Below are positions 1 through 64,000 of a stretch of DNA of 64,000 nucleotides, in pieces; position 1 is the stretch's first letter, and every line of letters starts with the position of its first letter. Origin of the DNA: Struthio camelus (lineage: Eukaryota; Chordata; Aves; Struthioniformes; Struthionidae). A program made the position numbers and the translations under genes. The stretch lies in NCBI RefSeq assembly GCF_040807025.1, contig NC_090967.1, forward strand, positions 7,928,001-7,992,000, in the 5' to 3' direction. A model generated the notes under the pieces. It had not been told where the DNA came from and did no database searches. It was given only the letters and a program-made list of their open reading frames with translations.

Positions 1-3000
1 AGAGGACCGGCTGGGTTAGAGCAGCACACGCTGCGCAGCTCAGAGCTGGAAGACTGAGAGCAGAGAAATTTGTGTTAATGTACTGGGAGCTCACGCCAGC
101 TCAGATGCCTCCTCCAGGTGGAGAAGGTTTGCAGCTCCAGCCCTGTGCAGATTTATGAACTCCTTTTGTTGCTTTTCCTTGTCTTGTTGATGCATTTCTT
201 GTCCTCCTCTTCCATTCCCACACATGCCTTGTGCTGTTGGCGCTGTCTCTGAAGGTAGTTTGTTGGCGGGGAGGGGAGACCGCTTATCCCTGTAGGGCAG
301 CATATCCTGTATGTTGTGTTTAATTTGGAGGGCTTTTGTTTTAAATTTTCAGCGGTCATTGCCAAGCAGTTTGTTTGTACTAACTTTCAACTTTTGCACC
401 AGCAGAAACATGATATAGATATACAGATATAGCTAAGAGTGTGTGTGTGTGTGTGTACATGCACACATACACATTAAAAACCTACTATTTTATAAATGTG
501 TGGGTGCATATGTGTATGTGAGCCTACTTTAAAAAGTCGGATCATTTTTCCAAATAGAACCTGTGACTTTTCATATTTACTCAAGGGATTAGACACCTGA
601 CTTTTACTGAAATCTGGGCATTTAGCTCCCTTGGGCCACGATGAAATCCCAGCCATACCAGCTACTGACAGGTTCCTTTTGCAAAGAGCCAGTGGCTTAA
701 GCATACAACCTCAGCTGAAAGCAGCATGCCTGGATCGCGCAGGACTGAACATGTCTCACCTGACTTCAGCCTCCTGGGCCCAGGGTTGGTCCCTCCCCCT
801 CAACAGTATTTTTAAAACTTTGCCTCCATATGTCTAGTGGATTCAGAATTTGAGGTTATTCCTAATGATTCCTAACATTGTTCTTTTTTTAAAAAAAAAG
901 CGCAGGGGGAAGGTGGTCTGACACCTCGCAGCATTTCCCAGCCCCTCCTGAGGCGGGTACATCCGCGATGCCCCGCAACTCCCTGCGGGCAGCACTGGGC
1001 ATCTGCCTGTGTTTGGAAAAGTGCTAAGCGTATAGCAATGGCTGATCCAATAATAATAATAAATAAATGTCCCATTTTGCTCCTTGTAACTAATAGCCTG
1101 TTATTCTACATTTCACTCCATCAGCTTCCCTGGAATCAGTTTTCTAATGAAAGGCTACTATTCAGCATGAGTAAGATGATCTCAATCTGCCCACTAGTTA
1201 TTTTTGCCTTCCGTACAGCAAGATGAGCTTTATTCCTAAAAAAGAGAAAAAAAATTATCCTAGTGTCTATTTTGTTAATTATTATCATCTTATATTATGA
1301 GCAACTTTCACCCCAAAGTATCTTGAATGCTTCCTAACCTAGCAGAGCTGTGCAGATAGAGAAAATATATATTAATGTTAAAAAAAAGGTGTTTCCATTT
1401 CATTGGTCTGAAAAGGAAGATTTATTTTTCCACCTCCCACAAAATTGGTGCAAAAATGGCAATTTTTTTTTCACCTTTAAAGGAAAATGCAACAAAAAAG
1501 AAATCACACTTTTTTTTTGGCACCACTTGTTTCTCATCCAAAAATGCTTTTTCTGCTTCCAACCTGCTGGGGTTTTTCACAGGAGGAAAAAAAAAAAAGA
1601 CCTCTCTTTTTTGAGTAAAATTCTCTTCTTCCTCTCTCTCTCTCTCCAAGGATTGCTATTTTCCCAAATGGAAATCTCAAAAATAGCCATTATTTTTGAA
1701 GTGTTGCAAATTTGGGCTGTTTCTGTAGCTCAGGGCAGAAAGGCAGCAGTCTCCGTTTTTTCCAAGCCTTCCCTTTTATCCCCAGCAGCTTCCCCGCTGC
1801 ACCTACACCCAGCCCTGAGCCGCAGGTACTGACAGGGAGTTGCCCGCAAGCCCTGGAGCTGGCTCTGGAGACTCCGATGGCCTGGAGAAAGGCGGATGGA
1901 TGGGTTCTGTGCTCTGTGCTGTGCCCAGAGCCCTGGGCAGGGCTGGCTCTTAGCTGGGCTACTGCTGCTTGTGGAAATGAGACCAGGCAGCAGATCCAGC
2001 CTGCTGAGCTGCTCCTCTCAGCAGGGAAGTCGCCAAGCTCATCCGCAGGTCTAGGAGGAGCCACTGCGTAGAGCGATGGCCCCGCGCGGGCCGGGGCCAG
2101 GGCAGAGCTGCTGGGACGGGGCGGCTGCGTGCAGCAGTGCCGCTCAGCTCTGCGTTACCCTGGAAGGGGAGCGCCTTTCTCCTCTTCAGTGGCTGACGAC
2201 TCTCAAATTAAGCACCCTGAATTAAATACGTGAAGCTAGAGCATTGGAATTTGTTTCCTGGTCTACAGGACGCTGGTCCTTGGGCTCTGGCCATGCCCTG
2301 GGAAGGCTGCTGCCAGCTATGGGGGTACTGGCCTGCACTGTTACTAGGCGCTGCAGAAGGACGGTACCAGAACAAAGATGCTGCCGGTGTGAGTTCGGAG
2401 GGGTCCTGTCCTTCCAACACAGGTTTTGAGCTCACTCCTCCGTTCTGCCCACCGTTGCTCTGGGCCTGGCAGGGCCAGCAGATGGTGGGGGCAGAGGAGG
2501 GGGTCTGCGCGCCTGGCGCGACCCGGTGCGCGCTGCCGCGTGGCACTGCTGTGAGCGGTGAGGTCGCCCAAGCCTGCTCGCGCTGCGTTGGAGGCGAGGA
2601 CGCTCCCCAGGTGCCTGCTGAGATCTGCGGCAGGAGCCGTGGCTGGTGCTCATGAGCGCTGTGCTCGCCGGCGCTCAGCCCCTCGGCCGTCCGGGGCATC
2701 GCCACCAGTGACCGCGCTGCACCGGCCCTCCTGCCGCTCGTCCGGCCCGGATTGCACCCGGAGTGCATTTCCATGGCAACTCAACAGCTGGGCATCAGAG
2801 GCAATTTTCCTGCATGCAGGACAGCATGGGAAATTGCCAACCAGAGGGTAAAAAACAAGAGCTGGAGAGAAAGTGGAGAAGAAAAGATGGGGGGGCTTGG
2901 GGGATGCTGATGAAGAGGGGAAAGGGGAGGACCTGCTGTGCTGCAGGAGCCTGTGCTGTGCACCCACAGGAGCTGCCGGCCAGAGAGGTCCGCTGAGGTG

Positions 3001-6000
3001 GGATCGATGGTGCTAGGAGCAGCAACCAGCGGAGAGCCAGTGCAAGGGCTGGCCCGCTCTCGCCGCAGGTGCAGCGCAGTGAGGCAGTTTGGCCACAGAT
3101 AGGGGAGGCCCACCGAAGAATCGGAAGCTGCCCCAAGTGAGCAGGATGGAGGAGAGAGGAGGGCGCCCGAGTACTGGTTAGGGCCCGCCATGGTGGGAGA
3201 GGTCAGCAGCAGAGGAGCCTTCACTGTGTCCCTATTGCTGCAAACAGGCATCCCAGGGGCTCACGTTCTGGAGTCTTCCCCCCATGCAATCTGGGGACCT
3301 AGGCTGTGTGAAAGGAAAGGCACTATAAAAAGAAATCCTTCTCTTATGTTGTCAGCAATTTCACCCTCTTCCGATACTGCCATTCTGGGAATTCACAAGC
3401 GATTCGAAACCAATAGGTGTGTTCCTTCTTATTTGCCTTTACAGCTTGAGTCCCTAACGGATCGCATTTTCAAGCTGTTCTGCTTAGCCACAAAGGCTGA
3501 CATTTTTTTTTTTCTTCCAAATTCAAAAAAAGGAAAGCTAAAATTCCCAGATGAACACAGGAACTTTCTGGAACTTTCTCTTAGGAAGCCCTGTCAAACA
3601 GCAGAAGACTTGCAGGAAAGCTGCAAGAACTGAGACCAGCGTACACTTCGGATGCGTCTTTTGCAAAGTGCAGGAGGAAAGAACAATTCTTTCGATCCAA
3701 CAGAAATAATATGAGGATGAAACCACAAAAATTATCCAGGACATTCCAAACCCTTAGAAGACAAAAACAACTTGCAGCTCATGGTTTTATGTTGATTTGA
3801 TTGCCAGTTGACGAGGTCGCTTTTTGGAAGTGCCACCACTGCAAAGCTGTGGCCTCTCACATCCAACGGACCATTGCATGGTGGAGACTCATGCTTTGGG
3901 TGCTGGTGGCAGCTGTCAGGGGTTTGTGTTGAATTAGTCATTAGCCGAAACTGGAACCATTTACCTGGCTCTCCACTGTTTACCCGCTGCTCATCTGCAA
4001 AAGCCCCATGTTACACACAACCAGAACCAAAAAGGCCAATGCTGCGAAAGTAACAATACTTCTGTGTAGCTGTGCCCCTTCCCCCCTACAATTCTAGCTT
4101 TTTTTTTTTTTTTCCTCATATGACTGCCTTTCCCGGGTGTCTTGACTCTACCCCCACCCCCCACCCCAAGCAGCTGGAAAGGTTGCGGGGGGTCCCTGCA
4201 GGGCAAGGGGAGACCATCAGGTGCATCTCTGCATGTCAGTCTTAGTCCACAACTTATTTACTTGTTAGTTCAAAGAACAAAGTATTATTTTAGAGCATCC
4301 AAAGTCACTACAAATATTTCCCCATGTGTTTCTCCCATTCATTGACACAGTTCTCCTGCTGTGTTTGCAGTCCAAAGGCTGCGGTATGGTGCACATATCT
4401 GGGCAATACAGATTCAGGGCAGAGGAAGGGGAAACACTGCACAAACCCAAGTACCCCTCCTTGCCAAACGGGAGTCACATGTAGCAACCAGGTGATGTTA
4501 ATGGGAGCACAGAGTTGCTGTTCCTTTGGTTTTCCCTTCTCCCCCTCCACCTTCCAGTAAATTGGCTCCTGACTAGTCCCATTTTCTCCACTCCCCTCCA
4601 GTCAGGTCTTGCTCCTTCTCGCTGTGCTATTTTTTGACTGGTTTTCCAACCCTTGCATTTCCAAGCTGATCTGTAGGTGGGGGCAGACACTAGCTAACTG
4701 CTAGTGTAGCTGTACAGCACCCAGCTTTTCAGCTCCTGTGCCTTAACTGGGGCTAACCAGGCATCACTGAAGCACTACGCTTTGGATGGACCCAATCAGC
4801 TGAATTAGCATCTCCAAAATACATCCCTTGTCATGCAGGCACAGGGAGAAATGCAGGCAGAATAGCAAGGAAAGTGGAAGGGGATGAGATTCCCACTGGT
4901 TTAATTATCCAGAGAATTGTGCAAATGGGAGGCCAGGAAATTTGATCTTTTAAAAATACCTGAGACTGTATATTTCAGCCACTTCTGGTGATGTAAATCA
5001 GGAGCAGCAGTTTGGGACTGGGTAAGAGCGATCAGCCTTAGCCTCAGCACTTGTAGCCCTGCAGCTCTGGTGGAGCAAGGTGGCAGCTGGGTTACTCGGA
5101 CTGTCCCGGTGCCTAGCGGCATGCTGCGCCTGTAGGAGCCTGTGCATGTGCTCTGCGGGGTGGTGCAGCCATGCAGCACGTCTCCCTGTGCTGCCTGCAC
5201 GGTGGGTGTGTGGCTCAGTCTGCAGGGCCCTCTCGCTATTTGAGGAACTGAGTTTCTGAGGGCACCTACTGGGGCTAGGGCCAATATGCAAGCCTGTTCC
5301 TGTGCATGCATAAGTCTCCTGTGCCCCTGTGCTTGTCCATTAGTGCTGTGCATGCGCTGTTCTGCAAGGGAGCCCTGGAATGGGAGGACACTCCCGAGTG
5401 TGTCTGTGTGCATGTGGGGGAAAGGCAGCGTGCCCACTCACCTGGGTGGGAGCCAGCCGCTGAGCCAAAGAGGATGCATGTGGTGTGACTGTGTCGTGTG
5501 TCATCCATCCCTGCCATACACACACACCACCACCCCTGCAGCCCTCTTTGCTCTTGTAGCTCGCGGACCTGCTGTTTTTCGGGTCACTGCACTCTCAAGC
5601 GGATAGCAGCTTCTTTGCTATTTTCCCTGACATGTGTCACGTTGCATTGGCTTTGTTTGAAGCCAGCCCCTCTGATTCTGTCGCTGACAATAAGGAGTCG
5701 TCTCTCACTGCTCCTCCCGAACTGCATCCTGACACGTTCACTCCTGTGCGTCATTTTTGGCATGGGGGGAGAGGGTTAAGTCTTTAATTGCCATGACCAC
5801 CTCCTTGCAAAGATGGGGGTCAGGCTGGCACTGAGGCTGGGGTGCTGATGCTGCAGGAATAGCTGGTCACAGCAGTCACAGCCGCACTTCTGCCGGGCTG
5901 GGTGGCATCAGCCACCTGCGTGCTGCAGGGCAGCCAGGCGCCTGTGTGGCCTGGGGCGGCAGGAGGCAGCGCTGTGCACCTCATCCCACCTCTGCTTGGC

Positions 6001-6734
6001 CAAACCCTGCAGGACCCTGGCCCCACATCCAGGAGGCATTGGCTGGCCTCTCCCCTTGGCCACGGTGGGATGTGGTACAAAACGCCCTCTGAGAGGGGCA
6101 ACTAGGGGGCTTTTTGTTGGCTCTGCACAACTGTCTTGTTGACGTTTGCCTGCTCCTGTTGTGAGACAAACTGGGGCCCAGGATGCCAGGGTTTATTGCA
6201 GGTCTTGGCGGAGAGCTTAGTAGATATACTGGTTACACTGGGGCAGGGAAGGGCAAATGGGAACTAAGATACTGCAGAACTGGTGATCTTGGGTAGAAGG
6301 AAAAGGAAACAGAGAGGCCACGGTTCCTGGGATTTATTCACCTTGTATTTCTCCTTCTGTGTTTCCTGGCATATCTTCTGGGCCTCAGTTTCCTTACTTA
6401 TTGTTCAAGAAGGGTGTAATTGCCCAGGCACTTTTTCTTGTTACCATATGAATTGGATCATCCAAAAAAAGGGCTAATGAAGAGCAAGAAATTATTGAGC
6501 CTTCACTTTGCTGTGGGGAGGGGATGACAGAGGAAGCCACAGAAATCTCTGCAGGTGCGAGCAGATCAGGGAGACCCTGCAGGCTGACCCCCAGGGATGC
6601 ATTTCAGCCAAAAGCAAATTGTTTCCATGCCAGGCATGTTTTCAATACCAGGCAGTTGTGTGCTCAGGTGCCCCTATCCTCCTGCTTTGGACTGTGAGCC
6701 TCACAGAAGGTTGATGTTTTTGTGTTTCCCCCAG
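1..6734 (+). other. CELF5: Upstream non-coding part of CELF5 (intron)
   Basis: No exon was recognised here. The first CELF5 exon in the window enters with two bases of a split codon, so an upstream exon must be spliced to it. I searched by eye for the RRM1 exons and the linker before RRM2 (the stretch ending like IQVKPADSESRGG in human CELF5) and did not find them, so the 5' part of the gene probably lies before position 1. Contents include a GT microsatellite near 440, a T15 run near 4100, and a CpG-richer patch at about 2050-2770. Open frames in the patch look like chance products of base composition. A short alternative first exon cannot be excluded. Confidence 0.6.
439..456. repeat. (GT)n microsatellite
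   Basis: Nine consecutive GT dinucleotides, followed by a short imperfect CA-rich stretch in the CELF5 upstream intron. Confidence 0.9.
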
Positions 6735-8730
6735 GGGACAGGAAGCTCTTTGTGGGCATGTTAAATAAGCAGCAATCTGAGGAGGACGTACTCCGGCTCT
6801 TTGAACCCTTTGGGGTCATTGATGAATGTACGGTGCTCCGTGGACCCGATGGTAACAGCAAAGGTGTGAACCTCTCTATATGTTGTGCCCCTTTCTCTCT
6901 GCTCTTCAGGTCATGCTCGCCTGCCTCGCTGCCTGTGCCTCCCACCTTGCCCTGGAGCGCTTATCTCCCACGCCATCCTTTGGAGCCAGGCTAGAGGAGC
7001 CTGCAGCCCAGCCAGACATGGGGAGCAGGGCAGGGAGAGTTATCTGCTGCAAGGACAGCTTGGGGAAGATGGGATGAGACCTGGGTGACGGGGGGGAAAG
7101 CAGAGAGGGATGAGTAGCAGCTAAGTTACCAGGATCACTAGTGAGCCATCTGGCTCAATCTGGAGCTGCGCTTTGAAATGTTTTTCACTCCCAATTAGGA
7201 GTGCATGAAGAGTTTGGGGAAAGGGGGGGAATGTGGGGAAAAAGTAGAGATGGTGACATCATCTATAGGGTGTATCACTGAAGTGATGCTTTGAGCCCCT
7301 TCCAGTTTTTCCAGAATAGGGTACTTGGGATGAGTCAGCCTATTTGTCTCCCACTTTCTCAGGGTAGCCCTCCTTTGCCCTGCCTGAGATCCTGATACTG
7401 TGTCCTGCTCAGCTCTGCAGATGGCAGCTTCACAGCAGCCCTGTCACTGCAGTCTCCTGTGCTCTTTCTGTCCCTTTCCAGGCTGTGCTTTTGTAAAGTT
7501 TTCATCCCACACAGAGGCTCAGGCAGCAATCCACGCACTCCATGGCAGCCAAACAATGCCCGTGAGTATGAGGCCAGGGTACCTACCCTCTTCCCAATCC
7601 TCTTTCCCATCACCTTGTGGAAGGGAATGCCCATCACTGTTGGAAAACCAGGGGATTCCACTGCAGTTTGCAGCTGGTTTGGTTGGTGGGGGGGGGGGGG
7701 GGGGGGGGGGAGGGTTACATCCATGCTCTTGTCTTTGGGAACCATCCTATCTCCTGGGCTGGTGTGTGTGTGTGTGTCTATGTCTGTCCAGAGTGGTAGT
7801 GACGGCCCTTATGTTTATAAAGACTAAATTAAAGAAAGCCAAGGACCAGGCCATGTATCCATCCTGGAGACAGCTATCTGGAAGAGTTCAAAATAGAGCA
7901 AGGTGCAAGCTAACAATTCAGCAATGTGAACAGTCAGGGCTCCAGTGCCTGCACACGCTCTCCGGCCTTCTGTTATCCAGGAGGTACCGGCAGGCTCTGG
8001 GGCAGGCTGGGTGTAGGTGAGAATACCTTGTGCCTTGTGTGGGGCTGTGCAACCACAGCTGTGGCCTCTTGTGCAAGTGGAGCTGCAGTTGTGATCCGGT
8101 CACTCTCAGTCTCTACCCTGCATTGCAGCAGCTTGTGGGCAGGACAGTGAGTTGCTGCAGCAAGGGTATTTGCAGCTGCCAGGACCTGCTCTGCCTGTCC
8201 AGCCAAGCTCATGATGGTGGAAAAATGGTGCTTGTGCCTGACCATTGCCTGGGTGTTCCTGGCTGCTGCCATCCAGACACTTGGCAAATGCAGCCAGGCA
8301 TGTGCACACCTGCTTGTGCAGCTGTGCCTGCCCCAGTGTGTGAGGGGCAGGGTGGGAAGGGGAAGGGATGGATGAACAGATGGATGGATGGACAGGGAAG
8401 GGAACAGCCCAGGTTCCAGGCAGCTCCTGAGCACTTTCACTCCAGCAGTCTTCTGCTCCTCTTCCCGCTCCTCTCTGCTGCCTGTTCTGCCCCATCCCGC
8501 CCTGCCTGACTGCTGCCTCTCCGGCTGTCCCACGGCCTCCTCTCCCCCTGCCTCTTCTCTCTGTCTCCTCTCTCTGTGCCTAGGGCGCCTCCTCCAGTCT
8601 AGTGGTGAAGTTTGCTGACACAGATAAAGAGAGGACCCTCCGTCGTATGCAGCAAATGGTGGGGCAGCTGGGGATATTCACTCCATCTCTCACCTTGCCG
8701 TTCAGCCCATACAGCGCCTATGCGCAGGCT
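6735..8730 (+). CDS. CELF5: CELF5 exons encoding RRM2 (three exons)
   Basis: The exons at 6735-6863, 7482-7561 and 8584-8730 encode RRM2. RNP2 (KLFVGMLNK) is in the first and RNP1 (GCAFVKFSS) in the second. The third carries the last strand ([21 protein letters not shown]) and the start of the linker. The introns are 618 and 1,022 bp. The 80-bp middle exon is not a multiple of three, so skipping it would shift the frame and destroy the domain. Confidence 0.92.
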
Positions 8731-11700
8731 GTGAGTATCACGCGTGTGTGTGGGGAAACGTTGCCTTCTTGGCTATGGGCCAACACCATACCTGGGCTGG
8801 AAGACCACAGACAGGGTCTCAGTAGCAAATGTGTGAAAGCTTCCCAGCACCTGGGAGTCCTTCCTGGCTTCAGTTTCTCAATCGGCAGCCCAGTCCCTGC
8901 GCATTTCTCTCCTGCAAGGGTTGGCAGGAGAGATCTGAGCCCTTCTCAACATGAGGCTGGATTTCTCTGATGTGATGTAGACTGGCGGAGGTGTCTGGGA
9001 ACAGGTCAAGCATGACCCAGTGTCTTTCTGCCTTGTTTTGTGGACAGCATAGAGCCATGATTCCTCAGTGATGTCTGCTAGACATGGCAATCTGCCAATT
9101 CGTGAGCTCTTCTGGGTCCATGGCACAATCGTGTCTCTCTGCTTCTGGACCACCATGAGAATCCTGAGCCCAACTTCACATGTTTCTTTCTCTGCTGCAG
9201 TTCTCAGGAGGGGCCTAGTCCCCAGTGCTGTCCTTGGCTCCAGAGGTTTTTTCCTTTTGGCTAGTGCGACTATGTGGTTTGCAAGATGCTGGCGAGGGAG
9301 CTGTGGGTGGCAGAGGGTTGAAGATGTTTTAGCTATCTGGCTCCTTGTCTGGCAAGGCTGGCTGTGCCTTCAGTCTTAGTAAGGGAACTTCATTGCCCTG
9401 GGGTGATAACAGTGATTCCCATTGATGTTTGAGGCAGATCCCAAACTCAAGAAAGCCCTGCTCAGCTGTGGTGGAAAAAACACCATCTTCCGGGTCTTCT
9501 CAGTGACTGCCACCCTCAGGTCTCTCTGCTGCCAAGTATTAAGCCCATGGAAAATGGCAATTGCTCAAGGCCCTAAGGGATCTTTGTGTCAAAAGAAGGA
9601 ACTGCAGCTTCCTTTCTTGGGGGACAAAACAAACCTATTTTTCCCACATATCTGTGGGCACCGCTTTTACCTCTGGCTCCAGTGGCAACTTGGTGTGTCT
9701 CTGTTCAATCTCCAAAACAGAAAAGGAACCATCCCTTGACTATTGGCCATTTCTTCCTAAAGAACCCCTGGAAACACCCATCACCAAGTGCCATTTAAGT
9801 GTGTACCAAGAGCATAGACTAACAAGGGAAAAGAGGCAGTGAATATGAGGGCCTGTGCCGGAGGACTTCTGTCCAGCCCTGCCATGCATGAGCCAGCTGC
9901 ACCTGAGCTGCACGACGAGGTTGTCGGCTCGTTGGCTCAGCTGAGACATGATCATTCTGATCTTCTGCTGCCGTGGAGATGGTGCTGACTTGTGCATGGT
10001 GTGATGAGGAAGGAGGTAGGAAAGGGCTATGCAGTGAGGTTATGATGGCAGAAAGTGCTTTATTAGCTCATGGCCTGGGGGGAGGGGGGGTCTCAGGAAG
10101 GAGAGCAGCGAGACCTTCTGCGCTCAATCTTTAAATGCCTGCCTCATCCCTCCAATCTTCAGAGACTCTTACTGAGGACAAGAAACCAGAGTCAGGCCTT
10201 GGCTGTGCTGCTTGCTTATCTGCATCTTCCTTCTCCGTAGTTGTGTCTGCAGATTTGTTGCCTCCTCTGATTCTAGCCTGGCCTTTTCCTCTTCCTGCTC
10301 CAGAACTTTAGTTTGGCTTTCCCCTTGACTCAGAGCTCAGCCTGTCTCCTGTCCTTTCAGTTTCTTTCTCCTTTCCCGTTTACTTTCCACTGATTTTGGT
10401 TCTCTCTCCTTCTTCCTTCTGAGCCACCAACCTCACACCTGTATTGTTTCTTCTCCTGTCTCATCCCAGTCTTCAGTTTCCCATCCTCTGGAGGAGGGAT
10501 CCTGGCAAGTTTTCGTATGCATGCAGTGTCCCCATCAGAGGGACTCAATATCAGCCCTTTGAAAGGCCACCTAGGATCCATGGAAGTGGGGCAGAAGGGA
10601 GGCATTTCACTGCCGACTCGCCTTACAGCTCCTCCAAATGTCCTGTCATGGGCACTCTTAGGAGCTGGGATTCCTGAGGAGCCTGGGCTCAGGGCATCTC
10701 TGACATAGCTCATGTTTCCCCAGTGCAGGGCTTGGAGTAGGAGATGCTGCCCCCAAGGTTGCTCATAGGCCCAGCAGATGCATCTAACAGTTAAATGGTT
10801 GAATTAGACTGAGAGGAGAGAGGCTGTTAGGGTGAACTGGTGCCACACAGGCACTGGTTCTTATGTTTACGTTTTAATGGGCCACCATTTTTCTCTCCCT
10901 GTCCCCACGGGATTTGTTGCCTCTCAAGTCAATGCAGTCCCAGAGATGTCACAAGGATGATGACAGTCCCCTGCCTGGGACAGAAAAGAAGAAAAAGTCT
11001 GGGCCCTGATTTTTGTTTCAGTTGGATGATTTTTATTTATACTAAATGCATCTTCCTTAAAACAAACAAACAAACAAACAAACAAACAAAAGTAAACGTG
11101 AAGTAAGGGAAAGCTATATTAGGTCTAAAGTTATCCTGAGTGATTCCAGATAAAATGCATTAATTTAAAAATATTCAAACAGTGCTTCTTATCTGATACA
11201 ATTTGAAAGAAAAATTCTCAGCCTTAGCTTGGAAATATGACTGGCTAAGCCTCTGGAACCAGTTATATTTAAGTACTAAACAAAATTTTGATCCCAGGTA
11301 CCTCTTGTGCAAGTGAAAAGAGAATATTTCCTTCATTTTAGTTTATTCAACAAGTTGAATTCAGTGATTGGTTCAGATGAAATCATGAAACTGATTGGGA
11401 GCTGAAAAAAATAAATCTGTCAATACAAAAAAGGCCTAGAATCTTGGAGAAACAGCCAGTGCAGTTTACTAGCTACGTATAACGCTTGAATACGTCTTGC
11501 ATTTCATAACTTAGTTCTAAACACAAAGCATATTTTGTTCACCTCCTTCCTCTTTTTTTCTGTTCTTATGGTTCATTAATGGACATTTATTTAACAAACA
11601 AAAATAATTTCAAAATGCTAGCTTCACGCATTTGCAATCAAATGACAGTCTTTCTCCAAGCACGTATTAAGGAGGAAAAAAAAAAAAGGAATATTCATCC

Positions 11701-14700
11701 AGTAAATAAGAAATGCATTGGTCCATGCATCTTAAAATGGGGAAACCATGAAGATAAGACTAGAAGAACGTGCAGATGGCTTGTAACAGGGGCACCGTCT
11801 GAGCAGGACTTCTATGCTTTCTGGAAGGCCACATTTTGCTGTAACGCTAGCTCAGGGTGAGCCAGCCCCGCTCCAGCGAGGAACGGCTCCATAGACAAAC
11901 CAGAGGTGAACAGATGAGATGAAGTTGGGGCACTTGCATGCTGGGCTCCAGCGGCAACGGGACGCCTGCGGTGTGGCATGCCCAGGCTGCCCTGCAGCCC
12001 CCAGGCCTCTCACCAGTCCCAGCACTGCCACACGGAGCCAGCGCTGCCCCAGCTGCTCTGCTTGCACCAGCTAACAGAGACAGCCATGGAGTTAGGCAAT
12101 ACCTCTTCTTTTTAGATAACAGCAACGACTAACTTCAGGGTGAAGGGCTTCAGCGAGATGTGAACATTTCGGAGTTGCCAGCCCCTCCAGCTGAGACCTG
12201 GGCCAAAATGGCTAACTGACAGCCCGTTGAAGACACAGCAGGGTACATGGCACAGTGCAGTTATGGTGCAACAGAGACCGTGAGGCACGGGTGCAGTGAC
12301 TGTAAAGAGGACCTGTGTTTTGCTTGGTTTTGCTGCTCCCCCACCTCGTCTCCTCCCATGGAGTTGTGGTTTCCAGACAGCTGTGCTGATGCCGCTCCTG
12401 CTTTCCTTGCTTGATAGCGAGGACAAGGCTGGCCATAGGGGTCAAGAAGGAGGGTTTTTTTCTTCTTCCTTCTAAGCCTCCTCCCAGCTTTGCCCCCTTT
12501 CTGACGTGCCTCTCTGCCTAGGCGGGTGAGTTGGGGGACCAAAAGGAGCTGCCATCCTCCAGCCAGGGCGCAGCCCACTGCCTTGGGCAAGTCAGGGCTC
12601 AGGGAATCCCCAGGGCTGGCCTTGAGGGGCAGCGTCCGAAACGTGAGCTGAGCCTGGACAGACTGCGGGTATGCAGCGAGTGCAGGGCCCTGGGCGAGCC
12701 CAGGGAGTCTCACAGCAGCCTGGTCCCCTTGTGAAGGCTGGGCAAAAGGAGAGGGTTTGAGCAGCATTCCCCAGGGGAGAGCTGCTCACTTGGGTTGTTC
12801 AATGCCATGCTAGAGGGCAACCAGGACATGGGGCAGGGCTTCGTGACAGGGCTGCAGCTGGAAGGAAACATCTTTGGCATCCCTTTTGGCAGGCTGACAA
12901 AGCTGCGGCCTGTAGCAAGAGGCTGCTGTTGGGTTGCCCTTTCCCTGCCCCATCTCCACTGCAGGAGCCTTCCAAGCAGGAAGGGCCTCCAGCTCTCCAG
13001 CTCCATGCTCTCATGGTCAGCCTGGCCTGTAGCCAGGAGGCAGCAGGAAACCCCTAAGGCTGCTAGATTCTTGGATGAGGGTCTGGGGTGGGTGGAGGGT
13101 GCCCAGCTGCAGCTCTGGCTTTTGCAAGAGGACCCAAAGTAAGCTGCTCTGCCATCGGCAGCATCTGTGCCCCACTCTCCAGGCCTGCCAAGCCAGCCCC
13201 GGCCCCAGCTGGCTGGCCCACTACGGCAGGTGGCCCCAGAGGAGGATGTGGCCGCGGGGAGGTCCAGGCCTGCCACAGTAGCCAGCCTGGTTACAGGCTC
13301 TAGGACACTCTGGGGCCACCAGGAGAGCCCAGCCACCCCTGGTGGTGACTGGGTCAGGCAGCAAGGCTGCAGCTTTGACCTTATCCCAGGCCACAAGGGG
13401 TGGGGCCTTAACTATCTCTGGTCCTGGGCCACGTGTGGTCCTGACCACACGTGGCCCTGACAGCGTGTGACCCTGCCTTGCAGCTGATGCAGCAGCAGAC
13501 AACGGTTCTCTCCACCTCCCATGGCAGCTACCTGAGCCCCGGCGTCGCCTTTTCCCCTTGCCACATCCAGCAGATCGGTGCCGTCAGTCTCAATGGGCTG
13601 CCAGCCACTCCGATTGCTCCAACATCAGGTGAGGGCCTGGTGTGGGCCAGGACACAGCGAGTCTTTCATGACCAATGAACCCCTTGCCCCAAGACTCAGC
13701 ACAGTATTTGTACAGAGAAAACAGCTCCCCATATCCCATCAGGTTCTTACCAGACAGACGGATGGAGGGAGCAGGAGCTTTATGGGACCTTGAATCATGC
13801 AGGACCCCTTTTCTTCTTGCTCTGCAGGGCTACATTCACCTCCTCTCCTGGGAACAGCAGCCATGCCAGGACTGGTAGCACCCATTTCAAATGGATTCAC
13901 TGGAGTGGTGCCATTCCCAAATGGCCATCCGACCTTGGACACAGTTTACACCAATGGCCTTGTGCCATACTCAGGTATGGACAGCTGGAAGAAAACACCT
14001 AGACACTTCAGGAACTGCAATTAGCTCCTTTTTTCTGCATTCCCCACCCAGAAGACTTTTCCTAGCCCTCTACCAGCCAGGCATGGAGACTCACTGGCGC
14101 ATGTGTGTACAGTTCCCTTTGCTGTGCTTCTGATTCCATTCTTCTTCTTTGCAGCCCAGAGCCCTTCAGTAGCAGAAACTTTGCACCCAGCCTTTTCAGG
14201 AGTTCAGCAGTACGCAGGTAACAGCTTCCCTTCTCTCCCTCAGTTCCTGGTGTGACTGACCAGTTTCTCAGGTAAACAATTTGTTCTGTCTCCTTGGAAC
14301 ACAGCTGTGTATCCAACCACCACCATCACTCCAATTGCTCAGAGCATTCCTCAGCCACCTCCCATCCTGCAGCAGCAGCAACGAGAAGGTGAAGATCAGG
14401 GTGGGAATGGAGGGGTAGGGAGGAGAGGGAGGGGTGGCCCATGGAGCTCATCTTCTGCACTATAGAGCCAATGGAGAGGAGTCAGCACTAATCCTTTGCA
14501 TTGGAGCTAGGTTATAGAACCAACCTTGGCTTTGCAGTGAGTGGACTGTAAGGAGCCAGAAGATGCTGGTCATGCAAACCTCCAGAGCTCATCACTGGTC
14601 AGATGTCACCTAGAGCAAAGCTGGCAGCAGTCAGTATAACACCACGCTCTTGACACCAAAGGGTGTAGAGTCAAGGCCTTCCCTATGGAGGCTGGGGAGA

Positions 14701-15810
14701 AGGGGACCTTCTTCCCCTCTTTGCTGATGCTAGAGTCACGCTAGTAACAGTCAAAGTAGGCTCTCCAAGGCACCCTCCTCTCTCCTCAGCCTTCGCAGCC
14801 TCAGGGTTTGTTTTTCAGCTTATTTCAAAACTCATCTGGATAGAATTTGGACCTAAAGGAATCTGTCTGCTCCTGCTTCACACAGCAGGTGCCAGGAAAA
14901 GGACAGCTCCCTGTGCTTATCTGACTCACAGGGACCAGGTCAGCCCGTAAGTAGGATGTATGGTAACTGAGATTTCCAGCTGGGGCTGTGGCTCATGGGT
15001 CAAATGCAAATACAGTTGCAGTTTCCATGCAGAGGTGCCTGCTGCTCTGGGCAGTGCTGAGCAGGGGTGGGAGAGTATGAAGAAGGAGCTCTTGCCTCAG
15101 CTGATTTCTTTCCACAAAACAGCACCCAGACACTGTCAGAGACTTGTCATGCCCAGCACCCCAGGTGGGAACCAGGAAAGCTGTGATAGCCAAATCTGCT
15201 CTCTATAACCTCTAGTTCTGCATATTGCCTCCCAGATGCTGTTGGACAGCCACTAGAGCCCTTTTCTTTGGACCAGTGATGGAAAGAAGCCAGCAAGGGG
15301 AGACTGAGACAGCCAGAGGCAGTGCTGAGGTTTTCCTCCAACACTGTGCTCTGAGCTGAGCCTATTTCTCTTCCCCTTTCCTTTGGGGGCTGTTTGTGCT
15401 TGGTCCCTCCCCATTGCCCCCATGCCTGCAGGTCCTGAAGGCTGCAATCTCTTCATCTACCATCTCCCTCAGGAGTTCGGAGACAATGAATTGATGCAGA
15501 TGTTCCTGCCCTTTGGCAATATCATCTCCTCCAAGGTGTTCATGGATCGTGCCACCAACCAGAGCAAGTGTTTTGGTGAGTGCTGATGCCCCCAGGCAGG
15601 AGAGCATGGCAGATAACTAGGACACTCATGCATATGGCATAGAGCCAAGAGTTATTGGCCATGCCTGTGTCCTGTCCTTCAGGTTTTGTAAGCTTTGACA
15701 ACCCATCCAGCGCACAGACTGCTATCCAGGCCATGAACGGCTTCCAGATTGGCATGAAACGTTTGAAGGTCCAGTTAAAACGACCCAAGGATGCCAACCA
15801 TCCCTACTGA
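6735..15810 (+). CDS. CELF5: CELF5 (CUGBP Elav-like family member 5), C-terminal nine coding exons
   Basis: CELF5 is a nuclear and cytoplasmic RNA-binding protein that regulates alternative splicing, mainly in brain. Coding exons: 6735-6863, 7482-7561, 8584-8730, 13484-13628, 13828-13974, 14155-14217, 14305-14388, 15432-15575 and 15683-15810 (TGA at 15808). All are bounded by AG/GT and the phases join without error, giving about 354 residues. Human CELF5 has 485, so RRM1 and the N-terminus lie upstream. RRM2 shows KLFVGM and GCAFVKF, and RRM3 shows NLFIYHLP and CFGFVSF. Between them lies the divergent domain, rich in Q, P and hydrophobic residues. The ending [10 protein letters not shown] is close to human CELF5. 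CELF3, CELF4 and CELF6 share RRM3 but fit the linker less well. The assignment to CELF5 rests on recall of the human sequence plus linkage to other 19p13.3 genes. Confidence 0.93.
7688..7710. repeat. G23 homopolymer in a CELF5 intron
   Basis: Twenty-three uninterrupted G residues on the + strand, 127 bp after the donor of the second CELF5 exon seen here. The run would lie on the non-template strand and in the pre-mRNA, so it could form a G-quadruplex in DNA or RNA. Its exact length may be affected by sequencing error. Confidence 0.9.
8366..8393. repeat. Imperfect (GGAT)n microsatellite
   Basis: About seven tandem GATG-like units with one interruption, in the CELF5 intron before the exon at 8584. 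Confidence 0.8.
11060..11090. repeat. (AAAC)n microsatellite
   Basis: Seven to eight perfect tandem AAAC units. Confidence 0.92.
13426..13457. repeat. Perfect 15-bp inverted repeat with two CACGTG cores
   Basis: The left arm is 13426-13440 and the right arm 13443-13457, separated by two bases (CT). The arms are exact reverse complements. Each contains CACGTG, the palindromic E-box core bound by bHLH-zip proteins such as USF, MYC and MAX. The structure ends 26 bp before the exon at 13484, in the region normally occupied by the branch point and polypyrimidine tract. In the transcript it would fold into a very stable hairpin. Confidence 0.95.
13484..14388 (+). CDS. CELF5: CELF5 divergent-domain exons (four exons)
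   Basis: The exons at 13484-13628 (145 bp), 13828-13974 (147 bp), 14155-14217 (63 bp) and 14305-14388 (84 bp) encode the linker between RRM2 and RRM3. The last three begin and end in phase 1 and are multiples of three, so each could be skipped without a frameshift. That suits a region known in CELF genes for alternative splicing. Recognisable pieces are [36 protein letters not shown] and a QQQQ run before RRM3. A histidine after VLSTS (TSHGSYL) is extra relative to my memory of human CELF5. Confidence 0.9.
15432..15810 (+). CDS. CELF5: CELF5 exons encoding RRM3 and the C-terminus
   Basis: The exons at 15432-15575 (144 bp) and 15683-15810 (128 bp) encode RRM3. RNP2 is NLFIYHLP and RNP1 is split by the intron (CFG then FVSF). 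This is the most conserved domain of the CELF family. The protein ends [16 protein letters not shown], followed by TGA. Confidence 0.95.
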
Positions 15811-15989
15811 CAGCAGCAAGCAAGCAGGAATCACTTCTGCAGCACAGGTAAAGCCAGCACCCTCACGGCACTGTTTCTACGTGCTGACCAGGGCTGGGGA
15901 GCTGCAAGGCTGGCTGCTCCCTGAAGGGATGGGGAACTGAACACAGTAACACAGCCCACAGGGCAGGGGCCTTACCAGCAAGAGCCCAG

Positions 15990-16330
15990 CCTCACAGTAA
16001 CTGAGGAAGGTGACCAGGGCAGGCCAGAAGGTAGACAGATTCAACCAAGAGTCTAGATCATCAGGCAAGTTTGGAAATGAGGAAGGTCCAAGGTCAAGCC
16101 AGAAAGTCAATCTGCAGATCAGGATCAGGTCTGGTGAGGGTAACCAGGGCCAAACACAGCCCAGTGATTGCCAGGCAAGTCCATAGTGATGGGACAGGAC
16201 CAAGGTCAAGCCAGCAAGTCAATTCACTGGGTCACAGTCCAGATCAATAATGTCCGTAGCCAGGCACGTCATGGATGTGGCTGAGCTGGAGATCAGTACA
16301 ACATAGCTCAGGCAGGGATCGAAGGCCCCA
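15990..16330. repeat. Degenerate minisatellite, unit about 55-60 bp
   Basis: The stretch contains repeated phrases such as CCAAGGTCAAGCCAG near 16088 and again near 16200, and GCCAGGCAAGTCC-like copies near 16065 and 16170. The clearest copies are about 112 bp apart, as expected for two units of about 56 bp. The repeat lies inside the putative CELF5 3'-UTR intron. Confidence 0.6.
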
Positions 16331-18603
16331 ACAGCCAGAAGGACTCAGATTACCTGCCTGTAGTCTAAGGAAGCTTAGACATTGCTTTCCTACCCCTCCC
16401 CACATTTGTTCATCAAACCCAGTGGTTTTGTTTTTAGCTGGGCACGTGCCCTGAAATTAGTCTGGAGAACTCTTCTAGGGTAAGACAGGGCAATCACATG
16501 ATTCACAAGGATCATAGAAAAGCAGATTGAAGAAAATAAGCCCTTGCTGCAGGCACATTAGGTGTCCTCCTGCTTTATTCAGGTTAGTTAGTTCCGGGAC
16601 AGCAATTCAACACAGAGACCAAGTGATCCCACTTCAGATGGGGCCAATCAATTGGAAGTAGGGCAAGGAAGGGTCATGTCTGGAAATGGTTCAGCGTCCT
16701 TCATGATAGCTGGCTTCTCTTTGCTCAACTTCCCTGTGCTGGAGGGTTTTGTCACAGTAGGCCCATGGAAGGGTTTGGAGCAAAGAGCTCAGCAAAATCT
16801 GTATTCGGGTCTGCAGAACCTGTCACCATGCCTACACAGTTGCACTCATAATGCTTGCTACAACATCTGCTGAGCCTTAGATGGCCGCCTCTGGTGGCCA
16901 CACCATCAAGAGAAGCTTATGAGCCTAGGGTGAGCCCTGGAGGGCCACAAAAGAGCTGCCTGACATAGGAGCTGGCTGTTAAAGGGTTACCTCCTGCCAG
17001 TCACCAGACTTGGAACAGGGGCCAGACTTGGCCCCTCCTCAATGGGGCCATATTCCTCCACATTTAAGAAGCAGCAGCTCAAAGCCTGAGGTTTGCACAT
17101 ACATCCTCCTAATCTCCCAATTCCACCCCCTCCCCTTTCTGTTCAGGTGAGGGGAAAGTCCAGAGGAAGAATTTCTGCTTCAGGTTGATTTACAGCGGCC
17201 AGTAAATTTATGAACTCTTTTGACATCACCCCTTTCCTTCCCTCCCTCTCTGCTCCTCACCTACCCACCCCATCTGCCTTCAGCCCTCCTCCTCAAAAAC
17301 ATGAAATTGACGAGAAGGCTCAATATCTGCCCAGCAGGAAGATTCTTGCCAGGATGGACTCACGTATTTGCTGCTAATGTGGTGCATAGCAAAGGGACCA
17401 GAAAACCAGCAGACCCTGGGGACCTGAAGCTCTTCCTCTCGGGGTATGCCTGGAGTACACAGACCAAGAAAATCTACTAGTGTGTCTCTAGGTTACCGCA
17501 GTGATGTACAGGACCTTAGCCACCCCCACCCCATCTTCTGTCCCTTTCATAGATAAATATAAATATATATATACAGTCTCTATTTTTTTTTAAAGTGACT
17601 CACAGGACCAAACTTTTCCATTCAGAGACTGACTCCGTGCAAGAGGGGTTGGAAGCAAAGGGTTTACCTCTGCAACAGTGTCTCCTCAACAGGCACTGCA
17701 AATAGGCCTGAACATTTTGAGAGGATGGACAAAGAGCAAGGGAGAGCACACCTCTCTGCTCAATGTTAGCAAGAAGCAAGGAGAAAGAGAACTACATACC
17801 TCCAGGATTAGGGCACAGCCAGCTACTCAGCTCAAGAGTCACTCACCCACCAACCTTAGCACCAGCTTGGTTAAGGATCTCAGCAGCTCTCAGTCTTAAT
17901 CTTCCAAGGGCTTCTGCAGACCAAGCTCCTGGAATTTGGTGCCAAAGCCTATCCTGAACACTCCCGGATTAGGCTGAAAGCACAGAAAGTCCCTTTACCT
18001 ACAGGAACTGTACTGCCTCCGCATGCATGGCACAGACCCGTGTTTCATAGCTCTCCATGGTAACAGGGAAATGTCTTGATCAAGGCAAGAGAAGATGAGA
18101 GAGTGTGAGCAAACGCCATCTCCAAAACAGTGACAGAAGCCTCCCAGGGGCTACACACTGCCTCCACATGTCGGAAATAACCTAAAGCTGGTTAGCAAGC
18201 ATTTCCAATCTCCAAACCAAATAGGACATTTTCTCCTGCAGAATTTAACAAGGGGGACTCGCTTCTTATACCCTCCGTAAAGCTTTTCCAAGCAGACACA
18301 AGGAGGATAGTATGATGAAAGAGGGTTTTCGTTCTGTTTTTTTCTTCCACCTCCCCATCCAAAGGGCAGATTATACAGTATGCAGCATATATAGCTATAG
18401 ATATATATACATACACTTAAGCACAGAACATAGTTCAGAGCTTGATTTAAGATCCCCAGAGTGGGGGGTCTTTCTGACAAGGCGCATCCATTTAACAACT
18501 TGAAACAGTCTCTAAGTTTCTACCAAAATATGGAAAAAAGAAAAATCTTCTGAATAATTAGTTTCGATCTTTCAGAGTTTGATAAGGTACCAAGAACATT
18601 CCT

Positions 18604-18629
18604 CTGTGTGTGTGTGTGCGCGTGTGTGT
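18604..18629. repeat. (GT)n microsatellite in the CELF5 3' UTR
   Basis: About thirteen GT/GC dinucleotides, in the transcribed distal 3' UTR. Confidence 0.85.
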
Positions 18630-19192
18630 ATGGGATCAAACATGAACAGAGGGTTGGCGGAGAAAGGTTGATGCAACTGATACTAAGGAGAAATCTGAGG
18701 ACTTCAGAGGACATCAGCCACTTCTCATCCTCCTCCAGTTTCCCTTTGTGCAGATGTCTGTGACCCAGTCCCTTAAGTACATTCACATCTCCTCAACCAC
18801 CCCTCTGTCTCTGATGCTGAGAGTTTATGAGATGGATGAAGCAGTGGAAGTCTGTGTGTTTCTATAGTCCATGTTTACTGATTGTAAATACCATTTTTAT
18901 ACTTAACATCTATTATGTACGTGATTTGTATAATGTACTTTATTTCTGCTACAAGTAATTTCATGAAGTTTAAACTTAATCTAATTTTGAACAAAAGAGA
19001 AAATGACCAACAAATGCAAAATGGGAAAAAAAGGACTTTGGAAATTCTAGGTTAAGCTGGTTTAAAATAAGCATTTACAATCAGTTTCTTCCATCACAGT
19101 TACTGATGTGACTGTACAATGTTACAGGTGAGATACAAGCTTCGTCAATGTCAAATTCCTCGCTCTGGTCTAAAAAAATCTTAAATTTATTT

Positions 19193-19198
19193 AATAAA
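19193..19198 (+). terminator. CELF5: Polyadenylation signal, CELF5
   Basis: Canonical AATAAA at the end of an AU-rich stretch, followed by a T-rich sequence. It is the most plausible distal poly(A) signal, and the convergent RGM gene appears to end only about 250 bp further on. Confidence 0.65.
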
Positions 19199-19453
19199 AG
19201 TTTTACTTGCTAAGTAACTTGGGATTTTACTCCATGTGTTAGTTGCAGCTGCTTTTAGATTGTCTTCAAGTGTAAGCACTATCAAAGACCTGAGGTGAGG
19301 AAAGCCTTTTTCCACTCAGCAAGTCATCTGTGCATTAGTTAAGCTTTTCGCAGAAGGATGGATGACAGTGCCTGACTCCTGTAAAATACAACCCTGCCTT
19401 ACTCTGTATACCCCACAGTGTCCCAGGGTCTCTAAAAAGGCTGTCTTTGGATT

Positions 19454-19459
19454 TTTATT
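19454..19459 (-). terminator. RGMD: Polyadenylation signal, RGM gene
   Basis: TTTATT on the + strand is AATAAA on the - strand. It is the first canonical signal found downstream of the RGM stop codon and would give a 3' UTR of about 2.65 kb. An ATTAAA variant on the - strand at 21032-21037 could end a shorter form. Confidence 0.5.
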
Positions 19460-22110
19460 CCAGTCATAGGATCTGACCCCAAAAACTCAAGTTTGTTATA
19501 TTAGCCCAGTTGCAACAGGTTAAGTTCAGCAACCCAACTCTAGCAGAGCAAAACACAAACCAGGCACAACTCTTGTGTGTAGATCCCAGGCTTCTTAAAG
19601 AACTCCTGCGTACTCTGTCTATATTAAGAGGACAGAACAGGTTCTCTCAACAGCATCATGAGGGGAGGGGGGCAGGGGGAGAAAAGAAAAGACAGACAGA
19701 GCTCAGCCCAGCAAACCGGAGAGCAACTGCCCAAACTCCCCTTCTCTGCACTGCAAGTGAGGAGCACACTGGGGTTAGTAGGGAACCAACACCGTTTGCC
19801 ATGGCCACGATTCAGTTTCCCCTTCTACAAAAGCATGAATTTTCCTGGGACTTTTCTGAGAAGGTGGTTTGAAAACCCTACTTAACAGGGCTAGAGAAAA
19901 GCAGAACATGAGGTGAATTAAATTTAGGATTACCTCAACTTTTGAGGCCCCCCTTCTCCCTGCACCAACACAGTTCTGTGGTGCAAGGACCATGGTGTTC
20001 ACTGCAAACATGAAGAGCAAGCAGGTGTATGCATGCGTTTAGGAGGAGTGGGTTCAAACTCCGGAGTGGAGGTGAACTGCAGCAAGTTCCTACCATTTCC
20101 ATGCAAGCCCACAGAAAGCTTTGTCAAGTCAAAATCCATGGTCCATGATGTGGACAGAAGAAGCAAAACACCAGCTGGTACCTGTTCCTGTGCTGTGAAT
20201 GGAACATACTTGCAACTCAAAGCACCATGCACCATTCCTACTTCAGACCATAGAAGTAACCAGGCTGCACTGACATCCCTTGCAGGCACAAAGTTCTTAT
20301 GTTTAGTTCAGAACAGGAGTGCACTGAATCTAGCATCTAGCAGTCAACAGAGCAGGGAACAAGGGTGCATAGTGTCCCTTCCCCAGAAAACAGCCTTACA
20401 CAAACTGGAACATCACCTCTCCTTGAGAGGGGATGCAGGCACATTACCAGCTCCCAACCTGTTTCCTCTCTCTTTGGAAAGGATCAGCTAAGACTGAAGA
20501 AACATTGAGATTGGCAAGTCTCTGCACACTCCATTTTAGTCCTATTTCCCCCCTGCACAAGCCTGGTTTAATACCTGCCGGTCCCAAAAGCTTCCAAACC
20601 CGTTGACCAGTTTCTACCAAATGTTCAGCTCCGAGTCTTGAAATTATTTCAAGATTCATTTGCAGGGGAGTTGGGAGCGCAGGGGGAACAGGACATGGGA
20701 ACGACACATCAAAAAAAAAAAAAAAAAATCCAACCATCTTCCCAGACAAGAGCCCATAGAGGAACCTTTCCTAGCCCCAAATCAGGAGGATTCAAGCAGA
20801 GACTGCTTTTTCTTAGCCCGTACAACTAATGAACCACAATCCATACCCATAACAACACTATGTTAGAGAAGAGTTCCCCCCATATCCTTTCTCCTGTTCA
20901 TTGCAGGAATCAACAATCAATCTTGGTATTTATAGCAAGGAACAACAGGCCCGTGCTCAGAGAAGCCAATTCACCAACCTTCCTGCACAGAAGAAGCATC
21001 AGCATGTGACACCAACACATAAAAAACATGGTTTAATTAAAATAGAGATTAAAATGCTATTAACAGAAGGTGGGGAGGCTCACAGAGTCCACAAAATAAT
21101 GAAGTAGAAGAGCATGATGTCCAGGGAATGTACAGACATTTACAGATCAAGAACAGAAATATACACATTTTTGTAATGGATATATTGTAACCTTCTAGCC
21201 AGGGTCTCTGCAGCTCCCAGTCTAACACAGAGGCTCTAGCCCAGCTCCTCCTGTTTGCTCAGTAGGCCTAAGTGGGAATTGCAGTTTGCAAAGGAGGAGT
21301 GAAGAACACCTGAGCCCCAGCTGCCCTTTTCTCTCTCAGCTCGAAGCTGTGCTCAAATCAGCAGAATTTCCAGAGACATCAGAAAAGGTGAAGAGCTAGG
21401 TTTAAACACCTGGCAGTTTCCTTCTAACCCACTTGTGGTTCCATCTCAGAGGCACATCATCCCATAGACAAAGCTCTCCTTGGGACCAAACCAACACTAC
21501 TCCAAGTGCTCCCTCAGAACATGCAGCTTCATTCCCTCTCATCTCCCCAGATCCTCTACTGTTTGTGGCCACAGTAACCACAGCTAGCAGGAGGTGCCAA
21601 CAAAGTAGGAGCTGGCCCTTGTTCTAACCTCTAGACAGATCCATGTGACTGCTCCTGGAAGAGCAATTTAGCACTGGAAGGTACATGTGAAACAAGCAGG
21701 GGCTAGAGGAGGCTGATGGACAGGGGTGGAAAGTAGAAGTGGAGCACTCCTAGCAGGACAGCTAAACCTCATGCTGCAGGGCAGCAAGCCTCTTTCCTCT
21801 GGGGACAATCCCTTTTCATCTGCAGCCTGGCCACTATAACCAGGGGCTCCTTTCCCCTTCTCCAACCACAGACTTGGCATACAGAAGGCAAGGTATGTCT
21901 CTTCCAAATCCAGCATTGACTAGGGTGGTAGAGGATCAAACTGGTATGTCACTTTCAGTAAGAGAAAAGATGGAAGACAAGTGGCAAGAGCTGGATCATA
22001 CAGGCCATTTCTGTAAGAGGAGAACTTGTCCAGAAGACAGCAATCAGGAGCTTCTCTGCCCTTGGTCAAGGGTCCCTCGCGGGATGGAGACTCTTCCACC
22101 CACCCAACCC
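19460..22110 (-). other. RGMD: RGM gene 3' UTR (inferred)
   Basis: Non-coding sequence between the RGM stop codon and the inferred poly(A) signal. It contains an A18 tract at 20711-20728. No other gene is recognised in it. Confidence 0.5.
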
Positions 22111-22779
22111 CTAACTACACCAGAGTAGCGTTAGGAAAGCAAGAAGCCACCAGACTGCAAAAACAGCAGGCTGCCAAATTGCCAGAGCTCCGCCAGGCAC
22201 ACTGATGGTCTTGGATGAGGCATGTAACATAAGTCTGCTGGAATACAAGGCCTTCAAGTCTTCCAAGGCCCCATGTGCAGCCATGGAAAATTCAGGATCC
22301 CCTGTGGTAAGCAGATCAAAGACACAGGACTGGAAATACACATCCTCCACCTGCAGGATGCGATGACATTGCTCAGTGGCTGTTTCCACTGTGTACACCC
22401 GCTGGGAGCTAGGCCAGAGAGGGCTGGAGTTGCTCAGCTGCAGCCTGTGCTCCTGAATCAGCTCATTCTTGGGGCAGCCATGCAGGCAGAGCTGAAGGTC
22501 AGGGCTCTCCTCCGAGAGATTCAAAGTCTCCTCCGGCACACGAATGGCAAAGGTGAGGTAACGACCCACCTGGCGGATGATTATAGTGCTGCCAATGTAA
22601 TGGGCCTGGATCTCCACTTGGTTGGAGTCTGACTTCTCCAGGATGCGCAGACTGCCAGCTCCTTCCTGCTGCCCACCATTTCGTGTGCCATCACTGAATG
22701 CCAAGGGCAGGTCCTCTGCGGTAGCCTGGTAGACCTTCTGCTCTGTACATCCCTGGTAGCTCTTAAAGATCAGTGTGAT
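22111..22779 (-). CDS. RGMD: RGM exon 3: vWD-like C-terminal part and GPI signal
   Basis: Residues 204-425. The exon begins [11 protein letters not shown] (RGMB has ITIIFKAHHEC) and runs through [19 protein letters not shown] to [14 protein letters not shown]. It ends in a tryptophan-rich hydrophobic tail suited to GPI transfer. Where RGMA, RGMB and HJV have the sequon NFT, this protein reads EFS (residues 366-368), so that glycosylation site is missing. Other sequons are at N290 and N320. Confidence 0.9.
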   Translation of the reverse strand: MTLIFKSYQGCTEQKVYQATAEDLPLAFSDGTRNGGQQEGAGSLRILEKSDSNQVEIQAHYIGSTIIIRQVGRYLTFAIRVPEETLNLSEESPDLQLCLHGCPKNELIQEHRLQLSNSSPLWPSSQRVYTVETATEQCHRILQVEDVYFQSCVFDLLTTGDPEFSMAAHGALEDLKALYSSRLMLHASSKTISVPGGALAIWQPAVFAVWWLLAFLTLLWCS

Positions 22780-25700
22780 CTGTGCAGAAGACAGGGCAAA
22801 AACGGCATTCAAGCAGATTAGAATTCACTACAGAACTTCTTTCCCATTGAACCTAGGACTTAGACAGTGGATTCACTACAGGAGTGCTGCTTACAGCAAG
22901 ACCTCCAGTTCACTGCTACTGAGAAGCCACATCACCTGTCCTCCTTCAACCCTCCATGTCCCAACAAGGGCCAAACAACTTCTAATTAGATTCCACACTG
23001 AGTCATTCTCACAAGTTCAACAGCTTGTACCCCTATAGAGGCAGGGGAAAAGAGACAAATCCCTGCAAGATCTTAACTCCACAAACAGTGTATTTTACTG
23101 CACAAGAGGTGATGGTACTCATCTGGACAGACTAAGAGGTCTCCACTCCAGGCAGTGCTCAATTCTCTGGGCACCAATATGGAATGAGCTTTTTTTTTTT
23201 TTTTAACCCCCCCCCCCCCCCCGAAGGGAGGCAGAGAATTCACTGAGGAAAATCTGCAGGATGCTCATTTGCACTGGTCATGTGACAGGGAAGAGGTTGG
23301 GACCGGATGGCAAGTGCCAGCTTTGCCCTACACCCCAAGCCACACAGCAGAACCACACAGGCACATTCCTACAAAGTCTGACATATGAGCATCACTAGCA
23401 GCCCATCTCCCACCCACGCTGCACACCCAGGGAAGGGCACATGGCCAAGGCTGTGGCTGGGAACGATGAGCAAGGGAGAGAGACCAGGAAGTTTCCAAGG
23501 ATTAGGAGTCAAGAAATCCTTTAGAATGACACTGCCTTTTATCTTAAAAGTGCACACACTCTGTCTGCAGGTCTATCCCACCCAGAACAGAAATGTCTGT
23601 CACCATCAGTCTCCAAAGGTTCCTGGGTAAACAGCAGCTAGTATAGACAGAGACAAGTGAGTAGGGACCTGAGAGCAAGGACCAAAGTCTGAAAGCCCCG
23701 AGACTTCTGCTTTACACAGCTCCAGTTATATCACTGAGCAGCCTGAGGTACACTTTCTCCACTGCCACAGGAGCCATGGTATCTCTGGTTCCCAGCAAGG
23801 CAGGAGAGGCCCAGGGCCTCCAGAATCCCTGCTTACAGACACCCCTAGCCAGAAGTTAAGGACACCTGCCCCGACCCACGTCTGTATTTGGCTCTGAAAG
23901 GCCTTCTCACTCACTTGACTACCTTCCCAACTCCTGCAGCCCCCTGCATAGTTGGGCAATACACAAGAAATGTCTCAGCTCAGACCACATCTGAAGCTTT
24001 GTAATTGAGGGCTTCCCAATTGCTGAGGTTTTGGAGGTCCTGGTCCAGGTTCCTGCTGTGACAACCTAAAAGGATGTTACCTGGAGAAGAACCAGAAGTT
24101 CCAGCCAAGCCCAGGTGAGCTGTCCACAGCAGTGGCTGCAGGGAAGAGAATGGCCCAGACCAGATCAGAGTAGCTTGAGGGTTTGTCTCAGGTTCTATTT
24201 CTCAATCCTTAAAAAAGCAGAAGTTTGAAGTTTCCTTCAAACTTCAGGAAGGGCAACAAGTAGTCACTGCACCCACCCCACAAGCTGCAATGGTGCATTT
24301 CCATGAGATCCTGCTGCAGGAAGGGGCAGATGGACAAGACGAGCATCCTACTAGCTCTACCATCCAACACTCAAATCAAGAAGTAAGTCTGGGATTCGCT
24401 ACTGCTGACATCTAGACCAACCATCCAGCCCAAGCACTGCTCCTCCCACTACACACCAGAGGAGATGCTGCCTCCTCTGTAGATGAGGAGTTAGAGAGGG
24501 CTTTTCTGGTGCCAGCTCACCTGCTGCAACCTACTGAGGAGACAGACCTGGCACACAGAGAAGCAGAAATCAGCATCCCAGAGAGCCCCTTTGGGGGGTG
24601 AGGGGCTGCAGAGCAGAAAGTTCAGTCTTTGCAGCCTTCCACCCAAGCATTCAGCCAATGACACTGAAGCCAAATAATGTTTGCCTCATCTTCTGCCAAA
24701 GCAGGAGGCAGCGAGAAAGTGAAGAGCCTCATTCCTCAGTCTGGACATGCTATGGCAGCCTTACTGAAGCCAAAAAGGATCCACAGATGCTCTGGATGGG
24801 GATCCACAAAACTTATGCTTCCAAAGTCCAGAGAAAAACCCATTCTGCTCTTCCACTGGAGAAAGTCTGTGACCCAGCTGAACTACTCACCTCCCAGCTG
24901 GGAGCAAGGAACTCCACACAGCTGGTTTCCAGAGAGGGAGACTCTTCTGGTGTGCAGGATGCCAGCCAAATCTGGTATGGGCCTTCATTTTGAATACACA
25001 AGAAAATACACCAGTTTTGAAACTGTTATTAAGGGTTACCACAGCTCTGCTGTGGAAACAGGCACTCCAAGCTCTGCTAGGGCTTCAAAGGCAAAGCGAT
25101 GAACATGAAACTCTGCATTAGATACAGAACCTCCAAAATCATTGCAGCAAGAACACTGTGTTGTCAAGGAGGGTCAGAATCAACCCTTCAAGTTCTGCAC
25201 TCCTTTAACATCATCTTCCAGATACAGGACTTGCCCCAGGACACCCCATTCCCTACATTGACAAGACTGTCTAATCCCTACATAGGGGCAGCGGGTGACC
25301 AGGGCACAGCAGTCCCACTGCAGGACGCTACTAAGCATGAAGGCTTTTTAGCTGCCCTTTTACCTTGCTGGTGGCTGTGGCGCTGGATCCAGTCACCACA
25401 GGAACATTAGTGACCTGAACAGACAAGTACTGGTTGTCTATCAATGGCCACGCTCCTTCTACTTTACAGGTCTGGAACTCATCCTTAAAAGTCCTTAAGT
25501 GAGGATCCCCAAATAATCCACAGTGGGCAAACTTCTTCCGAAAGCTGGAACTCTTCTCATAATCACATATCTCAGAAACAAGAGGGTCTGGAGTGCCTGG
25601 GGCTCTCGCTGAAGAGGTAGGCCCATCACTGGAGCAGTTGTACTGGGAAAACAGTTCCTTTATCCTGAATACAGCAGAGTGGTACACCAGGTCTCCTCGA

Positions 25701-27937
25701 CAGGACTTGGCCGTCTTCCTGGTACACACAGAGTATGCTCGCAAGGCAGTGCAGTAATCCGCATCCAAAAGCGCATCCTCTGGCAAGGCATTGCTAGAAG
25801 TGGCAGCTACATAGTCAGCGTTGCAGCACTGGATTCTGCACTGCTGGCAGTGAACTGCAAGGAGAAAAGGTCATGGTAATCAGTTAGGAATTGAGGGGTT
25901 CAGTGGTTAATCTCTTTTACCCACCAAAGCTTATTTTATGCAGCGGTCAGAAAAGGAACCAACTCCTGTGAGTGAGTGCGAGTGAGCATTTTTACTAAGA
26001 TATTATGCCATGGCTTTGGGATTGTATGATTAAGTTCACTTGGCACTTGGGAGCTCTTTCTCCAAAGTATTTCACAAGTCACAACTATTAATGCCCGGAG
26101 ACAGATAAATTACAAGGAAAAGCAAAAATAAAACAGGCTTCTCTCAAAATCAGACCAGGACAAAACATTTTCACACAAGCTTACAGGATTTTTTTTTTTG
26201 GGGGGGGGGGGGGGATTCTTTTTAAACAAACTCCTCCAACACAGGAAAATGAAGAGCAAACTTTTAGAAGTTCTTCATCTATGGACACCACACACACTTT
26301 AGTGCTATGTATATGTATTCAGGACAGTATCTGTCAGGACAGCACAAGTCCACAGCTGTGCTGACACTGTAAAAGCTGACTTCCAAACGTTGGGTAAGAG
26401 TCACTGAAATTTGCCAAGTCACAAGACCCACTCCTAATTTTTATTGTTAGGAATAAAAAACACTAAACTCAAATAGATTTTATCTTGCATTAGAAGTTAA
26501 TTCCTCAGCCCCAAAGAAGGGCTAGTTTACTGTCACTCTGCTGAGAGTGTGCCGCTTTGCAACAACCCAACAAACTCTTATGGTGTGTAAGATTACTCTG
26601 GAGGCATGCTGAGTAACACATATCCTTTGGTATCTTAAACCAAAAATCAAATTGTTCAAGCTTAAAAAACCCACATAACACACAAATCAATGCAGTTTTC
26701 CCCGGGGTTACGTATTAGCAATACAGCAATGTTAAACCTAGCATACAAATCTATGCTGATTAGCTGCAGACCCTGAGCACACACTATCTGTTTCTCTAAG
26801 AGGTTTCCCACAGCCACATACAAAACGCGTGGATGTAACGCATTCAGTTTGTTCTAAAATCCTACATGTTAAGCCTGCTCTTGCGCCTCATCACCCCTAA
26901 GTCAGCAAAGGGAAAAGTTGCCTTCCATCGCCACAGTGCAGCTTATTGGGGGCCAGAATAACCAATTTGTCCAACAGATCAGGCATGAGATGAGCTGGAG
27001 TTCCTGCTCTGTTCTCAGTTCAGCTGTGAACAACTCGTGCCTTCTCGAGCAGGACTGCCTGGCCCAAGGCTTATGTAATGTGTTAAATTCAGGTGCACAA
27101 GACACCCAAGATCTTACTTGTATGAACAAAAAGACCATCTAGATTTTAGGCTACAGAGCAGGGAAAAGCAGAGAGACCCACTACCACCACTTGTCCTCCA
27201 TGTCCTTGAGCGCCAGCCTGCAAACTGCAAAAAACAACCCATTTCCCTCACAACTTCCAAAGCTGCCTGAGAAATCAGCAGCAAAGGGAGCTGCTCGCCA
27301 CCTTCCCAGCCTCATCTGCCTCCTCTGGCCTTCGACTCCCCGTCGGCGCGCTCCCCCGCAGGCCCTCGCCCATGCTCCTGAGGCGGTCGGGACAGAGGAG
27401 CAGGATTCGGGACCTTTTAAAAGAGAGGACAACCAGGTGAAAACTCCAAATCTGAGCCGAGATTTTAAGGGAAAGAGCAGGAGCTTAAGATCCAGAACGA
27501 AGCGTCTGAGACCCCAACCCAGGCCTCGGGAGAGCCCGCTCTCACCCGCCCGTCACAGCCCCGCGCTCCCCGCGGCCGCCCGGCCCCGCCGCCCCCCAAA
27601 GGCGCCTCCGTGCCGCCGCCGCCGCGCTTTCCTTGGCGGAGCCGCGCACCCGCCCCTCGCCCACAAACCAACCGCCCGGCACGGCGCGCGGCGGCGCGGC
27701 CCCGGCCCCGGCCCCGACCCCGGCCGCCTCAGGGCTCCCGCCGCCGCCGGGCCGCCCGGGGCTCCGCCGCGCCAGGCCCCGCGCCCCGAGCGGGCCGCCC
27801 CGCGCTCCGGCCCCTCTACCTGCGGGCGCGGGCACGCAGCAACACAGCGACACCAGCAGCACCATGCCGAGCAGCCGCCGCCGCCCCCGAGGCGGCGCTA
27901 CCGGCGCCGGGGCGAGGCTCGGGGGCCGCACGCCCAT
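22111..27937 (-). CDS. RGMD: Repulsive guidance molecule, fourth paralogue (RGMD-like), complete
   Basis: RGM proteins are GPI-anchored ligands of neogenin and co-receptors for BMPs. Exons: 27820-27937, 25364-25854 and 22111-22779, all GT/AG and in phase, giving 425 aa. The three-coding-exon layout and length are typical of the family. The product has a hydrophobic signal segment (about residues 25-40), a Cys-rich N-terminal domain, and RGD at 92-94. A sequon lies at N112, and the FGDPH autocleavage site has its break between D156 and P157. A partial von Willebrand type D domain follows, and a hydrophobic tail (about 400-423) fits a GPI signal. Residues 160-300 look most like RGMB, but RGD is shared with RGMA and HJV, and the furin-type RNRR site of HJV is absent. 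The CELF5-MICOS13-SAFB neighbourhood is not that of RGMA, RGMB or HJV. Fish have a fourth gene, rgmd, so I infer RGMD. The start was chosen for its signal peptide, although the frame stays open upstream. Confidence 0.85.
23190..23222. repeat. T15-AA-C16 paired homopolymers in an RGM intron
   Basis: A T15 run, two A residues and a C16 run. On the transcribed (minus) sense this reads G16, TT, A15. It lies in RGM intron 2. Confidence 0.9.
25364..25854 (-). CDS. RGMD: RGM exon 2: Cys-rich N-terminal domain and FGDPH cleavage site
   Basis: Residues 40-203. The mature N-terminus contains CRIQCC (RGMB has CRIQKC), then [22 protein letters not shown], the YHSAV block, sequon NCS at 112-114 and [12 protein letters not shown] at 151-162. 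It ends with [19 protein letters not shown] and SSATATSK at the donor. The acid-labile D-P bond of the family is present. Confidence 0.93.
26189..26214. repeat. T11-G15 paired homopolymers
   Basis: A run of 11 T directly followed by 15 G, in RGM intron 1. Confidence 0.9.
27820..27937 (-). CDS. RGMD: RGM exon 1: signal peptide
   Basis: 39 codons plus one base. From the chosen ATG the protein reads [10 protein letters not shown], a basic stretch (RGRRR), then [18 protein letters not shown] before the donor GCAG/GTAGAG. A second in-frame Met at residue 25 would also leave a signal peptide. RGMB likewise has a long N-terminal extension before its hydrophobic core. The exon lies in a CpG island. 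Confidence 0.75.
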
Positions 27938-28037
27938 CCCGCCATCGGCCCCGGGCGCCGGCGCCCTGGCCCGGCCCGGCCCGGCCGCGGCGCCCGCCCC
28001 GCCCCGCCCCGCCCCCGCCGGGCGGGGCTCCGGCCGC

Positions 28038-28296
28038 CGCCAATGGAGAGGCAGCCCGCCATAACTGCTTTGCATATTAATAAAGCCGCCGCCAATAAGC
28101 GGAAGCGGAAGCAGGCTGCCGCCTTCTGCAGAGTGAAAGATCCAGCAGCCAATGAGAAAAGGAAAAGCGGCGCCCCCCTCTTGCATATTCATAAGCCTCC
28201 GGCCAATAGGAAAAGCGCCAGAGCAGGGCGATCTGCAGCCAATGGCAAAGCCTGCAAGCATAGGTGGTTTGCGTATTCCTCCAGCATCAGCCAATC
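28038..28296 (-). promoter_or_regulatory. Three repeated CCAAT-octamer-CCAAT modules upstream of RGM
   Basis: Six CCAAT boxes occur at 28040, 28092, 28149, 28203, 28239 and 28291, all in the same orientation. Between the members of each pair lies an octamer-like element: CTTTGCATATTAATAA near 28068, TCTTGCATATTCATAA near 28179, and a weaker GTTTGCGTATTCCT near 28267. CCAAT-to-CCAAT spacing within a pair is 52, 54 and 52 bp. CCAAT is the NF-Y site, and ATGCAAAT on the minus strand is the POU/octamer consensus, matched 7 of 8 in the first module. The flanks align loosely (GCAGCCAATG twice), which suggests old tandem duplication. Confidence 0.8.
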
Positions 28297-28480
28297 CAGT
28301 GCTGACTGCGGAGGCGGGCGCGGTCCCTGCCGTGGCAGGCACCGGCCGCGGGGCCGTTCCGCCGCGCCGCCAGGCGGCGCCGGTGCCGCCGCGCCCCGCC
28401 GTCCAGACGCGTCGAGCGCGGGAGGCGGGAAAGGGCCCCGCGGCGGCGCCGAGCGGCTGCTCGGTGACGTTTGGCGCTTC

Positions 28481-28499
28481 CGGCGCCAACACCGCCTGG
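28481..28499. promoter_or_regulatory. Inverted E2F-like element
   Basis: TTGGCGC, five bases, then GCGCCAA, preceded by TGACGT. Each arm fits an E2F half-site core (TTTGGCGC on the left). It lies about 540 bp upstream of the chosen RGM start, at the edge of the CpG island. Confidence 0.5.
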
Positions 28500-28520
28500 T
28501 TGCGGAGCCCGAGGTGCGCG

Positions 28521-31500
28521 TTTCAGGAGCTTCCTCGAGAGCTTCCTCCCTCGTTCCCACCCGCCCGTTCTGGCTGCCCGGGAGGCTTGTTTGCATCCGT
28601 TGTTCTGGTCACACCACCGTGACTAGTCAGCCTTTCATCTTAAGGGCGACTGTGTCATTTTGGTACTGGAGACCATCACCCAGGTGCTGCAGGGAAGGGG
28701 GCTAGAGGGGCTGTACACCAGCCCAGCGTGGGGCAAGGGAGACAAAAGCTGCTTGGAGGTGTTAACTTTTCATAACAGACTAAAAACAAAGCCCTGGGGT
28801 TGTTAAATAACTGCCTGGTCTTTTCATTACAGTCAGGTGATTAGTCACCCGTTGCCCATGCCAGAGGAGGTGCCCATCAGTAGTGGGGGGCCTGAGCTTG
28901 GGAAGCCTGGCCAGAAGCACCCTGCAGACCCTGTGGAGCCCACTTTCAGAAAGAGGCAGTGAAGTTGGGACTGGCACAGAGAAACAGGGAGAGGTGCGTG
29001 TATGGCGGCTGCATTCCTGCAGGTGGCTGGAGCACGGTGAGAACAGAGGAAATGGGTGAAACGAGAGCCTTCATGGCTTTGCCGTGCCACCCAGCATGCT
29101 CACCTCAAAGGAAGTGCTGCAGGTTTAGCTGGCATGCATTTTAGGGGAAGGAAAGAGCCATTGAACTGACTGAAGGCCAGGAAGAAAAGCAAAATTGGGA
29201 AGTTGGGGGTCAAAACAAAAAAAAGCTAGCAATGAAAACCCAGACATCCCCACCTGTGAGCATTAAAAAGAGAAACCACAAAGCCCTGATGTCACAAAGT
29301 ATTAACAACCAAAAGTCACCTGCTATTCCTGCAGAGGAAATGAGGCCTCAGGAAATCTTAATGAGCAACATTGCAGCTGGTTTCTTCATGAAGCCTCTGG
29401 CACCTCCAGCTAACCTTTCAGCTCTCCTTCTCCGTGCCTGGCTAGCCCTCCATCATACCCCACTCCAGCCCTTTCACTCTCTCTCTTCCTCTGTCTTCTA
29501 CCTTTAATTTTCCTGCCTTTCCTTCTTGGAATTGCAAGGAATTGCAAGGAGAGGACTGCTCACCTCCTCAGCCCATGACTGGGTGTGGGGGCATCGTGTG
29601 CACCACGGGCTGGGGAGGCAAGGGACAGCGTTCAGTAGAGGTGAACTCTCCTGAGAATGCAAGAGTAGAATTAATTTACCCCACTGAGCAGATGCAAGCT
29701 TATGTTTCCAGAATTTGTTCTTAACGTGGCCAGATTCTGGCACATTTTCCTGAGAGATAGCAAGAAGCATACTCCTGCCAAAAGGATGAGCCAGCAGTAT
29801 GCTAAATTTCAGCTCGTTGCTCTATAATAGCCCCAAGCTGGTCAGAGCTTCTCAGCAAAATGGTTATAAGATTTTTTTTTCTCCAGAAAACCAGGTAAAA
29901 TAACACTTTTTTTTTTTTTTGGAAGTGCCTGTGCTATTTCAACAAAAACCTTCCACCATAATAAATCAGCCTGTGGCACATACCCAGCATGGAAACCATT
30001 AGCATGAATAGTTTGTGCTTGCCAAAGTTATAAGGGACTGGAACTTCTAATAGGACACACTGAGCATCCTTAAATGTAAATGTGCCTCTCTGTGCCTCCT
30101 AGAGTATTTTCTGCTTATCTATGAAGGGAGCGGCCATAACAGACAACAGCAACAGACATCTGTGAAGCTCCATGGTGGCTCATCTTCAAGAGGCAAATCC
30201 CAAAGCCAGCAGGGCTTCTTCATTCTGTTGCCCATGGAAAAGCTTGTTGACATTTCTGTCCGTACAGCACATGGCATTTTTTTCCCTGATGCACGGCTGG
30301 AAATAGACCAGCCGTGCAATAAAAATTATTGCAACCAGCAATAAAAATTAAAACAAGTGTGATTCCAAGGCTTGAAAACATGTCTCCAGTTGTACCAGCA
30401 GGTTGTAGCCCCTCTAAGCCACAGTGCCAACCATAGTGCTAGAAGACACCTGTAGGCATGGGAAACAGATCTGTTGAACTATGGCTAGAACTGCAGCTCA
30501 CAGGAAATTGCCAGGAGAGAGGGTAGTTTGGCAGGCAGGCAGGGAGAAGAGAGCAGGGACGTTTGGTTCTTTAGTATATTATGGAAATACACACACAGAC
30601 TGTTAAATTCAGAGGGCTAAATCATTAGCCCGTGAAAGGCCACAGCAGCTGGGCAGAGGAATGCTTTAGACCTATTAGTCATCCAGGTTTCTAGCCCTCA
30701 TTGTCATCAATTTCCTGATCACATTTCTGAAGCTATTTCTGAACGCCTGAACTTCTCCACCTCTGAGGAAGGGAACTTTGCAAGGGTCCCACAGCAGCAG
30801 TACAATTTCCCCTTTCATTGCACAGCTGCCAAGGCTCAGCTTGTACCTCTGCACCCAGCCCCAGCTCAGCTGCTACAGCTGGTTCACCTTTCACACAGGC
30901 TCAGCAACTTCTCTTTTCCCTCCTCCCCACCCCAGCACCATCCCAGAGAAAATGGGCTATTTATGAGGGGCCAGAGGTAGGAAGAAGGGGGGGGGGGGCT
31001 GCAAAATATTACAGGGAAAGAAATTCCTCATGGGTGGAATGTGTGCAAGATTAATGGGGCCCTTTATGCTTCCTTTGTATGGCTTTGGAAAGGGAAGGTT
31101 CCTTGCACTAAGGAGCAAAAACATTACAGTCCCTGCTGGAAATGCGGTCTCCACCCTTAGCTTCACTAAGCAGGGGATAGCAAGGGAAAACAGGTTCTGC
31201 ACAGAAACCTTTTGTGACTGATTTATCCCTTTTCTTTCAAGTCCCTTTTCTTTAAGTCTTTTCTTTCAAGTCCCTGTTGACATGTATGCCACAGCCTGAA
31301 TTAAAGGCCAAAAGGTCTTGTGCTGTCATTTACAGCAGACAAATTTAATAGACACTAAGCCCCTGCATCCTTGTCTGTACAGGTGAATACTCATTTTAGC
31401 CCCCCCACTCCTGGCTATGACTCTAGGTCTTGGGCTGATGGCTAGTGCACCTAAGCAATGGCTCCACATCTGTACATTTCTGTGGAAAGCTCCTTTTGAA

Positions 31501-34500
31501 CTCCCCCAACCATGCTGTTCCTAGCAACATTTACCCCTAGACCGTGGACCTCTGTTACCAGAGCCTCCAGCAATGGCCATCTCAACAGAGCCATTGCCAT
31601 CATCTCCTGTTTCCATGACAATCGTGAAGGCAGTTAAGAGGCCATGGTTGTCACTGAGGGGAACCATGGGAGATTGTACCCAAATTCCCATGCAGTTGTC
31701 CCATAATGTTGAGCTCTGCTTGTGTATGTATGTGTGGTGAAGATATCTATTTTGGGGGTGGGATTGTGTTGTATGCATTGAATATCTGTGCATGTGGGAT
31801 GATATATACAGGTAGTATAGCCACCAGTCTTACATGTGGTGAATGCCTTTGGACATGCAGGAAGAGTGGTTGTTGTGCTGCAATAAAGACTGATGGAATC
31901 AGCATGCGCCTCTGCATTGCACATTTGCAACTGGCATGTGAGAACACAATCGTGTCTGGTGGGTATTACTGTACGTGCCTGGCTCTAGTGGAGCGTATGC
32001 TGCATCTGTGCACAGGCTTGTGTGTTTGCTGACCTGTGCTGCATGCTGGCCATGAGCAAAGAACTCAAAAATGAAAGCATCTCTTCCACTCTGATGAACT
32101 CCCTTGGATTGCAACACATATCTCATTCTGTCTGTGTTCTCCATGCTTTTCCCCTTCCAGTTTGATTCCCCTGCAAGCTCCTACGTAGCTGCTTTGTGTT
32201 AGCTGAGCCTGTATTCAGCTCCCAGTAGAACTGGCCCCTATCCCTGCTCAGGTTCAGGTGCTAGTAGCAACCACAGCAGTTTCCTCCGTGAGGAGACTCT
32301 CTCATACTTTCTTCAGTCCTCTGCTCAAAAAGTCCCTAGACACATAAAATCCCAACAGTTTCTCCAGCCAAGGAAAGAACAATTCTGTCCCATTTTGGTG
32401 AAGAGTTACAAAACACTTTAACTAAAGGGGCTCTCCAAGCAAATTTTAGCTATTGAAAACAACTATGATATAAAATCAACAAAAATATTATTCACCAGTC
32501 TTTGCTGCAGAGACCAAAACAAGGCAAGGTCCTTTTATTGTTGCATGCCCACACATGCACATACATGTTAATTCTCACATATTCACACACCTTCCTGTTC
32601 AGAGACAGCATCTGGAGGAAAATATGAGGTTTAAATCAAGTTTATCCTTCCTACAGAACACTTCATAACTGCTCCGTAAGCCACAGCAGCCTTCATGCTA
32701 TTGTGCTGGGTGTTCCACTTATATCCCCAAAACATCCTCACCCAGGGGACCAGCCTTAGAAGGCAGGCTTGGAGCAAAGCCTGTGAAGACCCTGGTTCCC
32801 CTTCTCCCAGAACCATGCTGATGGGTTTGTGAAAGCAGCAGGTTGGGATACTGTTTAGCCCACTATTTGAACCTGTTTCCATAGAGCTGCACCCATCTAC
32901 CTGCTGATGGTACTCTCAAGCGAGTCAGAGACAAGCTCATCCTGATAAGGAGACTGAATATGTGGGGTCTTGAAGCTGAGCGCCCCAGCCAAAACGCTGT
33001 AATCTCCTTCCTCTGATGCTACGAGCCAACCTGTGTGAGGTATATAAAGTCTTTCTGTCCTGCATATATGTGAGGTGCTGGGTAGAACCAGGAAGAGTCA
33101 CGAGATTCTACCTGAGAAGTCTCTCCGCTAAGAGCCAAAGTCATCTTCGGCAAGAATGGAAGAGGGGGAAGGACATGGACTCTCAATCCTTTGACGAGAG
33201 GCTGCAAAGCAATTGCTTTTCCCTGTTGAAGAAAGGGGGCACCACAGTCCTGAAAATGGTTTGCATTCATCTAACAAAGGTGGAACCAAAGGCAGTGGAA
33301 CTCCCTGTCCAGAGCAAGTAACCTTAACAGGATGAAAACAGTAAAGCTGCAGGGCTGGAGGCAATGAAGTCTGCTGGGAGCCAGAGATGGCAGAAAACAG
33401 GTCTGGAAGGATCCTCCGGAAATCATCTCATCCATCTCCCTGCCTTTCTCAGCTACTGTTTTCACAGCCATTCATTTGCTTCAGGGCATCTAGTCTGTCC
33501 TTCTGTCTGTCCCAAATGAACTGGACAGAGGTAATTGTTTTTAAAATGTCTGTCCCTAATGGAACACTCCACAAAAACTTGTTGAGTCAGCACAGATTCC
33601 TCATTTAAACCCCGATTTGAAAGTCTAATTTTACAGTAAATGCCTTCTGCAATTTGCACTGCTGCATTCTATTTCATATTCTTGCAGACATATTTGACAT
33701 AAAAATACATCAAATCTGAAATGAACTAAACAATCATCTTTTTCCCCAACACCATAGATCATCTGCAGCTGTCCACAAAAATTTAATATGGAAATAAAAT
33801 CACACTAACATTTACATGTTCTTTTCCATGCTTACGGATCCCAGCATGCAAGCCGCATGTAAAATGAAACATGAAGCAGGGAAAAAGGTGGAGGATTTAG
33901 TTCTGTAATTCTCTCTCTTTAGAATTTGTCCTGCAAAAGGAAAATTCAAAACTTAAGTCAGCATTGGAACTTACTAAATACTAACAACATTCACTTACCA
34001 AGGTGAGTATCATTAGCCAATATCATTTCTCTATATTTTCTGAGTTCTTTTTCTGTCTTTAAAAATTCTTTTGCAGCCAGAGCAGTTAGACACAGTGAAC
34101 ACAGGAGGAATTAAGTTTTCAGCAGTTCCAGAAGCTGCCCTTCTGCTAAACTCACTTCATCGACTTCCACAGCTCTGCAAACGTGTTTAAAACTAGCTTA
34201 CTCTCTCCTCTGTTCTTGTGCGAAAGACTCTGGCAGACACAGGGAAAGAAGATAGGAAAAATGCAATCAGATAAACTATCTTGGTGAGGGAAAAAGAAAG
34301 TTAGTGCTCAGTATTCCTCTTTGTTCCCTCTCCCCTTAAACGTTGAGCAATGCAATGGTTAAAATTCACGCAGGGAAGCAGGAGAGTCGGAGCCTTTGGG
34401 CTTTGTAGCGAGAGCCTCATTTTGAGACATGGCTGCCTAACCGATATCCTCCCAACCCTAATGACATGTTTACTAACAGCTTGCTCCTGTGGTCGATGAC

Positions 34501-35100
34501 ACGGAACTCCGCACCCCAGGAAAGCGCCGCGAGGACAGGAAAAGGCAGTTTGTACACACACCACCCTGGCGAGCACAGAGCCGAGGCTCCGATCCCGCTG
34601 CTGACCAGCATGTGCTCCTTCAGGCACACGCGCATCCAGTAAAGTAAGTAAAGCAGCTGGTGCCTACTTTAAAACGCGACTGCTGGATGGGGACTAAGAC
34701 CTAGGCCAGAGCCAAGGCCGCAGGACAAAGTCCCCTCACCCTGTGCGGCCTGACAAAATGACACATTTTGGGACGAAGGCCTTGGTGCAGACTGATAAAA
34801 ATGCAGCACAGATTCAAGCGTTTCATCTGCTTAAATATGTGTATCAATAAGCAGTTAGTACACTTCTAGTCCAGGCTGATCTTCCCCACCAGCATTGCCT
34901 AGTTCCCAGCTGTTTGCGCAAGAGGGAATCAACCCGCAATTCACCCATTCAGAACTGCAGCGCTCCACACACAACCGTATCCGCGCTTTTCACAACGCTT
35001 CATCCTTACTCGATTCTGCACCCCCCAGACGCGCCGTGGAAATTCTGCAGCTGTTTCAGGTAAATGATTAAAGATGAAAGCAAGCAATGCAATCGGTCCT
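28521..35100. other. Intergenic region between RGM and MICOS13
   Basis: About 6.6 kb without a recognisable exon on either strand. I looked for HSD11B1L, which in human lies head to head with MICOS13, and saw none of its short-chain dehydrogenase motifs. Contents are short tandem repeats (for example near 29527 and 31227), a G12 run at 30987-30998 and poly(T) tracts near 29870 and 29910. Confidence 0.65.
31227..31276. repeat. Short tandem repeat, three units of about 17 bp
   Basis: Three imperfect copies of a unit like CCCTTTTCTTTCAAGT. Confidence 0.75.
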
Positions 35101-35109
35101 GCGCACCCC

Positions 35110-35720
35110 CTGTTTTGATTTAATTACCGCAGCCTCCCCCGAGCGCCGGGACCCGCCTTCACTCCGCGGCGCCGCCCCTGCCGCCATGACAGCTACCGAG
35201 GCGGAAGTGCCTTCCCTGCTGGTCTGAGGAGACAGGACGGGCGAAAGGAAGCCCAACCGAGTCCTCCTACGAGTCCTTCTCCTTTTCAACCGTTCTTCTT
35301 CTGCGCGGGAGGTGCGCCCCCCACTGCAGAGAGAGGCGGAGGGCGAACGCTTCTCGCCTCGGTAATGATGGCCGGGGCGGCCGGGGCCGCCTGGCCACGT
35401 GACCAGCTCCCGACGGCCTCCGCGGCGCGCAGCGGCCAGCGTGCGCTGCCCTTGGCGGAGCGATGGCCGCCAGGCTGCTTCCCGTCGTCAAGTGAGTCCC
35501 GCGCGCGGCTGCCGCCCGCCCCCGCCCGCCCTTTACCGCTTCTCGGTCCGGTCCGCGCCGGCCCGGCCCGGCCCGGCCGCCCGACTGCCGCGGGCCCGCC
35601 GCGGCCCTGCCCGCGCCGCGCAGCTCGTTGCCCTTGATCCTGCCCGCGCCGGCCTCGCCCTCGGCCCGGCCGCTGCCTGGCGCCTCCCCAGACGCCTGGC
35701 GGGAGCCTGGAGACCTTCCC
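35110..35720. promoter_or_regulatory. CpG island and promoter of MICOS13
   Basis: G+C- and CpG-rich segment spanning the first MICOS13 exon. It includes an ETS/GABP-like GCGGAAGTG at 35201, a motif common at promoters of nuclear genes for mitochondrial proteins, preceded by GCCGCCAT, a YY1-like sequence. The transcription start cannot be fixed by eye. Confidence 0.75.
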
Positions 35721-38700
35721 GCTGCGGGCGTAGACGCATAAAGTAAACCCTGGGAAGGCCCCGGGGGTACTTGGTTGCCGAGGGAGCCCTTTCGGGCCTG
35801 GATGTGCCGCCCGCTGGAAGGGAGAAGTTGTGGAAGGGTGTGTTGGGAGCGAGCAATACATCTTAATCAAAGAAATCCCCCAAATGCTTGTGAATAGCCG
35901 GGTTTAACTATCGATTCGCTCCTTCCTCTCTTAGTGGCTGTAGCTATTAAGTGCTCTGCTGTCGTGGTACTGCTCTCTGGCAAGTTCTCTTTTTGCCAGG
36001 TGTGCAATTGCTGTTTTTTCAGAGGGGGAAATGCTCTCTGCCCTGTGAATTTTTGGAAAGATGTTGTCTCTCAGGTCTCTTATTTATAGTGAAAAAATAA
36101 TTAAGGATCAAATATTTTCTTCCACTTTGCGAGTTGCCACTAGTGTTTTCACACCATGTGCTGCACTGGGAAGCTTTACAGGCACAAGCAATGCAGGAAC
36201 AGGCATGGTCAGATGCTAACTGGACTGTAATGAGCTTAACAAAAGATTGGTGTCTGTCAAGGTAATCTGTGTAGTTATTAGCCAGGCAACAAGAACCATC
36301 ATAAACATGGATTTCTTACCCACAGCTAAATCTGTTAGTCCCTTTTTTCAAGAGTTTATGTCATAATTCTCAGACTTTCCAAAGTGGCACATATTTAGAG
36401 AGTTTTGACAATTTCACCTTTTTTTCTTCACAAGTGTCACTGATGATATGTGAACTGGGGTACAGTTTCAAGGGGCTGACTGGGAATATTTGATCTAGGA
36501 AAAAGGGGAGGACAGCTAGCTATCTTTCTGCTGTTTTTTGACACTAATAAGACATCACAGTAAAACATTTGTGACCTTCTAACTGCTCTTTCAACCCTGT
36601 TCCTTTGCGTGTCACAACCTGCTGGGAAAGGTGCACTGATATATATAATGTGAACTGACCTGTTCACGTGCTTTTAATTCTTTCAGGTTTGTCATCAAAG
36701 GAAGCCTGGCTGGAGCAGCTGTATACGTGGCATATGATCAGGGGCTGCTGGGCAGTGGCACACAAGGTGCTGAAGCCCTCAAAAAAGCTCAAGAAGCACT
36801 TCCTCCAGCTATCCAAGAATGGACAAATTACATAGGCTGGGAGGTAAGGACTGTGCAGGTGAATGTAGTTAGCAAACCATACACATTCTCTGAATGAAAG
36901 CACTGGGAAGGTATTCTGGTTCCAATGACGTTGACGAAAGTTTTGCCGTTGAATCTGGATTTCACGCTGAGAATGTTTTGAGGAGGATTGAAATGGAAGA
37001 AGGATACAATTTTAAACCTAGAGGAGAGCAATTGGTCATAGATCTTATTTGAAAGAAGAGATAGAAAGCCTATGCAGGGATATTTCACTATGTAGTGGTA
37101 TTCCTAAGCTTTTTATTGGAGTATCCTATGTGCTTTTCAAAAATTAATGAAAAGATTCTCTTCCTTAAAGAACTGTTTTTGTCAAGCTCCTAACAGTCAA
37201 GTTGGATGCAAATTACCTGAGTAGTCCATTGTCTTTGAGCAGTCCTTAGTTTTTTAAATCTCTCAGACTAGGAGAAGCCTTTGAAGGTTTGAAAATCATT
37301 TTCCATGTTGGAGATTATAATGTAACTGTAAGGAGACAGCTACTTAAGTAATTGAGTGGATGTGTTTTCAAGAGCACCCAAAGGATGAATACTGCCTTCT
37401 GCCCCTGCTTTATGCTGTGGGAAAGGTTACTTCGAGACTTTAAGCCACATGTCTGATCCCTTTTGAGACTTAGGACGACTGGGCACCTAAATGTCTTTGA
37501 GATCTGAGTTCAAGAGGCTTCTCCAAGGTGATGTGGATTGTGTTATAACTGAAACTCCCAAATGCTGATATTTTGTCTCTATTTCTTTTTATAGCTTCCA
37601 CCCACTCCAAAATTTGACTTTTCTCCCTCTGACTCCTGGAATAAAGGTAAAATAATTTTTCAGCAAACTGTGAAATGGAGTAAGGGGCTAAAAGTGATCT
37701 TATCCTGAAGTCTTGTTTTGATGTTGTCCTCGTAAAGTGAATGGTGAAGAAGGGGTGATAGATACTATAATCTGGTGAAAGGAGCATTGGACTGGGACTA
37801 AGGAAGTGTATTCTGCTCCTATTCTACCATTAGCCCACTAGGTGACTTTAGGCAGTTCACTTCATTTCTTGATACCTCGATTTCCAACTATGAAGTGAGG
37901 AGGAGGAGATGTGCCCATAAACCTGTCTGCCTTTTCCAACTGGAGGAGCTAATGTTTCTTCTACCTACAAAACTTGCTTTACCTGTGTCCCAACACAGGT
38001 ATGCCTACGCTATGCCACAACATGAGATTGAATGTTTCAGTAGTGTTTGGGAGTCTGTGGTCCCATGAGAACTAGATACAGTTTATGCACCAGTAGGGTA
38101 AGTTCATCATTGCAGATATTGATCAGGGAAACGAGAGCGTAAAAAGAAATGATCACTTATTTCTGAGAATGCTGAATCTTTATGTAAGGTTGAAGGGTGT
38201 ATAAATTCTTAATACTACTAGTATGTCTGAATTCAACCTCTGATCTTTTCAAAAGGGATGAGTGTTCTTGTTACTGCTAGAATTTTAGAGAGGACAAAGC
38301 ATGTTATAAATATCTTGTAAGGTAATTCAGAATTTTTATGGTGCAGCAAATAGTCCTCATGTAATTAAGGGGAAACACAGTCCACAAATACTGTGACTTG
38401 TCCAAAACCACCTGTGGAGTCTGTGGCAAGGCCAGGAATAAAATGAAACTTTGACAAGTTTCAGTTCTTTGTTTTAATCTTGTAATTATCTAACCCTCAT
38501 ACTGGTCGTGAAGTTGGAGTTTCTCTGTGTTAGGGTCTACTGAGGCAATAAAATTCAAGGATCATTCAAGCCTCTGTCTATTTGAAAGCTTCTGGGATAA
38601 AGCTAAATTTTTCTCTCTGTGTTTTAAGAGATCCATGATGCTAGAGTAACATTAGTAAATTTGGCTTGAATGATGCTCTTCTTGGGATAATTCTCCTTTG

Positions 38701-38810
38701 CTTTCCTTGCAGGAGTGCAGACAGTCATGTCTGCCTTGTCTGTAGCTCCCGCCAGGGCCTGTGAATACACTGTGGAAGGCTGGAAGTATGTGAAGGATCT
38801 TGTCAAATGA
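35463..38810 (+). CDS. MICOS13: MICOS13 (QIL1), MICOS complex subunit, complete
   Basis: MICOS13 is a small inner-membrane subunit of the mitochondrial MICOS complex. It stabilises the MIC10 subcomplex and maintains crista junctions. Four exons: 35463-35491, 36687-36843, 37595-37646 and 38713-38810 (TGA), all GT/AG and in phase, 111 aa. Human MICOS13 has 118. The protein starts MAARLLPVVKFVIKGS, has one hydrophobic segment at about residues 11-27 (the expected membrane anchor), then GLLGSG, the QEWTNYIGWELPP block and a C-terminal YVKDLVK. The first exon is only 29 coding bases, so the gene would be missed without splice reasoning. The start sits in the CpG island with sequence GAGCGATGG around it. 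Confidence 0.95.
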
Positions 38811-38910
38811 ACACGTTCTTCAGGGTTCACGGTTTTCTCCATGCCATCTTGTCTTTGGGATGCTGCATAGTCCATCCCTGTAGAGGGCAGCTCAGCCATG
38901 CAAGGGCTAC

Positions 38911-38916
38911 AATAAA
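38911..38916 (+). terminator. MICOS13: Polyadenylation signal, MICOS13
   Basis: Canonical AATAAA 101 nt after the stop codon. A second AATAAA at 39176-39181 could serve a longer form. Confidence 0.75.
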
Positions 38917-39181
38917 AGACTTTGGAACTTCCCTTTGTACTTGGGTTGGTTTTAGCTCACAGACTGCAATCATTGCTTTGCATCATACTAGTGATTAGAG
39001 ACTTCAGCAGAGATTATGGATCCGTTTTAGTGAAATGGTGGCTATATGCTGAGATATGGCCCCTGTTTGAAAGCTTCCAAACTTGCCATCTAAACAGATG
39101 TTTCTGAATCTGAATTGATCTTGAAAGTGGATGCCATCTAATTCAAAACAAGCCTAAAACAAATCCAAAGATAGCAATAAA

Positions 39182-42100
39182 AGATGCATTTTGAAGACAA
39201 AGCACTTGTCCTCAAGCTACCTGAGGAAGGAGTGCCTCTGTCAGACAGAGAGCACTTTATTTATATGAAAGCTGCTTTCCGGTTGTCTGTGATCCGTTAC
39301 AGAACGGGGAATTGTCAGTGCGAGTTGCAGTACTTCTTATTGATGGCAAAGTGCAACAGAATGGAGTTATAATTTTGTGATGCAGAATGCTAATGAGACC
39401 TATAGGAAAAACTTTACTCCCAGTCTATTCACCCTATGAACGTTGCTAGTCCTACTAATACCTAGGTCTGTACTGTGGAACCCCAGTACTGTTTCACTGT
39501 GACTTTTCCAGCTTAGAGTCTTCATCGAAGCAAATGATCCAAATGTGCCCTTGTGTTTTCTCTTTATAATTTGTTTTGCTGGTAACAATGAAGTTCTTTT
39601 TCCAGATTAATGCTATGCTACATAAAGGCATAAAGTTGTCTCCTTATTTATTTTGCTGTGAACAGATGGAAAGTGCCTTTAAACATTGGAAGTGGGGATT
39701 CCCAGGCTTGCTCTGCTTGGAAGTGTCCTCGTTGAGGAGCCCGTTAAAACTAAACGAAGATTGACCTGGCCTGATTGAAGCAGAAGGTGGCTTTCTTCTC
39801 AAGATTATCTCAAGTCATCTGCACTGCAGCTTGTGCAGAAATGGCCATACACATGCTAGGTCAGAGACACTCATTATCTTCCGTGTATCTTTTTGCCCTT
39901 TGATTCCTTTCTAAAGCTTCTACATCATAAAATACCATGAGGAAAATGCATTATGAATGAACTTAATTATTTAAGTTATTTACTAGAAAGAAGAGGATGT
40001 TACTTACAAGTGAATACGATTTTTGTTGTAGGTTAACACTTAGTAAAAGCCCCAGTTTTGCTTGCACAGAGGCTTCAGTTGTCATCTCAAGGCTACAGTG
40101 TTGTAATGAGGCACCCCTTCCCATCCTCACGCTTCCTGCAGTGTTGTCATTCCAACACAGTTCCCAAGGAGCGTGGGCACCCTGCTCCATCAGCATCTGT
40201 AGTATGTTTATGAAGTAAAAGTGAATTATGGAGGAGGGTTTATGCTATCAAACTATGGCATCAGAGTTAGTTAACATAGACTTGCAAAGTCAGTGAAAGC
40301 CTCCAAACCAGTCAGAAATTGTTCTCTCCATTGATGATAGAAGAGAGGCTAGGCTTTTAACATACTCTACCTAGGGTGTTTAAAAGCTAGATGCTGCAAA
40401 AGTCAGCATAGACCATTCATTCGAAGTTATGCAAGTACCAGGTCAAACCCAAACCGTACACAACTTACAGAGATTGTTTTTCTTCTTTGTACAGAGCTGT
40501 TATGACATGACTGAGTTGGATAGCCCCACTAGCATCTGCCTTACTTCCTTTGCAAACAAAGCTGCAGTGGATATCCTGAGTAAGAGCATCTCTTCACATT
40601 GCTATAGCTGTCAGAGATCAGACAAAGAAAAAGAGGCAAAAATATTCTCTCTTGAGCTACCAGCTGAGGAGGCTATGACAGCAACCTGCAATACTAAACC
40701 AAGGTACTGAGGCACAAACCTGGTAGAGCAAGCAGCTCACTCCACTGCACTGTGGTAACTGGATCTTTCCTTGGAGGGCAGTTAAATTGGAAAGAGACAA
40801 ATGCTCAGGATCTTGCTTGCACAGACTCATTAACATCAAAAATCTTCATCTGTGGAGCAGATGAAGATGAAATCTTCATCTGTGGAACACATGGTATGTG
40901 TTCCATGTATTAGCTTGAAATGATTGGGAGATTAGCATTAGTCCTAGTACCTTGGGTGTTAAAACACACCTGGCTTTTGCTTCTTTAGTTAATAGGATTA
41001 TTCCACCTCCTATGAATGCAATCAATCACTTTGCTTTTCTCATCACAGAGCTTGCATGCTTCCCTTGACTTCATTTTTAAGGACAGGAAAGGTGGAACTG
41101 ACCTGGAAGTTGTCCTTCCATTGCTGATGCCCAAATAGGTTCGTAGAGTCAGTAAGGTTAATGAATAAAGCAGACATAACCAGCATTAAAATCACTTTTT
41201 TTTTTTTTTTTGATTCATAAACACATTTAACAGGTGCATTTTTAAGAACATCTGAATGATTTTTGGGGCATTCATTAAAACTACTTTTGAGGACTCTAAC
41301 CTGCAAAAGTTAAATGAATGAGTGGGTTTTTTTTAAGCTCAAGGAACTCACGTTTGCCATTTGAACCAAAATCCCTATCCAAACCTGATTTAATCAGTAG
41401 ATTTAAAAAGTCTTATTGTGGCTTTACATGCTACAGCAATATCTGGGAACAGAAAAAAAAGAAAGAAACTACATCTTTCTAGCTATTGCATAAATATACA
41501 TCTGTCTAGCTCTCTAAACCAGCACAATGAACAAAAACCAGGAAGAAGAGATATGAATGGATTTATGCCTTAACAAGTTTTGTTGTAGTTTTGCCAAACC
41601 TTTCAAGATACATCTTTGATGCTATTCTTGGCTAGCTAAAACATGCAGATTCTTATTCCTATGTAAGTCAAATTGCAAAGGTTGCTGCTAGCATCTGTCT
41701 ACCAGTGCAGGTGCTTTTAAGATGCTGGGTCCAACCAGAATAAGTGTGCTGTGTATCAAAGACTAATTAACCATGCAAATGCAACTTGCCTACACCAGTA
41801 ATGGACATTTCAAGGTTCTGTTGAGGCTCAGTCCCATTGTCTATTCTGAGTTTACTGGAACTGGGGAACAGAGGACAGCTACTCAGCTTTGTCTCTATCT
41901 ATTGTGCGTGGATATATTCTTGATAGCCTATGGAAGTCTTTGCACCAGGCCAATAAAAAACAATGCAGAATTTGTCAAGTCATTTCCATGCACTGGATTT
42001 AATAGACATACCAGATCCACTGACTAGTGTCAATGGTTAAGTGACCAGACATCACTATTTTTAGAAACATGCATGTGCCTGACGTGGCCATCCAGCAGAA

Positions 42101-43590
42101 TTTGAGGTAAATGCAGTTCGGTTAAAAAACCTAAGAGGAAAGAATCCCTTTATTCTAAATTAAATCTGATTTTCAGATGCAGTAAACATCATAAAGAGAT
42201 GTAAAGGGAAACAACATCAGAGAAGTCTCAAAATAGATTTTTCTTTTTTTTCTTAGCAGTCAAAAGAGTTTTTTAAATCAGAACAGTTGTCTCCCCAGCT
42301 GATAAACCACACTCCTTTTGCATCAACTGCTAGGTATATTGTCACCATAATGATCAGAGTCATAGACTTCTCTGGACTTGTCAAATAGTAGAGCAGACCA
42401 GTGAGAATGTGGAGATGTCCTCTAATGAATGACCATGTACTTCTGTAAATAGAGTCTGCCCTGTGTGGAGTAGCAATCTCATAGTCCTTCATGGATGCTA
42501 CAGGCCTTCTGAGGCTAGGGAGATGCTGCCCTTAAAGCTGGAACTATACAGGCTGGCTGTGCTGGAGCTTTACATTTCTGTGCAATTCCTGCGGAGAAAC
42601 TCCAGACAGAAGAATAGGAACAGCCAGAGGGCATTTCTACAGGAGTGATTCACTTATCCTCATGCTTAAAGACAAAGCAGAGCAGGTGTGGGAATCCCCA
42701 CTCTTGTTTTCTTTCTCCAGTTCAGAGGTGTATATCTCAAGGATTAAAGCAAGGAGGCGGTAGCTTCTAGCCTGACCCACTTAATTATTAGTTGCTACAA
42801 GAAAGCCTGGGAATCAGTTCTTTCTGGTTGTGTTCCTGGCTTATGTGTTCTTTAACAAATGACTTAGTCTTTCTGGGCCTTAGCTTCAGCATTAAAACAA
42901 AAATAACTTATACACCGAGGTTGAAGTTAGCGGGCCTGAATCCAGACTGCCTCGGGCAACTGAAATCAAAGCAGCCTTTTAGAATTCAGTTGGTTTGTCC
43001 ACTGTGATCCTCCTCTGCTGTGAGAGATAAACTGTAAGAGTTTCACTTCTGTAACAATGCAGGCTTTAAGGAACGAAGGAAAATTTCTTCAGGCAACCAG
43101 GAAAAAAAAAAATCTCTGAAGATGGAAAAAAACGCAGTGACTCTACTGATGAAAGTAACAGGATTTCTAATAAAGGTTTGCAGATTTTACATCTCAGTGC
43201 TCTCACAGAGCTCCATCATCAATAAAGACTAGCCTGGTGTGTAAGTCAGGCCATGTTGATTCAGAGATGACTAAACAAAGATAAATTGTAATTTGAGTAT
43301 GACAAAGTGACACATCTCTGCACCAATCCAGACTGTATTAGTTCTCAGCACATTCTGAAAATTATACCAAAGCACAGCTAATGATGTATCTGATCTACTT
43401 CTTCAAAGAAATTATAGGTTGCTAGGTAAATATACTCTTACTGGCTTGAAACCAATAGAGCTTTGGACTATCCTGACACTTTAGAAGCCAAACAGATTAC
43501 ATTATTTAACATATAGCTGAGTTAACTTGGTTTTCAAAAAAAATCTCTTCCAGTGACTGCTGAAACAAAGCAATTAACTGTAAACTGGTT
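39182..43590. other. Intergenic region between MICOS13 and SAFB 3' ends
   Basis: About 4.4 kb between two convergent genes, AT-rich and without a recognisable exon. It holds a T run at 41198-41211 and a compact pair of hairpins near 40842-40905. Confidence 0.7.
40842..40905. repeat. Adjacent hairpins with a repeated arm
   Basis: The first inverted repeat has arms at 40842-40852 and 40858-40868 (11 bp, 5-base loop). The left arm with its flank recurs at 40872-40886. A second perfect inverted repeat follows at 40883-40892 and 40896-40905 (10 bp, 3-base loop). No mobile-element family was recognised. Confidence 0.85.
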
Positions 43591-43596
43591 TTTATT
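43591..43596 (-). terminator. SAFB: Polyadenylation signal, SAFB
   Basis: TTTATT on + is AATAAA on -, 216 nt beyond the SAFB stop codon, implying a short 3' UTR of about 240 nt. Confidence 0.75.
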
Positions 43597-43811
43597 TATG
43601 GAAAATGGAATGCTTCATTAACAAACATTTTAAATGGGATATGAACAACACATTACAAAACAAATGAGTTCACATTGGCTTGAGGATAATAATATGGCAG
43701 CAGCTTAAAAAAAAAAATTACACTTACAGTAACCCATAAGTTACGATTAATGGTAACCCTGGGTGACAGATTCATTTCTGTTGCCACCTGCATTAAAAAT
43801 TAAAAACACAT

Positions 43812-45318
43812 TCAGTAGCGACGGTTGAAACGGGGATCATTGGGTCTGTTTGCTCTCTCCTGGCCAGCAAATCCTTCTCCTTGCATTCCTCCTCCATGCA
43901 TCATCTGGCTTTGGTTGCCACCTTGCATGAAACCTCCACGCCTAGAAAATGATTCAGACATTTTAATTTTCTCTTGTAACTCTGGTTGTCAGACTGAGAG
44001 AGTGCATGTTGTTTACGCTTCCTGTATGATTTTTCACTCTTCAGTAAGATGCACCAGATAAAAATCATGGGAATATTTTATTATTCCCTGGCACTTAAAT
44101 AGCAAGTCAGATAACTGATGCTCTCATAAAAATGTTTTTTTGGCTAATTTAAATATAACAGATGTCCTTTACGGAGAAGGGAAACTGGAACAAGAACAAA
44201 TGCTTTGCTCCTCAAAACGTTCTTACCCTGACATGCCTCCACGATGCATCACATGGCCAGGTCTGCCTCTACCTCCACCTAAAAAAGTCCAAATGCTTCC
44301 TTTATATCCATAGTAACAGTTTTACTTCATCTCCAAGGCTAATAATGCCTGCAATTTCTGCTAGAGGTAGCACACCTAATGAGCTCTTGTGCAAAAAGCA
44401 TACCTTGCCATCTCTCATGATCCCGTCCTATCACTCCTCCATCTACACTGCTTTGCCATGAACGATCTTGATGTGCTTCAAACTTTCGACCATGATCTCC
44501 CCAGTCACGTCCATCCCTGCAGAGGTATTAAATTCACATAATTTCATGTTAGCTGGAGCATACAAAATAGATTCAAATAGAACACCACAGTCACAAACAT
44601 ATTCAAAGTATTCACCAAGACGCGTGCCAATCCTGTATTTATACTGGACATCTGTTTAGTCAAATCTTAATTGGCCTTCTGCACGATCTCCCTACCGTGA
44701 CAAATAAGAGAACAAGATTTTCTTAATCTGGTTCACACTGCACTGATGCCCCTAATTCTTTCTCCAAATATCCCAGTGCTGTTTTGACCATCAATTTATT
44801 CTTGGTGTGTTCTGTAGGCTGGCTTACTCACAGGATTAAAAAAAAAAGTGCAAACATTTTACTGACTTGTTTTTCCTTTCGAAGGGCTGACAGGATGGTC
44901 CTGCCAACAAATACAAATTACAAACCAGGAAAAAAAACACTACCATGAAAATTTGAAGCCTTAACAGAAACATAAGCAACAGTTAATTGAAAACATGAGG
45001 ACTTTCAGATGTGCAGTTGTTTAAAAAATCATGCCGAGATATATGTTTTGATGCAAAGGCAATTGAAAGAACTACTCATGTGAAGTCCATCCAGCAAAGG
45101 ACACACTCGGGGTAAAACTTGGATAAAGCAGAACTGTGTTTCCAAAACTGCATCCAACTTTTACACATGAAAATATTCATTCTCATGCATACTAACCGGG
45201 ACTGCGGGGGCATCCCTCTACTTTCACTCATTCTTCTGTCAGATCCGTAGCTACCCCAACTCTCCCGAGAGTCCCGTGAATGACGGTCCGGTCCTCCATG
45301 GCGCTCATCTGGATAATG
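43812..45318 (-). CDS. SAFB: SAFB exons 18-21: Arg/Gly-rich C-terminus
   Basis: The exons at 45197-45318, 44404-44516, 44227-44278 and 43812-43941 encode a tail rich in R, G, D, S and H. It begins [20 protein letters not shown] and ends [19 protein letters not shown]. Small exons with phases 2, 1, 2 mean that single-exon skipping would disrupt the frame. Confidence 0.92.
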
Positions 45319-48300
45319 CTAAAAGACAAACAACGTTTATAGGAATGCCCAAATCTGACTTTATAATTGTTAAAAGTAGCTCAGCTGCAATTACTCAATC
45401 TCACAGCTTAGCCATCAGCAAAGGGCATTTGAGGATTCCAAGACTCCACAAAAATCATCTCTCACTGCTTGAATCTGCCTTGATCTTCCCCCTTCCCCCA
45501 CCCACTCAAAAACCTGCAAACATCTTTAATAGTTTTACTGTTATTTCCATACTACCTGGCAGAGCGAAGCTTTCTCAGTTTTATAGGTATTTTGTACTTT
45601 TGCATTTTCTCTATAATCATTTGGAATAGTCTGCCTCTTTTGGCACACTTCATTTGTTTTGTTTACAGCATGTCAAAATAACTATATCTGCCTTTTACAA
45701 TGAACAAGTATTCGAATACAATTCATCCTTACCTACTAAAGAGAAAAGGACAATCTTACAATGGATATGTATTTCAGTTTACATAATTAACTTGTTAACT
45801 ACTGAAATTTACTCTAACACACATTATGGGAAACTGGGTTATAAAAAGTTAGACATTTTGTAGCTTTATAAAGCAGGTATCTAAAAGCAACTCACTTGTC
45901 CATCCCGATCTCCCATCGCTGTCCTTGATCCATCTCTCCTACAAACAGCCAATTCAAATCAGATTCTGTTAGTAAAATATACAGTAGTCTCTAACAACCC
46001 AATTAGTGTAGGATTTTCATAGATGAAAAATCCTGCTTCCATGTAGCGCCAACAAATAGCTGGAATATATGGAAGCCATAACAAGTTTTGGCTTGCTGGA
46101 AAACAAACAGTCCTAAGTGATGAAACAGAATATTCTCAGTTAAACAGGTAGGTCCCTGGTCTACAGTATTATTTAGAATTTTTTCAGAATCCTACCCTGC
46201 CCACCCCCCCCCCAAAAAAAAAGAAAAAAAAAAAGCGTGAAACAGCATCACAAGCAGAGCACTGAAAAAGCCTGCCAAAAAGTTTAACTCATGGCATAGT
46301 GCAGATCTCTTCAGGGTTATATAGGATTTCAAAAGAAAGTCCGCTGCCACTAAGCCACACTTAAAAAATAAAGCGCAAAACAAACACACAGTAAAGAAGA
46401 GGCAGCAAAATGCAACATTAAATACATTTTTGCCTTTTGGTTTCAGGCAATACAGTGAAGGTAAAACACCAACCTGTCTATTGAATGGTCTTGATAACGG
46501 CCACGATCCCGATGATCAAAGTCATGGAAGCGATCCTGGCGACTGAAGTCTGAATGGTACCTATCATTCATTGCCATTCGTTTTGCTTCTGGCCAGTATG
46601 GGTCATCTCTCCTGAGAGAAAGAGCATATTCATTTTAGTCGAGACAGTGGTTTTTTTTAAAACTGTTCTCTCCATCCAAACCATGCAAACTAGAAGCATG
46701 TAAATAACTTCAAAAAGGGATTAGACAAATTCAGAGAGGTAGGTTGTTGGGGCTATTAAACAAGATCATCTCAATGCAACCTACCACTGCAGAATACTAG
46801 AAGCTGAGAGCGTATTTGAAGGAGAAAAATAGCTTTTCATAGTGCAGGCTGACAAGACAGAACCTAGCAGCAACATATTTTCCACTTGTATTTGCTGGCT
46901 TTACCTGCCATCTATGTCATACGGTCTTCTCATTGCAGACCGACGTTCCTGTTCATAGCGCAATTGCTCATGCTGGCGTCGCAGCTCTTCTCTTTCTCGC
47001 TGAATGCGATCTTGTTCTCTTCTCCTTTCGTGCTCTATGTGCATTCTTTCTCTCTCCAGTCTCTCTCTTTCCATCCGTTCTCGTTCAAGACGCTGTCTTT
47101 CAATTTCCAGTCTCTCACGAGCAATCTCAAGCCTCTCCCTTTCTTCTCGTTCCCGGATAGTTTGCAGGTGCTGCTGCCTTTCCCGACGCTCACGTGTGCT
47201 GTTTTAACAGAAATGAAAGGTTAGAGATCTAATACTTCAACAAAAAAATGAAGTTAAAGGGAAAAGAAGATTAAAACCACAGTAATTGCAAAGTAGGGGC
47301 AATTCCTCTAAATTAGACCTAGGAGAGGGGGGCAAGGAGGGGAGACGCTCAATGTACACATGAATAACTTCGTTCAGAAACTGACTGTATTGCTCCCAAA
47401 GTATCCATCTGTGGGGGCAGATAACCCTGTATGGTCTTCAGAATTTGAATCCAAATCCCCTAGCTCTTTTCTTCTATTCAAATGCAATATCCAACTCCAA
47501 AGGAAGCAGGAAAGGTGAGCTGGGTAATATGATTCCACTACAGTTCAGAAATCCACTTATGATAGGTAAGCTTTTCCCTCTCCATTAAAAATGGTGAAAG
47601 CATTTCCCTCCCTCTCCAATTCAGCTTTCCTTAGATAAGTTATGAAGTTTTGTAATGACTGGAAAACGTCTCAACATGGAATTCAGATCACAGTTTTTGC
47701 AAGGAATTTGAAGTATAGCCATTACCACCTTTATCTTGTATGAAATATCATGAAAAGAAAAAACCTCAAATGTAATTAAGTACCTGAATTAGGTTCTTAA
47801 CTAAAAGGATCCAAAGTGGAAACTTTGAAGGGTTGCTGAAAAATCCCACTATTTCTCTACGGACGCAATGTATTTAAATACAAAAATATTCATCTTGTTT
47901 TATTTCAAATGCTATGGAGAATTTGAATACTGTGACAAGGCAAGGTCTTATTTTGAGAACCCTTCTCCTGGCCTTTCCCAGTATATTTGAGTGCAGGGAG
48001 TTCAGAATTATCATTTCTCTACTAAAATGTATTCTCAGCTAAGGAGAGCAGCATATTTAATCAATCTAAAACAATTATCTACAAAATGGAAAAAAGATCA
48101 AAGAATTTAAAGCTTAATATTCAAAACAAGTAGTGTCAAGAATCAGTGCTTTCCCAATTCAATAGGTATGTGACCCATAAACATATAACTAACTACAAAT
48201 AGAAGACAAATTACAAAATTCTTCAACTCTTAAATCACTTAAATTAAATTATCTTCATCTAAGAAAAACAAACAAACAATTTCACTGTTGCTCTTACCGG

Positions 48301-51300
48301 CGCTGTTCTGCCTCTCTCATTTTTCGTTGTGCTTTAATTTTGTCAAATGGGACAATGCCTTGTCTCTCTCTGCTTTCTGATTTGCGATCCTGACTCTTAA
48401 TGCTCTGTATTTAATATTGAAATAGAAAAACTTAAGGGAGTACATTTACAAAGGGAAAACTGTAACAAACAATAATTTAATCAGTATTTCCATTCATACA
48501 TATATGTCAAAGCTTGGTCCCCACATTAAAAAAAAAAAATTGTGCTTCTTTAACATTACAGAAACATCATATAATTAACACAAAAGACTTAGGTTCCCTC
48601 ATTTAGTTTGGCTGGATTTCATTGTTGAATATGGTATCAGCCATATGAAAAGTATTTTACTAATTAAGATCCAAATCCATATTATAGAAACTCTCATCAG
48701 AATCAGTAAGTATAGGTTATATGTAGCTTGGCAGGATTCAATATCTGTTTCTAAGCAAAACTGATATATAGCGTTCCTCTGCAGAAACATTACTTACTCT
48801 GTCTTTTGATGTAGTTGATGTTTTCACACTAATAACAGGTTCTCCTTTAGATTTATCCATTACTACAGTTCTCTCTGTTCCTTTACTTCCTAAATAAATT
48901 GGACGTTGAAGGGGAAGGGATGAGGGGGGAGGGAAAAAAAACCCCTATATTACACAGGCCATTCTTTTCAGTGCTAGAAGTCATCTCCTCTAAAATGTGA
49001 AACAGGCATTTAGTCCTCTCTTCAAAAAACATTTCATCACCTACAACTATTCTAAGCACTTCTGTTAAGGATGAAACAATGTCACACCCCTCTGCCCTGC
49101 GCCCACCCTGCCCCCCGCCCCCCCCCCCGTAAATTGCACTATTCAGATTTCCACCTGAGAAGCTCAACACATTCTAGAAACACTGTCAGGTTTGAAAAGA
49201 ACTAACTGCTATTAATTGTTCACATTTAACCATGTCTTTTACACGTTGAAAAAACAGTAGCTAAATTACCTGATTTGGTAGTTTTAGGTTGATCTGATGA
49301 ACCAGGCTTCAGTTCATCTTTATCTTTTCTTTCTTTTTCATCTTTGTCTTCTGTTTTTTTAGAATCATCTTTTTGGTCAGATTTCTCATCCCTTTTAACA
49401 CTGCCAGCTCTATAGATAGATATCGATACAGATTAGAGTGATACTGAGTAAGAGAAAAGAAAATTGAGAGAGAGAAAAAAATGCTAGCAGCACAATAACA
49501 AAGTAGAGTTCTGATGTGCTAAAAGAGTCAGAGATTTCTACAGATTTCCTTCTACAACTCCTTCTGCTGTAATACAAAACAATTAGACCACGCTATGCAG
49601 TTTTCATAAAAACTTGTCTGAGATTCAGGTAATTCAGCTATATGCAAAATGAAAAAAATCTATACTACCATGTGCTTAATGCCCACAAAGATTCTTATAA
49701 GAAGACATGACAATTATGAAGTGCAAATGTGAAGCATTTTTGTGGTGCTGCTGCCAAACACAAGGAAGTCGATACTACATAGTGACCAGGCAAGCCTTTC
49801 TGAGCACTAGATGAACTACAGGCCAAAAGGTTGCCAGCAAATAGCATTTAGTAGGAATTATTATGCAAGAAAATAATTAAAACAAAGGACTTAACGTCTT
49901 TCAGCTACTCTCACTAGTACTAAACTGAAAAAAGCGTAGTGCTATAGAAGAATGTATTCTGGGAAAAGGATCTTGGAAAACTGATCTTTAACTGTGATGG
50001 CATCAACATGAAAAAGCCCTGTTCTCATGAGTAGGATTTAAAGGACAGAGTGACACATTGCTCACAATTCTCAAATGGCCTTTTCCATAGATTTATGACA
50101 ACAGAGTATCACAATCTTTTCTGAAAAACAAATGTAGCTAAATTAAAAAGCATTCTTGAAATTGCAAGATTCATTGACTAGCGTAAAGAACATAATGGAA
50201 ACATAGAAGCTAGGGGCTGAACATGAACAGAATTATATTTTGTAGTAAAAGTTGGAAAGATGCACTTTTTTTTGGATATTTGCCACAGAGATTTCTTAAC
50301 CTAACTTTGTTTTTTCTGACAAATCAACATGAATTGAAGAACAGCAAAACATCTACGGACACAGAATTTGTAAAACAATACCTCTCATTGACTGTTTCTT
50401 TCTTCGCTTCACCCTCTTTTTTCTCAATTGGCTTCTTCCCAGCAGGTTCACTTTTTGCCTGAAATTTATTTTGCACAGCAGCTGAGAATGTGATCTCCAT
50501 TGTTTGTACAATCTAATGGTGATGAGATATCTTTGGGGAACGGTACTCACTTTTTCTACAGAAATTATTTTCCCATGTAACTCTGTTTTGTGGAGGTGAG
50601 TAATACATTTTGTTGCTTCCTCAGCTGTAGACATTGTAACAAAGCCATAACAGCGAGCACCAGGACTACGAGCATTGGTGACCACTTTTGCACCAACCAC
50701 CTTTCCAAAAAAAGAAAGATGTATTAGCCTCATTGTAATGAGTACCCACCATTTAACAGCAAGTACAAGCTCCATTTCCACTCTGCTTTATTCCTGTCCA
50801 TCATCATTTTTGGGACATCTACTTTTAACAGATAAACACAAAAGAAGTATTTCTTGGAGTCAAGCATTCTTCTGTTGCCAATGCAATGCTGCAAAAGCTG
50901 AATCAATAGAGGGCACCCAAAGAATAAACTCTGTTTTGAACAAAAAAAAATTTAAAAAGGGCTAACTTGATATCAACAACATCATTTTGCTGAAGAGCAA
51001 CAAAGGGAATAAGAGCCTAGTACAAATTTGTAAGACACCTTCCACCCACATGCTAATAATGCTCTCTCAACAATCTGCTAAGTCCCATCTCACCTTCAAA
51101 AAAATGTTGCTTTTTGAGTCACTGCTAAGAGGCAGACACAGAATGTTATCTGTAATCCTGTTTAAGAAACAGGAAGTTTTCCCAAAGAAATATAACTTTT
51201 AAAGGTCTACAGAAAATACCTATGTCTTTTTGTAAGTGTTGCTTACTTATGCAAACAGATTTAATACAGCTCACTCTGTATTAGAGAAATAAATTTCACA

Positions 51301-54300
51301 GAAGCTTCATATTCTAAAGTACAGCTGAATAAAGAACATACTTTTGAACACTGTATTTACTGCAGATATACTTTTACCTCTTGCAAGCTCTGCTTCTGTT
51401 AATACTCCAAAGAGAAGAACAATAATTTTATTTAAACGACTAAATGTTACTAATGCACTTAAGCAGAGGCAAATACTGAGGTGGCTGTCATGTATTTTTC
51501 TTTAATTACATATTTTACATTCTGTGCTATTTCTCTATGGCCAACACATTCCAGCTTACCAGACAGAATTTTGAACAGATAAATGGAAGACAAATACTGC
51601 ATTTTTTTTTAAATGATATGCAGGGGAAAAAAAAGGTTTGATTTAATTTGCAAAAAGCAATAGTTGCACAACATTCAAACAATCTCATAACTGTGCTACA
51701 CTTAATTCATTTTTGTGTTTATTGCAAGGTTGCAGTTTAGGTTCTCCAGTATTTTAGTTAAACATTCAGTAACCCATTGCTAGCACGTACAGTTTTCTCT
51801 AACTATAACCTGCTGACAAAGTCATCTGTAAATAAGTTTCAAGGTTTTTAGAAAAATACTTAATAATCAACTCAGTGCAAGAAAAGTTATTAATTCTGGC
51901 CCCTGTCTTCTATTAAACTAGTTCTTTCAACTTCCCAATTGATAGGGAGATTTAGTTTGCCGTTTTGTCTATCATTAAGAACAACTGTAGTAAAAACACC
52001 CAAAGAAGCACTTTTTTAAGCAACGGTGTCATCGCGAGACAAAAATAAATCTTCAAGTACTGAGACAGTTTTTAAATGCTCCACAATAAATATGTTTCAA
52101 CATATTTTACTTAGTCCTAAAATGCCTCTAATAAACAGTGTTAAGCTCACTGTTTACTGTGAATTCCCAATGAGTGAAGATATTATGATAGTACAGCACA
52201 GGAGACAAACATATTCAAACAGTCATCAGCTGTCATAAAGGACTGGAAATGGAATTTTACTTTTATTTAGCAAAGAAAATATACAATAAAAAAAGTTTAG
52301 GCAGACATTCAGTATGAACTTGTGCAACCTTTTTCTTGTTATCCCACAATATTTTTGATAATTCAGTTCTTTTTACTGGTATGGTAAAAAGAAGTGGCAG
52401 GAGCATAAGAAGTCTTAATAAGACAGAGTCAAGTGAAAATACCGAAAAACTCACCTTCCCATATTTGCTAAACAGATTCTTCAAATCTGTAGCTCTGGTA
52501 GTAGAGGCAAGTCCACTCACCCAAAAGTTTCTACTAGAACTGCCAGCATTGCGACCTAATTAGAAAAACAAAACAAAATCCAAAACCCTGATTATTTCAA
52601 GAACTATTTCTAAATCAAAAAGGAGCTGTTCCACAAAGCCTTCATGTTTTAAAACATAGAGCAAATGAAGTGTAACATTCCCCTCCCCTCCAGTGTTTCA
52701 TGTACCTAAAGGCAATTAGTACTTGAAGTCCAAAATCTTTAAGAGGAAGCTACAACCTTTGGTATGTGTGACCGAAATATGTTATGCGACCGAAATATGT
52801 TATGTCATTCTTCAGAGACGCCTTAGCTCAAACAGTTTTGTTATTTGGAGTAACCATGGCTCCTCAGAACGTGTCTGGACAGATCCCAAACTCTGCACTT
52901 ACAGAAAAAGGCTGAAGACCTGCAAGGTCTGCAGAACTGTGTTAGTACCCGTGCGTGCTGATGTCTTGCCCTCCTTACCTCCAGGACTTCAAAGGAGTGA
53001 TGATGGGATGCAGATTAACCATACCTCTCAACGAATGACATTCACCATAAAGAAAGCATGAAAATCTCTCTCTGAATTTCTACTCTCAGGGATTCCAACT
53101 GGGGTACCAACAGTTCACCCATCACTTCAGTTGAAGGAGTCAGAAAAGTCCTGGTTTAATTTAACTACATAAGAATTGCAGAGCTCCCAATCTGGCATCC
53201 GAACTAGGAAAATTATTTTTTAATAAATGTTTACAAATTTGTAAAAGCTGAAAATCCAGGACCTAGTGATTAATAAGAGTTCAAATTGAACTCAAATGCT
53301 GACATACAAATTTCTAAAGCACAATTATTTCTTAGGCAGTACAAGAAGGTTGCTCATACTTTAGATATATCTGATGTTTGAGGGAAAGAGAATAGGTGCT
53401 GGTAGATGGCAAACTGCACTGAATGACTGACTTAGGCTCATCTCCATAAACTCAGCTGTGACAACCAAGTCCAACCTATTCTTCCATAATTTCACCGATT
53501 CCCAGTTGAGTTCTCTTTCACTGAGGAATGTACTAGAGGGAAATCAGGAAAAAATCGTTATCCCTTTTCTAAATGTTCTCATATACTCAAATTTTACTAT
53601 TTGCTGGTCAACTTGAAGCACTTAAGTTGGGATACTGTTTCCAGTCTCCTTTGAAATATCTTTACTGTCCTTTCAGTTCCATAGGCCTCCATGAACCATG
53701 TGAAGCAGGTCTCAGTCTAGCTATTTGCATTTGTGCCAAAAGCTATTTTGCTTGGAGGTATAAGAAATTTCTCAGAACTGCTTTCAGAGAGGGGAAACAT
53801 TTCTTCTCAAAAAACACAAGATTTTTCAGAAAATCCATAAAAAGAAAAGCAGATTTTTTTTTGGCATAAATAAATAAATAATATCCAGAAAGAGGAGGTT
53901 AATTTTGGATATTTAACAACTGCATAGATTCCAATGCTTTGCTGCTAAAATACACCATCTAATACAAAAACAGTGTTTCCTGAAACAATTCTTAGATTAT
54001 TTTAACTTTTATTTTTAAAAAGAAACATACCTTTCTCATCTTTTGAGGTTATCTTTGTATCTGCATCCTCAACAGGGCTAAAGACAAAAAATCATGTTAT
54101 TCAAGTCAGAAAGAAAAATGACTAACTATAAATTATGAAGATGCTAAAATTAAATACCTACCAGAAAAAATGTTGCAAACAAAAACACACCTTTGTATGC
54201 CTGATTTAAGAAATCTGACAAGAAATAAGGGAAGTCAGATTCTTAAACAGACTTATATTTGGAAGAAGTTTAAAAATAAGAGTAATTTAAGAAAACAACC

Positions 54301-57300
54301 TTTGAAGGTTGAGGAAGGAAAGAAATCAAACCCTCTGTGTTTACAAAAGATCTGCACAAGGAGAAATAAAACAGATTCTTTAGGAATAGGCTACAATTTC
54401 ATCAGTCTTGGTGGCCAATTGAAGGAAACAGCTTATTCGCATCACTTAATGACCAATGAAAAAAGATAGCATCTGGTCTAGAACGGAGAAAAAACAAACC
54501 TCTTTTTCTGATCACCGCCCTCACTGGTTGAGGACTCTTTAGTAGCAGGGGATTCCTCAGAATTAGCTTTGTCTTCTGTTTTCTTGGCATCTTCTTTGCT
54601 ATCTTTGGCTTCGGGACCTGCGCCTTTTTCCGCTGTTTCCCCACTAGAGACTTCCAGGCCTTGGGTTCGTTTGCTACTCTGATCGCTTAGGGTCTCTACT
54701 ACTAAAGATTCAGAGTCCAGTTTCTCTTCCTCTATTGTCTGTTCACTTGTCTCCCCTTTTGCTACAACTAAACGCTTTGCTTCCTTCCTTGCCAAAGCCT
54801 GTGCCGATTTGCTGTCCAAATCTAAAGCATCTTCCTCCAACTGAGCGGCAGCAAGAGCGTCCTCTTCCTCGGCTAGCTTCTTGCCTGGCACCACGTTACT
54901 TGCTTCCTGTGCATGTGGCTGCTCCACTTCGGAAGTTTCTTCGTTAAGTAGTTCAGATTTACAAGTTTCCCCCAAAATGTCGAGTATTTTCTCATTTTCT
55001 ACGGATTTAACAGGAATAGAATGGCACAAGATTTAATCACCAGGGAAATACAGCAATCACAAATGTGGAACTGGCATGGCTGCCACACTAACACCAAGAG
55101 AACTTCTAAGCTACACAGAGATTGGAAAACCCTAGTGTACACAGTGTTAAAACTACTACGCTAACTGCAGTCTGACAAACTACTGTATCAACCCTAAAAC
55201 GTTACAGGGAAGAAAAATGCCCCCACAGATTTAACAAAAAACCTTCTGGCTGATCCTTGATATTCTTCATGAAATCGTTCAGGTCTGTTTCTTCTCTATT
55301 TAGCTTCCAAAGTCCAAGATGCTTAACTGAATATATCAATGCATTGAAAGTTCAATTTCCTAATTTCTGTGAAATTCTTTAAGCAGACAGTCCAACATGA
55401 AAACTGGGCATCTTCTGATGGTGCATGAGTGTGTTTGCAGTCCAGAAAGTGAAAAGTATCTGTATGGAATTTCCAGGAAGAAACTCTCTTCTTTCTTCTG
55501 TATCCAGTATCTAATCTTTAAATTTTAATGCCCTACAATATCTTTTTACTGCTTTTACTGCTTTCTATTCAGTTACAGAGTTAAGGTGTATGCGATATCA
55601 CAAGATCTGTTTACAAGTAGAATCTTTAGCTTTTAGACTGTGATTAACTTCTCTAAATCCATTTATGTAGTTTAACAGGTTTTTAAACCATTTCATTTCA
55701 CTGAAAATATTTCAAAGATGACAAGCATTACTTCACAGATCTGGGGATATGATTGGGTTTCCAATCTCTATGACCCTGCATGATCTGGATTGTCCATCAT
55801 AAGAATAATGCAAATTATAGGGTTTTTTTTTTTCAAATATTTAATGGTTTAAAAAGTATTAGTTCAAAAGACAGGAATATGTTTTTCTTTAACAGTACCT
55901 GGCTCCAAGTGTAGTTTCTCCATTTTCTGTATGGGAAAAGGAACACAGAATGAGGATTTTATAAATATATGTTGCAATGTAGAATAATAAACCCCCCTGC
56001 CAAGGTTTAAAAATACACCAATTCACCTACTACAATTCACTCTGTTTTTCACAGTCTGTTTGAACTGAGTATTTTATATAAATATTTTTTTGGCAAACTA
56101 GAGCCAGACTAAAATTTCAACCACAATTGTGTCCTTGTAGCTTGTGTGGAACGTTAAAGAAACGGAGCAATAAAGCACTTTGTGTGCCACATCAACTACA
56201 GAATGAAAACAACAAACAAAATCTCCCATATTGCATGTTTGTACTGCTTACTACTTATTACTACTAATATAATTGGTGGGAGAAAGATGAAATCATTTTT
56301 GAAAAATCAAACTAACATGACTTTTCCCAAGCAAGGAAAAGCATCAGAATACTTTTGGAATACTTTATTTTGGGGCACAGTTTTCATTCTGGTATAACAA
56401 CATTTTTATTTGCAACAAAAGCAGAGCAGGAGGAAGTCTTAACAGCAAACTGAAAAGTAAAGATAAACAGATGACGTTTTCATTTGGCAGGTCTGAGTAA
56501 GATCAGTTATATGTTAGATTCTGGTAAAATATCACATTTTGGTCATGTTTTCTCTTTTGTAGTATGAACACAGAGTGAATACTGTTAATCTGAAATACAG
56601 CTACATTTTCAATTTACCTTCATTTCAATTAAATCAGAAGAAGAGGCATCTAAATTGTTTTCAATTTCATCATTATCTTCCTAAAAGAGTAAAAAAGGAA
56701 TTATAGCATTCCTTACAAAAAAAGGGTAACTTTAGCTTACTGAGAAATATTACTGTATTCAATTTTCCCTAGGAATAATATAAGAAATATTTTCCAATAT
56801 CCCAAAGATCTCACTTTCTACTTCAGAATGTTACTTAAGAATGAGGAACGACACACAAATATTCTTGGAAAAAGGTACTCTCTCGCTAATATTATCAATT
56901 ACCTTGTATTTTAATCTCAAAATGGCATTGTTAACTTCAAAGCTATACTGATTTAGAGAGGAAACATGTTAATGCATGTTTCTTTGGTGACTTTACATAA
57001 TTTCTCACTTTTTTCTTTCTTTAGTTTCTAACTGAAAAAAAGTTAGAAACAACAGTGACTTAGGTTTCCACTTTTCCGAGAACAAAACATGTCCCAGAAG
57101 TCCTCTTTCCTTAAGACGTGATTTTAAGACTCATCGAAGCTCATCAGTTACATGATTCACAACAGTTCTAATTTACAGAATAGCAAACATTTGCCTTTCA
57201 AGTTAACTGGACATTGTTTCAATGACAGCATACTTCATATGATAAATAGTAAAAAGTTGAGAGTCACAGTATGTCCAAAATAAAAAAGGCAAGGGAGGTA

Positions 57301-60300
57301 AGAACAGATAGTATTTTGAATTTGGGGAGCGAACAGAATATTTAGATTACTCTGTTCATTTAGTAGCAGGAGACTCTGCTATCAAACACATTTCACGTTG
57401 CGCTCAAAACCAAATCAGAAGACTGGCATTGTCAGAATAGGGGAAACTACAGTACATAAAGATTTTCATGTTTTAATAGTCTCTATGAGAAAGCCATACA
57501 ACCTAAATACTTTCAATTCGGACATTATTTTTGTAGAAAAGATGTCCACATTATCTCTGCATGGAAAACATACTTCTCTCTCTCCCCGCATACAGAAATA
57601 TCTAGATGGAAGGATATGTGTGTATGGGCATACCTCAAACATATACATGGGAAGAGAAATATATTACCTTCAATTCCAGACCAATGGCATCTCTTTCACA
57701 GCAAAGAAGTTAGTGCAAGGAAAAGCTGGCTGTGACCCTACTATTATGAACATTTTAAGCATCTAATAGATAGACGAGCGCTTACCTTTTGAAGAGTAGG
57801 ACCCGAGAGCTGTTAATGTGGAGTAGAATTCACATGAAATTCATGTCCTATATTACACTGAAGTGACTTGTTTGTGTGGCCATATCCTTATTAATTACCT
57901 TCTGAAAATTGAAAAGACTTCTAATCACTTACTTCATTTTCTGTTAGCTGATCTGGAAGTTCTTTCATTTCTGCATCAGCATTGTCTTTATGATCAGACA
58001 GTGAATCAAGAATATTGTCGGGACTATAGTCTTCTCCGCAGTCTACAGCACTGCTGTTATCTATTTCAGCTTCATCTAACACACTAATATCCATCATGTC
58101 AATATCCTGCAAGGTATCCAGACTTGCTTCAATATCCTCCTATAGAAAGAAAAAGGGTACATGTGTATTTATTGTGGTTTAAATGATGCACGTACTTAGT
58201 AACTGCAATCATGGTTTCACTTACTTGCTCATCTCTAGAGTTTTCTTCTAGTCCATTGTCTTCAACACCTTCTTCTTCTGATTTTCTTCCTAAAAATAAT
58301 ATTACTGAAGTGAGAACTAGCACATTTCATAATACCTGTACTCTTTGCTAAATTAACTATTCAAGGCTGAGTCTGTTTCAACAAATAATCATTAAGGCCC
58401 CGATTCAAGTCCGGTTATATCTGGAGATGAGTGAGGGTGATTTACCATTCAGTGAAGGTAAATGGCACGAGCATGAACTAGAAATAGCACAGTTAGGTGA
58501 GCAGTTATATTTTTCAACACCTACACTGCTCTCATTCCACAACACTGCAGTACATAGAAAGACAACACTGTCTAGGAAGATGTTCCATTTAAAAGAACCA
58601 CCTTATAATGAGTGCTACCAAAATCTCTCTCTTACCATTTAAGTCCATTTATTATGCAAAATGGATGAATATTGGCAGCATAAAATGTGTATCCCCATGC
58701 TCCATGCAGTCTATACAGCTAGTGACGTAGAATTAGTCTTCAGGTTTAAGATCACGGACACACAGATCACGTTTACCATGTTTGTTACCAACAAACTCAT
58801 AATGACTCTTCAAAAACTGCCCTTTCTGTACCTGTACTGTATTATCTCAAAGGGAAGTAGCTTGAAAATAAATTTCCAAAAATGACTTTGAAGAACTGGC
58901 TACGAACAATTGAAATAAATCATGCCTAATATGGCTCACATCAATATGTAAAGTTTGGGGAGCAAAACATATTTCAGATGACTAGTGAACTATGTAGAAC
59001 AGTTTATTTTCAAAACAACAGACAATTATAAAATAAAATACAACACTAACAAACATTATACACATTTATATTTGTGCAGCAATGGTTCTTCTTATTGCCA
59101 GAGCACTATAGTTTGTTGTATTTAAAATTGCAGCCCAGTGATGATGGAGGTTCAAGGGCTTCTATGAAAAATTTACGCACATAGTTACGGCAATGGAATT
59201 AGTCATCAGGGTGTTGTAGATCAGGATTAATATGCACTGGCAGAGCCTTCCAAGGGAGCTTACACTGCAGCTGCTTGCTCTGGGCTTGGCACAATTCTAC
59301 ACTCAGGGTGACAAGTGCTAAAAATACACTTGCAACTTAAGGTCTTGCCTACAGGTTTCAAGACAAGCTAGCAGAACTATGCTTGTGTCATATTATTGTT
59401 TAAACTTGCCCTCACTGACTAATGCAACAGAGTTTTACAGTTTTCCATGGAGGAAAAAAGAAAAAAAAAAGGCAGAGAAAATGCAAAGGGTTTTTCATTT
59501 TAGTGAAACAGAATAAATCAACATTGAACTCTAAGTCCCAGCTACTTGTAAGCCAAGAAACTGTATTTGTCTGGACTCTGTACCTTTGCTAGTTCTTTTT
59601 GGCATTCTCTTGTTGGTCATTTCTGAAGGCACAGGAATTTCATCAGGATCTCCTCCTTCATCCTCAATGGCCTATTGGAGATAGCAGCATTGTATCTATG
59701 GTTTGGTTTGTTTCTATGAACTTTCAAGGATTTGTCAGATGGAAACGTTATAACAGTCTGAGCCCCCTTGAGGTCAGATAGTTAGTCAGCCCTATCATCA
59801 TCCATCAGCAACAGAGACCCATCAAGTCCTCTGCAGCACCACCCCACAGCCAGATCAGGCTACGACTAGGGGTGAGGCTCCCCCATCTGTAGAGATAGCT
59901 CCCTATCCAGGAGATGAGCATTTCGTCTGTATAAAACCGAGAGCGAGCCCTATGGGAACTCAAGCACATGCAACAGTGCATTCTTCTCAATGTGCAGGCC
60001 TATGACAACGCGTGAAAGGACCAGGACCGACTGCATTATACTGGCCTCAAAGAAGTCAGTGGAGGGCTCGGAGGGATGAAGGCAGGTGAGGGCATGCACA
60101 GGGGAACTGCGAGACGGGATCAGCGGAAGGGCACCGTGCGTGTGTGCGAGGCATCAGAGAAGGATGTATGCGCATGAGGTACAGGGGTGGGGGAAAGACC
60201 ACGGCCAGCGGGGACTGCGATCGGGAAGCAGCGCGTCTGAGAACTAAGGGGAGGCGGAGGGAAGGGCGGCTGCCCGGGCGCTGCGGGGCGCCGGGGCCTC

Positions 60301-60813
60301 CACAGGCGGCTCGGGGCGACGGCATGAAGCCGCGCGGCGGGGCGGCTGCCGGCGGCCCCTGCGAGGAGAGCGGCTCTGCGGCGGCCGAGGAAGGGGGACG
60401 CCGGTGCTTAAGGACAGACAGTTTGCGGCTCCCCAGGGGCCGGCGCGGGACGCACCCTGAGGCAGGCGGGCAGCCGCGCCGCGGCAGGCCAGTGCCGCCG
60501 CCCCCCTCCCCCGGGCCTCTCTCGGCTCCGCTCCAAGCGCGCATGCGCCGAAGGCCCTCCGGCAGGGGACAAAGGACCCGGATGACCCCTCCCCCGCCCC
60601 TCTCCCGCGGGGCTCGCTCCCCACCTTCCTCAGCCGCTCCATGAGGACGCTCTTGTTGCCGCCGCTGTCCAGGTTGCGGCGCTTGAGCTCGGCCCGCAGG
60701 TCTATCACGCGCAACTCGCTCAGCCGCCGCGTGTCGGGTTCTGAGACGGCAGCCGCGGCCCCACTAAGGGATGTGAAGTCCCCCAGCCCGGCCGCTGATT
60801 GACTCTCCGCCAT
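43812..60813 (-). CDS. SAFB: SAFB (scaffold attachment factor B1), complete, 21 coding exons
   Basis: SAFB binds scaffold/matrix-attachment DNA and RNA in the nucleus and acts in chromatin organisation, splicing and transcriptional repression. Exons: 60625-60813, 59584-59671, 58225-58289, 57933-58139, 56618-56680, 55899-55926, 54500-54998, 54031-54077, 52455-52555, 50551-50700, 50382-50458, 49270-49409, 48798-48889, 48298-48404, 46905-47198, 46474-46611, 45896-45938, 45197-45318, 44404-44516, 44227-44278 and 43812-43941. Phases join perfectly to 914 aa plus TGA. Human SAFB has 915. Domains: SAP (about 31-70), acidic region, RRM (about 405-481), Lys/Glu-rich region, Arg/Glu-rich helix (618-715) and Gly/Arg-rich tail ending RFNRRY. 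It is called SAFB rather than SAFB2 because of [12 protein letters not shown] and [17 protein letters not shown], and because it neighbours MICOS13 as in human. Confidence 0.95.
46905..47198 (-). CDS. SAFB: SAFB exon 15: Arg/Glu-rich coiled-coil segment
   Basis: The largest C-terminal exon (294 bp), residues 618-715. It consists of dense RER/ERE repeats (for example [15 protein letters not shown]) forming a long charged helix, then [14 protein letters not shown]. In human this region carries protein-protein interactions. The low-complexity codons create long but meaningless open frames on the opposite strand. Confidence 0.93.
49111..49128. repeat. C-rich homopolymer tract in a SAFB intron
   Basis: C6-G-C11 on +, hence G-rich in the SAFB transcript, upstream of exon 13. 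Confidence 0.85.
50551..52555 (-). CDS. SAFB: SAFB exons 9-10: RNA recognition motif
   Basis: The exons at 52455-52555 and 50551-50700 encode the single RRM. RNP2 is FWVSGL (residues 406-411), followed by [16 protein letters not shown] at the exon end. The second exon has [20 protein letters not shown], then [20 protein letters not shown], with RNP1 at CYGFVTM. The residues are nearly invariant relative to human SAFB. Confidence 0.95.
52770..52805. repeat. Perfect 18-bp tandem duplication
   Basis: The unit GACCGAAATATGTTATG plus one variable base, twice in a row, in SAFB intron 8. Confidence 0.85.
55899..55926 (-). CDS. SAFB: SAFB 28-nt microexon
   Basis: The 28 bases encode KMEKLHLEP plus one base, between a 63-nt exon and the 499-nt exon. 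Both splice sites are good (CATACAG/AAAATG and GCCAG/GTACTG). The joined junction gives [19 protein letters not shown], matching human SAFB exactly in that stretch. Skipping it would shift the frame. Confidence 0.88.
57024..57050. repeat. Perfect 10-bp inverted repeat in SAFB intron 4
   Basis: Arms GTTTCTAACT (57024-57033) and AGTTAGAAAC (57041-57050) with an A-rich 7-base loop. Confidence 0.9.
60625..60813 (-). CDS. SAFB: SAFB exon 1: SAP (SAF-box) DNA-binding motif
   Basis: 63 codons starting [11 protein letters not shown]. The SAP motif runs [20 protein letters not shown] and on through [12 protein letters not shown], continuing into exon 2 with AIEDEGG. This helix-extended-loop-helix binds AT-rich scaffold-attachment DNA. 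The exon has the same length as SAFB2 exon 1 and is nearly identical to it, in inverted orientation. Confidence 0.95.
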
Positions 60814-61381
60814 CAAAGCCCCTTCAGTATTCCGCTTCGAGCCCGAACGCACGGGGAAATATGGCACAATCAGGCAACTAACGTAGCGACCACAGCACAA
60901 AATGGTGGGGAGGCCAAGACGCGCTAAGGGGAGGGGGAGAAAACCCGCTACGCGCAGGCGCGGAGAGAAGAGCGACGAAAGCCCGGGGGGGGGCTGGAGG
61001 AACACTTGAGTGACAGCCTTCGCGCAGGCGCAGAGAGCGTTTCCTGCTGCGCAGGCCGGCTCGCGGCCCGGGCGCACGCGTCAGCGCGGCGAGATGGGCT
61101 GCGGCTGCGCGCTCCCGCCGCGGGGTGGCCGAGCGAGTTCGTTCGTCGGCGCTTATGCCGTAGCTGTTTCCAGAGCAGTGCCGTTCCTGGGCGCATGCGC
61201 ATAGCCCCTCAGCCCGGGCCGCCAGCTCCGCGCGCCTGCGGACTGGGGCTCAATTCCTCCCCTCCCCCCTTCTCTCTTCAGCGCGCCTCGATTTCGCCAC
61301 CATTTTGTGCTGCAACGGCGGTTCCTCGTTGTTGTTTTTATCGTGCCTAGCTCCGTGCGTACGAGTCGAAAAAACGGCCCC
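60814..61381. promoter_or_regulatory. Bidirectional SAFB/SAFB2 promoter
   Basis: The interval between the divergent start codons. A 16-bp element (CAGCACAAAATGGTGG) lies at 60893-60908 and its exact reverse complement at 61297-61312, 79 and 69 nt upstream of the respective ATGs. It resembles a YY1 site. A GCGCATGCGC palindrome at 61191-61200 is an NRF1-type site, and a second one at 60539-60548 lies in SAFB intron 1. No TATA box is evident. Confidence 0.8.
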
Positions 61382-62467
61382 ATGGCGGAGAGTCAGTCAG
61401 CGGCCGGGCAGGGAGAATCTGCGTCCCTGTGTGGGTCCGGAGCCCCCAGCTCGGAGCCTGAGACCCGGCGGCTTAGCGAGCTGCGCGTGATAGACCTGCG
61501 GGCTGAGCTCAGGCGCCGCAATTTGGACAGCGCTGGGAACAAGAGCGTCCTCATGGAGCGGCTGAGGAAGGTGAGCGGGGGGACGCGCTGGGGCTCGCCG
61601 AGCCGAGGAGCCGCTGGCGCCTGCGCGACCCCGCTGAGGAAAATGGCGCCAACTGGCTGCGAATGGGGGAGCGGGAGTGGGCGCCGCGGCGGGGGGCGGC
61701 GTGTGCGGGCCCGGCGCTTCTAGCCACGCAGCGGGGCCCCGCCAGCGTTCCCTGGTCCTGCACGGCACAGTGTGCCCGCCGCAGTGTTCAGTCTCCTGCA
61801 TCACTGCGCTTCCTGCTATGCGTTTTTCTAGATCTGCGCGCTGTCCGCCAGGCTTTCTGCTGTGTACTCTTTCTCTGGGTTTCTAGCTGGTAGCTATACC
61901 TTGCATCGTCACCAGAATATTTGGCGTGTTAACAGCTGTAGGGCTCTTCCATGTGACTGACCCTTACTGTCGCTTAGAAGAGAGGTTCTTCCTCTGCCAT
62001 AACACTGTGGGTGTCTGTGTGCTGTTGCAAATGCCATGGGGTTGGCTAGCACAAGCTAATTGATGGTCAGAATATCACTGCTTTACTTATCAATTTTTGC
62101 TATATTTTCCTTAAAACTGAGACAGTTGTTTTTCTGCCTATAGGTTATGCTGCTGACTGCTTTCCAGAACTGATTCCAACTGTTTCCTCTCTGCTTGATG
62201 CTTTGATCTGGTCTCCTTTACATTGCATATTCAAGCTGCTTCTGCATAATTCGAAGCAAAAGAATTCCTGTTTTAGTATTTTTCTCTCTCTGGTGTCCAA
62301 CTCCTAACTCAATAGAAATGCACAAATGAAAGTTTTATATCTGTCTTGAATCGATTTTTTATCTTTTTCCCCCAAATAGGCTATTGAGGAGGAAGGGGGG
62401 AATCCTGATGAAATTCCAGTGGTTTCAGAAAATATCATCAAGAAAACTCCAAAAAGAAGCAGCAAAG
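61382..62467 (+). CDS. SAFB2: SAFB2 (scaffold attachment factor B2), first two coding exons, continues beyond window
   Basis: Exon 1 is 61382-61570 (63 codons, starting [18 protein letters not shown], with the SAP motif [18 protein letters not shown]). Exon 2 is 62380-62467 (88 bp, [20 protein letters not shown], then KKTPKRSSK plus one base). Both exon lengths and phases equal those of SAFB exons 1 and 2. The third exon, expected to begin near RKxEEEG, was not found before position 64000. The SAFB2 name rests mainly on synteny: in human, SAFB is the member between SAFB2 and MICOS13. The proteins are paralogous nuclear matrix and RNA-binding factors. Confidence 0.9.
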
Positions 62468-64000
62468 GTACAGGGCAGTTAAAGAGGACCCCCTCATCTT
62501 TCTGGCAACTGTTATCTGTGAAACAGAGCTTTGCTTATTTTCTTTGCTATGTCTGGTTTTCCCTTTGGAAAAAGTGCTTTGTTTAATTTTGGCACTGTTG
62601 CTGAATGTTTTGTGCTCCCAAAGCTGTAGTGCGTAGTACTTGGCTGAGGCAGATTCAGGGTCATACTGGTGCTCTGGAAAAACTTAAGCATGGGTGAAGC
62701 CTCTCTTCCCGGTCCTTGACCTCTAATGCCATATGTTGCTGGTACCCTTCCCCACATTTGTGGCTCGATTTCTAGGATCGGTGGTATGGTAATAAACTAA
62801 TCGGTTGCTTATGAAACAACATGAAGTTCTATGAATAAGGCTAGAATTGTTGTACTGAAAATATTTGTTAGTTTATTCTCAGAGTTCCCTGAAATTCATA
62901 GTAGGAATTCATGTGCAGTGCTGAAGCAGTATATTTAAACTAGATCGTTGTTTCTTTACATCACTGTACTTTTATTTTTGAGAAACACTACAAGTTTTTT
63001 TTCAAGGTAAAAATACTAGTTCTGGCAGATTTGAAATAACCTCTGTAGTTGGTTATGCTTGTATTTTCCATAGCTAATAGCAGTCTTATTTCTTCCCCAG
63101 AAGATTAGTTTTCAAGCAATATCTGAGACTTTTTTTTTAAGCTTTTCCTATGCATAACTTTCCAGTGGTGAAAAAATATTCTTATATAATGCTTATTTTT
63201 AAAGAATGTTTTGCTATCTTTCTAAGATTAGTTACGTCTTAGGACAGTTTGTGATCTTTTCCTGTATTAGAATAGCGTTGCAACTTGGTTTTATGTTAGA
63301 GCTGAACAAAATAACTAGTTAGAATGAAGGACTACAGCTAAATGTAAATTTTTCAGAGTGAAGCTTGAATTTTTGTCTAAATTGTTTGACTCAGGCTGTT
63401 ATTATGTCCAACTTGGAGTGGCATTTCATTTGCTTGCAAACTAAAATGTGTAATCATAACTGGAAAGAAATCTCAAAACTGTAAAAGTAGTGACGTCTTT
63501 GGTAGTCACACTTATTTTCAGTTCTCAGAAAAATACCTAATGTTACAGTATAGCACTTTTAGCGTTGGGATGAAAATACCTGAGCTGAAGTGTTCCTCTT
63601 ACCTCTGAAACCCCTTTTCCTTTTTTTTTTTTTATTGTACTGTGCTTGTATTTTTTTGAGGGAAACACATTTGTAAAAGATGAAGCAATTATTTACGTCT
63701 ATATTTATGAGGAGTTACTATTCAGTGCTGGAGCTAGCATATTGTTTTTGGTAATTTGTTACTTATGATGTTATGTGTCAAGCTGATGAATGGAGTGCTG
63801 CAGTAAGACTTTATCATTAGGTTGTTTTTTGTTGTTGTGTGTTGGGAGAGCCCCCTCCCACCATTAAACTTCTGGAAAGAAGCGAAAGCTTGAGATAACT
63901 TAGCTGAGACTACAGTAATTTATTAAATATTGTGGGGAGTACGCAGTGGTGCTTCTTTGAAACTCGTGAAGGATCTCGGACTGTAGCTTGTTTATAACTT
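62468..64000 (+). other. SAFB2: SAFB2 intron 2 (incomplete)
   Basis: AT-rich sequence with poly(T) tracts. No exon, RNA gene or mobile element was recognised. Confidence 0.7.

Follow-up and report, generated by a model that had tools for sequence, protein, structure and literature searches.

A fourth RGM gene, probably RGMD, intact in a bird genome

The RGM family includes RGMA, RGMB (DRAGON), HJV (RGMC) and a further member, RGMD, which is described from zebrafish (rgmd) and elephant shark as a fourth class apart from the other three and near RGMB (available text of PMC10605842). Its presence in the elephant shark indicates that RgmD is older than tetrapods (same text). Papers from 2011, 2021 and 2023 state that RGMD is found in fish only (available text of PMC3024971, PMC8123821 and PMC10605842, respectively), and the most recent of them calls it absent from tetrapods and says that most genes adjoining fish RGMD stay on the same chromosomes in tetrapods. 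No report of a tetrapod RGMD was found in the literature searched, of which parts of texts were available and whose scope excluded subscription journals and annotation databases. A precedent for the recovery of a gene thought missing from birds is avian IRF3, which was detected in palaeognaths but in none of the neognaths studied (available text of PMC12220609); IRF3 belongs, however, to an unrelated family. For RGMB, residues of the BMP/GDF-binding loop and of the NEO1 site are named in the available text of PMC7354924 and PMC8063088, the latter noting that NEO1 binding is impaired when A186 is changed to Arg. The number of cysteines in the family is given as 14, and human RGMA and RGMB are placed beside the convergent neighbours CHD2 and CHD1, in the available text of PMC6370684.

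The DNA analysed here (hereafter the window) is a 64,000-nucleotide stretch of the Struthio camelus genome (C26:7928001-7992000 in a 1.45 Gb assembly of 262 contigs), and its minus strand carries an RGMD-like gene of three exons at 22111-27937, encoding 425 a.a. followed by a stop codon (22111-22113). Exon 1 (27820..27937) contains the ATG, a predicted signal peptide and the first splice donor; exon 2 (25364..25854) encodes the N-terminal BMP/GDF-binding domain with its RGD loop and the start of the C-terminal domain, including GD/PH; and exon 3 (22111..22779) encodes the remaining C-terminal domain and a hydrophobic C-terminal tail, the putative GPI signal. The two introns, 1965 bases in phase 1 and 2584 bases in phase 0, are bounded by consensus GT-AG sites (CAG/GTAGAG, TTGCAG/TTC, AAG/GTAAAA and CACAG/ATC). 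Over exon 1 and the region upstream lies a CpG island (27500..28499), a putative promoter, with G+C of 0.85 and 0.69 and CpG observed/expected ratios of 1.04 and 1.01, compared to 0.35 for the window as a whole. An earlier note on this DNA had proposed a complete 425-a.a. RGM gene with a signal peptide, RGD, FGDPH and a GPI tail. The spliced model, with its canonical splice sites and open frame, confirms the gene and places its end points exactly where that note had them, and both motifs are present (residues 92-94 and D156-P157). The two ends are indeed hydrophobic (means of +2.23 over residues 22-39 and +1.46 over residues 405-425), and the signal peptide and GPI tail stand as predictions from that hydrophobicity. 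Several homopolymer tracts, possible sequencing trouble spots, were also noted, namely T15 and C16 two bases apart (23190-23222) and G15 (26200-26214) in the RGM introns, and G23 (7688-7710) near the CELF exons.

The encoded protein is a member of the RGM family with both of its domains, as Pfam RGM_N (PF06535) matched exon 2 (E = 1.7e-24) and RGM_C (PF06534) matched exons 2 and 3 (E = 2.4e-30 and 1.9e-66), far above the cut-off. The best match in the PDB was RGMB (7e-57 for exon 2 and 3.7e-59 for exon 3), which is the sole RGM represented there by a long chain. Human RGMB is 59% identical to the window protein over 340 residues and shares its domain layout and 14 cysteines, these columns being common to the window protein, the RGMA, RGMB and HJV proteins encoded elsewhere in the same genome (hereafter own A, B and C) and human RGMB. 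The BMP/GDF loop is kept (RGMB R100, G101, L103 and H106 correspond to R92, G93, L95 and H98), as is the NEO1-site alanine (A186 to A174), and the D168-P169 cleavage site of RGMB aligns with D156-P157, where cleavage would be expected. This numbering appears sound, given that mapping onto human RGMB recovers the residues listed in the available text of PMC7354924 (F162, F166, R172, Y268, E270, F281, A292, R100, G101, L103 and H106). Unlike the window protein, RGMB has RGN in place of RGD and lacks counterparts to the N-terminal C42 and C49; a further extra cysteine, C424, lies in the tail of the window protein. The RGD loop is common to RGMA and the window protein, and RGMA and HJV share with it the position and phase of the exon 2/3 intron, but both are only 47–55% identical to it. 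No RXXR motif occurs in the mature window chain, compared to three in own A and two each in own B and own C. RXXR is too crude a pattern to demonstrate processing, and in the own A, B and C sequences scanned one or two residues at the junction of exons 2 and 3 were mis-spliced. Modelled singly with AlphaFold and without alignments, exons 2 and 3 gave poor structures (mean pLDDT of 42.6 and 37.3, respectively).

An intact frame could also belong to a relic, that is, an RGMD that is no longer functional, either a recent pseudogene or an unexpressed gene. The minor GDF5-contacting face is partly changed relative to RGMB (F162, Y268 and F281 to H150, Q257 and I270), as a relic might show, whereas the absence of any stop or frameshift, the consensus splice sites and the CpG island at the gene start speak against one. 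When neutral decay was simulated (500 runs at each of five substitution levels, counting stops only), the frame remained open in 39% of copies at 2% substitution, 8% at 5%, 2% at 10% and 0% at 20% and 30%. This argues against long decay; a very recent loss stays compatible with the open frame, and expression is not proven by it. We regard a relic as improbable, if marginally the strongest of the competing explanations considered here.

Across the assembly, RGM_C gave 10 matches, two exons at each of five loci (C12, C40, C41, C30 and C26), and RGM_N gave five matches at the same loci. The C40 and C41 regions are almost the same sequence (99.66% identity across 17,423 aligned bases), and the genome therefore contains four distinct RGM genes: an RGMA-like gene on C12, an HJV-like gene on C30, an RGMB-like gene on C40/C41 and the window gene on C26. 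Thus, two Pfam models locate separate RGMA, RGMB and HJV genes outside the window. When exon 2 of the window gene, the C12 gene and the C30 gene was searched against the PDB, the top match was always the long RGMB chain; among the N-domain chains, the C12 gene was nearest human RGMA and the C30 gene nearest human HJV, narrowly (3.3e-32 vs. 2.6e-30 for RGMA). The C12 gene is 82% identical to human RGMA over 91 residues, the C40/C41 gene 83% identical to human RGMB (293/354) and the C30 gene 71% identical to human HJV over 79 residues. A search for the CHD1-like domain PF13907 returned four matches (C12, C40, C41 and C16), of which those on C12 and on C40 and C41 lie convergent to RGMA and RGMB, about 15 and 33 kb away, respectively. 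This fits the human CHD2/CHD1 arrangement and so supports C12 as RGMA and C40/C41 as RGMB, whereas C26, in addition to being a different chromosome from that of RGMB, showed no PF13907 match in this search. The remaining PF13907 match (C16:19551641-19551820) is on a contig without any RGM match. In the hemojuvelin-like gene (C30:3041039-3042758), exons 2 and 3 are open, RGN takes the place of RGD, and Ser occupies the position of RGMB A186.

The doubled RGMB region (C40:32586000-32605999 and C41:51920000-51939999) lies on contigs of 70 and 90 Mb, on both of which the HCN, MEF2, CELF and CHD-domain matches are likewise doubled, while the RGM, HCN, CELF and MEF2 loci off these two contigs are single. 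Given that genes are doubled there, in near-identical sequence where the two contigs were compared, and that the RGMB, HCN, MEF2 and CELF members concerned are presumably avian Z genes, C40 and C41 look like the little-differentiated Z and W chromosomes of a female, a condition found in ratites such as the emu.

Phylogenetic trees were built from exons 2 and 3, with exact splice joins, of the window gene and own A, B and C, together with human sequences from the PDB (the ectodomain of RGMB and N-domain fragments only of RGMA and HJV). In the maximum likelihood (ML) tree, the window gene stood alone and grouped with none of the RGMA, RGMB or HJV pairs. Support (SH-aLRT/UFBoot) was 99.8/100 for own B with human RGMB, 94.2/95 for own A with human RGMA, 92.7/96 for own C with human HJV and 99.1/100 for the split of A and C from B and the window gene. 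The N-domain tree (seven sequences; lowest support 82.1/77) and the C-domain tree (five sequences; lowest support 89.6/89) agreed with weaker support, and nesting inside RGMA, RGMB or HJV, which the earlier note had named as fatal to its reading if the genome held no other copy of that gene, was seen in none of the trees tested. An AU test over seven trees kept only the ML tree, rejecting all four nestings of the window gene (with own B, human B, own A or own HJV; p < 0.001, and p < 1e-7 for both RGMB nestings) together with the two trees that made it sister to the A pair or to the HJV pair (p = 0.006 each). The SH test, which is more conservative, rejected the B and A nestings and retained both sister placements (p = 0.165 each) and the tree joining the window gene to own HJV (p = 0.073). 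On the evidence of the tree and the AU tests, the window gene would have parted from the other three RGM genes earlier than the divergence of birds and mammals. Its attachment on the RGMB side agrees with the closeness of RgmD to RgmB published in PMC10605842 (available text). When relatives of the exon-2 alignment were sought in a viral collection (viral_contigs) and a prokaryote collection (genome_contigs), 11 and 46 pattern matches were returned, respectively, none of which was confirmed as RGM.

The gene neighbourhood bears on the same question. On the plus strand, the last coding exon of a CELF gene (15682..15807), probably CELF5 by its position, lies on one side of the RGM gene, and a MICOS13 (QIL1) exon (36733..36885), the only such match in the genome, lies on the other; the proposed placement between CELF5 and MICOS13 accordingly holds, with the name CELF5 resting on position. 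The RRM exon of the CELF gene (15329-15583) matches CELF1 and CELF2 in the PDB. A minus-strand gene near 50–52 kb, which we take to be SAFB-like, has a generic RRM (50356-50787); no Pfam family matched its 52266-52559 segment, and the 10 PDB matches of its exon were to other proteins, most of them of RRM type, and not to SAFB. In human, CELF5, HCN2, MEF2B, MICOS13 and SAFB are located on 19p13. Three four-member families, HCN1-4, CELF3-6 and MEF2A-D, were picked from human map positions and searched for in the genome using PF08412 (which we take to mark HCN), the last CELF exon of the window and PF00319 (likewise taken to mark MEF2). All three families placed one member each on C12, C26, C30 and C40/C41. 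In six-frame translation, the MEF2 match on C12 includes one stop, and the match on C30 is partial. Of two extra matches, the one on C5, with 79% identity to the CELF exon, is consistent with CELF1/2, and the other, a weak PF00319 match on C3, is consistent with SRF. The suggestion that this locus is the expected place of a fourth ohnologue in the paralogon is thus borne out in this genome, as three of three further families share the four chromosomes of RGM. Such a quartet of RGM, HCN, CELF and MEF2 chromosomes is the pattern of 2R whole-genome duplication and supports a 2R origin of the RGM family.

These data bear directly on a second explanation, that the window gene is a lineage-specific duplicate of RGMB (or of RGMA or HJV) and evolved rapidly once birds and mammals had split. 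Its attachment on the RGMB side and its best PDB match would suit such an origin, the latter with the limitation on long chains given above. However, own and human RGMB are 83% identical across that split, compared to 55% (202/366) between the window protein and own RGMB, the AU test rejects the nestings with both RGMB sequences, own RGMA and own HJV, and the window gene sits on the fourth chromosome of the paralogon. A recent duplicate is therefore hardly likely, slightly less so even than a relic. As for an assembly error or contamination, the contig, 8.03 Mb long, ends about 80 kb from the gene and both introns carry homopolymer tracts of 15–16 bases, but an indirect check by copy number and neighbours found it single copy in the RGM_C and RGM_N searches, flanked by CELF and MICOS13 and accompanied on its contig by HCN and MEF2 members, and we consider this explanation negligible.

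Given the separate RGMA, RGMB and HJV genes, the lack of nesting and the chromosomal quartet, the interpretation as a fourth paralogue is supported, and the window gene is very probably RGMD, preserved intact in a bird as the fourth RGM ohnologue from 2R. Its putative identity with fish rgmd is drawn from published descriptions of the fish genes. The gene adds a member to a known family, in a lineage where it was not expected, and does not amount to a new kind of system.

RGMD of the window most likely sits in the membrane on a GPI anchor. The R-G-D-L...H loop would allow its N-terminal domain to bind BMP/GDF ligands at their site for type I receptors, and neogenin (NEO1) would be bound by its C-terminal domain, probably cut between D156 and P157 with the halves held by disulfides. 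Like RGMB, it would thereby act as a modulator of Smad1/5/8 signalling and of guidance through NEO1. A GPI-anchored, RGMB-like BMP/GDF co-receptor and NEO1 ligand is the best-supported mechanism, with binding, anchoring and expression all predicted from the conserved features described. A further reading, which we hold tentatively and rate as slightly less likely than not, is that some sauropsids at least express RGMD as a functional BMP/GDF co-receptor that also binds NEO1, and that it was missed as tetrapods were thought to lack it. With two additional N-terminal cysteines and a mature chain free of RXXR, it would then stay in the membrane and act in the manner of RGMB, unlike RGMA and HJV. 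In zebrafish, rgmd is expressed in the notochord (available text of PMC10605842), morphants had a smaller liver without lowered hepcidin (available text of PMC3024971), and crispants showed necrotic midbrain and hindbrain tissue, with no retinal projection defects in mutants or crispants (available text of PMC8123821). The earlier note had suggested effects on iron or axon biology; as far as the available texts go, these results do not speak for a function in iron handling or in retinal guidance.

An intact tetrapod RGMD alters the history of a clinically relevant co-receptor family, and the gene is notable for the lineage in which it survives. If mammals lack RGMD, as the available text of PMC3024971, PMC8123821 and PMC10605842 says, its loss would have occurred on the mammal side after the split. 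The finding raises the question of which sauropsids keep RGMD, and offers a natural system for comparing all four RGM ohnologues.
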